In this document: one piece after another, positions 1 to 64,000 of the stretch | How positions within the stretch are numbered: position 1 is the stretch's first letter | Layout of the letters: every line of letters starts with the position of its first letter | Assembly: GCA_019448385.1 (NCBI GenBank) | Contig: JAGTXO010000051.1 | Coordinates: 124,001 to 188,000, forward strand | Length of the DNA stretch: 64,000 bases | Direction: 5' to 3' | Source: Diacronema lutheri | Taxonomy: Eukaryota > Haptophyta > Pavlovophyceae > Pavlovales > Pavlovaceae | Made by a program: the position numbers and the translations under genes | The notes under the pieces: generated by a model | What the model was told of the DNA's origin: nothing | Seen by the model: only the letters and a program-made list of their open reading frames with translations | Databases searched by the model: none

Positions 1-1359
1 GGCGTTGGTCACTTTGCTGAGCGCGCGCTCGCAGCAAAGCTGGAGCAAAGTGCGCAGCGCGGCATCCCGCCCGCGCGCCGCGTCGTCGTGTGGCACATGT
101 GCGCCGGCTCGATCGACTTGCGATTGCGTTTCGCGCGCGACGTCTTCCCGCGGCTGCTCGCTACGCCGTGCGACGAGCGCAAGGCCATCGAGCGCGACCT
201 GCGCCGCACGTTCCCGGGTCTCATACCGCCCTCACGCGGCGCGAGCGAGGGCCTCGTCCGCTCGCTCGGCCACGTCCTCCGCGCATACGCGGTGTATGAT
301 TCGTCAACGGGTTTCTGTCAGGGCATGAACTACGTGGCGGCCGTCTGCCTGCTGCACTCGCCGGACGAGGAGTCGGCCTTCTGGCTCTTCGTCCAGCTAC
401 TTCACGTGCACGGCCTTCGCGAGCTCTACGCCTCCTCGGGCGCCGCGCTCGGCGCGCTCCTCGCGCGCTTCGATGTCGCGCTCCGCCGGCGCTCGGCGCG
501 CGTCGCCGCGCACCTGAGCGCGCGCGGCGTGGGCGCGAGCATGTTTGCGGCGCAGTGGTTCACGACGCTCTTCTCGTACCAGTTCCCGCTCTCGTTCTGC
601 GAGCGCGTCTGGGACGTGATCTTCGTGTGCGGCGGTACAGAGGCCGCGCGCTGTGCTGGGGGCTCGTCCGGTGAGCAACCGGACCGTCGCGTCGCGCCTA
701 GTGCACCGCCGGTGCAGCCGCACACCTCGACGGCGCCCCGCACGCCGCCGAGCGCGCGGCACGCGGACGGCGCGCCCGAGGCGGCCATACCGCCATTGTC
801 CCCGCCGCTCCTTTTGAAAAGCGAGTCGCCAGTGCCCGCGGCGTGCGCACCGCCGCCGCCGCCGCCCGCGCCCGGCGCGCCGCCGCCGCCGTCGCAGTTG
901 CCGTCGCCGCGCGCGCGCCTGTCGACGCTCGCGTCGAGGCTCGGCCTGGCGCGCGCGCCGCGCGAGCCGGATTCCCCGACCGCGCTGCGAGCGCCGGCGC
1001 TTGTTACGACCCCAGTCGCGCCTGCCGTGGCCGCGGCGGCGGCTGCGGAGGCGCCCGTTGCACCCGCCGACGCGCCGACGCGCGCGCGCGCAATGTCCGC
1101 CGCCGCGAGCCTGAGTTCGCCGCCGTGCGTGGCGCGCACCGCAGCGCCGTCGCCGTCGCCCGCGCCCGACTCGACAAATGGCGGCCGGCCGGCCGTTACG
1201 CGCCAATCGCGAGTGGAGGAGCGGACGCTGTCGCTTCTCGTGCACCAGGCGGTGGCTCTGGTGCTCAGTGTGGAAGCTGAGCTGCTGCGCTGCGACTTTG
1301 AGGCGTTGCTGCTGCTGCTCAAGCAGCTGCCCGAGCGCCAGCGCGCCGCGTACAGGTGA
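1..1359 (+). CDS. TBC-domain Rab GTPase-activating protein, 5' end cut by window
   Basis: Frame 1 is open from the first base, so the gene starts upstream. Visible residues 21-37 read GIPPARRVVVWHMCAGS, the usual opening of a TBC domain. The catalytic arginine motif follows (ERDLRRTFP, about residues 64-72), then the glutamine-finger motif FCQGMNYVA (about 105-113) and QWFTTLFSYQFPL (about 185-197). TBC proteins speed GTP hydrolysis on Rab GTPases and so control membrane traffic. Between VWDVIFVCGG (about residue 214) and the final TBC helix (SVEAELLRCDFEALLLLLKQ, about 424-443) lies a stretch of some 200 Pro/Ala-rich residues. It is either an in-frame insertion or an unspliced intron: a good GTGAGC donor lies at 671, but I found no acceptor in matching phase. 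The tga stop at 1357 overlaps a donor-like cag|gtgaag, so a short further exon is possible. Family assignment is firm; the intron question is open. Confidence 0.85.
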   Translation, partial: GVGHFAERALAAKLEQSAQRGIPPARRVVVWHMCAGSIDLRLRFARDVFPRLLATPCDERKAIERDLRRTFPGLIPPSRGASEGLVRSLGHVLRAYAVYDSSTGFCQGMNYVAAVCLLHSPDEESAFWLFVQLLHVHGLRELYASSGAALGALLARFDVALRRRSARVAAHLSARGVGASMFAAQWFTTLFSYQFPLSFCERVWDVIFVCGGTEAARCAGGSSGEQPDRRVAPSAPPVQPHTSTAPRTPPSARHADGAPEAAIPPLSPPLLLKSESPVPAACAPPPPPPAPGAPPPPSQLPSPRARLSTLASRLGLARAPREPDSPTALRAPALVTTPVAPAVAAAAAAEAPVAPADAPTRARAMSAAASLSSPPCVARTAAPSPSPAPDSTNGGRPAVTRQSRVEERTLSLLVHQAVALVLSVEAELLRCDFEALLLLLKQLPERQRAAYR

Positions 1360-1537
1360 AGCATCGTCGCCAACCCCCTCCCCGCCATGTAGCTCTGAAG
1401 ACTACAGCGTTGGTCGATGTCGTGCAGGGCAGCAGGTGCCGACGCCAATGGTCACACCGTGAGTTGAAGTGCGCACTTTGAGTCACACATCACATGACGA
1501 AAGCGTTGCCAACCCAAAGTCAAACGACGTGCCGCCG

Positions 1538-2384
1538 TTATGCCACTGCGGGCTTGTACTTGAGCTCGTGCAGCACAAAGTGGACATCCTCAAAGTCAAA
1601 GTCAAACATGCGGACCGCGCCGAGCTGCTGTAACGGGATGATCGTGTGGATAAGCAGCTGGCGCGAAAGCTTGGTCACGCGCCAGCAGTACATCGCCAAA
1701 GACTCGCCATGCTCGGGCGGGGTGGCGTTGTACAGCGCGAGCAGCGGCGCCACGGACGGATCGTCGATCGGCGGCACGTCCGCGATGCTGACGAGCGAAA
1801 GGCTCAGCTGCGACGGTGCGGCGACGCTCGACGCCGCGACGGGCGCTGTTGGCGCAGCCGGCGCGGCCGGCGGCGGCGGCGGGTAGGCGAGGGAGGGTGG
1901 CGGCGCCGGCGAGGCGAAGAGTGCGTCGGTTGGGCGCGGCGCAGCGGCCGGCGGCGGCGGAGGCGACGAATAGGACGAAGGCGGCGGCGGAGGCGGCAGG
2001 TCGTAGACGAAACCGCCAATGCCGTCCGCTGGCGGCATGGTGGACGGCGGCGGCGGCGGCATCGCGCTTGGAGGTCGCAGCGGCTGAGCCTCCACAGGCG
2101 GGGCGGCCGGCAGCGGCGGCGGCGGCGGCGCAGCCGCAAGCACGCCATTGCCGCCCGGTGGTAAGGCGGCCGCCCCGCTGTGGCTCTCGGCAACACTGTC
2201 GCCGTACGCATCGCTGCTCGCCTCGACGTCATGCATGCTCGCAAAGTGACCCGCCATTTCCACCTCGCCCGCACACACGACGCCGCATAAGGGGCACTCC
2301 ACAGGAACGCGTGACGCTGCCCTCTCGCGCTCCTCCTGCGCGGCGATCTGGCGCAGGATGTCCGCCATGTCCTCCTCCTCGGCA

Positions 2385-2431
<47 letters not shown>

Positions 2432-5400
2432 CGGTGGCGGTGGCGGTGGCGGTGGTGGTTGAAGTGACGGTGGCGGTGGCGGCGGCGGCGTCAGCGGCCG
2501 CACGGCCTCACGTGCGATGCACGCTGCGGCCTCCGCCGCCGCCGCGCGCTCGCTCGCCGCGCTCGCCTCTCCCACAGCGCGCGCGCTGGCCAGAACCGCA
2601 GCGTGCGCAGCTGTCGCGCGCGTCGACTCGGCGGCGCTCGCGACTTGGGCGGCGAGCGTCGCCCGCGCCGCGTCCGCGGTGGCCGCGGCGCTGTGCGGCT
2701 GCGCCAGCGACCGTGGCGCGGCTGGCGGCGGCTGCCCGCCACCCAAGGCCGTGCCCGCCCCGGCCGCGAAGAGCTGCGCCACTGCGGGCGCGAGCGCCTG
2801 CGACGCGTGCGATGGCCGACGTGGCGGTGGCAATGGCGAACCAAGGGCGGAGGCCGCGTCCAGATTTGCCGTAAAGAAGTCCGCCACGGCGGGCGTGAGT
2901 GTCTGCTGCGCCGACAGCGGGCGCGGCGGCGGCGGCGGCGCTTGTGGCGGCGGTGCGTCGGGCTGTGCAGCGGCAGCGTCCCATGCGCCCGTGGGCATGG
3001 GGCCCCAGCCCGCGCTCGTCCACGCCGTCGAGAGCGCGCCCGTGCTAGGGCCGGCAGCAGGCGTCGCCCACACGGACTGCGTTGTGGCCCAGCCACTGTG
3101 TGCGACAGCGAAGGGCTCGGGCTCAGTGCGTGCGGCTGGCGTGGCTGGTATCGAAGGCGCGGCCGACGACGCAGCCGACACCTCGTCAATGCCCTCCTCG
3201 CCGTCCGCCGCGTGCGAGCCCGCGTGCGAGCGCGCGTCCTCGCCGCGCGCCGCGCGCGTCGCGGGCTCCGGCGTGGGGTCCGGCGCGAAGTGGCCAGGCG
3301 GCGGCCCGCCGCGCGTCGCTGGGAAGACGGTGGCGGCGCAGCCCGTGACCGCCGCGCTTGGCGCGGCGGATGCGGCGGCGGATGCAGCCGTTGCGCGGGT
3401 CGCGCACGTGGACGAGTGGATGGAGGTGTCAGGCGTGGCAGCGTGCGGCGCGGCATGCGTCGGCTGGTTCATCGGCTGGTGCGTCGGCTGGTTCATCGGC
3501 TGGTGCGTCGACTCGGTGCTGCCGTAAATGACAGAGTTTGGCGGAGGCACCTGTGAGGCAAGGGGTCAAAGGGTCGAAAGGGCGGAAGGGCGTGCGGGTG
3601 CAAGGGTTCAACAGGTGGGGGAAAGGGGGGAGGGGGGGGCGAGCGGACAAGCGACGATAGTAAGTGAGTAGGCACGTGGACGCAAAGTCACACGTGGGCG
3701 CCCCCATCGCATTGCCCCCGCCGCGCGCCTGCCCACCCCCCGCGCCCCCGCCGCGCGCGTGCGCGCCCACCGCGCGCGTGCGCGCCCACCGCGCGCGTGC
3801 GCGCCCGCCGCGCGCGTGCGCCCCCACCGCGCGCGTGCGCGCCCGCCGCGCGCACATAGTCTCCGGCGCAGTTCGGCCGCCACGTGAAGATCTTCTCGCG
3901 CGCCGCATCATGTGCGTCGATCATCTGGCGGACCGTCTGCGCCGAGACGGCGCGGCGCGCGCGCAAGATCGGCGGTGGCGGCCTGCTGTTTGGAGCGAAC
4001 CATGGCGCGCGCACGCCGTGCAGCGCGGCGATCGCGCCTCTGACCGCGTCCGCTCGCGCATAGTAAATAGCCGCGCTCGCGCGCTCGCCGTCCTTGAGCG
4101 CAAAGTGCCAGAGGAAAGTGACGTTTCCAAATTTGCATCCCCACTCCTTGAGCTTGCGCCAAATGTAATCACCTCGCTCGGATGGGTCGGCGCGCTCGCC
4201 GCGCCGGTCCGTCTGGGCGGGCAGCTTCCAATTTCCGCCCACACCGGACAGGATGAGCAGCCTGTCCGGGACAATGTGCACGCCGTTTGCCGTGTCTGCG
4301 AGCGCCGTGTCAAGCACGCGCCGGCCGTCGCGCAGCTCGTACTCGATGCGCTGGCTGTCGAGGCGCGGGTGCAGCCGGGGCAAAAGTCCGCGCGACGCAG
4401 CCGACACGTGCGCTCCGGCGCCGGCCTCTGCCGCGGCCGCAGTCGACGGCCCGGCGCCGTGCGGCGCGCGCGCGTACCGAGCGCCTGCTTCGGCGGTCGC
4501 GGTCGCAGAGGCGGCGGCTCCGGCCGCCACATCCGCACGCGCCGTGGCACCCACCGCCGCCATCGTTGCCGTCGCCGCGTGCTGCTGGGGCTGCTGCTCT
4601 GCCGGCTCAGACGGCGCAGGCGCGAGCACGGAATTGATCATCGCCTGGGCTTGCGCAGTCATCGCAAGCTCGTGCCGGCAGATCGGACAGGTCTGTGCGC
4701 GCGCGCGCGGCGCGAGGGGAAGCGAAGGTGAACGCGGGGGGTGGCTGTGAACGCGGGGGGTGGCTGTGAACGCGGGGGGGTGGCTGTGAACGCGGGGGGG
4801 TGGCTGTGAACGCGGGGGGTGGCTGTGAACGCCGGGGGGATGGCTGTGAACGCGGGGGGTGGCTGTGAACGCGGGGGGTGGCTGTGAACGCGGGGGGTGG
4901 CTGTGAACGCGGGGGGGTGGCTGTGAACGCGGGGGGTGGCTGTGAACGCGGGGGGGGGGGGTGGCTGTGAACGCGGGGGATGGCTGTGAACGCGTGCGTA
5001 GCAGCGCAGGCGCGTGCGGGCGGGCACGTCATGGGGGAGTCCGGGTGGGATGGGCAAAGGAAAGGGACTGGCACAGCTACCCGCATCGGGTGAAATGGGC
5101 TGGGGGAGGTACGTGCCGCTCTCGCGCGGCGTTTGCGCGGCGCTCGCGCGGCGCGCACAGGCATCGAGAATTTCTTGCGCATCGCTCCGGCGGTAATCTG
5201 CATGTTGTCCTCAGCGTAGCGCCGTGCCTCCTCCCACCGCAGTAGCATCCAGTTATCGAAGCACGCCTGACAGCCGAAGTGGCCACATGCCGTCAAGATG
5301 CGCACAAGCTGGCCGGTGGCAAAGGGTTCGGAGCAGATGCAGCAATCAGCATCCGCGTCCTTGAAGAGCGTCAAGGCGCGGTCGTACTTGAGCAGGCGCA

Positions 5401-6159
5401 TCTGCTGCGCGACAAAGACTGTCTCGACGTTCGCACGCCGCTGCCGGGCCTCGGCCGCCGCCTTGGCCGCATTGGCCGCCGCCGCTGCCTCGTCCGCGGC
5501 GACACGCTCCGCCTCGGCGCGCGCGCGCTCCTCCTCTTCCCGCGCCGCCTGCTGGCGCGCGACAAAGTCGGCAATCTCACGTTGCTGCCGCTCCATCGCC
5601 TCCTTCTCCGCGCGTCGCGCCTCGCGCTTCGCCTTCTCCTCCTCCTTGCGCTTCCGCGCCTCCTCGCGCTTGCGCGCGTCGCGCATTTCGCGAGCGGCCG
5701 CCTCCTCGGCGGCCGCCTTGTCGGCGGCCGCCTTCTTAGCCGCCGCCTTCTCGGCCGCCGCCTTTTTGGCCGCCGCCTTCTTGGCCGCCGCCTCCTTGGC
5801 CGCCGCCTCCTTGGCCGCCGCCTCCTTGGCCGCCGCCTCCTTGGCCGCCGCCTCCTTGGCCGCCGCCTCCTTGGCCGCCGCCTCCTTGGCCGCCACCTCC
5901 TTGGCCGCCGCCTCCTTGGCCGCCGCCTCCTTGGCCGCCGCCTCCTTGGCCCTGCGCACCTCGTCCGTGCTCAGCGCTGGTGGCGGCGCCACGCCTGCGC
6001 CCGCGCGCTCTCCGCTGCTGCCATCGCCGCCCAGCGGCGCGCGCAGCGGGGAAACGCCGGCACCGGCACCGGCGCGTGGAAGGGTCGCTGCGAGCGTCGC
6101 CTCCTCGTCGTCCTCCGCGTCGCTCGCGGACAAGCGATCCTGCAGCTCGGGCACGTCGT

Positions 6160-6195
<36 letters not shown>

Positions 6196-6565
6196 GCGCC
6201 GCGCTTGGAGCGGACACTTGGCGCGGCGGCACGCGCGCGCCGTCGTCAATTTTGTTTATCTTGGTCTCGGGGCGCGTGCCTCCGGCGTCGGTGGGCGCCG
6301 AGCCGCTCGTGCCACCAGCGCTGCACGTCGCCCTAGTCGTGCTGCCACCACCACCGACGTCGTGCGCGGCAGGCTGCTGCGGCGCAGGGCTGGTGAGCGC
6401 GGCTGTGGGACCGGCGGGCAAATCGGCGGCGTCCGACGGCGCGTCATCGTCGTCTGTCAGTTCGGGCACGTCGGTGTCGCTCTCCTCGCCGTCGTCGTAC
6501 TCGTCGTCGTCGTAGTCGCTGTCGTCGTCGTCGTAGTCGCTGTCCTCCGATGGGGAGGACCCCAT
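1538..6565 (-). CDS. Large RING-finger protein with Ala-Lys-Glu helix, RRM-like segment and C2H2-like finger (3 exons)
   Basis: I join exons 6565-5159, 4692-3856 and 3550-1538 (minus strand), all in phase 0 with gtgcgc donors and cag acceptors, giving about 1417 residues. Order: an Asp/Ser/Tyr-rich acidic N-terminus; an (EAAAK)-type repeat (about 203-277) within a charged helical region; a C3HC4 RING (about 408-475) starting CCICSEPF, with CGHFGCQAC, whose last pair CPIC comes from exon 2, so intron 1 splits the RING; a weak RRM-like stretch ([20 protein letters not shown], about 650-700); many poly-Pro and Ala runs; a C2H2-like finger [10 protein letters not shown]...HFASMH (about 1165-1185). 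A RING suggests E3 ubiquitin ligase activity; with an RRM-like part it recalls Not4-like ligases, but this is speculation. The start is uncertain: the frame stays open to 6922, and I prefer the Met at 6565 that opens the acidic region. Confidence 0.7.
3715..3855. repeat. GC-rich tandem repeat in intron 2 of the RING gene
   Basis: About seven copies of a roughly 18-20 bp unit built from cgcgcgtgcgcgccc with ccaccg or ccgccg variants. It begins directly after the exon-2 donor (gtgcgcgc on the minus strand). The unit itself repeats the donor sequence gtgcgcg, so the array offers many decoy donors. Confidence 0.8.
4735..4990. repeat. Minisatellite, about 18-20 bp unit, in the RING-splitting intron
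   Basis: About 13 copies of ggtggctgtgaacgcgggg, with slippage in the G run (five to ten G). It fills about half of intron 1 (4693-5158) of the minus-strand RING gene. All three frames read through it, which creates long false open frames on both strands. Confidence 0.9.
5690..5960. repeat. Coding 15-bp repeat encoding AAAKE / AAAKK pentapeptides
   Basis: About 17 copies of the 15-mer ggccgccgcctcctt and variants. On the minus strand they encode [15 protein letters not shown], i.e. (EAAAK)n, then [10 protein letters not shown]-type units nearest the RING side. Such repeats form a rigid, salt-bridged single alpha helix. The copies are almost identical at DNA level in the central part, so the tract has expanded recently. 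Confidence 0.9.
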
Positions 6566-7055
6566 TGCTCTGGAGCGCACCGAGAAAGGCACGAGGGGAC
6601 CGAAATCCAGTTTTGACCCCGCCCCCCCCCTTTCTGAACTTGGCGCTGATGAAGAGCCCCACTTGCGCCTGAAAGTCGGATGCTGCAGGGGGCGCAGGCG
6701 CGTGTGCGCGTGGCGCGTCCTGCATGCCTTCATATTGGCCAGCACGGGCGGGCGGAACAGCGCGCTGCGCAGTGCTCGCCGGCTGCGGGCCCTGGGCCCT
6801 TGGCCACCGTCCGCCTTGGACAAACCTGCTACTTGTATAGCCACCCCATTCATTGGAGGCGTCTGAACTGAGATACCCGCGGACGACATCGTGGCCGCAG
6901 CGGCTGCCTTCAAATTGTGCACTGTGCGCGCGCGCTCGTCTGGGCCAGCGCGTCAGCGCGCCGCGGGCGCGCGCAGGGCGCGCGACGGTGGCACTCACAC
7001 GCACGTGCCAACGCGCGTCCGGCACTCGCCGTGCGGCCACGTCCCGAGCAGCGCC
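6566..7055. promoter_or_regulatory. Divergent spacer between RING gene and importin gene
   Basis: About 490 bp between the chosen Met codons of two divergent genes, likely holding both promoters and 5' leaders. The RING frame remains open to 6922 with internal Met codons, so part of it may be N-terminal coding sequence. A G/C run (ccccgcccccccc) lies near 6620. I recognise no core promoter motif. Confidence 0.4.
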
Positions 7056-9381
7056 ATGGCGGACGACGTGTCGCCGATCGTCCTCGCGCTGCATCACTCG
7101 CTCCTCCCGGAGCAGGCTGCGCGCCTGTCGGCGGAGCGCGCTCTGGCCGACCTCGAGCGCAACGCGCAGATGCCGTACCTCGTTCTCCTCTTCCGCGTCG
7201 TCGTCGACACGTCAATTGACGTCGACGGCGCCGTGCGACAGGCGGGCGCGATCGCTCTCAAAAACCTCGTCGCGCGCCGGTGGGACGCGAGCGCGCGCGA
7301 CACGCCGCTGCCCGAGCCCGAGAAGGCGGTCGTGCGCGCCAACCTACTCGAGGGCCTCGTGCACGCGCCGCCGGCCGTGCGCGTCCAGCTCGGCCTCATC
7401 TTTAAGAGCGTGGGCTACTCGGACTTCCCGCACGCGTGGCCCGGCCTGATCGACGCTCTCACGAGCAATTTGCAGGCGGGCGAGCAGCGGACGCTCGGCG
7501 CGCTCTACGCGCTGCGCATGCTCGTCAAGAAGTGCGCAGCGCGCGCGCACCGCCTGCTGTCCCCGCCCCGCGGACGCATGAGCCAAGGACGGGGCCACCC
7601 CTCCCCTGCCGCCCCTCACACCACGCTTTTACCCGCACGTGCGCCCGAGCGACGCGTGCCCGCAGGTACGAGTACAAGGCGGGCGTCGAGCGCGAGCCGC
7701 TCGGTGCCGTCGTGCGCGCCACCTTCCCGCAGCTGCTCGTCGTCTTCGCGGCGACGAGCGACACGGACCACCCCCATGCGCATGACATGCAGCGCCTCCT
7801 TTGTAAAGTCTTTTGGTCGACGATCCAGGTGCGCCGCGGCCACGGGCGCGCAGGGCGGTGCGTTGCGAGGGTCGGCTGGTCGCGCCAGTTTTCGATCTGC
7901 GGCATCGAGATGTTGGCTAGGCAGGGGCACGTCGCCCCTTCCGCTGCGTGGTGCGTCGCGAGAAGGGCACCAGGCGAGGGGTGCACGCACAGCGGGAAGG
8001 GCGACGTGCGGGGTGCCCTTCACGGGCTGTGTCGACACAGCCCTTCACCACGCGGGGGGGTGCACGCACAGCGGAAAGGGTGACGTGAGGGGTGCGGGTC
8101 GCACAGGAGCGTGCGGCTAGCGACCCTGGGCGCGCAGCTGCCGCCAGCGCTGCGAACGCGCGCCGCGTTGGTCTGGCCGCGTGCTCGCGCCGCGCCGTGC
8201 CCTGGCGCGCGGCACCAGCCCGCCACGGCCTTTCCGTAACACCACGTCACTCCCGTTACACCACGTCACTCGCGTGAGTGTGTGGTCAGCCGCACGCACG
8301 GGTCGCAGCGCGCCCGTTCCAACCCATCCACCCGCCCGCCCGCCCAGGCGCCCGCCTGCCCGTCCATTCGCGCGCCCACCCACCCACCTGCCCGCCGCCC
8401 GCTCAACCCCCTCACCCCCCCCCCCCCCCCCCCTCCCCCTCCCCTTCCCCTTCCCTGCCCAGTCAACACTTCCCGATGAGCTGGCGCGCCCCTGGGAGAC
8501 TCCCGAGCTCTCACAGTGGATGTCATTCATCGTGCAGCTGCTCGAGCGACCCGTGCCGCCCGCCGCGCAGCCGCCCGCCGGCGCCGGCGCCGGCGCGGCG
8601 GCGGGCGCGGCCGGCGGCACGAGCGTGGGCGTGGGCGCGGGCGCGGGTGTAGATCCGGGTGTGGATCCGGATTCGATAAGTGAGGTGCCGGCGTGGAAGG
8701 CGAAGAAGTGGGCTGCGCACATCTTGCTGCGCATGCTGCAGCGCTACGGCAACACGCGCTACGCGCGCGACGACGGGCAGCGCGCGCTCGCAAAGTTCCT
8801 CCTCGCAAATTACGCGGCCCGCTGCCTGCAGGCAACCGTCGGCATCCTGCTTTTAAAATCGAGCGGGCAGCCATGCGCGCCGCGCGTCGAGACGCTCTGC
8901 TTCAACTTTGTGGGCGAGGCCATCTCGCACACCTCGCTCTACCGCACCATTCACCCGCAACTTGAAACGCTCCTCGTGCGTGCATGCGCATGGCGGCCAG
9001 GCAGCAGCATGGCGGAAAGACGCTGCAGGCGGGGGTGGCGGTGGACGCGGTGGAGGCGTTGGTGGCGCTGCCCAGCGCGCAATGCGATGGCAGCGCTCGC
9101 GCGAAGTGACATGGAGTGCGCCTCTGCCATCGTGACCATCCGCGCATCGCCCGCGCCATCTTTTGAATTGTGTTGCTGCCGCGTCACGCGTCACTGCGCC
9201 TGCGCCCGGCGCACGCGCTCCGCCCTTGCCGCGGCCATCGTGCACCGTTACAGGTGCGCATTATCTTCCCGCAGCTTTGCTTCTCCGCGCGCGAGCTCGC
9301 GCTCTGGGACGACGACCCGGCTGAGTACGTGCGAAAGGAGCTTGATGCGATTGAGGAGTTCTACTCGCCAAAGGCACGCAG

Positions 9382-9430
<49 letters not shown>

Positions 9431-12400
9431 GGGGGGGGGAGGGGAGGGGAGGGGGGGCTCTGCGGCAGGCGATGCGATTGAGGAGTTCTACTCGCCAAAG
9501 GCACGCAGCGGGGGGGGGGGAGGGGAGGGGAGGGGAGGCTCTGCGGCAGGCGATGCGATCGAGGAGTGCTCACATACGCACATACTCACCTCCACTCCGC
9601 TCCAATCTGGCGGCACGTTGTGGCCATACCCACAAACACCCACAAACACCCACAAATACCCACAAATACCCACAAATACCCACAAATACCTGCGCTCCTC
9701 CCGCGCGCCTCTTCCGCGTCTCCTGCTCGCACGGACGGACGCAGGTCGCCGCTGCAAACCTGCTCGTCGACCTGGTGCGCAAGAAGCCGCAGGACTGCCT
9801 ACAGCCCTTCCTCGCATTCTGCGCGCAGACCCTCGCGGAGGCCGCCGCGGCCGTGCCCGGCGGGCCGGCGTCCGCGCAGCGGCAGCGCGACTTCGCCGCT
9901 CTTTGCCGCAAGGACGGTGCGCCGCTCTGCTGCGCTGCTCTGCGCTGACTGGGCTGACTGGGCTGCAGCTGCGTCCTTCCGGACTTGACGCCGGACTGGG
10001 CTGCGGTGCCGTGCAGCGCAATCGCCTCCTGCGCTTTGCCTCGTGTCGTCGCCCACACCACCGCCTCGCCTTCATCGTGACCCATCACCCTCGTGTCGTC
10101 GCCCACACCACCGCCTCGCCTCCTGCGCTTTGCCTCGTGTCGTCGCCCACACCACCGCCGCCATCGTGACCCACCACCCGCGGCGCTCGGTGCTCCGTTC
10201 GACGCTCCACCATGCGCCCGCCCGCCCACGCGCCCCCGCCCCCGCCCGCCCACGCGCCCCCGCCCCCGCCCGCCCACGCGCCCCCGCCCCCGCCCGCCCA
10301 CGCGTTCCCGCCTCCCGCCTGGCAGGTGTGCTGCTGGCGCTGGGTGAGTTGAGTGGCATTCTGCGCAAGAAAGTGGGCGACGAGGAATACGCCCGCCAGA
10401 TTGAGCCGATGGCAAGTGCCCTCTTGCATCCGCACCCCCGCCCCTTCTGTCTTTCCTTCCTGCCTTCCCTTCCCGCCTTTCCTTCCCGCCTTTCCTTCCC
10501 GCCTTTCCTTCCCGCCCCCCCCCCCCCCCCCCCCCCCTTTCCCATTGCTAGCCGCTCCGTTCCCACCCCAGCGAGCGGCCCCTGGCACGCCTCAGCGAGC
10601 GGCCCCTGGCACGCCTCAGCGAGCGGCCCCTGGCACGCCTCGCCATTCGGAGCGCTGCACGCCTGCCCGGCAGCCTGCACGCCCGCCCCGCTCTCCCCTG
10701 ACGCCATGCTGACTCGCCCCCCCCCCTTCCCGCCGCCATGCTGACTCGCCCCCCCCTTCCCGCCGCCATGCTGACCGGCGCCCCCTCTCGCCGCCCGCTC
10801 ACGCCGCCTGCTCGCACACACGCGCCCCCCCGCAACCGTTGCCTGCACGCAGGTGAAAGCCCACGTTGCGCCCGAACTGACGTCAGCCATCGGCTTCATG
10901 CGCGCGCGTGCATGCTGGGTGTACGCCAAGCTGTACCGCACGCTCAAGTTTACCGACGGCGCGCACTTCGCGCACACGTCCGCGGCGCTCGTGAGCTGCC
11001 TGCGCGACCGCGAGCTGCCTGTGCGCGTGCAGGCCGCGTTGGGCCTGCAGAACTTGATCACGAAGGAGCAGGCAGCGCCTTTGCTCAGGCCGCGCGTGCC
11101 TGAGCTGATCGAGCTGCTCTTCGGGCTGATGCAGGACATTGGGCACGAGGAGGCGAGCGCACGCCTCCCTCGTGCACCCCTCCCCTCTCTTCCTGTCCAT
11201 CCCCCCCCCCCCCCCCCCCTTCTTTACACACACACACACACACCCCCCCCCCCCCCCTTCTTTACACACACACACACCACCACCACCCCCCCCCCCCCCC
11301 CCCCCCCTTACCCGCGCAACGACCGCCCTGCCCCAGCCCCTCCTGCGCCTGCCTGCTGTCCTCGCGAGAGCCCCCAGCCGACCGCCCGCTCGCCCCCGCG
11401 CGCCGCTCCCACAGCCCTGGGCGGAACCCGCGCTCAGAAATCGCACGCCTTCGCTTTTTTAAAAAATCAACTGTCCGTCCGCCCGCCGCGGCGCAGGTCG
11501 TAAGTGCCCTCGACGCTCTGATTGGCCGATTCTCCGACGCGATGGCTCCGTACGCGCTGCGCGTCGTCTCGACGCTCGTCGACGCCTTTGGCAAGATGTT
11601 TGCGGAGGGCGACGACGACGAGGATGCCGTGCGCGCCGCGCGCTCGCAGCCGAGCGGCGTGCGCCGTGCGGTGCGCCGTGCGGTTCGCACTTCGCGCCCA
11701 TCGATTTCCTCCCTCTGCGCCCTTTTCATCTCCCTCCCTTGGTCACCTGCCATCTCTCTTTCCCGCCATCTTTTCCCCTTGCTTGCCCGATCACCCACCC
11801 CCCCCCCCCCCCCTCCTCCCCTCCTCCCCTCCTCAGATGCTTGCGGCCATGTCAGTAATGCGCACAATCTCGACAATGCTTGATGCCGTCTCCGGCAGGC
11901 CCGACTTCTACCCGCCGCTGCAGGCGCTGCTTCTCCCGCTCGTCTCGCGCCTCATTGAGCCGGACGCCTCCGAGTTCTTTGAGGACACGCTGTCGGTGCG
12001 TGCGTGCGGCTGGCTGCAGTCGCGCCCGCGCGCCAGCCGCGCCTCCGCTTGCCGCGCCGTGTCTTCACGTGCCGCGCCGCGTGCTGCGCCTGCAGCTGCG
12101 GCGTCTCCGCGCGCGCGGCGAGACCTTATCAGTCCCAGCTCTTGAAACTCCCAGGTTGCAACCCAGTTTCTTTGTTTTCCCCACATTCCTTGCTTTTCTG
12201 GCGTGCTTTCATCTCCTTCCCTTTCAAATTCCCTCCCCCCGGCCCCCGTTGCCTCGTCGCCGCCAGGTCCTTGGCTACCTCACCTACTACTCGCCCGCCG
12301 TCTCGGCCGAGCTGCTCGGCATTTTGCCCAAGCTCGTCGCCGCGTTCGCCGACTGGGCCGTTGAGTTTAGCAACCAGGTGACGCGGGCTGCGCGCGCGCG

Positions 12401-12624
12401 CGCGCGCGCGCGCGCGCGCTGACCAGCGCTCCAAACGACGGCCCAGGCTTCCCGCTCAGCTATGCCCGTCCGCGCGCGCCGCCTCCGGACCGCCGCCTAA
12501 CCCCCTCCCGTCTGCCCGCCTCCGGACCGCCGCCTAACCCCCTCCCGTCTGCCCGCGCCACACCGCCACGCCGCCCTCCCCGCCCTCCCCGCCCTCCCCG
12601 CCCTCCCCGCCCTCCCCGCCCTCC

Positions 12625-12655
<31 letters not shown>

Positions 12656-14306
12656 GCCGCGCGCAGCTCCTCGTTCCGATCGACAACCTCGTCACGCGCG
12701 CGACCGACGCCTTCCTCGCCGCCGTCGATGCCGAGGGCCGCCCTTTCGTCGGGCTCGTGCGCGCCGCGCCGCACGCCGCCGCACCAGCCGCCGCCTCTCC
12801 GCCCCAAGCCACGCCGCCGTGCCGCCGCATTTGCCTCCCACACTACGCATTTGCCCACCCTACCCATTTTCTCCCCGCCTTTGACTTACCCTACCCACCC
12901 TCCCCACCAACCCCTGGCCGCCTCGCAGCTCCTCACCATCCCGCAGCTCGTGCTCGGCGTCACCGCCGACGGCCAGCCCGACCCGACGCAAGGCGACGCG
13001 CGCGCGCGCCTTCTGCTGCCCGAGTCCGAGTGCCACGGCGCAGTCCGCCTGCTCCAATCTCTGCTCCACTCGTGCCACGGGCGCATTGATAACTATTTGC
13101 CAACCATCGTCCGTACGCGCCGTTTCGCGGCAGTGTGCCCCCTCGCCGCACTCACTTGTGAGAGAACATGTCCTCGTCACTTTGTCACCTTGTCGCCTTT
13201 CCGCCACCCATCGCCGCACCTCGCCCTTTCCCCTCCCCTCCCGCGCGCCCGCACTTTTACACGCCGCCGCCCACACGCCGCCGCCCACACCTTTCCACCC
13301 ACACCTTCCCGCCACGCGCACGCGCGCGCTCGGCGCAGGCATGTGCCTCCACGGCGTGCGCACCGCCGACTCGCTCTCGATGCGCACGCTCCTCCTCGAC
13401 GGCCTCGCGTCGGCCATCTTCTACTCGGCGCCGCTCGCGCTCGCCACCCTCGAGGCGCACGGCGCGACGGCATCGGTGCTCGCCGGATGGACGGCGCACG
13501 TGGCCGAGCACGCGGCGAGGCTGCGCATGCACGAGTGCAAGGTGATGACGCTCGGCTTTGCCGCGTTGCTCTCCGGACCACCCGCGCAGCTACCGGCGGG
13601 GGCACAGGCCAACCTTGTCGCGTGCGTGCGCGCGGCCGCGACGCTCGCCACTCGCCGGCGCGCGCTCGAGGACGAGGCGAGAAGGCGAGAGGCCGGCGAG
13701 GCGGACGAGAGCGACAGCGACGGCGGGCGCGACCTGCTCGACGACGACGACTTCGACGACGACGACGACGACGGCGACGGCGACGGCGCGGTTACGCGCC
13801 GCACCGACGGCGCCGGCGCCGGCGCGGCAGGCGCGGCGGGCGGCGCGAGCGGCAAGGGTGCCGGCGGCGAGGGCGATGGCGGCGCCGACGGCGGCGGCGG
13901 CAGCGGCTCGCGGCTGCAGATCCCCGCGCGACCACACGACGTGGGCAAAGCGTTGCGCGCGGGCGCGCTGACGGGTGACGAGCTCTCGAGGCTCGTGTCC
14001 GAGTTTGGCGACGACGACGAGCTGGAAGACGAGGATGACGAATACTCGAGCGCGCTCGACGCCGTCGACGAGCTTGACGTCTTCATGTCTGCGCTCGAGC
14101 GCGCGTGCACGTGCGAGCCGCGGCTGCGCGAGATGATCGACGAGGGGCTGAGCGGAGACGAGCGCGCGGAGCTCGCGGCTGTCGCGGACGCGGTCGCGGC
14201 GCGGCGGCGGAGCGCCGCAGCGCACGCGAATGGCGCGGCGGCCGCGGTGGCGGCTGCGGCGGCGCCCATGTTGTCGCCGCAGCTGCCGGCGCACGAAACT
14301 CGGTGA
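7056..14306 (+). CDS. Importin-7/8-like nuclear import receptor (13 exons)
   Basis: Importin-beta superfamily receptor that carries cargo such as ribosomal proteins and histones into the nucleus under Ran-GTP control. Exons by frame: 7056-7531, 7666-7828, 8463-8975, 9254-9373, 9745-9916, 10326-10411, 10853-11152, 11497-11628, 11837-11995, 12267-12377, 12667-12756, 12929-13112, 13339-14306. All phases agree and give about 1157 residues (family about 1040). Exon 1 holds the importin-beta N-terminal domain. Diagnostic IPO7-like blocks follow: KYEYKAGVEREPLGAVVRA, STLPDEL, KAKKWAAHILLRMLQRYGN, FMRARACWVYAKLYRTLKF and LPVRVQAALGLQNLI. The last exon carries the acidic run typical of the C-terminus (DDDDFDDDDDDGDGDG). 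Introns 4, 6 and 7 need GC donors (gcacgc, gcaagt, gcgagc). Intron 4 is the least certain because its donor region is duplicated. Identity is firm; single boundaries may shift. Confidence 0.9.
7950..8110. repeat. Imperfect direct and inverted repeats in importin intron 2
   Basis: A unit close to aggggtgcacgcacagcgg followed by gaagggcgacgtgcgggg recurs about three times, with ctgtgtcgacacag as a perfect palindrome at about 8027. It lies inside the 634-bp intron 7829-8462, which then ends in a poly-C and CT-rich tract before the acceptor. Confidence 0.7.
9357..9590. repeat. Duplicated exon-4 end with long poly-G tracts
   Basis: The exon-4 end (gaggagttctactcgccaaag and following gcacgcagc) is copied at about 9480-9510, each copy followed by a poly-G run, the first about 45 G long with few interruptions. 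A third partial copy (gcgatgcgatcgaggag) stops at about 9566. The duplication puts two equivalent GC donors in the transcript. Confidence 0.8.
9620..9690. repeat. Short CACAAATAC / CACAAACAC tandem repeat
   Basis: About seven copies of a 9-10 bp unit (cacaaacacc, then cacaaatacc) in importin intron 4. It is one of the few A-rich stretches in the region. Confidence 0.85.
10040..10320. repeat. Two tandem repeats filling importin intron 5
   Basis: First, about three to four copies of a unit with cgtcgcccacaccaccgcc (10046-10160). Second, about four copies of a 24-bp unit cgcccacgcgcccccgcccc (10210-10310). Together they occupy most of the intron 9917-10325. Confidence 0.85.
10450..10790. repeat. 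Series of four tandem repeats filling importin intron 6
   Basis: In order: ccttcccgcctttc repeats (about 10450-10520), a poly-C run, three to four copies of agcgagcggcccctggcacg (10568-10640), and three copies of gccatgctgactcgcccccc (10704-10775). The intron runs 10412-10852 and has a GC donor (gcaagt). Confidence 0.85.
11200..11310. repeat. Poly-C and (CA)n microsatellites in importin intron 7
   Basis: Two cycles of a poly-C run followed by ttctttacacacacacac, then a final poly-C run with caccaccacc. The two near-identical cycles show a tandem duplication of a compound microsatellite. Confidence 0.9.
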
Positions 14307-14714
14307 GCGGGAAATCTCTGCCAGACCGACGATCCAGTGAAGAGCGAGCATGGCCGTCCGAAGAGGAGGCGAGGCCGAGCGCAAGCCGCTCGACGTGACA
14401 GTCGCGCCGGGCAGCACGGAGGCCCACACTCGTCGGAATGACAGCACGGCCGCGCCATCGCGCCAACAAGCTTGGCTTCGCCGGCGCTCGGCGGGTGGCC
14501 GTCTGCGCGCAGCCCCCAACGTGGCCGCTGCTGTGCGCTCGCCGCCGCAGGTGGCCACCTGCGTACGCCGCCTACGCAGGTGGCGAGGGTACAGCTTCTG
14601 TGCCAAGAGGAGGGGTCTGCCCTCGCAACAAAGGCCTGCCCCCGCAAGAGAGGGGCCTGCCCTCGCAACCTCGACCTCGCAGCGCAGGCGCGGTCCAAGA
14701 AAAGCTGCCAACGG
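14307..14714. other. Spacer after importin stop, with small repeats
   Basis: No convincing gene. It contains a palindromic ccacctgcg-tacgccgcctac-gcaggtgg hairpin near 14555-14585 and about three copies of an aggcctgcccycgcaa unit at 14610-14670. The importin polyadenylation signal presumably lies here, but no AATAAA-like motif is seen. Confidence 0.4.
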
Positions 14715-15848
14715 GCTTGACCTCGACTTTTGTGAAGCGCGCGTTCGCAGCAGCCAGCTCGCGGCACACTGTGGCAGTGCTGCGCGGCTCAGCATCGACG
14801 AGCTTTTGAACCGTGATCCTGACGCATGCATCATCAAAATGCGCCGCACAAAGGTGGTGATCGTCTGCGCCTGCAGTGCTCACGCGAACACCTTTGTACC
14901 ACAGCCCGAGCGAGGGACCTCGTGCGCCAGTCCGCGGCGACTCCTCAACATCTCGCACGGCCAGCTCAGACATGACAAAGGGCGGGCCCTGGGGCAGCTC
15001 GTCATCCCAAACCAGAAAAGGACTGGCAACCGTGTAGTGCACAGCGACGACGTGCGTCGAGGAGGTGAGGATGTCGCCATGGATGCCTACGTCCTCGAGC
15101 TCATCGCGCGTGCAGTCCTGGATCACGCCACCGCGAGGGCTCGGGCGCATGTTTGGCCAGTCGGGCGTCGCCACGATGCAATTGCGCACAGCAGTCCAAT
15201 CAGGCGGAAAAATCCTGCCTTTGGAGTGACAGCTGGACACCTGTCACTTGAGTGACAGGGAAGCTCGAGTGACAGGACTGGAAGTCCTTCCTGTCACTCG
15301 GGCCTGCGCCCGAGCTTCCTGTCGCTAGCTTCCTGTCACTCGCCGTGCGAGTGTCGCGGCTCGATCTCACACTTTGATGCCAATTTTTTTTTCTAAAGTC
15401 GCGCTCCGCGCGACAGATCACGCCTCGTCTTGGCCTGCACAACTCGGTCAAGGCCGCCATGGGCCTCTGCGACGAGAAGCAGGCCAAGGGTGCGGGTGAC
15501 GAGGCCGCCGGCAGTGGCGACCACGACGAGGAGTGAGTAACCGCCGTTTCCTGTCGCTGTCCTGTCGCTAGCTTCCTGTCACTCGGGCCGGCGCCCAGCT
15601 TCCTGTCGTTAGCTTCCTGTCACTCGGGCCGCCGCCGGCCACCTGTCGCTCAGCTTCCTGTCACAGACTTAGACCTGTCACTCCAAAGTCTGGAAAAATC
15701 CTGCCGTCATCCTCGCGGAGCTCGATGCGCTGGACGCCCGTCACCTTCGGCAGAGCGACGTGCGACCGGTGCCGACCTGCGCTCTTGACCGTGATGCCTC
15801 TGCCTTGAATGCGAAACGTATATACGGTTTGCCCGTATCCGACGACGG
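14715..15848 (-). pseudogene. Unidentified open frame interrupted by a MITE-like insertion
   Basis: Two minus-strand coding stretches flank the element at 15219-15688. Upstream (about 15848-15692) reads YTFRIQGRGITVKSAGRHRS and then VALPKVTGVQRIELREDDG; downstream (15218 to about 14715) reads PDWTAVRNCIVATPDWPN and continues to LGLWYKGVRV. If one copy of the shared flank ggaaaaatcctgc and the element are removed, the two stretches join in the same frame as REDDGRIFPPDWTAV. This shows that the frame existed before the insertion. I do not recognise the family. The surroundings (hAT, LINE and zinc-knuckle debris) suggest a transposon-encoded or decayed gene. The true start and stop are not seen. 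Confidence 0.5.
15219..15688. mobile_element. 470-bp MITE-like element with CTTTGGAGTGACAG terminal inverted repeats
   Basis: The left end reads CTTTGGAGTGACAG (15219-15232) and the right end is its exact reverse complement CTGTCACTCCAAAG (15675-15688). Both flanks carry ggaaaaatcctgc (15206-15218 and 15692-15704), a candidate target-site duplication with three extra bases on the right. The inside is packed with direct and inverted TGACAG / CTGTCA copies (cttcctgtcactcgggcc units), typical of subterminal repeats bound by a transposase. No transposase frame is present. A short frame ending VKAAMGLCDEKQAKGAGDEA (15429-15536) with an acidic tail may be cargo or chance. The superfamily is unclear. 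Confidence 0.7.
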
Positions 15849-16044
15849 CTCATCGAAAGCCATCAGCAGCGCGCACTTGGGCCCAGGCTTGTGCCCGGCG
15901 GTGTACGCGCTATTCGGATGCGGGTGCCCGTAGATACGCTCGAAGATCGAGTCGGCCTCGCGCTCTTGCCTGCGCGGCGTCGCGCTCAGGTCGGGTCGCG
16001 CGACAGCGTCCGCCAGCGCCGGCCGCGCGCGCGCAGCGCGCGCG

Positions 16045-16500
16045 TCACGCCGACGAGGATGGCGACGGGCAGGCTGGCGAGCTCAGAGCAGAGAGACGCC
16101 ACGTCGTCGGGCTTGGAGAGGTCGTACGGGAACATGCGCACGTCCGCCTTGCGCTTGGCGTGGACGAGCGACAAGGCCTGCCGCTCCTGCTGCAGCGCCG
16201 CGAGCCTGTCGCCGCGGCGCGCGACGAGGATCAGGTCGAAGCCGCGGCACGCGAGCTCTCGCGCGATCTGAGCGCCGATGCCGGACGAAGCTGGCGCTGC
16301 AGCAGGCAGAGCGCGGCCTTGCACGCGTACAGTGTGGGCGGGATGTCGCAGGAGAAGGGCCAGCGGTATCTGCACGCGTACAGTGTGGGCGCGGCCTTGC
16401 ACGCGAGGAGGATCGACGCGAAGAAGGACCAGAGAGCGAACGCGCCCACACTGTACGCGAGGACCAGCAGCGTGGCGAATGGAGAGGTCGAAGGGATCTT
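16045..16500 (-). pseudogene. Broken short-chain dehydrogenase/reductase (membrane KCR/17-beta-HSD-like)
   Basis: The minus strand encodes a hydrophobic segment (FATLLVLAYSVGAFALWSFF, about 16460-16400) and then a Rossmann-fold start, ASSGIGAQIARELACRGFDL and ILVARRGDRLAALQQERQ, ending SLPVAILV where the family has NNxG. The strand upstream of ASSGIG that should supply VVTG is absent. In its place lie two copies of a cccacactgtacgcgtgca unit, and the catalytic Tyr-x-x-x-Lys half is not found downstream. The order membrane segment then SDR fits 3-ketoacyl-CoA reductase/HSD17B12-like enzymes of the ER. I call it a truncated pseudogene; missing exons outside this stretch are the alternative. Confidence 0.55.
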
Positions 16501-16554
16501 GAGCGGCGCCGTCTCGGCCGGAGCCGAGGCGTGCTGGTCGTTCGAGCGAGAGTC

Positions 16555-16850
16555 GGGCGGCCACTCAATCTTGGATGCGTGTTCCGTCCGGCCAGCCAAG
16601 ATTGGCCACTCAATCTTGGTGGAGTGTTCCGTCCGGCCAGCCAAGATTGGCCACTCAATCTTGGTTGAGCAAGATTGGCAAACCCTCCTGTGGCTACTCT
16701 TTTCGAGTCCGTACAGTACACAGCCCCCTGGCGCCGGCTGTCCGTACAGCCGAGTCCGTACAGCGGCTGTCGTGGCGCGAGTCCGTACCGTACACGGGTC
16801 GAGTCCGTACAAGAGACCGTGCAGCAGTCCGGCCAGAGTCCGGGAGTGGG
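16555..16850. repeat. Inverted-repeat cluster upstream of the SDR remnant
   Basis: Two families. (1) ggccactcaatcttgg followed by the opposing ccaagattgg, three times between 16557 and 16680, forming nested hairpins with cgtccggccagccaag spacers. (2) gagtccgtacag and variants at least six times between 16704 and 16830. This looks like transposon termini or subterminal repeats. No gene is seen. Confidence 0.65.
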
Positions 16851-16906
16851 CGCGGTGCGCCGGGCTGCGCGCGCGTCCGCGCAGGCAACCTGCGCCCTCA
16901 AGCTGC

Positions 16907-17365
16907 TCACGCGCTCGCCGGTGCTCCCTCCTCGTCCGGCTCCTCATCAAGCTGGAACTCGTCGCACCCATTGTCGAAGATGGGGTCCTCCTCCTCATTG
17001 ACCTCGATGTCCTCGTCGACGAGGCCAAAGGCATACCTTGAGGAGTTGTGCAGGCCATGGTTGATGCACGGCACCCAATCGATGCCCTTCTCCTTGGCGA
17101 GGTCGATGCAGCACTGGCGCACGTTCGCGCCCGAGTCGGTCGCGATAGACGCGATGTCCGAGTTAGTGAGGCCAAACTCTTGGAAGCGAGACTCGAGGTG
17201 CTCCTTGATCCCGACAGCTGTGTGCGCGCCGAAAAACTTGACGACACCCAGCTTGAGCGTCTCGAGCTCGCCAGTCTGCGGATCGGCAAAGCGCAGCGCC
17301 AACGAACTGTATGCGTCGCCGGAGTGGCGCGCGGTCCACATGTCCGTCGTCGCGTGCGCCCACGC
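16907..17365 (-). mobile_element. hAT-family transposase fragment
   Basis: The minus strand reads WAHATTDMWTARHSGDAYSS, then LGVVKFFGAHTAVGIKEHLE, SDIASIATDSGANVRQCC and WVPCINHGLHNSSRYAFG, ending in an acidic tail. The TTDMW block, the second Asp (ATDSGAN) and the C-x2-H motif (CINHGLHN) are the classic conserved blocks of hAT transposases such as hobo/Ac/Tam3. The N-terminal BED finger and the C-terminal dimerisation domain are missing, so the copy is dead. The frame stays open towards 18118, but the protein loses hAT character beyond 17365. Confidence 0.85.
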
Positions 17366-17369
17366 CAGG

Positions 17370-17564
17370 CCGCTGTACGGGCTCAATGCGAAGCGCCTGC
17401 GCGAGTTCACCAAGGACGACGAGCTCTGCAAGAAGATCCCCGCGCTCTCGCAGGGCGCGCGCCGCAAGTTGCTGCTGGAGATCGAGAACCTGTGGGCGGA
17501 TGACGAGGACGATGTGCCCGCAGCTGATGCGCCGCCCGAGAGTCCGAGTGCAGAGGCCGAGTGA
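17370..17564 (+). pseudogene. C-terminal coding fragment with acidic tail
   Basis: The plus strand reads LYGLNAKRLREFTKDDELCK, then KIPALSQGARRKLLLEIENL, then an acidic tail closed by tga at 17562. The composition looks like real protein, and the overlapping minus frame does not extend hAT homology here. It probably abuts the hAT fragment head to head as a separate remnant. No family is recognised. Confidence 0.35.
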
Positions 17565-17699
17565 TCGGCTCCGGCGGCTGCTTCTGCTGCTGTCGTGCTG
17601 GATTGGCAGAGATCAGGTACTGACCCATCTCTGCCGCCGCTGCAAAGCGCACCGCCGCCCGCCGCCAGCGTGGTAAGCGCCGCGATGCCGCCCGCGTGG

Positions 17700-18005
17700 C
17701 CGCGCACGCGCGCCTCGCCGCCCCCAAACCCACCGACCGGGGCGAAAAGTACGTTGTTCGTGGTGCCGGCGCAGTCGATGGGCAGGGGCGGCGGGGCGCG
17801 CGGAGCGCGGCCACCAGAGCGCGAGGGCGCAGCCGTCGCAAGCAGAGCAATCGTCGGAGAACAGGCCACGCCACCGTCGTCCGCGCAGCCGCGCGCGCGC
17901 GCCTCGCCGCCCCCAAACCCACCGACCGGGGCGAAAAGTACGTTGTTCGTGGTGCCGGCGCAGTCGATGGGCAGGGGCGGCGGGGCGCGCGGAGCGCGGC
18001 CGGCA
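17700..18005. repeat. Direct duplication, about 110 bp copies spaced 190 bp
   Basis: The segment starting cgcctcgccgcccccaaacc and ending at gcggggcgcgcggagcgcgg occurs at about 17708-17811 and again at 17900-18001, nearly identical. A frame open across both on the plus strand (17595-18176) repeats PPPNPPTGAKSTLFVVPAQS twice and ends AAETIKANIVEAAGIPKPP. This may be the N-terminal low-complexity part of the element whose RT-related segment follows. Confidence 0.75.
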
Positions 18006-18224
18006 GAACGCGAAAACGCAGCCGAGACGATTAAGGCAAACATCGTCGAGGCGGCCGGCATTCCGAAGCCTCCGGCCGACGCGGCCGCGCGGGCGCGCGC
18101 CGCGCCGTTGGGGACCACGGGGCCTCGCAGTATACTGGATGGGCGCCGCCAGGCGCCCGAAGCTCTGGCACACTAGCACCAAAAAAACTGGTGAGACCGT
18201 TCTTATGGGTATAAGAGACCGTGC

Positions 18225-18620
18225 TCGTTCCAGCACCGCCTCACGTACTTCACCGCCCACTCCTACCCTTCCGACGCGGCCGGCGCGGCGGCGACCTTCG
18301 ACGCTGCCGTCCTTCGGGCCGCCACCGTCGCCCTTGGCGTCTCGGTGTCCACGGATGCTCACGCCTGCCGCCGGCTGTTCCTGCCGGTCGCGCAGCACGG
18401 CGGCGGCCTGCGCCGGCAGGCCGACTCTGCGCTCGCGGAAGTCTGGGGCGCAGCGTGGCGGGTCGTGCCGCACTTGCTCGACACGCTCGCGCCGGACGGC
18501 ACGGTGCTCATGCAGGGCATCCTCGACCGTCCGGCCATCGCAGCCCGCGTCGGTCGCGGCGCGTTCGACGCCATGACCACGCTGGGCTGGCGCCAGTTCC
18601 TCGGGCTCGCGCCTAGGCGG
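18225..18620 (+). mobile_element. Non-LTR retrotransposon fragment (post-RT region)
   Basis: The plus strand encodes LTYFTAHSYPSDAAGAAATF, then VALGVSVSTDAHACRRLFLP, HGGGLRRQADSALAE and VVPHLLDTLAPDGTVLMQGI. This aligns by eye, block for block, with the minus-strand retroelements at 53.6-56.2 and 59.1-61.7 kb (HSYLSDSLPASAAFDD, VALGASLSTDAIASRW, HGAGLRKQVDLAP, LPHLLDTRAADSS). The region corresponds to the segment after the polymerase, where LINE-like proteins have an LPxxxGGLGLR-type motif. It is a diverged relative, not a recent copy. Confidence 0.65.
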
Positions 18621-18624
18621 CGAG

Positions 18625-19836
18625 CTCGAGGCGGCGTGGAGTCGCATGCAGGCGGAGCTGACCGCCCAAAAGTGCTCAACAAACTCAAAATCGCCTTTGG
18701 GCGGTCCGCCGAAAAGTGTTGCAGGCGAGGCGCGCGCGCGGCTGCGCGGTGGGTTTGGGGGCGGCGAGTTGGACGCTGAAGGGTCAAGCCGCCCTCCTGC
18801 GGCCACAGGATCGCGCGTTGTGCCCTGGCTGCTGACAGACCTTGCAGCGTTGGCGTTTGGCGGGCGGCTGCGCACGCGCGCTTTCCAATTTTTTCCTCGT
18901 CGTCGTCGCCGAGATGCGCATCGTCATCCACGTCGCCCGGATGGCGGTCATCGTCGTGTCCGACATTGCCACCAGGCGGAGGTGGCGACGGCGCAGGCGG
19001 CAGCGGATCTGGCGCGCCAGCGCCAAGCTCCTTGAGTTCGAAGCAGTGCCCGCAGAAAAGGCGCCCATCCTCGTCGCCCTGTCGCACATACTCGCAGAAC
19101 ACAGCTGAGTGCAGGTAGCATTTGCACGTCATGCACCTGGCCACTGGCCGTAGGACAGCCGCATCGTAGCCTTGGTCTCCTCCGAGTCGTTTCGCACCCT
19201 GCTGTACGGACCAATATAGCAGGCGCAGCACCATTTCGAATCGGCGGGCAATGTCCGGTCTGTCGCGCCATCATCGACGCGCCACGGCACGGCTCAAAAG
19301 CTCTCCTGAAGCGTGCATCCTCACGAGCGCTCAGTCGACCTGCTGCTCGTAGTGGGCACGAGACGCAGGGTAGGATACGCGCGTACCAAAAGCTCTAAGA
19401 CGCGCGAATCGCTGGGCTCGGTGCGCGAGCTGGCGCGCGCGAAGCTGACCACGCGAAGCTGGCGCGCGCGAAGCTGGCGCGCGCGAAGCTGGCGCGCGCG
19501 AAGCTGGCGCGCGCGAAGCTGGCGCACGCTCTCGTACCAGATCGCACGGCAATGACAAGCCGCAAATCAATACCATCGGGCTGCTCTGCAATCGACTCGA
19601 CCAGGCCCTGTGAAGATGCTCCAGCGATTGGTAGCCCAAGCTGCGCACGCCATCCGCGCACCGTATGGCACTTGGGCATGTAGTCGCTTAGGTTGACCTT
19701 GGCGACAGAGCACACGTGGCAAATGTGAACGCACGGATACCGCGAGAGCTGCAAAGCCGGGCAGCAGGTGTAGTCGGCCAGGCTTACCTTCCATGTCTCC
19801 GTCGAATGGCCCAGCCTGCCCACCTACCGAACACCG
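18625..19836. other. Decayed element region with zinc-binding coding remnants
   Basis: On the minus strand, 19257-18890 reads PDIARRFEMVLRLLYWSVQQ and then a Cys-rich block (CMTCKCYLHSAVFCEY, FCGHCFELKELG), followed by an acidic linker. One frame further on (18880-18790) is a CCHC zinc knuckle, CKVCQQPGHNARSC, with a stop soon after. The frame change sits at a run of six A near 18890, so this is a frameshifted pseudogene or a sequence error. A second Cys-rich stretch (YPCVHICHVCSVAK) lies at about 19745-19700. Transposase C-termini (piggyBac- or MULE-like) often end this way, but the family is not established. Confidence 0.45.
19440..19530. repeat. 15-bp tandem repeat gaagctggcgcgcgc
   Basis: Five to six copies of cgaagctggcgcgcg with one variant (cgaagctgaccacg) at the start and gaagctggcgcacg at the end. 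On the minus strand it encodes FARAS repeats, but no gene is supported. Confidence 0.9.
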
Positions 19837-20430
19837 TCACCCAGAGCCCGCGCCCGCGTACTGCTCATCTTGGTCGCGCGCGCGCGCGTGTCCTTCAAAC
19901 GCTTGACCACATCTGTAAGGGGGCCCGCCGTAGCCGGAACCGCCGCGATCGGACCGCTGGTTCTCTGACTTGACCCGGACGCGGTTTGGGTAGGCATCCG
20001 GATCGCGTCGTTGGGTCGGCCGTGCCCGGCCTTGTAGGAACATGAAGTCGGCAAACTTTGCCTCAAAGATGCCCGCCGTACCCAGCCTGGTCTGAGGTGC
20101 ATCCCGCAGGTCATAGGCGATATCCTCCAACATACTGCTGAAGCAGTCGGTGAGGCAGTCACCCTCCCCATCCGAAGGCGTGCTCTCCGAGAGCACGTCA
20201 AGCCAGGTGAAGCCGGGCGGCCGCTCGAGAATTCCCATACCACGCACGAGCTCGCGGCAGTGCGTGTCGACCGCGCCGCGCAGCTGCTTCGAGACTCGCG
20301 CGAGCCGAGCGAGCGACGTGAGGCTGAGCTGACGAACGATCTCGTCGCGCACGTCGGGCGTGTTGAGAAACAACGAGCCGGCGGTGGCCTTGGCATTGGC
20401 CCGCGCCCGATGATGCGCCCGATTCTCCAT
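19837..20430 (-). CDS. F-box-like protein
   Basis: Single-exon frame of 197 residues starting MENRAHHRARANAKATAG. Residues about 24-55 read TPDVRDEIVRQLSLTSLARL and ARVSKQLRGAVD, the pattern of an F-box helix pair (a short leader, then a Leu-rich helix, then a V/SKxxR helix). F-box proteins link substrates to SCF ubiquitin ligases through Skp1. No known substrate-binding repeat follows; the rest has DGEGDCLTDCFSSMLEDIAY and a Gly/Arg/Tyr-rich end. The start lies 143 bp from the cactin start on the other strand. The F-box is degenerate, so the call is tentative; a further exon downstream is possible. Confidence 0.5.
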   Translation of the reverse strand: MENRAHHRARANAKATAGSLFLNTPDVRDEIVRQLSLTSLARLARVSKQLRGAVDTHCRELVRGMGILERPPGFTWLDVLSESTPSDGEGDCLTDCFSSMLEDIAYDLRDAPQTRLGTAGIFEAKFADFMFLQGRARPTQRRDPDAYPNRVRVKSENQRSDRGGSGYGGPPYRCGQAFEGHARARDQDEQYAGAGSG

Positions 20431-20573
20431 GCCGGGGCCGCCCCCGTCCTCGGGGGCCGACTTACAAGGTTTTTCTTTTCTGTATCTTTTAAATTATTAT
20501 GGCGATATTATGGGAATAGGGTGACAGTAACAGTACTGTGCAAAGGGGTCGGCCCTCCCGCCGTGCCTCCACG
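20431..20573. promoter_or_regulatory. Short divergent promoter between F-box-like gene and cactin
   Basis: 143 bp between opposite Met codons. It holds one of the most AT-rich stretches of the region, ttttctgtatcttttaaatt and following attatggcgatattatggg (about 20475-20515), a probable core promoter for one or both genes. Confidence 0.55.
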
Positions 20574-23500
20574 ATGGCGAAGGACGCGGAGAGGAAGAAG
20601 CACAAGGACAAGCACAAAGACAAGCACAAGGACAAGCATGACTCGGACGATGACGATTCGCGCGGTACCCGTCCTGCCGAGACCGACGAGGAGCGCCGCC
20701 GCCGCCGCGCCGAGAAGAAGGCGAAGAAGGCCGCGCGCGAGGCGGAGAAGGCCAAGCAGTACATGGGCTACACCAACGACACCAACCCGTGGAACGACGG
20801 GCGTTTGACTGAGAAGTTTGTGTGGGGCAAGCGCGAGCAGAAGGTTGCCGTCGTCAGCGCCGCCGCCAATCCGGTCGACGGCGCCGCCGGCGCCGCCGGC
20901 GCGCGCCCGCTCTCCGAACGCGAGCGGCGCGCCGAGCTGCAGGCAGAGCTCGCGCGCGTCAAGAAGGCGCGCGAGGCGCGCGAGGCGGAGCGCGACGAGT
21001 GGGAGCGCGAGAAGGAGCGCATCGAGCGCGAGCGTGAGCAGTTTGCGTGCGCGCGCTCGCGACCAAATGCGCGCACCATTGCCGCCGCGCGCATGCTCCG
21101 ACGTGCTGCGCGCCGCGTGCGCCCCACTCAACCTCCTCGCACGCGCGCCTCACGCGCCTCGCGCCGCGGCTTTGCCGCGCCGGCAGCTACGTTGAGCATC
21201 AGAAGAAGGCGGACGAGTTTCACCTCGAGCAAGCCGCGACGCGCGCGGCCATTCGTCTACAGGAGGGCCGGGCGAAACCGATTGACGTTCTTTCCTTCCA
21301 TCTCCTCCTTGCGGACAAGGAGCGCAAGGCCGCGGCGGCCGCCGCGGCGGGCGGCCGCGGCGCCGACGACTCGCTCGACCCGGCCGACGTGGCAGAGGCG
21401 GCTGCTGCAGCCGCCGCCGCCGAGCGCGACGATGCGGAACGTGCGGAGCTGTTACTGTCACACCTCTCGCCGGACGTGGTCCGTGACCCTCTCAACCTTT
21501 TCCGAGGTTTGATGGCGCACGAATTGAAGGCGCTGCTCGCCGATCTGGACGAGCGCGTCACGATCGACACGGCCAATCACGAGTTCTGGGAGGCAATGCA
21601 CACCGTGCGCGCGCCGCGCCGCGCCGTGCGCGCGCCGCGCCGCGCCGTGCGCGCGCCGCGCCGCGTTTCCCGCCAAGGCCTGCGCCTGACTCCCGCCTGC
21701 CCGCCGGCCGCCCGTCCGCCCGCGGCTCGCACCGCGGCCGCGCGCCGTGCGCGCTGCCGCGCGAAACGGTCGCGAAACGGCCGCGAAACGGCCGCGAAAC
21801 GGCCGCGAAACGGCGGCAGGTCTGCAAAGCCGAGTCGGACGCGCAAAAGCGGCGTGAGGTGGAGCGGCGGGCGCGGTGGGACCGCGACGAGCGCGGGCAC
21901 GGCGGTGGTGGCGGCGGAGGAGGCAACGATGGCGACCTGGCGCCGCCGCCGGGCGACTCGGCCGGCGCCGACGGCGCAACGACTGGCTTCCACACGTGCG
22001 GGCTGCACGAGGCCGTCGCGACGGACGTGTCGCGCATGCTGGGCACCAAGTCGCTCAAGCAGCTTGACGAGATGCGCGCCAAAATCCAGCGGAGGCTCGC
22101 GCGCGCGGCGGCGCGCGCGGCGCAGCTGCCGCGCGGCGTCGCGGGGCCGGCGGGGCCGGGCGCGCCGCCGCGCGGCCCTCGCGGCGACGAGAGCCACAGC
22201 GGCGGCTCGTCGTCGCCGTCCGGATCGGAGTCCGGCTCGGAATCCGGCTCGGAGCCCGGCGTGGAGTCCGGCCATGGCGCCCGCGGCCGGCGGCGGTCGC
22301 GGGCCGAGAGCGACGAGGACGCGGAGGTGGACGTCGACTACTGGAACGGTGTGCTCGCGCTCCTCACCGTCGCGCGCGCCAAGGCGCGGCTGCGCGACGT
22401 ACAGCGCGCACTGCTCGCGCGACAGGCCGAACGGATGCGCGGTCGTGGCGGCAGCGCCGCCGCCGAGCTCGCGCGCGCGCTCGGCGCCGGCGCGGACGGC
22501 GAGCGCGCCGGCGGCGGCGAAGCGGCGGACGAGGGCGCGGCGGAGGACGCCGAGCTCGCCGCGCTCGCTGGCGCGCCCGCCGGCGCGGACGCGACGGTGG
22601 ACGGCGCGGCGGAGTTTGGGTCGACGCGCGCGCCCGCCGGCAGGTACTCGCCGCCCCTCGCCAACGAGGCGTGCCTCACCGACGCGGAGCGGCGCGCGCT
22701 GCTCGACCCGGACGAGGAGACAGAGGCGCTCGAGGCGGCGCGCCGGCGCGTCGCTGCGGCCTTCCGTAACGACAAGGCAGCGGCCGCGCCGCCCGTGCCG
22801 ACGGCGGGCGGCGCAGCGGCGCCGACGGCGGGCGCGAGCGGGTCGACGGGCCTGCTGGCCGCTCCGCCGCCGAGCCTGCCCGCCGACCCGCTCGTCGAGG
22901 CCGAAGCGCGGCGTGGCATGGAGGCGGGCGAGGCGCAATTCTCGTACGAATTTAAACTCGAGCAGCATGCGGCCGTGTGGCACGAGAAGTACCGGCCGCG
23001 AAAGCCGCGTTACTTCAACCGCGTGCACACGGGCTACGAGTGGAACAAGTGCGCGCCCGCCTTTTGCCCCCGCCGCCCCTTGCCCCCACCGGACTTCCAC
23101 CCTCTGCCCCCACCGGACCCCACCCCCCCCCCCCCCCTTCCCCTATTGCCTATTGCCTATTCCCTTCTGTGCGGCGTGTGGCGTGCGGCGATTTTCGCGC
23201 CCTCCTCTCCCCGGCCCTGCGCCGTCGCGCCGTCCTGCGCCGTCGCGCTGTCCTGCGCCAATGCGCCGGCGCTGTGCGCCGCGTGGCGGGCAGCGCGCGT
23301 CGGCCACCGCGCGGCGCGCGACGCGCCGTGCGCGCCTGCTCCGACGCGCCGTGCGCGCCTGCTCCGACGCGCCGTGCGCGCCTGCCCCGACGCGCGCGTC
23401 TCTCCTCCCGCAGGTACAACCAGACGCATTACGACCACGACAACCCGCCGCCCAAGATGGTGCAGGGCTACAAATTCAACATCTTCTACCCGGACCTCAT

Positions 23501-23586
23501 CGACCGATCGGTGCGCCCGGACCGCTGCGGGCTCGCGCACCAATATATCGCGCGCCGTGCGCGCGTGCGCAAACCTGCGCCCCCCG

Positions 23587-23619
<33 letters not shown>

Positions 23620-24208
23620 ACCTTCTCTTCTCTCCTCTTCTCCCTTGAACATGCCGCGCGCGGCGCGCCTGCGCGCGCGCGCTCGACGGCGCAATGCGGC
23701 GCCCCTCACCCTCACGCCGCAACGCCGCCCGTCCCTTTGTGCCCCGTCCGTGCGCGCTTGTGCTCTGCCGCGTGCGCAGACGGTGCCAAGCTACCAGCTG
23801 CTCCCGGACCCGTCGGGCGCAACGGACACTTGCATTATCAAATTCCATGCCGGGCCTCCGTGCGCGCACGCGGTCGGCAGCTCGGCGCGCGTCACGCATG
23901 CGCCGCGCGCGCCGCCCTCTCGTCCTGCGCCGCCGCGCCGCGCGCTGCCACGCGGCCACCGCCCCTCCGCCCAAGCCCCGCACACACACCCGTTCCCCGG
24001 ACTGCACAACGCCGCTAACGCTGCGCTCGCCCGGACCCCGCGCCGCGCCCTCTGCGACCGATTGTCTGCGACCAGGTACGAGGACGTCGCTTTTAAAATC
24101 GTCAACATCGAATGGGAGCTCGCGCACAGGCGCGGCTTCAAGTTCCGCTTCGAGCGCGGCGTGCTGCAGCTCTACTTCAACTTCAAGCGCCATCGCTACC
24201 GGCGCTAG
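20574..24208 (+). CDS. CACTIN: Cactin, spliceosome-associated protein (6 exons)
   Basis: Cactin is a conserved nuclear protein that works with late spliceosome factors. Exons 20574-21046, 21187-21604, 21820-23048, 23414-23510, 23780-23859 and 24076-24208 keep phase throughout and give 809 residues. All five donors are gtgcgc. The N-terminus is a Lys/His/Asp repeat (KHKDKHKDKHKDKH) and a charged coiled coil, as in the family. The middle domain reads FHLEQAATRAAIRLQEGRAK, then PIDVLSFHLL, and the C-terminal cactin domain has KYRPRKPRYFNRVHTGYEWN, QTHYDHDNPPPKMVQGYKFN and IFYPDLIDRS. The end is FKFRFERGVLQLYFNFKRHR then YRR, the family signature. Ser/Gly and Ala-rich insertions in exon 3 are local expansions. 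Introns are short, GC- or C-rich and low-complexity. Confidence 0.95.
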
Positions 24209-24363
24209 CCATTGCACTGGAGTGAAGGTGTGGCCTGTGCAAGGCTGCCAAAGCTGGCAGTGGCAGCGGAAGCCATCGCTACCGGCGCTAGCCATTGCAC
24301 TGGAGTGAAGGTGTGGCCTGTGCAAGGCTGCCAAAGCTGGCAGTGGCAGCGGAAGAGACGGTC
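24198..24363. repeat. 83-bp tandem duplication spanning the cactin stop codon
   Basis: The segment catcgctaccggcgctagcc and onward through gccaaagctggcagtggcag occurs twice, at about 24190-24272 and 24273-24355. The first copy includes the last cactin codons and tag stop, so the duplication copied the end of the coding region into the 3' UTR. Confidence 0.9.
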
Positions 24364-24413
24364 GCAACTCGCATGTCACAACTCACAACAGCTCACAAAC
24401 CCTTGGGCGCTCG

Positions 24414-25280
24414 TCAGCGGCCGCACAGCCTCCCCTTCGATTCGGCGTATTCGACGAGGAACGCCTGCATCGGCTCGACCGACAGCTCCGCCGCGCAGCC
24501 CGCGTGCGTCACCGCCATCTTGTCCGGGTGGAACCGGACGAGCACGGCGCGCGCCGCGCGCTTGAGCGGCTGGCACGCCGTCGCGCGCCGCGCCTCGAGC
24601 ACGGCGCCGTCGAGCGCAAAGTGGCGGGCAAAGGCGCCGGCAGAGCGGAAGGTGCACTCGCCCGGCGCGGCCGGCCGGTAGTGCGCGTGGATGTGGTCGC
24701 CCAACCGGCCGCCGAGCAGAATGAGCCCACGGAGGACGTGGCCGCCGCCGTGCAGGAGCGGCAGCACGCCGAGCTCGGCGGCGAGGCCGTCGAGCGCAGC
24801 GTGCAGCTGGCGCGCGACGACTGGCAGCGCGACGGCGAGCCGCCGCCGCAGCGCCACGAGCAGCCGCCGCGAGCCGTTCGCGAGCGCGGCGCCCTTGCTC
24901 CGCAGCGCGGCGCCGCGCGCGCGGAGGGCCGGCGGCGATGCGGCCGCGCGCAGCCACGCCCAGCTGATCCTGGCGCGCTCGCGCGCGCGCGCGACAAGCG
25001 CACCACGCTGCGACCACGCGCCGCCGAGCCGTGCCGCGACCTCCGTCCGCGCCGCGCGCAGGAAGGCGCGCAAGTCGAAGCGGCGCGCGAGCGGCAGGCC
25101 ACCCGCGCCCGCACCCACGCGCGCGCGCGCGCCGTCCGACGAGCCCGCCGCCGCCTTGGTGGCGCGATAAATCTCCGACCACGCGCTGCCCGCCGATTGC
25201 GCGCCGACGGCGCCGTGCGCGTGCGCGCGCGCGCAGCACAGAGCGAGCGCCGCGAGCGCGAGGGGCCTCCGGGCCCGCAT
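24414..25280 (-). CDS. Secretory-pathway protein with degenerate J-domain-like end
   Basis: 288 residues from the Met at 25280. The start MRARRPLALAALALCCARAH is a signal peptide with probable cleavage near HAHG. The body is Ala/Arg/Leu-rich and mostly helical, without a known domain. Near the C-terminus LKRAARAVLVRFHPDKMAVT contains the His-Pro-Asp motif that stimulates Hsp70 in J proteins, preceded by a helix as in helix II, though the rest of the J domain (helices III-IV) is not clear. The position of an HPD near the C-terminus recalls auxilin-type J domains, but this one is secreted or ER-located. It lies in tandem with the SAYSvFN gene on the same strand. Confidence 0.55.
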   Translation of the reverse strand: MRARRPLALAALALCCARAHAHGAVGAQSAGSAWSEIYRATKAAAGSSDGARARVGAGAGGLPLARRFDLRAFLRAARTEVAARLGGAWSQRGALVARARERARISWAWLRAAASPPALRARGAALRSKGAALANGSRRLLVALRRRLAVALPVVARQLHAALDGLAAELGVLPLLHGGGHVLRGLILLGGRLGDHIHAHYRPAAPGECTFRSAGAFARHFALDGAVLEARRATACQPLKRAARAVLVRFHPDKMAVTHAGCAAELSVEPMQAFLVEYAESKGRLCGR

Positions 25281-25413
25281 TTTTTCGAACGGAGTGATGA
25301 TCATGGCTGACCACTGTACGGATGATCGAGTCACCGAGGACGGCGAGGAGTCTCGGCCCAGCAGGCTCGCCGCTCGTCGGCTGACACGGCACCGCCGTGG
25401 CCGCGCGCGGCGC

Positions 25414-26043
25414 TCACCGCCGCGCGAGCCTATGCGGGTCGATCAAATCGGCCTCCAGATGCTCGGCGCGCAGCTGCCCGAGCAACTCCTGGAATTGCGG
25501 GTTGAAGACGTTGTACGCCGAGAGCTCGCCGGCGCGGCGCTGGCCGAGGTTGAGAAAGACGAGCACAAATGCGGAGAAGAGCATGTACGGGTTGCCAAAC
25601 CCAAGCCGGCCGGCCACGTGCGCGGAGGCGCACCACGCGAGCGTGCCGGCCCACGCGCGCACCGGCACAGTGCGCGCCCACGCGATCAGGTCGCGTGCTG
25701 CGTCGGCGGCGAGCGAGGGGCCGCGTTCGCCGCCGGGCGCCGGCAGCGCGCCGGCGGGCGATCGTATAGGCGCGAGCCAGCAGCGCACGACCGCCTCGTC
25801 CGGCTCCGCGTCCGGCAGCACGTCGGCGAGGCGCGCGTCGTCGTTGTCGAGCGCGTCGCCGGCGACAACGAGGCGCGCGCGCGCAAGGGGCCAGCCCCAC
25901 TGCTCAGCGACGGCGCGGCGGAGCGCTCCAACGGTTTGCTCGGCGCGCGGCAGGCGCGCCGTCCAGCGCACGCCGTCGAACGACTCGGCCACCACCGCCG
26001 AACGCATGCGCTCGACTCGGCCCTCACGCCTCTCCGCCTTCAT
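25414..26043 (-). CDS. SAYSvFN-domain protein (SAYSD1-like) with ubiquitin-like N-terminal part
   Basis: About 209 residues from the Met at 26043 (a second Met at 26007 is possible). The C-terminal domain reads NPYMLFSAFVLVFLNLGQRR, then AGELSAYNVFNPQFQELLGQ, ending QLRAEHLEADLIDPHRLA, which is the SAYSvFN domain with Asn in place of the second Ser. The hydrophobic stretch is the membrane anchor. In animals SAYSD1 sits in the ER membrane and recognises UFMylated stalled ribosomes at the translocon. Upstream, VRWTARLPRAEQTVGALRRA and then VVAGDALDNDDARLADVL look like a ubiquitin-like fold. The start is 90 bp from the start of the divergent HMMR-like gene. Confidence 0.8.
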   Translation of the reverse strand: MKAERREGRVERMRSAVVAESFDGVRWTARLPRAEQTVGALRRAVAEQWGWPLARARLVVAGDALDNDDARLADVLPDAEPDEAVVRCWLAPIRSPAGALPAPGGERGPSLAADAARDLIAWARTVPVRAWAGTLAWCASAHVAGRLGFGNPYMLFSAFVLVFLNLGQRRAGELSAYNVFNPQFQELLGQLRAEHLEADLIDPHRLARR

Positions 26044-26133
26044 GAAGTCCTCTGTTCCGGGATGGGGGTAATACGTACTCAGCTGAGTACCATATGGGTG
26101 GCCGCTCGAAAATTCAAACGCGTCCACTCGAGG

Positions 26134-29100
26134 ATGACATCCTGGGCCAGGTCCAAGGCGGCGCGCTTCTCGACGAGCGGGCGCGAGTCGCAGCCCGGGC
26201 CGTGCGACTATGACCCTTCGTTCGATCCAGTCCGTCCGCGCACGCTTGGGGCGCCCATCGGCACCGCCGACCGTTTCGCCGACGCGAGCGCGGCCGACGA
26301 GGGCGGCTACGCGCCGCCGCTCTCTGCGCAGCCGAGCCTCGACGCGCAGCTGCGCTCGGCGGCGCGCGACGCGACGGCGCGCGCGGTGGGCGGTGGCTCG
26401 CGCCGTTCATCGGTCGGCGGCTCGCGCCGCGCGACCATGGCTCCTCGCGCCGCCGTCGCCGGCGCGCGCGCGCGGCGCGAGGCGGTCGAGCGTGCGCTCG
26501 CCGACCTGAGCGCGTCGCTCGGCGGGCTCGACGGCATCGACGGCGAGGCGGTGGGCGCGGTGCGCTCGGAGCTGCGCACTATGACAAGCGTGCTCGAGCG
26601 CACCTGTGCCGATGCGCTCGCCGACGACGCGCTCACCGCCTCCGCTGCGCACTCGCGCGCGCCGTCCGAGTGCGGCGATGGCGACGACGGCGGCGCGCCG
26701 GTCGCGGCGAGCGGGCGCGTGGCCCCAGAGCTGCGCGCGGCGGCGGACGAAACGAAGCGCGCGCTCGATGCGCTTGCCCTTGCCGAGCGCGCGCGCGACG
26801 ACGCCGAGCGCCGCGCCGCCGCGCTCGGCGCGCGGCACGCGGAGGCGGTCAAGGCGGCGCACGGCGCGGAGACGGAGCGCGACGCCGCGCGCAAGGCGCT
26901 CGACGAGGAGCTGCGCCGCTCGCGCGCGCAAGCGGCGCAAGCGGCGCGCGAGGGGCGCGAGGCGGACAAGGAGAACGATCTGCGCTTCCGCCTCGCCCAC
27001 GCCGCGAAGAAGCTCGAGAACGAGGAGCGGCGCGCCGCGGCGCTCGTGCGCGACCTCGGGCGCGCGCAGTCCGCGCGCGAGCGCGCAGAGAGCAAGACGA
27101 TGGAGGCGGAAGCGTTGATCAAGGAACGCGCGGTACTGCACGCGCGCATCGCGCAGCTCGAGGCCGACGGCGGCGCCGCGCGCGCGCAGCTCGCCGAGGC
27201 GGCGGACGGCGCGCGCGCGCTCGGCGCGCGCACGGCCGAGCTCGACGCCAACCTCGGCACGGCGGCGATGGAGCTGCGCGACGCGCGCGCGGAGGCATGC
27301 GCGCTGCGCGCGCGCGCGGCGCAGCTGGAGATCGAGAGCGGCGCCGCGGCGGGCGAGGTGTCGCGCGTGTCGGACGCGCTCGTGACCGCCAGTGCGCACA
27401 ACGAATTCCTCGTCAATGCGCTCGAGGAGGCCAAGGGGATGCTCAGGGCGCGCGAGGCAGAGGCGGGCGCGCACGCCGACGAGACGCAGCGGCTGCGCGC
27501 CGCGCTCGACGCTGCCAAGGCTGACGCCTCGGCCGACGCTGCGCGCGCCGCCGACGCCGCTGCTGGCGCGAACGCGGAACGGGCGCTGCTGCGCGACGAG
27601 CGCGATCAGGCGATCGCCGCCGCCGTCGCGCGCGCCGCCGAGCTCGTCGAAGTGCGCGCGTCGAGCGAACGCGCGGCCGAGGAGGCCGCCGCGCGACTGC
27701 TTGCCGAGCAGCGCGCGCGCGCCGACGAGTTGGCCGCGGCGCGCGCGCGCGCCGACGTGGAACGCGCCGCGTTCGAGGCGAACGCGGCGGTTTCGCTGCG
27801 CGCTGCGGAGGTGGCGGCCGAGGCGACGCTGCAGGACGCCGTGCGCGTCGCGCGCAGCGAAACCGCCACGCAGGCCTCGCGCGAGCTGCACGAGAGGCTC
27901 GAGCAAGCGGCGGATGCGGCTGCGCGCGAGCGCGCCGACGCCATTGCAGCGGCGGACGCGGCACTCGCGGATCACACAATGGCGGCCGAGGCGGCGATCG
28001 CTGCTGAGCGCGCTCGCGCGGCCGAGGCGCTCCACGCCGCGCTGCGCGCCGCGCGCGCCGACGCGGATGCCGCGGCGAACGCCGAGCGCGAGGCGCTTGA
28101 GCGTGCGCACCACGCCGCGCTCGACGCGGTCAACGCCGCCCACGCCGACGCGCTCGTGGCCGCGCGCTCGGCTGCGGACGCGGACTCCGAGCGGCGTGTT
28201 GCGGACGTGGTCTCGGCGCACGCGGCGGCAGTTGAGCGGCGCGAGGCCGAGGCAGCAGCCGAGACGTGCGAGCAGCTCGAGGCGCTCCGATCCGACTTGG
28301 AGGCAGAGGCGGCGATCAAGGTGGGCGTGATGGAGCAGGTGGGCTTTGCGCAGCTGCGCGAAGCGGTGCGCGCCGCGCTCGCAGATGCCGAGATTGCAGC
28401 GGATGTGCGGCGCGGCGCGGCGGTGCTCGCAGCGGTTGAGGCGACGGAGGCCAGGGGCGCGACAGAGCTCGCGGACGCGCTCGCGCGCGCGGAGGAGCGC
28501 GCGGCCGCCGCGCTCAACGCGGCGCAGGCCAACGGCGCGGTGGGGCTCGCCGACGCGCTCGCGCAGGTGGAGGCAGAAGCAGCCAATGCGCTCGAGCGCG
28601 CTCGGCTCGACTTTGCCGCCGCCCTGGACGAACGCGAGCAGAAGCTACGCGCAAATGCGGACGTCGCGATGGCCAGTGCGGAGGCGAGCGCGGCTGCGCG
28701 CCTCGCGCAGGCGGAGGCCGATGCTGTGACGCGCCTTGCGGAGGCGGTCGAGGCCGCGACGGCTGACGCAACGGCCAATGTGGAGCGTGCCGCCGCCGAG
28801 CGCGCGGCGGCGGCCGAGGCGTCGGCCGCCGTTCAGTTGTCCAGTGCGCGCGACGCTGCGGCTGCGCGCCTCGCGCAGGCGGAGGCCGATGCTGCGGCGC
28901 GTCTTGCGGAGGCGGTCGAGGCCGCGACGGCTGACGCAACGGCACAAGCGGAAGCGAGCGCGGCCGCGCGCCTGCGCGAGGTCAAGGCCGATGCTGCGGC
29001 GCGGCTCGAAGCGGCGGTCGAGGCCGCAACGGCACAAGCGGAGGCAGAAGCAGCCGCACGCCTGCGCGAGGTTGAGGCCGATGCTGCGGCGCGGCTCGAA

Positions 29101-31590
29101 GCGGCGGTCGAGGCCGCAACGGCACAAGCGGAGGCAGAAGCAGCCGCGCGCCTGCGCGAGGTTGAGGCCGATGCTGCGGCGAGGCTCGAAGCGGCGGTCG
29201 AGGCCGCGACGGCTGACGCAACGGCACAAGCGGAGGCAGAAGCAGCCGCACGCCTGCGCGAGGTCGAGGATGACGCTGCGGCGCGGCTCGACGCCATGAA
29301 GAAGGACGCTGCACACGCCGCCGCCGCAGCGGCAGTGGCGGCAGCTGAGGCGGTGCGTCTCGCGCACGCGGAGGCGCGCTGCGCCGCTGCCGCAGCGGTC
29401 GACGCCGCCGTCACAGAGACGCGAGCGCATGCGGACTCTCAGCTGCGCGACGCGCTCGCGTCCGCTGAGTCTGCCGCACGTGAGCGCGAGGTGCGCGCGG
29501 TGGATGCCGCGCGGTGCGAGGCGGAGGAGGCCGCCGCGCGCGCCGCTGCCGACGCAAAGAGCACGGCGGAGCAGCGCATCGTCGAGGCGCGCGCCGAGGC
29601 GAGTGCTCATGTCGAGCGCGCGGTTGCAGCCGCTGCTGACGTGGACGCGCGTGGCGCGGCCGAGCGCGAGGCGGCGGCGCGCGCGTGCGAGCGGCTCGAG
29701 GTGGCGCGAGCGGACGCGGAACGAGCCGCGCAAGCGCTTGTCGCGGAGCTGCGTACAGCGCGCGATGAGCATACGGCAGAGCGCGCGCGTGCAATTGCGG
29801 CAATCGAGGAGGTACGCGCGTCCGCCGAGGCAGAGCGCGAGGCGGCGGCCGCCGAGCTCGCCCGCGCTCGCGCAGAGGCGGCAGCAGCAGCCGCCGCGGC
29901 GGAGGCGGGGCGGCGCGAAGAAGCGACGCGACACGCAGACGCGCAGGCCAAGGCGGCCGCCGAGCTCGTCGCGCTCGTGCAGCTGCAGCAGCGGCACACC
30001 GCGCAGCTTGAAGTCGCGCGCGCCGACGCGGAGCGCAGGGGTGCGGAGGAGGTCGCGGAGGTGCGCGCGCAGCTCGGCGCCGAGCTTGACGCGGTACGCA
30101 CGCGATTTGGCGCCGAGCTCGAGGCAGAGCGCGCCGCGCGCGCCGATGCGGCCGAACGTGCCGCGGCCGAGGCGACCGCGCGCGCGGCGGCCGAGCAGCG
30201 TGTGGGCGCCGCAGGGTCGGTCGAGGGCGAGGTGCGCGCGCAGCTGGCCGAGGCGGTGAGCGCGTCGGAGGAGATGCTCCAGCGCATCCGCGCTCACGAG
30301 GCGGCTGAGGCTGCTGCGACCGCGCTGAGCGAGGAGCAGGCGTTGGAGATTGAGCGCACGTCGGCGCGCGTGCAGGCGAGCGCGTCGCCACGCGCGCCCG
30401 TACCGGCTCGCCTCGCCCCGCCGCGCGCCCGCGGCTACGCGCGCGCCCGCGCCCGCAGCTGACGCTCCGCGCGCGCCGCGCCTGCGCAGGCGCTGATGGA
30501 GGAGGCGGCCGCCACCTCGCGCCAGCTGTCGGCTCTGTCCGAGGAGAACGCTCGGCTGATCGGCCACTCCAACCATAAGCAAAAGATCCAGCACCACGTC
30601 AAGATCAAGCACGAGAACGACGTGCTCAAGCAGGTGGGTTCTCGGCTCAGGCCCCGGCTTCTGCGCGCTGCGTGCGCAGGCCTTTGCGAGCGCAAGCCGC
30701 GGCCGCGCGGGCTTGTAGCGCGCCGGCGGGAAGAGTGACGCACGGCGCGCGAATGCTGTGAGGCTTTGGCGCACCCTCACCTCAGCTCCGTCAGCGCACT
30801 GCCCGCCCTTTGTGTGCAACGCCGTGCGCGCGCGGCCGTGCCTCACCCGCCGGTCCGCCGTGCTCCGTGATTGCGCTCGCGCGCGCGTGCAGGAGCGCTC
30901 GGAGCTCGCAGCCGAGCTCGAGGTGCAGAGCCGCACGCTCTCCAAGCTACGCATCCAACTCGCACGCCACCGGCAGCTGCAGCCCGCGGACATTGACGCG
31001 GAGCTGCGCGCGCAGGAGGCGGAAGAGGGCAGGCTCAAGGACGCGCTCCATACTTCCGAGGCAGAGCACGCGTCCGTCTCGCGTACGCTCGCCGATCTGC
31101 TCGGCGAGCTGCACCATGCGCTCGGCTACCACCGGTGCGCGCCGCTCGTCCGCGCCACGAGGCGCCAGCGCGCTCGTCGAGCGCTGACCGAGTGCCGTGC
31201 GTGCGCTCCCGACGCGCATTGCCACCCGTTCCGCCCCTGCATGCGCGACCTAGGCCGACGAGCCCGTCGATCCGCGAGGGCGAACGGCTGCTGCACGAGG
31301 TGCGCGCCAAGCTGCGAGCGCAAGCGGACGCGCAAAAGGAGAGCGAGCGCACCATCTTTCGGCTCGAGGCGGAGCTCAGGATCGCGCGCCAGCGCGAGCA
31401 GCTGGCGGCTGGCGGTCGGGCCCGGGCGGATGGTGGCAAGGGCGGCGCGCAGGGACCGGTGTCGACGCCGCGCGGCAGCGCGAGCGCGGTCGGCAAGCGC
31501 GCGGCTGGGCAGGCGCTGGCAGGCGGCGGCACGCCGCTCGTCGGCAAGGAGAACAGTGGCGAGGGGCACGCGCTCGGGGCAGGCATGTGA
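26134..31590 (+). CDS. HMMR/RHAMM-like long coiled-coil protein (4 exons)
   Basis: Exons 26134-30375 (or -30369), 30490-30633, 30893-31134 and 31254-31590 keep frame and give about 1654 residues. The N-terminus has RFSTSGRESQPGPCDYDP, a PG-Y motif like the HMMR N-terminus. Residues about 120-1410 are an almost unbroken coiled coil rich in Ala, Glu and Arg with tandem units (about 920-1050) of the type ARLREVEADAAARLEAAVEA. Exon 2 encodes LSEENARLIGHSNHKQKIQH then HVKIKHENDVLKQ, the HMMR C-terminal motif (GHxNHKQKI), which in animals targets the protein to the centrosome and spindle. The last exon continues the coiled coil and has a basic, Gly-rich tail. A microtubule or spindle-pole role is inferred. 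Exon 1 ends at a GT donor (30370) or a GC donor (30376), both in phase. Confidence 0.8.
28700..29285 (+). repeat. Coding tandem repeats inside the HMMR-like coiled coil
   Basis: Repeats with the core gccgatgctgcggcgcggct recur about six times at spacings of 87-99 bp, encoding 29-33-residue units (ADAAARLEAAVEAATAQAEA). The copies are nearly identical in DNA, so this part of the coiled coil grows or shrinks by unit exchange while keeping the frame. The heptad register is not strictly kept by every unit. Confidence 0.85.
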
Positions 31591-31778
31591 CACACGCCCC
31601 GCGTGCGCCGCTGATAAGAAGTATTTTCTTGGGCGCTGCAAATTCAGCGACGCGCAAAACTTTGCAATCCTCTCCACTGTACGACTCGTTGCTCGAGGCG
31701 CGCTTGGGGCGCTGCGAGGCAATAGCACCGATGCCATGGGCAATGCCCTGACGCGCGGCGTCGGCATGCCGCTGCGGA

Positions 31779-31809
<31 letters not shown>

Positions 31810-31911
31810 TCCCCAAGACGAGACGACACTTTCTCCTTGCGCGGAATTTTCTAGCAGAAACGGAAGTCACGCGCCGTCTGAGTCCGTGCGCGCGCACATC
31901 AGAGAGCGGTC
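31591..31911. other. Convergent 3' spacer between HMMR-like and GPD genes
   Basis: 320 bp between two stop codons facing each other. It contains a run of about 27 C (31780-31806) and mixed sequence. No gene or clear terminator is seen. Confidence 0.5.
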
Positions 31912-33060
31912 TTAAAACTTGACAATATCGGTGACGGGCGCACCCTCGAAGGCGATTTGATGAATCTTGCTGAGGAGGGGGAACTTGTGCGCCACGCCCT
32001 TCTTGCGAAGCACCTTCGCAACGTCCTGCGCGGTGATCGTGCCCTGCAGCTTCTGTCCGTTGAGCATCTCCTTCTCGATCTTGTCCCAGCCGCTCTTTCC
32101 GCCCGCCTTCGCAAAGGCCTCGGCGCACTTTCGGTTACGCCCGCCAAAGCACGTCGTGACGAGGTCGGCGACGCCGCAGCTCTCGAGGAAGGTCTGATCC
32201 TTAATGCCGCCATAGAACATCTTGCAGAACTGGATCGTCTCGCCCAGCCCGACCCGGATGATCGCAGCCTTGGTATTGCCGCCGAGCCCGAGCCCGTCGC
32301 AAAAGCCCGCGCCGAGCGCGACCACGTTCTTGAGCGCGCCGCACAGCTCGACGCCTGCCACGTCCTTGATCTTGCTGACGCGGAAGGTGGGGCAGTCAAA
32401 GACGCGCTGCCATGCGCGCCCGTTCGCCTCCTTCCGGTACCCCACCGTCGACTCGCAGAACTCGTCGCGTGCGACCTCGTTCGCCACGTTTGCGCCCATC
32501 AGCACCGAGACGTCCATGCCACCCATCTTCTTCTTGATGATGTCCGAGATGAGGACGGGGCCGTTCGCGTCAAACTCGATGCCTTTGATGAGCGAGCACG
32601 CGCGCGCGCCGCGCGCGCACCGGCCCTTGATCGGCTTGCACAGGCTGCCGAGGAACTGGTGCGGCGTCACGAAGATGAGGAGCGTGGCGCCCGCGGCCGC
32701 CTCGCCAACGTCCGCGCACGCGACGACGTTTTCGGTGAACTTGACGCCCTTGAGGTACTTGACGTTCTCATGCTCCGTGTTGATGATCTCAGTCAGGTCG
32801 CGCCCGTTCACCTTCTCCTGGTAAACGTACATGCGCACCTCCTTGTCGAAGCCCGGCTTGTCGAGCACGTTCTGCCCGACAATCTTGGCAATCGCCGAGC
32901 CCCAGTTGCCGGAGCCAATCACCGCGACCTTTTCGGTCCGGCCACCACGCCAGGCGAGCAGTCTGCTCGCGCCCGCCCGGCCGCGCGCGCCCTCCGCCCC
33001 GGCCGCGAGCGCGGCCGCGGCGAGCGCGAGCACAGCGCGGAACAGCGTGCTGCGCGCCAT
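31912..33060 (-). CDS. NAD-dependent glycerol-3-phosphate dehydrogenase with signal-like N-terminus
   Basis: Single exon, 382 residues. It reduces dihydroxyacetone phosphate to sn-glycerol 3-phosphate, feeding membrane lipid and glycerol synthesis. The NAD-binding motif is KVAVIGSGNWGSAIAKIVGQ (about 58-77). Catalytic and substrate blocks follow: LIFVTPHQFLGSLCKPIKG, SLIKGIEF, LMGANVANEVA, CGALKNVVALGAGFCDGLGL with the catalytic Lys, NTKAAIIRVGLGE, and CFGGRNRKCAEAFA with the Arg-Asn that holds the phosphate. These match GPD1-type enzymes (about 350 residues). The extra start MARSTLFRAVLALAAAALAA reads as a signal peptide followed by an Arg/Ala-rich stretch, suggesting ER entry and perhaps a plastid, though no Phe follows the likely cleavage site. 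Confidence 0.95.
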   Translation of the reverse strand: MARSTLFRAVLALAAAALAAGAEGARGRAGASRLLAWRGGRTEKVAVIGSGNWGSAIAKIVGQNVLDKPGFDKEVRMYVYQEKVNGRDLTEIINTEHENVKYLKGVKFTENVVACADVGEAAAGATLLIFVTPHQFLGSLCKPIKGRCARGARACSLIKGIEFDANGPVLISDIIKKKMGGMDVSVLMGANVANEVARDEFCESTVGYRKEANGRAWQRVFDCPTFRVSKIKDVAGVELCGALKNVVALGAGFCDGLGLGGNTKAAIIRVGLGETIQFCKMFYGGIKDQTFLESCGVADLVTTCFGGRNRKCAEAFAKAGGKSGWDKIEKEMLNGQKLQGTITAQDVAKVLRKKGVAHKFPLLSKIHQIAFEGAPVTDIVKF

Positions 33061-33226
33061 TTTTCGCGGTTTCGGCCGGCTAATTACGGCATGCGATAGC
33101 ACAGTACGTGTCAGTCACCTGACTGAGAGTACTGATGACGCTCCCGAGTCCCGAGCGAGTCAGCCGGGGGGCGTACACAGGGCCGAGGCGCACAGAGCGA
33201 AAGAGCGCGCAGAAGCGTGCGATTGG

Positions 33227-36200
33227 CTAATAGTACTCGCCGCTGGGCGGCGTAAAGCCGCCGCCTACCGGCGCCAGCGGCTCGCCCCCGCCCGCGCTGC
33301 TGCCAAAGCTCAGCGCGCCACCGTCGCCAATGCCCGGCTGCGCACCCGCGCCCGCGTGCGACGGCGGCGGAGGCGTGCGCGGCACGAGTGACTCGAGCCT
33401 TGCGCCCGAGTTTCGTCGAAGGATCCCGCCGCCAGGCGGCGTTCGCACGCCGATCGGCGCGGGCCTGCTGCCAAACTGTCACGGCGCGCGCGCGGCGCGC
33501 GGCGCGCGGCGGGCGGCGGGCGGCGCGCGGCGGGCGGCGGGCGGCGGGCGGCGCGCGGCGCGCGGGGTGAGGTGGCGGGTCATCAATGGCAACCCGCGCT
33601 CGCAGCTCTGATCGCGGTGCGTGCGGCTCGTGCGCGAGCGCGCGCAGCTCGAGCGGTACACACGCACGCGCGGCCCGGCGCGGCCCGGCAGGCAGCGCAT
33701 TGCGGGGCGTACGTCTCGCACGCCGCCATTTTCGCCGCTTGGCCTCCACTCGGCGGCCAAATCAGCGGCTGAGCCAAGATGAGCGCCAGGGCCCAAGCTG
33801 CCGCCGAGCTGCTTGACGCCGCCGTTTGCATGGCCGTCTTTCCCGCCCGCTGCGGGCGCGCTGCCGTGCCAGTTGCCCGCGTTGTGCGGCGCGCCGAAAC
33901 CGCCAAGCAATTCAGCCTCCTTCTCAGCGAGACGCACCTGGTACATGGAGCCGGGGGTGGGGGGCGAGCGGGCGGGCGGGGCCCGTAGCGCGCGGCGGGG
34001 CGGGGTGACGAGCAGGCGGGCAGGCGGGCGGGTGGCGGGCGGGTGGCGGGTAGCAGGGGCGGGCGGCGGGGCGGATGGGTGGGCAAAGAGGCGGGAATGA
34101 CACAGGCTGCGTGCAGCAGCGCGCGGCAGGCTGAGGGGCTCGGCAGGGCACGAGAAAGAAATGGCGGCCCTGTGGCCTGACGATGGCAGTTTGATGCCAC
34201 CCTCATGCCGCGCACTCACAACGCCAACGCCTCATGCACGCCGCTCCCGTTCCGCCCTCAGCGCGCCACACTTATAAACACACACACACACACGCACACA
34301 AATACACACGTGCGCCCCTCACCGACCCGCGCAAAAGCGAACGCAACGCACACGTGCACGAGGCACGCCATGCGCGGCGGCACACGCCCGCCCGTCCACT
34401 TACGCCGCCCGCCCACGCGTGCGCCGCGCCCACTCGCTCGCGCGTGGACGCGCGCTGCCTCCCGGCAGGACGCGGGCCCTGCACGCACACACCTCCCGGT
34501 AGGGCACGGGCCCTGCACGCACACACCTCCCGGCAGGGCACGGGCCCTGCACGCACACACCTCGCGGCAGGGCACGGGCCCTGCACGCACACACCTCGCG
34601 GCAGGGCACGGGCCCTGCACGCACACACCTCGCGGCAGGGCACGGGCCCTGCACGCACACACCTCCCGGCAGGGCACGGGCCCTGCACGCACACACCTCG
34701 CGGCAGGGCACGGGCCCTGCACGCACACACCTCCAGGCAGGGCACGGGCCCTGCACGCACACACCTCTTGGCAGGGCACGGGCCCTGCACGCACACACCT
34801 CCCGGCAGGGCACGGGCCCTGCACGCACACACCTCCCGGCCCTGCACGGCCCTGCACGCACACACCTCGCGGCAGGGCACGGGCCCTGCACGCACACACC
34901 TCCCGGCAGGGCACGGGCCCTGCACGCACACACCTCCCGGCAGGGCACGGGCCCTGCACGCACACACCTCCCGGAAGGGCACGGGCCCTGCACGGCCCTG
35001 CACGCACACACCTTGAGCCCGGCGATCTCGCGCGCGTAGCTCCGCGCCGCGTCGGCCATCTCGGCCTCCGTCGCGGTCGCGCGCCGCTCGGCCTGCTCGG
35101 CGCGCATCACGAGCTTCACGTGCTCCTCCGTGCCAATGCCCGCCGCCTCGGCGTGCATCGCCTCAAGCAGCGCGAGGCGCGCGCGCATCGCGCCCGCGTC
35201 GGCGCTCGCCTCCTTGGCGGCGCGCTGGTCGCGCAGCGCGGGCTTGACGAGCGCCTCAAGCTTTGCGATCAACTTCTCCTGCGCCTTGACGGCCTGCTTG
35301 TACTTGAGCAACGAGCCCGCCTCAACCTGCGCGCGCTGCAGCTCGGCGCCCTGCGCGCGGTGCGCGTCCTGCAGCGCGACGTACGCGTTCTCGAGGCGGC
35401 GCGCCGAGCCGACGCGCTGCGAGAGCGTCGCGAGCTGCGCGCTGAGGTCGTCCGAACGCGCCTTCTCGGCCCGGTAGCTGCACAAGGCGGGAAAGGGTGA
35501 GAAGGGGCGAGAAGGGGCGAGAAAGGGCGGGATGGGGCGGGAATGGGCGGGAATGGGCGAGGGTAGGGGCATACCGGAAGGGGGGGCGGAGGGCGGCGTG
35601 ACAGGCAAGCGGAGGGAGCCACGAGGGGCACGCGGAAGGATCGGGAAAGGGCGGGAAAGGGCAGCGAACGGCAAAGCGCGCCGCGCTGCCGTGCACTACG
35701 CGGCCGCGCGGCCGCGCACCACGCGGCTGTCCAGCACAAGCCAACCCAAGGAAGCCCCCACCCCTCCCCCCCCCTCCCCCCCACACAACACCTCGCGGCG
35801 GCTGTCCAGCACAAGCCAACCCCAGGAAGCCCCCACCCCTCCCCCCCCCTCCCCCCCACACAACACCTCGCGGCGGCTGTCCAGCACAAGCCAACCCCAG
35901 GAAGCCCCCACCCCTCCCCCCCCCTCCCCCCCCCCACACAACACCTCGCGGCGGCTGTCCAGCACAAGCCAACCCCAGGAAGCCCCCACCCCTCCCCCCC
36001 CCTCCCCCCCCCACACAACACCTCGCGGCGGCTGTCCAGCACAAGCCAACCCCAGGAAGCCCCCACCCCTCACCCCCCTCCCCCCACACACAACACCTCG
36101 CGGCGGTCGCACGCCGCCGCGGCGGGCGCAGCGGCGCGACGCACGCGCCACCAAGCATCCGATGCCTTCGCGCGAGTTCGACAGGGTCAAGGTGCTCCGC

Positions 36201-38258
36201 CTGCCCCGCGTCGAGCGCGAGGCGGTCGACGGACCGCGCCTTGTCCGCGAGGTCGCGCCGCGCGCGCGCGTGCTCCGCCTCGAGTGCGCTGTGCTTGTCG
36301 CGCAATGTGACGAGCTCATGCCCGCAGCGCGAGAGCGCGGCCGTGCGCGCGTCCACCTCGCGCAGGAGCCTGCAGCGACACGCGGCGTTACGGGCACGCG
36401 GCGTTACGGGCACGCGGCGCGGCGGCGCGCGGCGTGGTCAGCCACCGCGCGGCGCCGCGCGCGCGCACAGGGGCGCGCCGCAAAGCGAGCGCGCGTGCGC
36501 GCGCGCGCGGCCGAGCACGCGCCTGTTGATCAGCGCCTGCTTCTGCTCGAGCTCGACGAGCAGCTGCGCGTGCGGCGCGCTCGCGAGCGCTGCGGCCGAG
36601 CGCGCGGCCTCGTGCGCGGGCACGAGCGAGATCGCGGGCGGCAAGTCGCAGACGGCGTTTGCGCCCGGCTCGGTGCCGGCCGGCGAGCGCGCGCTCGCTG
36701 CCGGCGCGCGCGGCACGGCGTGCGCGGCCGGCAGCCATCGTATTGAGCCTGCGAGGATGGGCGGCGGCGATGCGCCGGGCACAAGTGCCGCGTCGCGATT
36801 CAAAATGAGCGGCGCCTCAAAGGGCACATCGACGGGCGCGCCGCCGCCTGCTCTCCCGGCGTCGGCGGCGGCGGCCTGCACCGCGGCGGGCGTCGGCAGC
36901 GTCGCGTGCGCCCACAGCCGCCACTCGACCGCGTCGCCGCCTGGCGCACCGCCGTCAGCCGGTAGCCACTCGGGCACATAGAACTCGACCACGATGCCCG
37001 AGCCGGCCGCCGGCGCGTCGGCATCGACGTCGAGCGTCCAGCTGTGCGCGTGCGGCCACGCGCCGCCGTCGCACGGCCACGTGACCGCGCGCGCGTCCGC
37101 GAGCGCGGGCGGCTCGGCGACAATCCGGCGCAGCGCGTCCGACGCGCCCGGCGCGGGCGGGACGTAGGCATGCCGCCATGGGAGCGAGCCCGGCGAGTAG
37201 GCGGAAAGTTCGCGGAAGCGGAGCGCGACGGTGACGGCGCCCGCGGGCGGGAGCAGCAGGCCCGTCGCCTGCGCGCGCAGCTGCCGCAGCTCGAGCTCGA
37301 GCCGCGCTGCCGCCGGTGCTGCAGGCGGCAGCTTGCGAAAGCCAATTAAAAGCGCGGCGCCCGCAGCCTCAGCGAGCTCGACGCGAAGCTCGCGCGCCGA
37401 CTCGTCGCGCAGCGCGGCAAGGGGCACATGCGCGCGCGCGAGCGCGATACTCGCGTTCCCGTCACCACCGCCGCCCGCGCCGCCGCCCGCCGTGAACAGC
37501 GTCACGACGAGCCCATCGGTTTCGTCGACGAAAGGCGCGGCCGGCCGCACGACGAGCGTTTCATTCCACCCGACGAGCCCGCCGCTCGGCGCCGTTTCGA
37601 GCGCGGGGCGCGTGCGCGCGAGCTCGGCGGAGGTGACGCCACGGTGCACCGCCGCAATCGAGACGATGAGCCCGCCGCCGCCGCCGCCGCCGCCCGCCGA
37701 GGTCGCGCGGCCGAAAGCACCGCCGCCGGTCACGCCGGCCAAGTTGATGGCGTTGCGCACGACCACCTCGTAGGAACTGCCGTTGAGCTGCTCGGCGCTC
37801 GCGCGGAGGGGCGCGGCGCCGGGCGAGAGGGTGACGTGCATCTCCGCGATGAGCGAGCCGATCGTCGCGCCATCCGGGTGCGTGAGCACGACCGGCTCGG
37901 CGACGGAGCCTGCGGCAAGCGCGGGCGCGAGGTCAGCGAGGCGCTTGCCGCACAGGCCGGCAAGCTTGGCGGTGCCCTTGGCGGTCGCGCGCTGCTCGCC
38001 GTCGCCGGGCGCGCCCTCGGAACGCACGACGAGGAACGCGCCAAACTGCAGCTCCGCGTCGTCCAGCACGCCGTCGGTCGCGCGGACGGGCAGCGAGAAC
38101 GAGCGGTTCTTGAACTCGGGCTTGTTCGTCTTCGCCGAGACCTCCGTGCGCACCTTCTTCTCGTCGCCGTCGGGTGTGAGGTACTGGACGGTGAGAAAGT
38201 AATGCCCCGCGTCGTGCAGCGCCACGTCGCGCAGCGTGATCGTCAGCGTCGCCGCCAT
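33227..38258 (-). CDS. C2-domain plus coiled-coil protein, CCDC33-like (5 exons proposed)
   Basis: Exons: 38258-36523, 36369-36145, 35477-35012, 33937 to about 33750, and a last exon ending at 33227. The first exon (578 residues) starts MAATLTITLRDVALHDAGHY with a C2-like fold (KTNKPEFKNRSFSLPV), a second C2-like unit (SSYEVVVRNAINLAGVTGGG ... GWNETLVVRP), and a beta-rich third part. Exons 2-3 are coiled coil (LLREVDARTAALSRCGHELV, then KARSDDLSAQLATLSQRVGS). The order C2 domains then coiled coil recalls CCDC33 or ciliary C2 proteins. Intron 1 needs a GC donor: AACAG|GCGCGT. The junction of exons 1-2 then reads NRLLREVDAR. The last junction is unresolved: the stop-containing frame ending GGGFTPPSGEYY fits no clean phase. 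Confidence 0.65.
34465..35011. repeat. 34-bp minisatellite, about 16 copies, in intron 3 of the CCDC33-like gene
   Basis: Unit ggcagggcacgggccctgca then cgcacacacctccc. It starts directly at the exon-3 donor: on the minus strand the first unit is the donor itself, gtgtgtgcgtgcag. Each unit therefore contains a donor-like GTGTGTG and an acceptor-like gtgcag|g. Two units are shortened to cggccctgcacggccctgca. Since 34 is not a multiple of three, all frames on both strands stay open, giving false repeat proteins. Confidence 0.95.
35724..36110. repeat. About 75-bp tandem repeat, five copies, in intron 2 of the CCDC33-like gene
   Basis: Unit ggctgtccagcacaagccaa, ccccaggaagcccccacccc, then a C-rich tract and cacacaacacctcgcggc. 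Differences are mainly in C-run length. It fills most of the intron 36144-35478. Confidence 0.95.
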
Positions 38259-38366
38259 CGGCCACCGGCCGGCCGCGTGAGGGGCCTCCTCGCCCTGCAC
38301 GGGCTTTAACGGACGGCGAATTTTAAAGTGTTGTACAGCCGGGCGGCTCGCAGCTCGCCAGTGTGC

Positions 38367-39419
38367 CTACCCCACGGCGGCCGCGGGCTTCCACGCGGGG
38401 CGCTCGCCGGGCGGGCCATTGCGCGTCGACGAGCGGCGCATCGGTGGGCTCGGCGCCGTCGACGGCGGGCTGCGCACCGGCTTCGACGGACGGCGCGCCG
38501 CCGCCGCCGCCGCCGCCGCCGGGGCCGTCGAGCCGGACGCAGGGGAGCCGCCATGCGAGGCACCGGCTTGCGCGTTGGCGCGCAAGCCGCCCCGTTTCTC
38601 AACGGCGCACGCCGGCGACGCACGCTCGGCGGGCGGAGCGGGCGGCTGAACTGGCGCGGTCGCGTTCCGCGCGCCCGGCGGCCCGGTCCGCTTCGGCGAC
38701 GCCACCGGCGCGTCAAAGCGCGAGACGGGCGCAACGGGCAGCTGGGCTGGCGCCCTCGAGTTCCGCGCGCCCATCGGCCCGGTCCGCTTCGGCGACGCCA
38801 CCGGCGCGTCAAAGCGCAAGACGGGCGCAACGGGCAGCTGGGCTGGCGCCCTCGAGTTCCGCGCGCCCATCGGCCCGGTCCGCTTCGGCGACGCCACCGG
38901 CGCGTCAAAGCGCGAGACGGGCGCAACGCGAGCGCAGCCGTCGCGCGGAGCACCGGGGCCCGGCGCTCCAGCCGCGGCCGCGCCTGCCGGCTGCGATTCC
39001 TCACGCACGCCGTCTGCGCCGTTGGGCGAGTCCGCGCCGCGCGGCGCGCAGCAGCGCCAGAGCCAGCCACGCGCGGCCGCACGCGCCGCCTCCCCGCCCC
39101 ACGGCTCCGCCTCCGCCTCCGCCTCGATCTGCGCGTCGCCCGCGCTCAGCGCCGGCACGCCCGCCCGCGTTTCGGGCGGGAAAACGGGCAGCAGCGCGCG
39201 GCGCACGTCGCGGCGCATCAGCGGCGCGAACGCCGCGCGCAGCACGGGCGCGACGCCGCGCGCGACGCGCTCGCGCTCGTCGGCGCTCAGCCCGCGGCAT
39301 GCGGGCGCGAGCTGCACGCCAACCGCCGCTGCGGCGACGAGCGACTCGGCGATCTTGGCGTCGAGGACCTGGACGGCGAAGTCGAGCGCCGCTTCAGTCG
39401 GTGACGGCGCGGCCGCCGC

Positions 39420-39454
<35 letters not shown>

Positions 39455-42400
39455 TCGCCTGCGCGCAGTTGGGCGCGCGCGCGCCCGCCGACGCGCGCGC
39501 GGCATCCCGCGAGTTGGAGCGTGGGCGCTGGCAGCACGCGCGGCCCGCTTCGGTCGACTCGCGCCGCGGCGCGTAGCAGCGCGCCGCGCCGCCGTCCGCC
39601 GTGCCCACCGCCAGGTGCCAGCGCGCCGTCGCGGCCTCGTGCAAGGCCGCGCGAAGTTCGACGCACCCCGCCGCGTGCGCGCGCGCGCGCGCGGCCTCGT
39701 CGCCGCCCCACCCGCGCTCGTCGCCGCACCAGCTGGCGCGTGCCTCGGCCGCGTGGCGCGCGCGCAGCCCCCATGCCCATACTGAAATGCCGCCGCGCGC
39801 AGTGGCGGCGGCGCGTGCGCGACGGCGCGCAGCGACACCCTTGTCGCCATCGCCTTCGCCCCTGTCGCCGCCGCCGGCGGCGTCCGCTGGCGGCGCCGGC
39901 GTCGCGTGCGGTGTGTCGCGCGCCGCCAGCGCCGCGGAGGGTCGCGCGAGCAGCGCGCGACGCGCCCACTGCGCCGCTCGCCGCCACGCCGCCACCTTGC
40001 GCCCCGGGTGCGACGCGAGCGAGTCGAACCCGCGAATGTACCCGTCACGCGCCTCGGCGACGACGGCGAGCCTGGCCGGCACGTACGCCGTGATCGCCCA
40101 GCGCGCGGCGACGAGCGCGGCGGCGAACACGAGCGCGCCGCTCTCGCCGCCGGCCGCCCCGGCCGAGCCGAGCGACGACGCCAGCGCGGCCGGCGGCCAC
40201 ACGGAGCCGAGCGACGCGAAGTGCGCCGACAGGGCGGCCGGCAGCGCGCGTCCGGCCTCCGCGGCCGCGGCGCCGGCGGCCAGGCGGCGCAGCGCGGCGA
40301 CGACGAGGGCGCGCGCGCGCAGCGCCGGGATCAGCCGGCTGAGCGTGAGCACCGCCGCGCGCGCCGCCTCGGCGGTCAGGACGGCGAGCACGGCGAGCTG
40401 CGCGCACAGCACGAGCGCGGCGTGCGCGCTCGCGCCCAGGCCGAGCGCCCCCGCGCCAAAGAGCGCGCCGAGCTGAGCGGCGCGCGCGCCGGCGAGCGCC
40501 GCTCCCACCCAGTTCGCGCGCCGCTCGGCGAGCGGCGCGCGCGCGGCGAAGTGCAGCGCGGACACGAGCTCGAGCGCAACGCACACGCCCGCGCTCGCGC
40601 GCGCGAGCTGCGCGGGCGCGCCTATGAGTGCAGCGCAAAGGAGCGCTGAACGCACCATCTCGAGGGGCAGTTGCAGGCGCGCGTCCACAGCATGGCCGGC
40701 GCGCTCGGCGAAGAGCAGACCGATCGAATCGAGCATGCGCGCGCCACTCTCAACCTCCGCCTGCACGCGCGCGTCGCGCGCAGAGTCGTCGCCGTCGTCG
40801 TCGCCATGCGCGGCGGCGGGCCCAGCGCGCGGCCCGGGCGCGTCGAGCGGAGGCGGCGAATGGCGCGGCGCGCCATTCGCGCGCTCCGGCAGGAGCGCGG
40901 CCGGCAGCCATTCGCCCTGGAAGCGCAGCGCGTCCGCATCCTCGACAAACGTCTGTGTAGCCCGCCACCACCGGCGCAGGCGCGCGACCCGCCGCCCACC
41001 GCCCGCCACCTCGCCCGCCGGCTGGGCGCGCACGTCGGCCGCCGCTGCGGGCGCGGCGGCGGCAGCGGCGACTGCTCGGGCGGCGGCCGTTTCGCCGTCC
41101 GCGCGCGCGGGCGGTCCGGCCGCGCGCTCCGTGTGTGTGACGGCTCCCGTCGAACCCGCGCCGCGCGCGTCTCCGCTCGCGTCCCCGCGCGGGCCGGACG
41201 GGTCCGGACGAACAGCGGCCGCGCCAGCCCGCGCGGGCTGCGATGGCGGTGGCGCGATCTGTGCCCGGAACGTGCGCAGCAAAGCGAGCACGGCCTCGCG
41301 GTCGAGAGGCGCCCACTCGACGGGCGCGCGCAGTTCGTCCGGTGTCGTGGCGCGGTCACCCGTCTCGAGCGTCATGGCGACGGGCGCACGCTCGCCGAAA
41401 CCGCCGCCGACCCCGCGCGCGGCAGGCGCGCTCGCATCTGCGCGTGGAGCATCCCCATCGCTCGGGGCTTCGGGCGCCACGCGGCCGCCGTCGCACCGCG
41501 CACTCCGCCGCCCGTGCGCGCCAACCACCCGCCGCTCGGCGTCGCGCGGCGGAGGCTGCAGGCACACGCGCGCGCAGCACGCCATGGCCCTTTTCAAAAG
41601 CAGCGCGAGACGCTGTGCCGCGGGTCGCGGGCCAGCCGCGCGCGGCGCCTCGGTCGCGGCGCGGATAGCGGCTGCGACCGCGGCGGCGAGCGCGAGCGGG
41701 CACGCCGCGAGCGCGAGCGCGGCCATAGCCTCGTACGCGCCGCCGCCCGCGCCGCCCGCGCCGCCCGCGCCGCCCGCGCCGTCCACGCCCGCGCACTCGG
41801 CGCGCGCGACGAAAAGCACGATGGCCGCCGTCGTCACCGCCGGGCTCACCGCGAGCGCGACGGCGAGTGGAAGCGACGGCCAGTCTAACGCCGGAGGCAA
41901 GCGGATTCGCACGCGCGACGCGCGCCCGCCGCCCCCGCGCGCGCCCGCCGCGCCGCTCGCGGCGCGCGCGGCGGCGCGCAGCGCGGCGACGAGGGCGAAG
42001 GAGGCGCCGATCGACGCGGCCGCGCCAAGCAGCGCGCTATTTAAAAAGTACTCAGCCGACGCTCCCGATGCGCCGAGCGCGTCGTACGCCGCCGAGCGCG
42101 CGCCGAGCCGCGCCGCCGGCACGCGCCCCGGCCACGCGCCGTCGCCGCACCCGAGGCCAGCGAGCACGACGCTCCTCACGGGCGCGACAGACTCGCCGTC
42201 GGCGTCGGCATCAGCGCCGATGGCGCCGTCGCCGTCGGCGTCGGCGGTACTGGCGGTCACGGGCGCGCTCGCCCCGTCGGCGCCGCGCGCCCCATCGTAC
42301 GACCGGCGCAGCAGCAGAAGATTTGCCCAGCCGAACGCCGCGCCGAAGGCGCGCAGTGCGCTCGGCGCCGCCTGCACAGGCGCGAAGCCCGCCACGTGCA

Positions 42401-44657
42401 TCGCCTGCAGCTGCCGCAGCACCGCAAGGGCGCTTGAGATGCCCTCGCCAACTCCGCCAGGCGCGCCCGCGCCGCCCGCGAGCCACGAGGCCACCACCGA
42501 CGTGCACACGCTCGCAAGCGCGACCGCGCTCGCCGCGGCGCCGGCGGCGCCGCCGACGGCCGCGGCGGCGCGCCCGCCCGGGTCGCTCGCGCGCACGCGC
42601 AGCGCGACGAGCGCGCCGCCGGCGGCGGCGGCGCCCGCGGCGGCCGCGTCGGCGGCAGCCGCCGCGCGCGCCGCGTCGCCGTCGCCGCCGCCGACGGCGC
42701 GCGTCACGCTCGCCGGCGCGGCCGACGCGGGCGCCGAAAGGACGGCGACGGCCCAGAGCGTTGCGCCGCCGGCGGGCAGGTACCGCCCGTCCATGAGCAC
42801 GTCGAGCTGCGCCTGGTCGCCCGCGTCATCGCCCGCGTCAGCGCCCGCGCGTGGTGCGTCCACGGCGGCCGCCCAGCGCACGGCCGCGCACACATCCTCG
42901 TCGTCGCCGGCGGCGCCGTCGCCGGCGCGCCCACCGCTGCCGATCGCGATGATCTGCGCGCACGGCTCCGCGGCAAGCGCCGCGAACGCACGCAGCAATG
43001 GAACCGCCGGCGCGCGCGCCAGCGCGCCGCCTCCGTCGCCGCCATCGCCAACGAGCACGCGCGCGAGCGCCGCGCCTCCTCCGTCGGCGCTGCCGGCCGC
43101 GCCGTCGGGTAGCGCGTCGCGCAGGACGGAAACGAGGCGCGTCAAGCCGCGCGGCCAGAGCAACGCCCATGCGACCACGCCCACGCCCTGTGCGCGCGGC
43201 GACGGCCAAGCTGCGACAGCGCGGGCGGTCACGTGCGTGCCGCGCGGCGGCGTGGCGAAAGCTTGTATGACGCCGACGCCCGTGGCGCTCGCGGCCGCGC
43301 GAGCGGAGACGGCGGTCGAATCGGAGGACGCGAGCGCGGCCGAGACCAGCGCGCCGAGGTGAACCGCCGACGGGCCGCCCGTGCGCTGCTGCGATGGGTC
43401 CCCGCGCAGCGGCGGTGGCGGCGGCGGCGCGCGCGCCCACGGCCACGCTCGCGGCGGCGGCGGCGCGGGCGAGGGCGCGCGCGGCGGAGGTGGCGACGGT
43501 GGCGGCGCGGGCGGCGGCGGCGGCGATGGCGGTCGCAGCGGCTCGAGCCGAACATGCCGGCACGCGTGATTTCGGCTGTCGACAATGAGCGCGAACGTGC
43601 CCTCGTCCGCACGCCCGCCACCAATAGCGATCCCGGCGGGCGAGAAGAAGGACGCGCCGGCGCCGACACCGTCCGCGTAGCCCGCCGCCCCATGGGCGCT
43701 GCCGGCGAGCGCGCGCACGCGCCCGTCCGCGACGCGCACGCTGCGCACGCGGTTGAGCGTACGGTCGGTGACGATTGCGAACGCGTCTTCCGTTGTCAGA
43801 GCGATGGCTGCCGGCCCGCCGAAGCGCGCGCTCGAGCCCGCGCCGTCCGCGCCGCCGAGCGCGCCCGTGCCTGCAAGCGTGCGCACCTGCGCCGGCCCGC
43901 CGCCCGCGGCGGGCAGTTCCACGCGACGCACGCGCCGGCCGCCGAGTTCGACGACAAGCGCGAATGCGCCGTCGGCGGCGATTGCGACGCCCTGCGGCGT
44001 GTCGAAGGACGCGAGCGAGCCGGCGCCGTCGGCGTGCGCGGCAAGACCGCCGCCCGCGAGCGTCGTCACCGCGCGCGCCGCCACGTCGAGCCGGCGCAGC
44101 GCGTGGCCCCCCTCGTCGCTCACGAGCGCGAACGTGCCGTCCGGTGAGAGCGCGACGCCGTGCGGCGCGACAAACGTGGCTGCCGTGCCGACGCCGTCGA
44201 TAACGAAGCCGGCGGCGCCGGCGGGCGAGCCGGCGAGCGTCGTGACGGCGCGCGTGGCCAGGTCGATCCGCCGGATTGCGCCGTTGCCCGTGTCCGCGAC
44301 GAGCGCGGCGTGGCCGTCGCGCGTGATCGCGACGCCGGTCGGCAGCGCGAACTCGGCCGCCGAGCCGACGCCGTCAACGGAGCCGCTGAAGCCGGAGCCG
44401 GCGACCGTCGTCACGCGCGCGGTCGCGAGGTCGAGCTGCCGCACGAGCGAGGCGCCGCGGTCCGTGATCAGCGCGAACGAGTGGTCGGGCGCGAGCGCGA
44501 CGCCGTGCGGCTGGAAGAAGGAGGCCGACGTGCCGACGCCATCGACGAGCACGCCGGGGCTTCTGCCGCCGGCGAGCGTGGTGACGCGCGCGCCGCCCGC
44601 CGCTTGCGCGCGCGCGCACGCCGCGCACGAGGCCACGACGAGCGCAAAGCCCATCAT
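38367..44657 (-). CDS. Secreted-start NHL-repeat (beta-propeller) multi-pass membrane protein, 2096 aa, single exon
   Basis: Starts MMGFALVVASCAACARAQAA, a signal peptide. Residues about 22-370 are six NHL-type repeats (VTTLAGS...DGVG..A.F..P.GVA...DG.FALV.D), a propeller usually placed outside the cell or in the lumen and often binding sugars or proteins. A Pro-rich linker (about 375-420) follows. The long rest has several hydrophobic helices: about 860-890 (FLNSALLGAAASIGASFALV), 930-990, 1325-1370, 1385-1440 and 1500-1525. The stretch SSALAVLRQLQAMHVAGFAP resembles the region before the transmembrane bundle in large algal TRP-like receptor proteins. The C-terminus has three copies of a 33-residue unit. 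No pore motif or enzyme domain is recognised. Receptor or channel-like function is inferred. The frame is unbroken over 6.3 kb. Confidence 0.7.
38690..38940 (-). repeat. Coding 99-bp tandem repeat in the NHL protein C-terminus
   Basis: Two and a half to three copies of a unit encoding APVSRFDAPVASPKRTGPMG then ARNSRAPAQLPV. The first two full copies differ at only a few bases (cgcgagacg against cgcaagacg), so the expansion is recent. SPKRTGP looks like a proline-directed phosphorylation site repeated with the unit. Confidence 0.9.
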
Positions 44658-44734
44658 CGCGACGCCATTGCCCTGCGAACCTGTCCCAACCGTCCGTCAG
44701 CTGCAGCGTGGGCGCATGGCCGCGTGACGACGCG
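44658..44734. promoter_or_regulatory. Very short divergent promoter (77 bp) between NHL protein and DEAD-box helicase
   Basis: Only 77 bp separate the Met codon of the minus-strand NHL gene (44657) from the first ATG of the plus-strand helicase (44735). Any promoter and both 5' leaders must overlap each other or the coding starts. The sequence is gc-rich with no TATA-like element. Confidence 0.6.
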
Positions 44735-46675
44735 ATGCGCGTGCTCGCGCGGCGCTTCTGGAGCGAGCACGCCCCGGCTCTCGCGCGCATGGGCGTGCGC
44801 GCGCCGTTTCCGATCCAGCTGGCCGCGCGCGAGCCCATCGCGCGCCGCGAGCACGTCCTGCTTCACGCCGAGACCGGCTCGGGCAAGACGCTGGCCTACG
44901 TGCTGCCCGCGCTGCGCGCGCTCGACGGCGCGCCGCCGTGGAGCGTGCTCGTCGTCGCGCCGACGGATCTGCTCGCCGAGCAGATTGCGCGCGTGGCGCG
45001 CGCGCTTGCGCTCGCCGCCGACGACGTGGCCACGCTTCACGCACACACCGTCGCCGAGATGGCGCCGCCGCATGCCACCTCCGCCGTCGACTCAGCGGGC
45101 GGCGCCTCGCCGCGCGCAGCCGCGTTGCGCGCGCGCATGATCGTCGCCACGCCCAACGGGCTGCTCGCGCTACGCGCCAGTCCAGCGTGGAGGCACATGC
45201 TCGCGCCCGCCATGCCCACGCTGCGCCTCCTCGTCCTCGACGAGGTCGACGTCCTCCTCCGCGCGCGCGCGCCGCCATCGCCGACGTCGCGCGCACAGCA
45301 GCCGACGCCTTCGGACGCGCGCGCAGGACCGGCAACGGGCGCGCGCGGCGCGGAGGGCGCCGCCGACGCGGGCGCCGATGCGCCACCGGCGTGGGCGCCG
45401 ACGCCGCTCCACTCGCCCAGTGCGCGCGAGCTGGCGCCCGTCCACCAGCCGTCGCGCGCCGCGCGCAACCGCGCGCTCGACGCGAGCGCGCTCGTGCGCG
45501 CGCTGCGCCAGATCACGCTCGGTGGCAGCTTCCGCGAGACGTCGCGCAGCGCGCGCGCACGCCGCGCCGCGCGCGGGCGCGCCGCGACGGGTGGCGAGCG
45601 CGCGTCACGCTCGGGTGACGTGGGTGACGCGGGTGACGCGGGTGACGCGGACGGCGCGGACGCGCCCGCGCCGCGCGTGCAGCTCGTGTGCTGCTCGGCG
45701 ACGGCGAGCGCGTCGCTCGTCAAGGACGTGCGCTACGCGCTTCTCCCGCCCGGCACGCCCCTGCGCGTCGTCTGCGCGACCGGCGACGAGCAGCACGCAC
45801 CGATGTCGCGCGCCACGGCCAAGGCGACGGCCACGGCGACGGCGTCGGCCACGGACGCGGCCATGGCCGCGGACGCGCCGAGACATCGCGCGCAGCGCGG
45901 CGTCGGCGCGGTCGGGTTGCCCGCGGGCCTGCGCCACCATTTCGCGCTATGTGACTCGTTACACTCGAAGGTGACGCTCGCGCTCATGGCCGTCGACAAG
46001 CTCTGCGCGCACGCCGACGAGCACGGCGCGCCGCCGGCGGAGGCGCGCGACGCGCCGGCCGCGCCCGCGACGCTCGCGGCGCACAACGATGGCGGCGATG
46101 GCCTTCCGGCGACATGCGCACCGCCTTCTGGCCCGCGCGCGCTCATAGCATGCCACGACGAGGAGCAGGCCTTGCTCGTCCTCGAGTTGGTCTCCAAGCT
46201 TGCGCCGCTCAACGCCGCGCAGCGTGCGCGTGGCCGTGGCGCTGCCGCGGCCGGCGACGCGCGGCGCGCGAGTGTGCTCCGCGCCGCGCCGCTCAGCGCG
46301 CTGCGGCGCGCGAGCGTTGATGGCGGCGGCACGATGGGCGACGCGGCGGCGGCGGCGGCGGCGCACGCGGCTGCGCCGCCCATCGCCGTCTGCGCGCTCG
46401 GCGACGGCATGCGCGGCCTCGACCTCCCGTCCCTCGCCGCCGTCGTGCTCGTCGGCGCGCCGCGCGACGTGGACGAATACACGCATGCCGTCGGGCGCGC
46501 GGCGCGCGCGGGCAGGGCGGGGCACGCGATCACGCTGCTCACGGAGGCCGAGTGGCGGGCGTGCAGCGGGCAGCTGAGTGCCGCGCTCGGGATCTCGACG
46601 CGCGCGCTCTCGACGGACGCGCTGCTCGCGCGGCTCGCGCGCGACGGCGGGCCGCCACGAAGCGCGCGGAAGTGA
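44735..46675 (+). CDS. DEAD-box-type RNA helicase with divergent motifs
   Basis: 646 residues in one exon. ATP-dependent RNA remodelling enzyme. Seen in order: Q-motif region (PFPIQLAAREPI), motif I AETGSGKTLAYVLPALRAL (about 47-65), motif Ia APTDLLAEQIA, motif Ib-like ATPNGLLAL (family TPGR), motif II LVLDEVDVLL with DEVD in place of DEAD, motif III CSATAS, and motif VI HAVGRAARAGRAGHA (family HRIGRTGRAG). A long low-complexity insertion (about 190-310) separates motifs II and III, and another breaks the second RecA fold before VALGDGMRGLDLP-type motif V. Divergence at Ib, II and VI suggests a fast-evolving, possibly organelle-targeted helicase. An upstream in-frame gtg region is not needed for a start. 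Confidence 0.85.
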   Translation: MRVLARRFWSEHAPALARMGVRAPFPIQLAAREPIARREHVLLHAETGSGKTLAYVLPALRALDGAPPWSVLVVAPTDLLAEQIARVARALALAADDVATLHAHTVAEMAPPHATSAVDSAGGASPRAAALRARMIVATPNGLLALRASPAWRHMLAPAMPTLRLLVLDEVDVLLRARAPPSPTSRAQQPTPSDARAGPATGARGAEGAADAGADAPPAWAPTPLHSPSARELAPVHQPSRAARNRALDASALVRALRQITLGGSFRETSRSARARRAARGRAATGGERASRSGDVGDAGDAGDADGADAPAPRVQLVCCSATASASLVKDVRYALLPPGTPLRVVCATGDEQHAPMSRATAKATATATASATDAAMAADAPRHRAQRGVGAVGLPAGLRHHFALCDSLHSKVTLALMAVDKLCAHADEHGAPPAEARDAPAAPATLAAHNDGGDGLPATCAPPSGPRALIACHDEEQALLVLELVSKLAPLNAAQRARGRGAAAAGDARRASVLRAAPLSALRRASVDGGGTMGDAAAAAAAHAAAPPIAVCALGDGMRGLDLPSLAAVVLVGAPRDVDEYTHAVGRAARAGRAGHAITLLTEAEWRACSGQLSAALGISTRALSTDALLARLARDGGPPRSARK

Positions 46676-46714
46676 TGGCTAAATTACCCAGTTTATTCTG
46701 GCCCAAGTGAGGAT

Positions 46715-48535
46715 TCATTCTCGCACGCGCCGGCGCAGCACGCGCCTCGGTCGGCCGTCTGCTCGCTCGAGACCATCAGGCGCGCAGCAGTCAGTGTCGC
46801 GCGGACAGTCAGCCCCAGGAGCCTCGCCCGCCGCGTCTGTGCATGAGCGCGCTCGCAGCGCAGCACAGCCCGCCGGCCGAGAGCCCGCGTCCACGCCGTC
46901 GTCGTCGCCAGTGCGCGCCGGCGCGCCGCGCGGCTCGCGCGCGCCAGCCGGCGAACTCCTTGGAGTTGGTTTAGCGCGCGCGGCCGCGGCGTCGTCGGCG
47001 CTCGGCCCGGCGGCGCCGCTCGGCGGGTTGGGCGGGCGGCCCGGTTGGTGCGCGGGCGGTTCGGTTGGCGGGCGGGCGGTCCGGTTGGCGGGCGGGCGGT
47101 CCGGCTGATGGCCGCGTTGGACGCTGAGCGGTGCATGCTCGGGCCCCGCCTCGGCCACGCACTGCAGCTCGGGCGCGCCACGCGCCGCCTCGGCAGCCGC
47201 CGCGCGCGCGCCGAGCAGCAGTGCGCGCGCCTCGAGCAAGCGCGCCGCCATGCCTGCATAATCAGGCACATCGGTGACACCCAGGCTCGCGGCCGCGGCG
47301 ACGCACGCGCGCACGCCCTCGCGCAACGCAGGACTCTCAAGCAACGCCCACCAGTTTGCGCCGCCATCGCTCTCGCGCTCGTCGTCGGCGCCACCCGCAC
47401 CGCCCGCACCGCCCGCGTTGCCCGCGCGCGCCGCCTCGCGTAAAAAGCGCAGCTTCTCCCGGGCGGCGCGTGCGCGCGTGGCGCGCGCGAGCGCCTTCGC
47501 CTTGCTCACGCCCGCCGCCGCGCCCTGCGCGGCCGCGCGCGCGCACGCGCCGTCCCACGGCAGCTCGCCAGCGGCGCACGCGCAGAGCACAAAGCACGCG
47601 CCCAGCACATCGTCGCGCGGCGCAAGCGGCGCGCGGCCGATGTGCGGCGTGGCGAAGCGAAGCGTGCCCGAACGGTCCTGCGCGCGCGCGGCGCCTCGCG
47701 CCCAACCGCTCGCACCGCCCTCCACGTCATCCGCCGTGCCGCCCGCCGCGCCGCTCGCCGCGCCGCCCGCCGCGCCGCGCGCCGCCGGCAGCCGCTCGGC
47801 GATGCCAAAGTCGACGAGGCTGAGCAGAGAGCCGTCGGCCGATCGGCGCGCGCCGGCGGCGGGCGTGAGCACGTTGGCCGGAGTCACGTCGCGGTGCGCG
47901 TATCCGAGCGCGTGGCAGCAGCCGACGAGCCGCAGCAGCTCGGCGCCGACGAGCAGCGCGTCGGCCGGCGCAAGCGCTGCCCGCGCGCCCGCGCACGCGG
48001 CGCGCGCTGCGCGCGCGCGCAGGTGCCACGCTATTGAACGGCCGCAGAGCTCGGAGACGAGCGCCTCGTCGCGCCCGTCCGCGCCCACGCAGCGCAGGTG
48101 CGCGTGCAGCCGCGGCAGCCCGCCGCCAAGCGTGCCGAAGCCGCCCGCCGCGTGCAGCGCCGACCACACGACGCGATCGTTATGCAGCTGCCCGCCGCGC
48201 GGCGCCACCTTCACACAAAGCGCGCCAACGTGGCGCTCGCCCCAGCCAGCGTAGACGCGCGCCTGTCCCGCGTCCGCGTGCGTGAGTGCGTCCGCCTCGC
48301 GCCACCAGAACGCGCCCTCCCATCGCTCGCCCGCGGCGACGGTCCAGCCGCCGCCGGCCGCGGGCCGTGGGCGCGCGTCGTCGTCGGCGGCAGCGTCGCG
48401 CGAGCGCTTGGCCAGATGGGCAATGCGCGCGCGCGCGCGCGCCCATTCCAGCCGCGCCAGCCGCACGCCCAAGCAGAGCACCGCCGTCGTCCAAGTCGCG
48501 GCGAGAGCAAGCACGTAGTTTTCGACGTCCGCCAT
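46715..48535 (-). CDS. Membrane-anchored CK1/VRK-like protein kinase, possibly weakly active
   Basis: 606 residues. An N-terminal helix (VLALAATWTTAVLCLGVRLA) can anchor the protein. The kinase fold runs from about 70 to 400: YAGWGERHVGALCVKVAP gives the ATP-binding Lys, WHLRARAAR and LLRLVGCCHALGYAHRDVTP lead to the catalytic loop HRDVTPANVL, and LSLVDFGIAERL is the metal-binding loop. The region TLRFATPHIGRAPLAPRDDV then LGACFVLCACAAGELPW matches the CK1-type activation segment and helix F. In the catalytic loop the usual Lys (HRDVKPxN) is Thr, so catalysis may be altered. The C-terminal 150 residues are Pro/Arg-rich with a short repeat (QPDRPPANRTARPP). It converges on the helicase gene, stops 39 bp apart. 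Confidence 0.8.
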   Translation of the reverse strand: MADVENYVLALAATWTTAVLCLGVRLARLEWARARARIAHLAKRSRDAAADDDARPRPAAGGGWTVAAGERWEGAFWWREADALTHADAGQARVYAGWGERHVGALCVKVAPRGGQLHNDRVVWSALHAAGGFGTLGGGLPRLHAHLRCVGADGRDEALVSELCGRSIAWHLRARAARAACAGARAALAPADALLVGAELLRLVGCCHALGYAHRDVTPANVLTPAAGARRSADGSLLSLVDFGIAERLPAARGAAGGAASGAAGGTADDVEGGASGWARGAARAQDRSGTLRFATPHIGRAPLAPRDDVLGACFVLCACAAGELPWDGACARAAAQGAAAGVSKAKALARATRARAAREKLRFLREAARAGNAGGAGGAGGADDERESDGGANWWALLESPALREGVRACVAAAASLGVTDVPDYAGMAARLLEARALLLGARAAAAEAARGAPELQCVAEAGPEHAPLSVQRGHQPDRPPANRTARPPTEPPAHQPGRPPNPPSGAAGPSADDAAAARAKPTPRSSPAGAREPRGAPARTGDDDGVDAGSRPAGCAALRARSCTDAAGEAPGADCPRDTDCCAPDGLERADGRPRRVLRRRVRE

Positions 48536-48970
48536 CTCTGTGTGCTTTTAAATCTGGCGCCGAGGTGAGCACTCGCCGGGCATTGGTTAAGTAAAAATAC
48601 TAATACCCCCATATCGGCGTTCTTGTTGGGAGGTGGATACGGTCAGTTTTAAAAGGGAACACACACGCGCCTTCTTGTTGGTTGCGACTTGCGCACCGCC
48701 GCGCCGGTGACGAACGGACCGGACCGCGAACAGACGACCAAGGTAGACCGCGACCGACGGCGAGGGGAGAGCGCGCCGACGCGCCGGCTCAAACCGCTCG
48801 CATTGCGCGCGCGCGAGCCGCACCGCAACGGGCCTGAGGAGTCCTGGCGCGGGAGGAATCTGAATCTCTGCACCGAGACTTGGTTGCGACCACCAAACTG
48901 GCCCGCTTCCGCCCGCAATCAACGCAAAGGTGCGGCAGACGGCGTCGAGCGGCTGCTTGGCGCTCACGGT
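48536..48970. promoter_or_regulatory. Divergent spacer between kinase and PA-like/7TM receptor gene
   Basis: 435 bp. It has tttaaa at 48546 close to the kinase start and ttttaaaa at about 48649, plus two copies of cttcttgttgg-like sequence (gttcttgttggg at 48620 and ccttcttgttgg at 48670). The frame of the receptor is open here, but the first good signal peptide starts at 48971. Confidence 0.5.
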
Positions 48971-51900
48971 ATGAAGCGGTGTGCGGCGGCGCCGTGCCCC
49001 GGCCCGGGGCACGCGCGCACGCTGGCATGGCTGCATCTGCTACTCGCGCTGCTGCCGGCCTGCTCCGCGCAGCTGCGCATCACCGCCGGCCCGACCGAGC
49101 TTGTCGGGCTCGACATTGCCGCGCCACCGTTTGGATTCTCGCGCGCGCGCTTCGCCGTCGCCGACGCCAAGCTCGTGCTCACCGAGGCGGCGGACTGGTC
49201 GTACGCGGGTGGGCGATGCCCGCCGGCGTACGTTGGCGCGCGCGAGCTGCGCGGCGCCATCCTCGTGCACGCGCACCCGGCGTGGTTGACATGCTCGTTC
49301 GAGGAGCACGCGCGCGGGGCGGCCGATCGGCACGGCGTCGTCGCGTGGGCGCACTGGGCTGACTCGGCGGCGCTACTCGGCACAGTGGCGGGCGCGCACG
49401 CACTCGTGTGGAAGCGGGGCGATGCTCGTCACCTCGCCGCGCCGCCCGCCGTGGACACGGCCTCGCCGCAGCTCGCGCCCATCGTCCGCGCGTTGCGCGC
49501 GGGCGCGGCGCTGCGAGCAAGCCTCGCGCCTTCCACGTCCGAGTGGGCGAGCATGCGCGAGTCGGCGTGGTTCACGTTGTGGCAGGCGGTGTGCGGCATG
49601 CTCGCGCTCGCCACCGCCGAGTTTGCCGCCGCCCACCTCTTCGCCTTCATCCGCGCCGATGGCGGGCCGCGCGCGAGCATTGCGCACGCGATGCTCGTGC
49701 TCGAGGTCGGCGTGAACGCCCTGCGCGCGACGAGCTGCGTCGACGCGTACGGGCAGCGGGCCTGGCTGAGCGTGCACGCGGGATACGCGTTCTCGCTCGG
49801 CGCGCTCACCGCCGCCACCGTCGCGAGCGCCCTCTTCCTCGCGCACTTCGCGCAGGCGGCCTCGCGCTCGGGCGTCGCCTCGTTCCGGCTCACGGTGGCG
49901 TGGGTGCGCCGCGTGCTGCTCGGCATCGGCGCGAGCATGCTCGCACTCTACGCGGCGTTCGCGCTCGCCTTCGCGCTGGTGCCCTCGCCGGCGAGCGTCC
50001 GCACTCGCCTCGTCGCCGAGCCGTGCGTCCACACCATTCTGCCATTGCTCCTCGCCGCACTCGGCGCGCACACCGCGCAGCGCGTCCGCCGCCGGCTGCG
50101 CGGCCTCCCGCCGCCCGTGCTGCGCGCACTGCTCCGGCGGGTGCGGCTGTCGGTGTGGCTGTCCCTCGCGCGCGGCGCGCTCGGCCCGTTCGTTGCGTGG
50201 GGCCTCCAGGGCCCGTGGCGTATGCTGTGCGTGCTGGGCACACACCATATGCTCGCCTACGCGACGACGTGCGCCCAAGTCGGCGCGTTCGCGCCCGTCG
50301 GCACGCGCGTCGTGTACGGCCCGCTGTGCGCAGTGACGAGCGCGTTGATCTGCGGCGCGCGCGCGCTGCTCGGCTCGCTCGCGCCACGCGCGCCCGCTCC
50401 CGCGCATGAGAAGCAAAACGAGCGCAAACTCTCACCGCGCGCCATATCTGGCGGTGTGTGCAGCGGGCGCGGAGGGTTTGCCGTGAGCACGGTGCGAGCG
50501 ACGAGGCTGTCGTCCGCAGGCTCCATTGCGACGCCGGAGCGGCTCGCGCCCGCGCCGGCGCCCGCGCCCGCGCCTGCGCGCTCGCGCTCGCCCGACGGTT
50601 CGCCCATGCTTGCCAAAGCGGCGTCGGACGGCTTGCGCGGGGCGTCGAGCGGAGCGCACCGCGACCCGTCCGCGATGGCGGCGAGGCCGGCGAGCGCAGC
50701 GCGCGGCGCGCGCGGCGACGGCACTCGGTGCGGCAGCGGTGACGGCGCCGCTGCCGCCGCCGCCGACGACGACGTCGACGTCGACGACTCGCGCCTGCTT
50801 CTCGGCGTCTCGCCGGCCTTCCTGCGCGCGTTTGCGGGCGAACACGGGCTCACAACCGGCCAAACGACATACGAGGTGGCAGCCATTGTGCGCGATTTGA
50901 CGCGCAAGGATGGCCGCTCGCTCGCCGAGCTCGCGCTTGCGGCGGCGACCGAGGCCGGCGGCCGGCCAGCGGTGCGGCGCGCGACGCTCTTTGTGACGCA
51001 TGCCCAAGCGTGCTCGTTTTTAAAGCTGGTCGACGCCGTCGAGGCGCACCTCGCGCTGCACGTGCTGGACCCGCGCGAGACGTACTTGTGGATCGACGTG
51101 TTCGCGATCCGGCAGCACCGCGTCGCGGACGACGTGACGCGGATAGCATCGATCGAGCGCGCGATCGGGCGGATCGTCGTCGTGCTCGACCCATGGAACC
51201 AGCCGAAATGCCTCACGCGCATGTGGTGCCTGTGAGCGCGCGCGCGCGCGCGTGCTCGCCCGCCCGCCCGCCCGCCCGTTCTCACCGCGCGCGCTCTTGC
51301 CGGGTGTCACCGGACCGTCCGGACCGCCCGCGCGCGCCAGGTACGAAATCGCCCAGTGCAAGCTCGCGGACGACGAAGCAAGTCGGCGCGCCGGACGCAC
51401 GCCGAGCGGCAGCCCGGCTGGCGCGCGCGCCAGCCGGCCGAGCGGAGGCAAGGTGTCCCTCTCGCTCACGATGGCCGATTCTGAGCGCAAGGCGCTCGTG
51501 CGCGCGCTCGAGGAGCAGAGCGACGCGCTGCTCGCCGTGCAGCACATGTTCGACGTCAGGACCGCCCAGTCGTCGGTCGACTTGGACCGCGTTCGAATCC
51601 TGCAGCACATTCATGCCACATTTCGGAGGGGCACGCCGTCGCTCTCGCGCATGCCGCCGATGCCCGTCCGTGCGAGCCGGCAGGGCGGCGCACAGGGCGC
51701 CGGCGCCGACGGCGGCTGCGCTGGCGGCGCCGCCCTGTCCGTGTCGCTCACCGCGAGGTGCTGCCGTGCGCTCGCGCTGCCAATCGTCAGCGTGGCACGC
51801 GTCGCGCCGCGCATTGCACGCTGCTCCGATGTGGCCTCCGCCGGCGGCCAGGCGGCGTCGCCGGCGGACGCCGCGCCGGCGAGCGCCAGCTGGACCGCTG

Positions 51901-52427
51901 AGCTCAGCAAAGCGCGCGCAGAATGCGCGGCCGTTGCTACGCTCATCGCGCCCGCTCGCGCGCGCGCCTCGGACGAAGAGGCGAGCTTTGACCGCTTCAA
52001 CGCGAGCGTGCGCGAGGAGCTCGGGCGCGCGCTCGCGCTTATGAGCTGGCAGTTGAGCCGGCCTGTGTCGAGTACAGGCGGCCTGGCCGCGCAGCGCTCG
52101 CGCCGACAGCACAACGTGTCGATGAGCTCGACGCGCATCTCCTCCTCTGCCGTCGGCGGCTCGACGACACACCTCTCCTCCGCCGCCGTCGGCACCTGCG
52201 TGACGCCGACGGCGAGCACGAGCCCGTCGATTCCGTCCTCGCCAACAACGTGGGCGAGCGTGCTGCCTAGTCGGCTGCTGACGCCGCTCGGGCGCAGCCG
52301 GTTGGGCGGCGGCTCGCCCGCCCTGGTCGACCGGCGGTGCCCACCCGACGAGCATGTGGCCACCATCACGCCGCTCTCACGCGGCCGCGCGGACCGCAAG
52401 AGGCGCGCGGTCTCGACAACGAGATGA
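48971..52427 (+). CDS. PA-like ectodomain, 7-8 TM receptor with C-terminal WCLYE domain (2 exons)
   Basis: Exons 48971-51231 and 51341-52427 join in phase 2 (TGC CT|G TAC) to give about 1115 residues. A signal peptide (RTLAWLHLLLALLPACSAQL) precedes an ectodomain of about 160 residues with a PA-like pattern (GRCPPAYVGARELRGAILVH, then TCSFEEHARGAADRHGVVAW). Seven to eight hydrophobic helices follow (about 198-475), e.g. YAFSLGALTAATVASALFLA and VLLGIGASMLALYAAFALAF. A Ser/Ala/Pro-rich linker leads to a globular domain with YLWIDVFAIRQHR, IGRIVVVLDPWNQPKCL and TRMWCLYEIAQCK. This W-C-L-Y-E domain is found in many algal and oomycete proteins of unknown function and looks like a TIR/HET-type fold. 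The second exon adds FDVRTAQSSVDLDRVRILQH, a conserved follow-on helix. It likely senses something outside and signals inward; function unknown. Confidence 0.75.
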
Positions 52428-53641
52428 TTCTCCGCAAGTCCGCAGCTGCTGATGGTTTCAACTTTAAACTTTCAATTGCCCGTGCAGTGGGTAAGTACTC
52501 ATTCGTGGAACCGCTACAAAGTCTCAAGCATAGCCGCCAGCGCCCGCGAGCACGGCCACGGCGGCGACGAGGGCGCCGAGCAGCAGCAGCCAGCCTAGCG
52601 ACGAACGCGTGCTCACGACCTGCTACCGTTATCGCTGCCTCGTCCGCACCTGCGCCGCGTCTCCACCTCGGGCGTCGATTCAAGCCGCGAGCCCGTGCGC
52701 TGCGTCGTCGGCGTCGACTGCCCAACGGCGAAGTGGGCGGCGGTGCACCGCGGGAGAGGGTGCGCGCGCGCGTGTGAGCTTCGCGCGCGCGCGTGGCTGG
52801 AGGCGTGCGGACGAACGTCTCGGCGAAGGCGCGAGGCGGGCGGGCCCCGTACGCCGCGTAGGGCGAGCGCGCGAGGCGGGCGGGCCCGAGAGGCCGCGCA
52901 AATACCGTGCCGGCGGTCTGCGCGTCGCAGATCGACCCCGCCTTGGACTGGAGCGCCCCGACGGTGCGCCTGGCGTGCTGCGGCTGGCAGCCGCAGTCCG
53001 TCGTGAGGAACGCGTTGAACTGCGAGGCGTCGCGCCCGAGCTCGAGGAAAAGCCCGAGAAGTTGCACGGCGGACGGTACACTTGCCGCGTCGGACGACGC
53101 GAGCCTCTATACAACCGCCGCGGCGACTTTGCAATGCCGACCTCGCGGAGGACGGGCACCTGCCCTGGCACAATCTCGCCCGTCCAAAAGCGGGCTGCGC
53201 GCAAAGTTCTCGTGGATGGCCGTCGTGCTCCCGTCGGCGCCGCGCGGCGGCGAGCGCGGGTAGACGGGCGTTTCGTCGGTACAAAACTCGATAGACTTGC
53301 TTGCGAGCGCGTGCAGGATGCATGACCTGCACGTACCTGCGAGACCCCGTGGTCGGGGCCGAAAGGCGGACAAGGCTGGTAAACGCGTGCAGGATGACCT
53401 GCACGTACCTGCGAGGCCCCGATGGGGGCCGAGAGGCGTACAAGGCCGGGCGATCGCGCTGGCGCGCGCGGCCGTCGCACCGTTGCTGAATGTCGCAACC
53501 CTGGAGCCAGCGCGTGAACACAGCGGCGTCGCGGTTGAGCGGGCAATAATATTTGCACGAATGGAAGGTGATCGCGCGACGGGCGCTCGTATGGCGAGGG
53601 AGGCACGACAGCCCGCTCCGCGGGCTGCTCGAGCGCTGCGC
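52428..53641. other. Array unit 1 spacer: degenerate sequence with 75-bp repeats
   Basis: No intact gene. Minus-strand fragments that recur in units 1 and 2 include LLGLFLELGRDASQFNAFLT with TTDCGCQPQHARRTVGALQS (about 53055-52930), DETPVYPRSPPRGADG (about 53280-53230) and FTRWLQGCDIQQRCD (about 53515-53470). They are in different frames and probably belong to the decayed retroelement. A 75-bp direct repeat beginning cgtgcaggatgacctgcacg occurs at about 53310-53375 and 53383-53450. The counterpart in unit 2 is 57971-59110. Confidence 0.5.
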
Positions 53642-56190
53642 CTAATGAGAGGCGCGTGCGCGCACCCCATCAGCTGCTGCGCTGAGCGCACGTCTTGGCC
53701 CGCAAGCTTTTGCACGTTTTTCGCCCCGACGCCCGGCACGCCGGCCTGGCACGAGCACCGCGTCCGACAGCGGCTCGCGGAGGAAGCGTCGCTCGGTCTC
53801 GGTCTGCTCTGCCGACATGCGGCCGCGGCGTCGGCGCCGTCGCGCGACGGCTCGGTGGCAGCGCCGGCGCGTGCGCAGCCCGCGCGCAACCCCGACGTCT
53901 GCCGCCGCGGCGACGGCGCGCCGCCGAGGAGCCGCGCGATGATCGGGTGCACCGCGTCCGCGACCGCGCTCGTCGCATCGTGCGGCGCGACCGGCTGCGC
54001 GGATCGCTCGATGTCGAGGTTGGCGAGCACGGAGGCGAGCGCGTCGACGAGCCCTGCGTCGTCGAGCCGCAGCCGCCAGCGTTGCCGCGCCGCTGCGCGC
54101 TCGCCGTGCAGAGGCGAGGCGTGACGAGGCGTGACGAAAGGAGCGAGCGAGAGAGCGCACGCAGCGTCGGTCCGGAGTCAGGGCGACGACCCTGTGCACG
54201 CCGGCAGCGGGGACGGCCGGGACGTCAAGGACGCGGCAGGACGCGGGATGGGCGGACACCCACACACGCCTAGCCAACCCGCGCCGGCCCCCGTCGGCCG
54301 CCGCCGCCGTCGTTGCGCCGGCAGCAGACGCCGTCCACACCGCAGCAGGCGTCCACGTCCGCCTGGACACCGTGAGCGGCGTGGCGGTGCGGCGGCGCCT
54401 GCCCGCGCGCCATCCGCGCACGCGCGAGCAAGAGCTGCGCGTGCCCACGCACGACGCACGCGGCAAGCTGGAGGCGCATGTGCCGCTCGAGCGCCGCCCG
54501 GGCGACGGCCCGCCACGGCGCGCCCATGCGCGCCATCCACGCGTCTGCGCCCATGTGCGAGAAGGTGGCGAGCAGGTCGGCGAGGCCGGCCGACCATTCG
54601 CCAAACGAGCCGATAACCAGCGCGCACATTGGCGCGAACGAGTTGAGGCGCGCCTGCATCGGGCCCACCTGGCCCGGCTGCATGCCGATGAGCTCCTCGT
54701 CGAGCTGGGCGCACGCGCGCCGCCGTTCGCCGCCGAGGCCCCCCGTAGTGGGGCGGTACGAGATCGACTTGAGCTCGCACAGCGTCTACACGAGCTGAGG
54801 GGCCGAGCCCGCACCGCTGAGCACAACGACGAGATCGAGGGTGGGCACGCGCCGACGCCGCAGGGCTGCGCGCCCGGCCGGCGGCACGCCGGCGAGCACG
54901 GAGCCAAAGATGTGGCCGCGTCCTCGCGCTGCGCGTACGTCCCAGCGTATCCGCGAGCGAGCGAGGCGAGCAAGTTGAGAGCGGGCTCGTGGCGAAGCTT
55001 CGCGACCTGGTCGTGGGCGATGCCCGGAGCCGCCGCGAGCGCGTCGCCGTACGCTTCGATCGGGATCGGGCGCTGGCTGCCGCTGCGCGCGAGGCGCGCG
55101 CCCGCCGCCGCGAGCTGCGCCACACGGGGCTCGGCAGACCCAAGTAGCGCGCAACCCTCCGCCGGCAAGAAGGCGGCGTAGGCTCGCGGCAGTGCTTCAA
55201 GAAAGAGGCCGCTCTCTTTGCAAAGACCAAACCAGAGGCCGCGTGGGCGCGAGCCCGGCGGCATGGCGGCGTTGAGCATGTAGAAACGGCAGCGCTCGCG
55301 GTCGCCGGTGATGTCGGCAAAGAGGCTAGGCCGGCGGCCGGCGGCGGGAGCGGCGGGCGCGACGGGGCCCGGCGACAGGCAGAGGACGCGCTCCGCCGTG
55401 TCGCCCTGCCCGCCGCCGAGCTCAGCCTGCATGGCATGCCAGTCGGAGGCGAGCTCGCGCCCCCACCGGCGAAGGCGACGCGCCCGACGCGTGTCACGAG
55501 GGCACGCCAGTCGAGGACGCCCGCCTCCAGGACCGAGCTGTCCGCGGCGCGCGTGTCGAGCAGGTGCGGCAGGGCGAGGCAGGCGGCGCTCCAGAGCAGG
55601 GCGGGCGCGAGGTCAACCTGCTTGCGCAGGCCGGCGCCATGCATCGCGATCGGGAGCGGCAGCCAGCGGCTCGCGATGGCATCCGTCGAGAGGGAGGCAC
55701 CAAGAGCGACGGTAGTCTGCCGGGCGACGATGTCGTCGAAGGCAGCCGAGGCAGGCAGGGAGTCAGACAGGTACGAGTGGGAGATCAAGGAGGAGAAGCG
55801 GAAGATGCGTCGGTCTTGGTCGCGTGTGTCGTGCCCAAGAAGCCTGGAGAGCCCACCGGCACGCCGTAGATGTTGAAGCCATAGTGGAGGGCGCCCGTCG
55901 TCGGATCCGCCACCGAGCCAAGGGGACGGCCCCCCGGCATCCCTCGAGCGTGTCGGCGCTGCGCGGGTCGACCCAGCACGCCGACTTGGCCAGGTTGGCG
56001 TGGAGGCCGAGGCCGGCCAGCGCGCTCTCGAAGCGCGAGAGCGCAGCGCCAACGAGAGCGGGCGGGCACACGGCGTAGACGTCGTCATGACCTGCGCGCG
56101 CGGCCCCACCGACCGCGGCGAGCTCGGCGTCGAGGGGCCACAAGCGCAAGCTGGAAGATACCCATAATACTGCCCTCCTCGTCCGGATGA
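53642..56190 (-). mobile_element. Degenerate non-LTR retrotransposon, array copy 1
   Basis: Minus strand, several frames. From 5' to 3': HDDVYAVCPPALVGAALSRF, a decayed YxDD palm motif with the following AGLGLHANLAKSACW (polymerase motifs C-D, about 56100-56000); GFNIYGVPVGSPGF (motif E-like, about 55870); HSYLSDSLPASAAFDD and LPLPIAMHGAGLRKQVDLAP (about 55800-55600); LPHLLDTRAADSS; and, about 54785 onward, LCELKSISYRPTTGGLGG with MQARLNSFAPMCALVIGSFG, a C-terminal block known from algal LINE-like elements and possibly nuclease-related. Frame changes between blocks show it is dead. The 5' half of the RT and any ORF1 are missing. Confidence 0.75.
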
Positions 56191-56218
56191 GCTTTGTTCA
56201 AGTCGCACAAGGGAACCG

Positions 56219-56232
56219 GCCTTTTAAAGGGG
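56219..56232 (+). promoter_or_regulatory. AT-rich palindrome next to the coiled-coil A start
   Basis: gccttttaaagggg lies 14-27 bp before the ATG; the second copy has ccttaaaaagggg at 61718-61730. In such a GC-rich sequence an exact ccttttaaagg palindrome is notable. It may be an initiator or TATA-like element. Similar ttttaaa motifs occur upstream of the kinase, the CCDC33-like gene and cactin. Confidence 0.4.
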
Positions 56233-56245
56233 GAAAAAGGACGGG

Positions 56246-57970
56246 ATGAGAGTGGTGGCGTTGGCGGCGCTCGCGCTCGCGGGCGCGGTTGCGGTTGAGG
56301 GTTTTGCAGCGCCGCACGCCCGCGAGCGCCGCACGCGCGCAAGTGCTGTGCAGCGACGCACGTCTGCACCTCGCACAAGCCGACCGCTCGCGATGAACGG
56401 CGTCAAGGACATCTTCGATGTCGCGAAAGATTTTGGCATCTACGGCGCGATTGCGACGGCGACGTTCACCTTGTACACGGCCTCTGAGAAAGCGCGCAAA
56501 GAAGACGGGCTGAAGCTGGAGAAGCGCCTCGAGCAGTACGAGGCCACGCGCAAAGAAGACGGGCTGAAGCTGGACAAGCGCCTCGAGCAGTTCGAGGCTG
56601 CGCGCAAAGAAGACCGAGAGCGTTTCGAGGCCACGCGCAAAGAGGATCGGCTCGAGCTGGACAAGCGCTTCGATCGTTTGGACACGCGCTTCGACCGTTT
56701 GGACATGCGTCTCAGCGGCGTCGAGGTGTCGCTCAGCGGCGTCAAGGTGTCGCTGAACTTCCTGCATGGCCGGAACGCTCACACCACGCACAATGCAACC
56801 AATACTGGGCCGTGATCCCCCGCAAGTCACTCTCACTCTTACTGCCACGTTCGTCACGCCATAGCGCCACTCCTGACCGCTGCTACGCTCGTCACGCCTC
56901 AGTCAATGTCCGTGTCCTCCTGACCGCGCGCCAGGTACAAAATCGCCCAGTGCAAGCACGCGGCCGGCGCGCGCGACGGCCGGTCGAGCGGATGCAAGGT
57001 GTCTCCCTCGCCCACAATGGCCGATTCTGAGCGCAAGGCGCTCGTGCGCGCGCTCAGGGAGCAGAGCAACGCGCTGCTCGCCGTGCAGCACATGTTCGAC
57101 GTCAGGACCGCCCAGTCGTCGGTCGACTTGGACCGCGTTCGAATCCTGCAGCACATTCATGCCACCATTCGGAGGGGCACGCCGTCGCTCTCGCGCATGC
57201 CGCCGATGCCCGTCCGTGCGAGCCGGCAGGGCGGCGCACAGGGCGCCGGCGCCGACGGCTGCGCTGGCGGCGCCGCCCTGTCCGTGTCGCTCACCGCGAG
57301 GTGCTGCCGTGCGCTCGCGCTGCCAATCGTCAGCGTGGCACGCGTCGCGCCGCGCATTGCACGCTGCTCCGATGTGGCCTCCGCCGGCGGCCAGGCGGCG
57401 TCGCCGGCGGACGCCGCGCCGGCGAGCGCCAGCTGGACCGCTGAGCTCAGCAAAGCGCGCGCAGAATGCGCGGCCGTTGCTGCGCTCATCGCGCCCGCTC
57501 GTGCGCGCGCCTCGGACGAAGAGGCGAGCTTTGACCGCTTCAACGCGAGCGTGCGCGAGGAGCTCGGGCGCGCGCTCGCGCCTATGAGCTGGCAGTTGAG
57601 CCGGCCTGTGTCGAGTACAGGCGGCCTGGCCGCGCAGCGCTCGCGCCGACAGCACAACGTGTCGATGAGCTCGACGCGCATCTCCTCCTCTGCCGTCGGC
57701 GGCTCGACGACACGCCTCTCCTCCTCCGCCGTCGGCACCTGCGCGACGCCGACGGCGAGCACGAGCCCGTCGATTCCGTCCTCGCCAACAGCGTGGGCGA
57801 GCACGCTACCCAGTCGGCTGCTGACGCCGCTCGGGCGCAGCCGGTTGGGCGGCGGCTCGCCCGCCCTGGTCGACCGGCGGTGCCCGCCCGACGAGCATGT
57901 GGCCACCATCACGCCGCTCTCGCGCGGCCGCGCGGACCGCAAGAGGTGCGCGGTCTCGACAACGAGCTGA
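56246..57970 (+). CDS. Plastid-targeted coiled-coil protein A, possibly spliced to a duplicated WCLYE-gene terminal exon
   Basis: Exon 1 is certain as an open frame (56246-56815, 189 residues). MRVVALAALALAGAVAVEGF then AAPHARERRTRASAVQ is a signal peptide, Phe-Ala-Ala-Pro motif and Arg/Ser transit peptide, the bipartite signal for a complex plastid. Then GIYGAIATATFTLYTASE is a likely membrane helix, followed by heptad-like repeats (ARKEDGLKLEKRLEQYEATR, RKEDRLELDKRFDRLDTRF) and SGVKVSLNFLHG. The stop tga (56813) lies in GGGCC|GTGATC. Splicing there to the acceptor at 56934 gives CC|G TAC, the same phase 2 as in the receptor gene, and opens 345 more residues to 57970. Without splicing the protein ends at 56815. 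GTGATC is a weak donor, so fusion in this copy is less sure than in copy B. A ccttttaaagg palindrome sits 17 bp upstream of the ATG. Confidence 0.6.
56935..57970 (+). other. Second copy of the receptor terminal exon
   Basis: It starts KIAQCKHAAGARDGRSSGCK after the acceptor cgcgccag and reads MADSERKALVRALREQSNAL then FDVRTAQSSVDLDRVRILQH, open to tga at 57968. Compared with the receptor's own exon it lacks about 50 bp near the start and one Gly codon, and has scattered substitutions. No MWCL-coding exon precedes it, so alone it could not rebuild the WCLYE domain. Confidence 0.85.
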
Positions 57971-59110
57971 TTCTCCGCAAGTCCGCAGCATGGATCGTCT
58001 CAACTTTCAATTGCCCGTGCAGTATGTGGGTAGGTACTCATTCGTGGAACCGCTACAAAGTCTCAAGCATAGCCGCCAGCTCGCGCGAGCACGGCCACGG
58101 CGGCGACGAGGGCGCCGAGCAGCAGCAGCCAGCCGAGCGACAAACGCTTGCTCACGACCTGCTACCGTGATCGCTGCCTCGTCCGCACCTGCGCCGCGTC
58201 TCCACCTCGGGCGTCGATTCAAGCCGCGAGCCCGTGCGCTGCGTCGTCGGCGTCGACTGCCCAGCGGCGAAGCGGGCGGCGGTGCACCGCGGGAGAGGAT
58301 GCGCGCGCGCGTGTGAGCTTCGCGCACGCGCGTGGCCGCGAGGCGTGCGGACGAACGTCTCGGCGAAGGCGCGAGGCGGGCGGGCCCCGTACGCCGCACA
58401 GGGCAAATGCGCGAGGCGGGCGGGCCCGAGAGGCCGCGCAAATACCGTGCCGGCGGTCTGCGCGTCCCAGATCGACCCCACCTTGGACTGGAGCGCCCCG
58501 ACGGTGCGCCTGGCGTGCTGCGGCTGGCAGCCGCAGTCCGTCGTGAGGAACGCGTTGAACTGCGAGGCGTCGCGCCCGAGCTCGAGGAAAAGCCCGAGGA
58601 GTTGCACGGCGGACGGTACACTGGCCGCGTCGGACGACGCGAGCCTCTATACAACCGCCGCGGCGACCTTTGCAATGCCGACCTCGCGGAGGACGGGCAC
58701 CTGCCCTGGCACAATCTCGCCCGTCCAAAAGCGGGCTGCGCGCAAAGTTCTCGTGGATGGCCGTCGTGCTCCCGTCGGCGCCGCGCGGCGGCGAGCGCGG
58801 GTAGACGGGCGTTTCGTCAGTACAAAACACGACAGACCTGCTTGCGAGTGCGTGCAGGATGCATGACCTGCACGTACCTGCGAGCCCCCGTGGTGGGGGC
58901 CGAAAGGCGGACAAGGCTGGTAAACGCGTGCAGGATGACCTGCACGTACCTGCGAGGCCCTGACCGGGGCCGAGAGGCGGACAAGGCCGGGCGATCGCGC
59001 TGGCGCGCGCGGCGGTCGCACCGTTGCTGAATGTCGCAACCCTGGAGCCAGCGCGTGAACACAGCGGCGTCGCGGTTGAGCAGGCAATAGTACTTACACG
59101 AATGAAAGGT
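57971..59110. other. Array unit 2 spacer
   Basis: Counterpart of 52428-53641 with the same coding remnants and 75-bp repeats (58850-58990). Near 59100, where unit 1 has a further stretch of about 55 bp (around 53570-53625), unit 2 has a deletion. No intact gene. Confidence 0.6.
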
Positions 59111-61690
59111 GCGCTCCGCGGGCTGCTCGACCGCTGCGCGCAATGAGAGGCGCGTGCGCGCACCCCATCAGCTGCTGCGCTGAGCGCACGTCTTGGCCCG
59201 CAAGCTTTTGCACGTCTTTCCCCCCCGACGCCGGGCACGAAGCCCGGCACGAGCACCGCGTCCGACAGCGGCTCGCGGAGGAAGCGTCGCTCGGTCTTGG
59301 TCTGCTCTGCCGACATGCGGCCGCGGCGTCGGCGCCGTCGCGCGACGGCTCGGTGGCAGCGCCGGCGCGTGCGCAGCCCGCGCGCAACCCCGACGTCTGC
59401 CGCCGCGGCGACGGCGCGCCGCCGAGGAGCCGCGCGATGATCGGGTGCACCGCGTCCGCGACCGCGCTCGTCGCATCGTGCGGCGCGACCGGCTGCGCGG
59501 ATCGCTCGATGTCGAGGTTGGCGAGCACGGAGGCGAGCGCGTCGACGAGCCCTGCGTCGTCGAGCCGCAGCCGCCAGCGTTGCCGCGCCGCTGCGCGCTC
59601 GCCGTGCAGAGGCGAGGCGTGACGAGGCGTGACGAAAGGAGCGAGCGAGAGAGCGCACGCAGCGTCAGTCCGGAGTCAGGGCGACGACCCTGTGCACGCC
59701 GGCAGCGGGGACGGCCGGGACGTCAAGGACGCGGCAGGACGCGGGATGGGCGGACACCCACACACGCCTAGCCAACCCGCGCCGGCCCCCGTCGGCCGCC
59801 GCCGCCGTCGTTGCGCCGGCAGCAGACGCCGTCCACACCGCCGCAGGCGTCCACGTCCGCCTGGACGCCGTGAGCGGCGTGGCGGTGCGGCGGCGCCTGC
59901 CCGCGCGCCATCCGCGCACGCGCGAGCAGGAGCTGCGCGTGCCCACGCACGACGCACGCGGCAAGCTGGAGGCGCATGTGCTGCTCGAGCGCCGCCCGGG
60001 CGACGGCACGCGAGGGCGCGCCCATGCGCGCCATCCACGCGTCTGCGCCCATGTGCGAGAAGGTGGCGAGCAGGTCGGCGAGGCCGGCCGACCATTCGCC
60101 AAACGAGCCGATAACTAGCGCGCACATTGGCGCGAACGAATTGAGGCGCGCCTGCATCGGGCCCATCTGGCCCGGCTGCATGCCGATGAGCTCCTCGTCG
60201 AGCTGGGCGCACGCGCGCCGCCGTTCGCCGCCGAGGCCCCCCGTAGTGGGGCGGTACGAGATCGACTTGAGCTCGCACAGCGTCTACACGAGCTGAGGGG
60301 CCGAGCCCGCACCGCTGAGCACAACGACGAGATCGACGGTGGGCACGCGCCGACGCCGCAGGGCTGCGCGCCCGGCCGGCGGCACGCCGGCGAGCACGGA
60401 GCCAAAGATGCGGCCGCGTCCTCGCGCTGCGCGTACGTCCCAGCGTATCCGCGAGCGAGCGAGGCGAGCAAGTTGAGAGCGGGCTCGTGGCGAAGCTTCG
60501 CGACGTGGTCGTGGGCGACGCCCGGAGCCGCCGCGAGCGCGTCGCCGTACGCTTCGACCGGGATCGGGCGCTGGCTGCCGCTGCGCGCGAGGCGCGCGCC
60601 CGCCGCCGCGAGCTGCGCGCACACGGGGCTCGGCAGACCCAAGTAGCGCGCAACCCTCCGCCGGCAAGAAGGCGGCGTAGGCTCGCGGCAGTGCTTCAAG
60701 GAAGAGGCCGCTCTCCAAACCAGAGGCCGCGTGGGCGCGAGCCCGGCGGCATGGCGGCGTGCTCAGCGTTGAGCATGTAGAAACGGCAGCGCTCGCGGTC
60801 GCCGGTGATGTCGGCGAAGAGGCTAGGCCGGCGGCCGGCGGCGGGAGCGGCGGGCGCGACGGAGCCCGGCGACAGGCAGAGGACGCGCACCGCCGTGTCG
60901 CCCTGCCCGCCGCCGAGCTCAGCCTGCACGGCGTGCCAGTCGGAGGCGAGCTCGCGCCCCCACCGGCGAAGGCGCCGCGCCCGACGCGTGTCACGAGGGC
61001 ACGCCGGTCGAGGACGCCCGCCTCCAGGACCGAGCTGTCCGCGGCGCGCGTGTCGAGCAGGTGCGGCAGGGCGAGGCAGGCGGCGCTCCAGAGCAGGGCG
61101 GGCGCGAGGTCAACCTGCTTGCGCAGGCCGGCGCCATGCATCGCGATCGAGAGCGGCGGCCAGCGGCTCGCGATGGCATCCGTCGAGAGGGAGGCACCAA
61201 GAGCGACGGTAGTCTGCCGGGCGACGATGTCGTCGAAGGCAGCCGAGGCAGGCAGGGAGTCCGACAGGTACGAGTGGGAGATCAAGGAGGAGAAGCGGAA
61301 GATGCGTCGGTCTTGGTCGCGTGTGTCGTGCCCAAGAAGCCTGGCGAGCCCACCGGCACGCCGTAGATGTTGAAGCCATAGTGGAAAGCGCCCGTCGTCG
61401 GATCCGCCACCGAGCCAAGGGGACGGCCCCCCGGCATCCCTCGAGCGTGTCGGCGCTGCGCGGGTCGACCCAGCACGCCGACTTGGCCAGGTTGGCGTGG
61501 AGGCCGAGGCCGGCCAGCGCGCTCTCGAAGCGCGAGAGCGCAGCGCCGACGAGAGCGGGCGGGCACACGGCGTAGACGTCGTCATGACCTGCGCGCGCGG
61601 TCCCACCGACCGCGGCGAGCTCGGCGTCGACAGGCCACAAGCGCGGGCTGGAAGGTACCCATAATACTGACCTCGTCGTCCGGATGAGCT
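59110..61690 (-). mobile_element. Degenerate non-LTR retrotransposon, array copy 2
   Basis: Same blocks, order and frame changes as copy 1: HDDVYAVCPPALVGAALSRF (about 61595), GFNIYGVPVGSPGF (about 61375), HSYLSDSLPASAAFDD, MHGAGLRKQVDLAP, and ELKSISYRPTTGGLGG with MQARLNSFAPMCALVIGSFG (about 60270-60100). Shared frameshifts mean that the element decayed before the segment was duplicated. A few indels separate the copies (for example about 12 bp near 60715). Confidence 0.75.
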
Positions 61691-61741
61691 TTGTTCAAGC
61701 CGCACCAGGGAACCGGCCTTAAAAAGGGGAGAAAGGAAGGG

Positions 61742-63172
61742 ATGAGAGTGGTGGCGTTGGCGGCGCTCGCGCTCGCGGGCGCGGTGGCGGTTGAGGGTTT
61801 CGCAGCGCCGCACGCCCGCGAGCGGCGCACGCGCGCAAGTGCTGTGCAGCGACGCACGTCTGCACCTCGCACAAGCCGACCGCTCGCGATGAACGGCGTC
61901 AAGGACATCTTCGATGTCGCGAAAGATTTTGGCATTTACGGCGCGATTGCGACGGCGACGTTCACCTTGTACACGGCCTCTGAGAAAGCGCGCAAGGAAG
62001 ACCGGCTGATGCTCGACATCCGCTTCGAGCACCTCGACGCCACGCGCAAAGAAGACCGAGAGCGTTTCGAGGCCACGCGCAAAGAGGACCGGCTCGAGCT
62101 GGACAAGCGCTTCGATCGTTTGGACACGCGCCTCGACCGTTTGGACACGCGCCTCGACCGTTTGGACACGCGTCTCAGCGGCGTCGAGGTGTCGCTCAGC
62201 GGCGTCAAGGTGTCGCTGAACTTCCTGCATGGCCGGAACGCTCACACCACGCACAATGGAACCAATACTGGGCCGTGAGCAAGTCACTCTCACTGCCACG
62301 TTCGTCACGCCATAGCGCCACTCCTGACCGCTGCTACGCTCGTCACGCCTCAGTCAATGTCCGTGTCCTCCTGACCGCGCGCCAGGTACAAAATCGCCCA
62401 GTGCAAGCTCGCGGACGACGAAGCAAGTCGGCGCGCCGGACGCACGCCGAGCGGCAGACCGGCCGGCGCGCGCGACGGCCGGTCGAGCGGATGCAAGGTG
62501 TCTCCCTCGCCCACGATGGCCGATTCTGAGCGCAAGGCGCTCGTGCGCGCGCTCGGGGAGCAGAGCAACGCGCTGCTCGCCGAGCAGCAAACGTTTGACG
62601 CCAGGACCGCCCAGTCGTCGGTCGACATGGGCCGCGTTCGAATCCTGCAGCACATTCATGCCACCATTCGGAGGGGCACGCCGTCGCTCTCGCGCATGCC
62701 GCCGATGCCCGTCCGTGCGAGCCGGCAGGGCGGCGCACAGGGCGCCGGCGCCGACGGCTGCGCTGGCGGCGCCGCCCTGTCCGTGTCGCTCACCGCGAGG
62801 TGCTGCCGTGCGCTCGCGCTGCCAATCGTCAGCGTGGCACGCGTCGCGCCGCGCGTTGCACGCTGCTCCGATGTGGCTTCCGCCGGCGGCCAGGCGGCGT
62901 CGCCGGCGGACGCCGCGCCGGCGAGCGCCAGCTGGACCGCTGAGCTCAGCAAAGCGCGCGCAGAATGCGCGGCCGTTGCTGCGCTCATCGCGCCCGCTCG
63001 CGCGCGCGCCTCGGACGAAGAGGCGAGCTTTGACCGCTTCAACGCGAGCGTGCGCGAGGAGCTCGGGCGCGCGCTCGCGCTCATGAGCTGGCAGTTGAGC
63101 CGGCCTGTGTCGAGTACAGGCGGCCTGGCCGCGCAGCGCTCGCGCCGACAGCACAACGTGTCGATGAGCTAA
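61742..63172 (+). CDS. Plastid-targeted coiled-coil protein B, probably spliced to a third terminal-exon copy
   Basis: Exon 1 (61742-62278, 178 residues) repeats the signal peptide, Phe-Ala-Ala-Pro transit motif and membrane helix of protein A, but its coiled coil differs: RKEDRLMLDIRFEHLDATRK replaces longer KLEKRLEQ units and RLDRLDT occurs more often. Its stop tga (62276) lies in GGGCC|GTGAGC, the same hexamer as the receptor donor (CT|GTGAGC). The possible intron 62275-62385 is 111 bp (109 bp in the receptor) and joins as CC|G TAC in phase 2. The joined frame would run to taa at 63170, where cgatgagctaaaagcgc replaces the cgatgagctcgacgcgc of copies 1 and 2, cutting the tail by about 90 residues. 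Unspliced, the protein ends at 62278. Confidence 0.6.
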
Positions 63173-63472
63173 AAGCGCATCTCCTCCTCTGCCGTCGGCG
63201 GCTCGACGACACGCCTCTCCTCCTCCGCCGTCGGCACCTGCGCGACGCCGACGGCGAGCACGAGCCCGTCGATTCCGTCCTCGCCAACAGCGTGGGCGAG
63301 CGTGCTGCCCTGTCGGCTGCTGACGCCGCTCGGGCGTAGCCGGTTGGGCGGTGGCTCGCCCGCCCTGGTCGGCCAGCTCTGCACGCCCGACGAGCATGTG
63401 GCCACCATCACGCCGCTCTCGCGCGGCCGCGCGGACCGCAAGAGGCGCGCGGTCTCGACAACGAGCTGATTC
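62386..63472 (+). other. Third copy of the receptor terminal exon, with early stop
   Basis: It retains the start region of copy 1 (KLADDEASRRAGRTPSG) that copy 2 lost. Frame open to taa at 63170-63172; the homologous sequence continues to 63472 beyond the stop. Also notable is the change of VQHMFDV to EQQTFDA. Confidence 0.85.
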
Positions 63473-64000
63473 TCCGCAAGTCCGCAGCATGCTGATGGTG
63501 AAAACTTTCAATTGCCTGTAGGTTCTCATTCATGGGACCGCTACAAAGACTTTCAAGGATAGCCGCCAGCGCGCGCGAGCACGGCCACGGCCGAGCAGCA
63601 GCAGCCAGCCGAGCGACGAACGCGTGCTTGCGACCTGCGTCACGACTGCTGCCTCGTCCGCACCTGCGCCGCGTACGGCGCTCTCCACCTTGGGCGATTC
63701 AAGCCGCGAGCCCGTGCGCTGCGTCGTCGGCGTCGACTGCCCAGCGGCGAAGTGGGCGGCGGTGCACCGCGGGCGAGGGTGAGCGCGCGCGTGTGAGCTT
63801 CGCGCGCGCGCGTGGCCGCGAGGCGTGCGGACGAACGTCTCGGCGAAGGCGCGAGGCGGGCGGGCCCCGTACGCCGCGCAGGGCGAGCGCGCGAGGCGGG
63901 CGGGCCCGAGAGGCCGCGCAAATACCGTGCCGGCGGTCTGCGCGTCGCAGATCGACCCCGCCTTGGACTGGAGCGCCTCGACGGTGCGCCTGGCGTGCTG
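63473..64000. other. Start of array unit 3 spacer
   Basis: Homologous to 52428-52980 and 57971-58520, with small deletions near 63590 and 63680. It runs off the window, so a third retroelement copy and perhaps more units are expected beyond. Confidence 0.75.

What the first reader, a model, noticed from the sequence alone, without database searches (positions are those of the whole stretch)
51341..63172. Terminal-exon sharing: one 3' exon in three copies, each placed behind a different first exon
The last exon of the 7TM-WCLYE gene occurs at 51341, 56935 and 62386. Homology begins exactly at the 3' splice site. Ahead of copies 2 and 3 lies a plastid-targeted coiled-coil exon whose stop sits inside CC|GTGA, in the same phase 2 as the receptor's CT|GTGA. 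The receptor's own exon 1 also shows a false tga at its donor. Splicing would make proteins with different N-termini and one common tail, a modular locus built by tandem duplication.
Basis: partly seen in the sequence, partly recalled or inferred. Interest (0 to 1): 0.9.

Follow-up and report, generated by a model that had tools for sequence, protein, structure and literature searches.

The report
Decaying exon copies in tandem array
In an alga, a stretch holding the end of a receptor-like gene, a piece of a jumping gene and a small coiled-coil gene has been copied head to tail, and the repeated receptor end-pieces look like decaying passengers rather than a shared working module.

Summary
The repeats are real: the receptor-like gene's last exon recurs at 56935 and 62386. 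They belong to a larger array of eight exon copies on contig C10, five of them beyond the window. The host is very probably Diacronema lutheri. What repeats is not an exon but a unit of 3.5-6.0 kb: exon 2, a frame-shifted reverse-transcriptase-like fragment, a coiled-coil gene and a 107-119 bp spacer. Shared sequence begins 10 bp inside the intron.

Change in exon copies 2-8 is close to neutral (53 nonsynonymous, 31 synonymous, 1 stop; p 0.065). Copies 3, 6 and 7 are broken by a stop or frameshifts. Each of the seven extra copies has lost one to four residues invariant among five family members. In the same units the first 85 codons of the coil gene are strongly constrained (11 synonymous, 1 nonsynonymous, 1 stop; p 4.5e-5). 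The coil 'donor' is weak, and any stop TGA preceded by G puts a GT in phase 2.

Best reading: an array of coiled-coil genes carrying 5'-truncated, decaying receptor fragments. No RNA data were available, so chimeric transcripts are unlikely but not excluded.

The parts
48971..51231 (+).
   Evidence: Open frame; SHAQ...IRQ...DPW...WC block shared with paralogs
51232..51340 (+). Receptor intron, 109 bp, 83.5% GC, phase 2 donor CT|GTGAGC
   Evidence: Paralogs on C47 and C72 read WCLFE and WCLYE without an intron; lengths and GC
51341..52427 (+). Exon 2, copy 1 (361 codons, stop 52425-52427), the copy that belongs to the receptor-like gene
   Evidence: keeps 12 of 12 family-invariant residues of this part
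51331..56924 (+). First repeat unit; homology starts at 51331 in the last 10 bp of the intron
   Evidence: BLAST of the region against itself; alignment
52900..56160 (-). Reverse-transcriptase-like fragment, frame-shifted, inside unit 1
   Evidence: A 128-aa open piece has 117 matches at E <= 0.01 in the genome; a related copy on C76 gives RVT_1 at E 3.5e-4, 20.8 bits, below the curated cut-off of 29.6; pieces matching that copy lie in different frames. Edges approximate
56246..56815 (+). Coiled-coil gene copy 1 (189 aa, stop TGA)
   Evidence: constraint in first 85 codons
56816..56934 (+). Spacer 1 (119 bp) between coil stop and exon 2 copy 2; the proposed intron would be 56812-56934
   Evidence: Alignment of seven spacers; length
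56935..57970 (+). Exon 2, copy 2 (344 codons, 48 bp lost near the start, open)
   Evidence: E89K, L127P, L129P at family-invariant positions
61742..62278 (+). Coiled-coil gene copy 2 (178 aa, stop TGA)
62279..62385 (+). Spacer 2 (107 bp)
62386..63172 (+). Exon 2, copy 3, ended by a premature TAA at 63170-63172 (261 codons); homology continues past it

Best explanation
This is a tandem array of a 3.5-6.0 kb unit made of a 5'-truncated receptor fragment (exon 2), a frame-shifted reverse-transcriptase-like fragment, a coiled-coil gene and its 3' flank. The left breakpoint fell in the GC-rich last 10 bp of the receptor intron, so the copies seem to begin at the splice site. The unit was then multiplied to eight exon copies and seven coil copies, presumably by unequal exchange (inferred). 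Only copy 1 of the exon serves the receptor-like gene. Copies 2-8 are passengers drifting almost freely, most likely flank or 3' untranslated sequence of the coil genes (inferred). The coil genes end at their own TGA (inferred from sequence; no RNA) and are what selection keeps; that their product goes to the plastid is inferred from the N-terminus alone.
For: Eight exon and seven coil copies in one direction on C10. Homology runs through exon, downstream stretch, coil and spacer. Exon copies 2-8: 53 nonsynonymous, 31 synonymous, 1 stop against a neutral expectation of 28% synonymous (p 0.065); the four open ones 45 and 21 (p 0.31). Coil first 85 codons: 11 synonymous, 1 nonsynonymous, 1 stop (p 4.5e-5); summed over copy pairs 94 synonymous and 6 nonsynonymous differences; the two genes differ (Fisher p 0.0017). 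Copies 3, 6 and 7 broken in the proposed frame. Family-invariant residues kept of 12: copy 1 twelve, copy 2 nine, copies 3-7 eight, copy 8 eleven. The junction lies inside a conserved block, so exon 2 is half a domain.
Against: Four of seven extra exon copies (2, 4, 5, 8) are still open, and three of them (2, 4, 5) follow an open coil copy and would give joined frames of 533, 567 and 596 codons. The true frame has slightly more synonymous changes (31) than the five wrong ones (19-29), so weak constraint is not ruled out. The acceptor core and the coil GTGA are kept in all seven units. The coil repeats and C-terminus could not be tested cleanly. Counts ignore tree and gene conversion.
Confidence: 0.88

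Rival explanations
1. Terminal-exon sharing as proposed: each coil exon is spliced at CC|GTGA to the following exon 2 copy, giving proteins with different N-termini and one common tail.
For: GT and AG are present in matching phase in all seven units. The joined frame stays open to the end of the tail in units with coil copies 1, 3 and 4 (533, 567, 596 codons). Spacers are 63-66% C+T, the receptor intron 60% (two spacers measured).
Against: Near-neutral change in the tails, breaks in copies 3, 6, 7, lost invariant residues. Donors score 1.6 bits (six copies) and 3.3 (copy 2), reached by 40% and 27% of 4,793 GTs; acceptors 1.4-3.1, reached by 22% and 14% of 5,790 AGs; the receptor's own sites score 6.1 and 3.9. 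In leave-one-out, 19 of 20 and 13 of 20 reference donors, and 16 of 20 reference acceptors, score higher.
Confidence: 0.06
2. Exon copies 2-8 are small genes of their own, read from an internal ATG (MADSERKAL...) rather than as spliced tails.
For: The internal ATG is in frame with the tail in the open copies, and copies 6 and 7, whose frameshifts lie before it, have open frames over the rest of the tail.
Against: The same near-neutral pattern; L127P or L129P/R just before it and D169G after it; copy 3 has a stop. No promoter evidence was sought.
Confidence: 0.03
3. The whole unit, coil genes included, is inert repeat DNA.
For: One coil copy (the seventh) has a stop at codon 37, and the unit carries a fragment of a dispersed element.
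Against: Six of seven coil copies are open, their lengths (178-305 aa) differ mainly by in-frame repeats, and the first 85 codons are constrained.
Confidence: 0.03

Closest known systems
Partial gene duplicates, including those in tandem arrays (review by Katju 2012, PMC3449122; passages seen)
   Same: A duplication breakpoint inside a gene copies only part of it, and the piece lands beside foreign sequence; the review lists a partial duplication in tandem array (eelpout AFPIII).
   Different: Here the truncated piece shows no sign of a new function, and it is repeated together with a second gene that is the constrained part.
Partial or chimeric duplicates with recruitment of flanking sequence (same review)
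   Different: No evidence of a joined product; the coil has its own stop and the tail decays.
Loci with variable first exons and constant 3' exons, such as protocadherin or UGT1 clusters (recalled, not searched)
   Same: Superficial layout of different 5' parts before a common tail.
   Different: Those use a single set of 3' exons; here the 3' part is itself repeated and decaying.

Membership tests
Partial gene duplicate in a tandem array | Breakpoint inside the gene, so that the copies lack part of it | tested here: met
   Copies share only the last 10 bp of the intron and nothing of exon 1
Partial gene duplicate in a tandem array | Head-to-tail copies at one place | tested here: met
   Eight exon copies, one strand, C10:175341 to about 211658
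Partial gene duplicate in a tandem array | Longer paralog is ancestral, shown with an outgroup species | tested here: inconclusive
   Paralogs in the same genome have both halves of the domain; no other species' locus was available
Shared terminal exon (alternative first exons) | Transcripts that join different first exons to the common exon | not testable with these tools
   No RNA data held
Shared terminal exon (alternative first exons) | Protein constraint on the shared exon copies | tested here: not met
   53 nonsynonymous, 31 synonymous, 1 stop in copies 2-8, p 0.065 against neutral; lost invariant residues
Shared terminal exon (alternative first exons) | Open joined frame in each unit | tested here: not met
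   Full length in 3 of 7 joined units; cut short in four by a tail stop, tail frameshifts or a coil stop
HET domain (PF06985), for the receptor's cytosolic part | Match above the curated Pfam score | tested here: not met
   E 0.16-0.18, 12.6-12.8 bits, cut-off 22.5; no PDB match to the profile. A resemblance of WCLYE to TIR domains is recalled, not tested
Reverse transcriptase (RVT_1), for the minus-strand fragment | Match above the curated Pfam score | tested here: not met
   Open frames of the window fragment: no match. Related copy on C76: E 3.5e-4, 20.8 bits, cut-off 29.6

The most novel reading that the evidence does not exclude
Some units (coil copies 1, 3 and 4 with exon copies 2, 4 and 5) do make chimeric proteins in which the receptor-derived tail is an almost unconstrained C-terminal extension, so that a possibly plastid-targeted coiled-coil family is in the act of gaining a new tail.
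Probability: 0.05. Interest if true: 0.55.

Novelty: new member of a known kind. Interest (0 to 1): 0.2.

Why it matters
It shows how a tandem array can imitate a modular exon-sharing locus: a stop of the form G|TGA and a breakpoint near a splice site give a matching phase almost for free. Comparing selection on the two coding stretches carried in the same unit separates the kept gene from its passenger. The part worth following is the coiled-coil family, whose tandem copies differ mainly by in-frame repeats while their N-terminal part is held constant.

Tried and rejected
Exon-specific copying, for example through a retrocopy: rejected, because homology includes 10 bp of intron and kilobases downstream.

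A coil gene elsewhere that could show a spliced form: besides C10 the searches found only a partial copy on C50 (both list best candidates only) and one chance-level match on C47 (E 0.75). The C50 copy seems internally deleted and frame-shifted and diverges from the coil DNA before the coil stop, with no spacer or exon 2 match. It says nothing on splicing.

Naming the receptor domain: Pfam gave nothing for the exons scanned apart, weak HET with the exons joined; the PDB gave nothing.

A splice model was built from 20 introns inferred in three chaperonin and three kinesin genes, six stretches out of the many matches listed. It is small and some introns in it are doubtful; it serves only as a rough scale.

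Literature: three searches (listings with starts of abstracts, 10, 10 and 8 rows shown of 41, 35 and 181 papers) and passages of PMC8379373 and PMC3449122. What I saw names no description of this locus; no search was made for the locus itself.
Full report
What the window is. The window is C10:124001-188000 of a genome of 43,492,796 bases in 103 contigs. Size, contig number and GC fit the published assembly of the haptophyte Diacronema lutheri NIVA-4/92 (43.503 Mb, 103 contigs, 73.25% GC; PMC8379373, passages seen; window GC). The identification is an inference from these numbers.

Observation. Exon 2 of the receptor-like gene starts at 51341 and recurs at 56935 and 62386. A search of the genome finds eight copies, all on C10 in one direction. 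In coordinates extended from the window the further acceptors are at 68059, 71533, 77516, 81203 and 86581. The coil gene has seven copies, one before each extra exon copy. Self-comparison shows long head-to-tail homologies, for example 51415-58920 against 56961-64392 (93.7%) and 59088-63850 against 64674-69546 (95.8%). The seven full units, cut between acceptors, are 5594, 5451, 5673, 3474, 5983, 3687 and 5378 bp. Homology ends near extended position 89050 (C10:213050), inside the reverse-transcriptase-like fragment. So what is repeated is a unit of several kilobases, not an exon.

The left edge. Copies share with the receptor intron only CGCGCGCCAG, its last 10 bp (BLAST start 51331; alignment). 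That intron is 83.5% GC. A breakpoint there makes homology seem to begin at the splice site. Microhomology as the cause is inference.

What exon 2 is. Paralogs on C47 and C72 read WCLFE and WCLYE through the junction without an intron, which supports the receptor intron. Three paralogs on C9 and those on C32 and C6 appear to have an intron near the same place. A five-member alignment has 36 invariant columns, 24 before the junction and 12 after it, with W85-C86 before and E89 after. Exon 2 is therefore the second half of a conserved domain plus a C-terminal tail. The domain has no accepted Pfam name: HET is hit only at E 0.16-0.18, below its cut-off, and no PDB chain matches the profile.

Selection. 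The mutation spectrum was taken from 292 two-state changes in 3,584 columns between exon 2 and the coil gene. It predicts 28% synonymous changes for exon 2. Exon copies 2-8 show 53 nonsynonymous, 31 synonymous and 1 stop (one-sided p 0.065); the four open copies 2, 4, 5 and 8 show 45 and 21 (p 0.31). Pairwise dN/dS over all 28 pairs runs from 0.45 (copies 6 and 7) to 1.65 (copies 1 and 4); copies 1 and 2 give 0.92, 1 and 3 give 0.94, 2 and 3 give 0.79. Counted in the five wrong frames the same changes give 19-29 synonymous against 31 in the true frame, so a little constraint is not excluded. The first 85 codons of the coil gene, over all seven copies, show 11 synonymous, 1 nonsynonymous and 1 stop where 29% synonymous is expected (p 4.5e-5); summed over pairs, 94 synonymous and 6 nonsynonymous differences. 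The two genes differ (Fisher p 0.0017). These counts use variable columns without a tree or a model of gene conversion. The coil repeats and C-terminus were not tested cleanly, because repeat-number differences break their alignment.

Decay. Copy 3 has a premature TAA. Copies 6 and 7 share a 1-bp deletion, and copy 7 has an 8-bp insertion as well. Copies 2, 4, 5 and 8 are open. Of the 12 invariant positions in exon 2, copy 1 keeps 12, copy 2 keeps 9 (E89K, L127P, L129P), copies 3-7 keep 8 (these three and D169G, with L129R in copies 6 and 7), and copy 8 keeps 11 (D169G) (for copies 6 and 7 in the register of copy 1). Six of seven coil copies are open, 178-305 aa long; the seventh has a stop at codon 37.

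Splice signals. A rough model from 20 inferred introns gives the receptor donor 6.1 bits and its acceptor 3.9. The coil GTGA scores 1.6 in six copies and 3.3 in copy 1 (the one before exon copy 2), and the following acceptors 1.4-3.1. Of 4,793 GTs in this 107 kb, 40% reach 1.6 and 27% reach 3.3; of 5,790 AGs, 22% reach 1.4 and 14% reach 3.1. In leave-one-out, 19 of 20 reference donors beat 1.6, 13 of 20 beat 3.3, and 16 of 20 reference acceptors beat 3.1. A TGA preceded by G necessarily offers a GT in phase 2, and 16 of 68 open frames of at least 400 codons end that way (many of these frames need not be genes). The phase agreement is a modest coincidence. The model is small, so splicing is judged unlikely, not excluded. 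If it did occur, the joined frame would be full length in three of seven units (533, 567 and 596 codons).

How it most likely works. Shown: the unit, the copy numbers, constraint on the coil N-terminal part, near-neutral change and partial disablement of the exon copies. Inferred: multiplication by unequal exchange; coil transcripts ending after the TGA; exon copies as flank or 3' untranslated sequence; the coil protein going to the plastid. Two short units and the right edge inside the element fragment show that the history had further steps.

The element fragment. A 128-aa open piece at 55763-56149 (minus strand) has 117 matches at E <= 0.01 in the genome, some of them two pieces of one place, with surrounding open frames up to 1,533 aa. 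A related copy on C76 matches RVT_1 weakly. It was only described.

Comparison. The array fits partial gene duplication in tandem (PMC3449122, passages seen). That review also warns that partial duplicates can gain functions, so weak constraint now does not settle their future.

Verdict. Real repeats; tandem duplication right; a shared, functional terminal exon not supported. Interest 0.2.

Noticed in passing
56246-56815, 61742-62278 and five more coil copies on C10 (extended 67328, 70715, 76658, 80171, 85973): A tandem family of coiled-coil genes, six of seven open, 178-305 aa, differing largely by 87-bp (29-aa) in-frame repeats while the N-terminal 85 codons hardly change.
   Followed up: partly
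55763-56149 (minus strand) and matches over many contigs: The unit carries a fragment of a dispersed reverse-transcriptase-like element; 117 matches at E <= 0.01, some in open frames over 1,000 aa.
   Followed up: partly
Extended 68049-71520 and 77506-81190 (units 4 and 6): Two non-adjacent short units appear to share a deletion of about 2.4 kb (unit 1 positions about 52830-55257), which points to a higher-order duplication or conversion within the array.
   Followed up: no
L043, L045, L046 (C9:2252676-2260976): Three closely similar paralogs of the receptor domain within 9 kb, one on the plus and two on the minus strand, two of them about 1 kb apart in opposite orientation.
   Followed up: no
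L029 1440-1660 (C50:340512-340688): A partial coil copy outside the array, seemingly frame-shifted and internally deleted, after a long G run.
   Followed up: partly
L013 about 4087 onward (C10:215687 on): Downstream of the array lies a frame that reads like a leucine-rich-repeat (ANP32-like) protein; the name is recalled from the sequence and was not searched.
   Followed up: no
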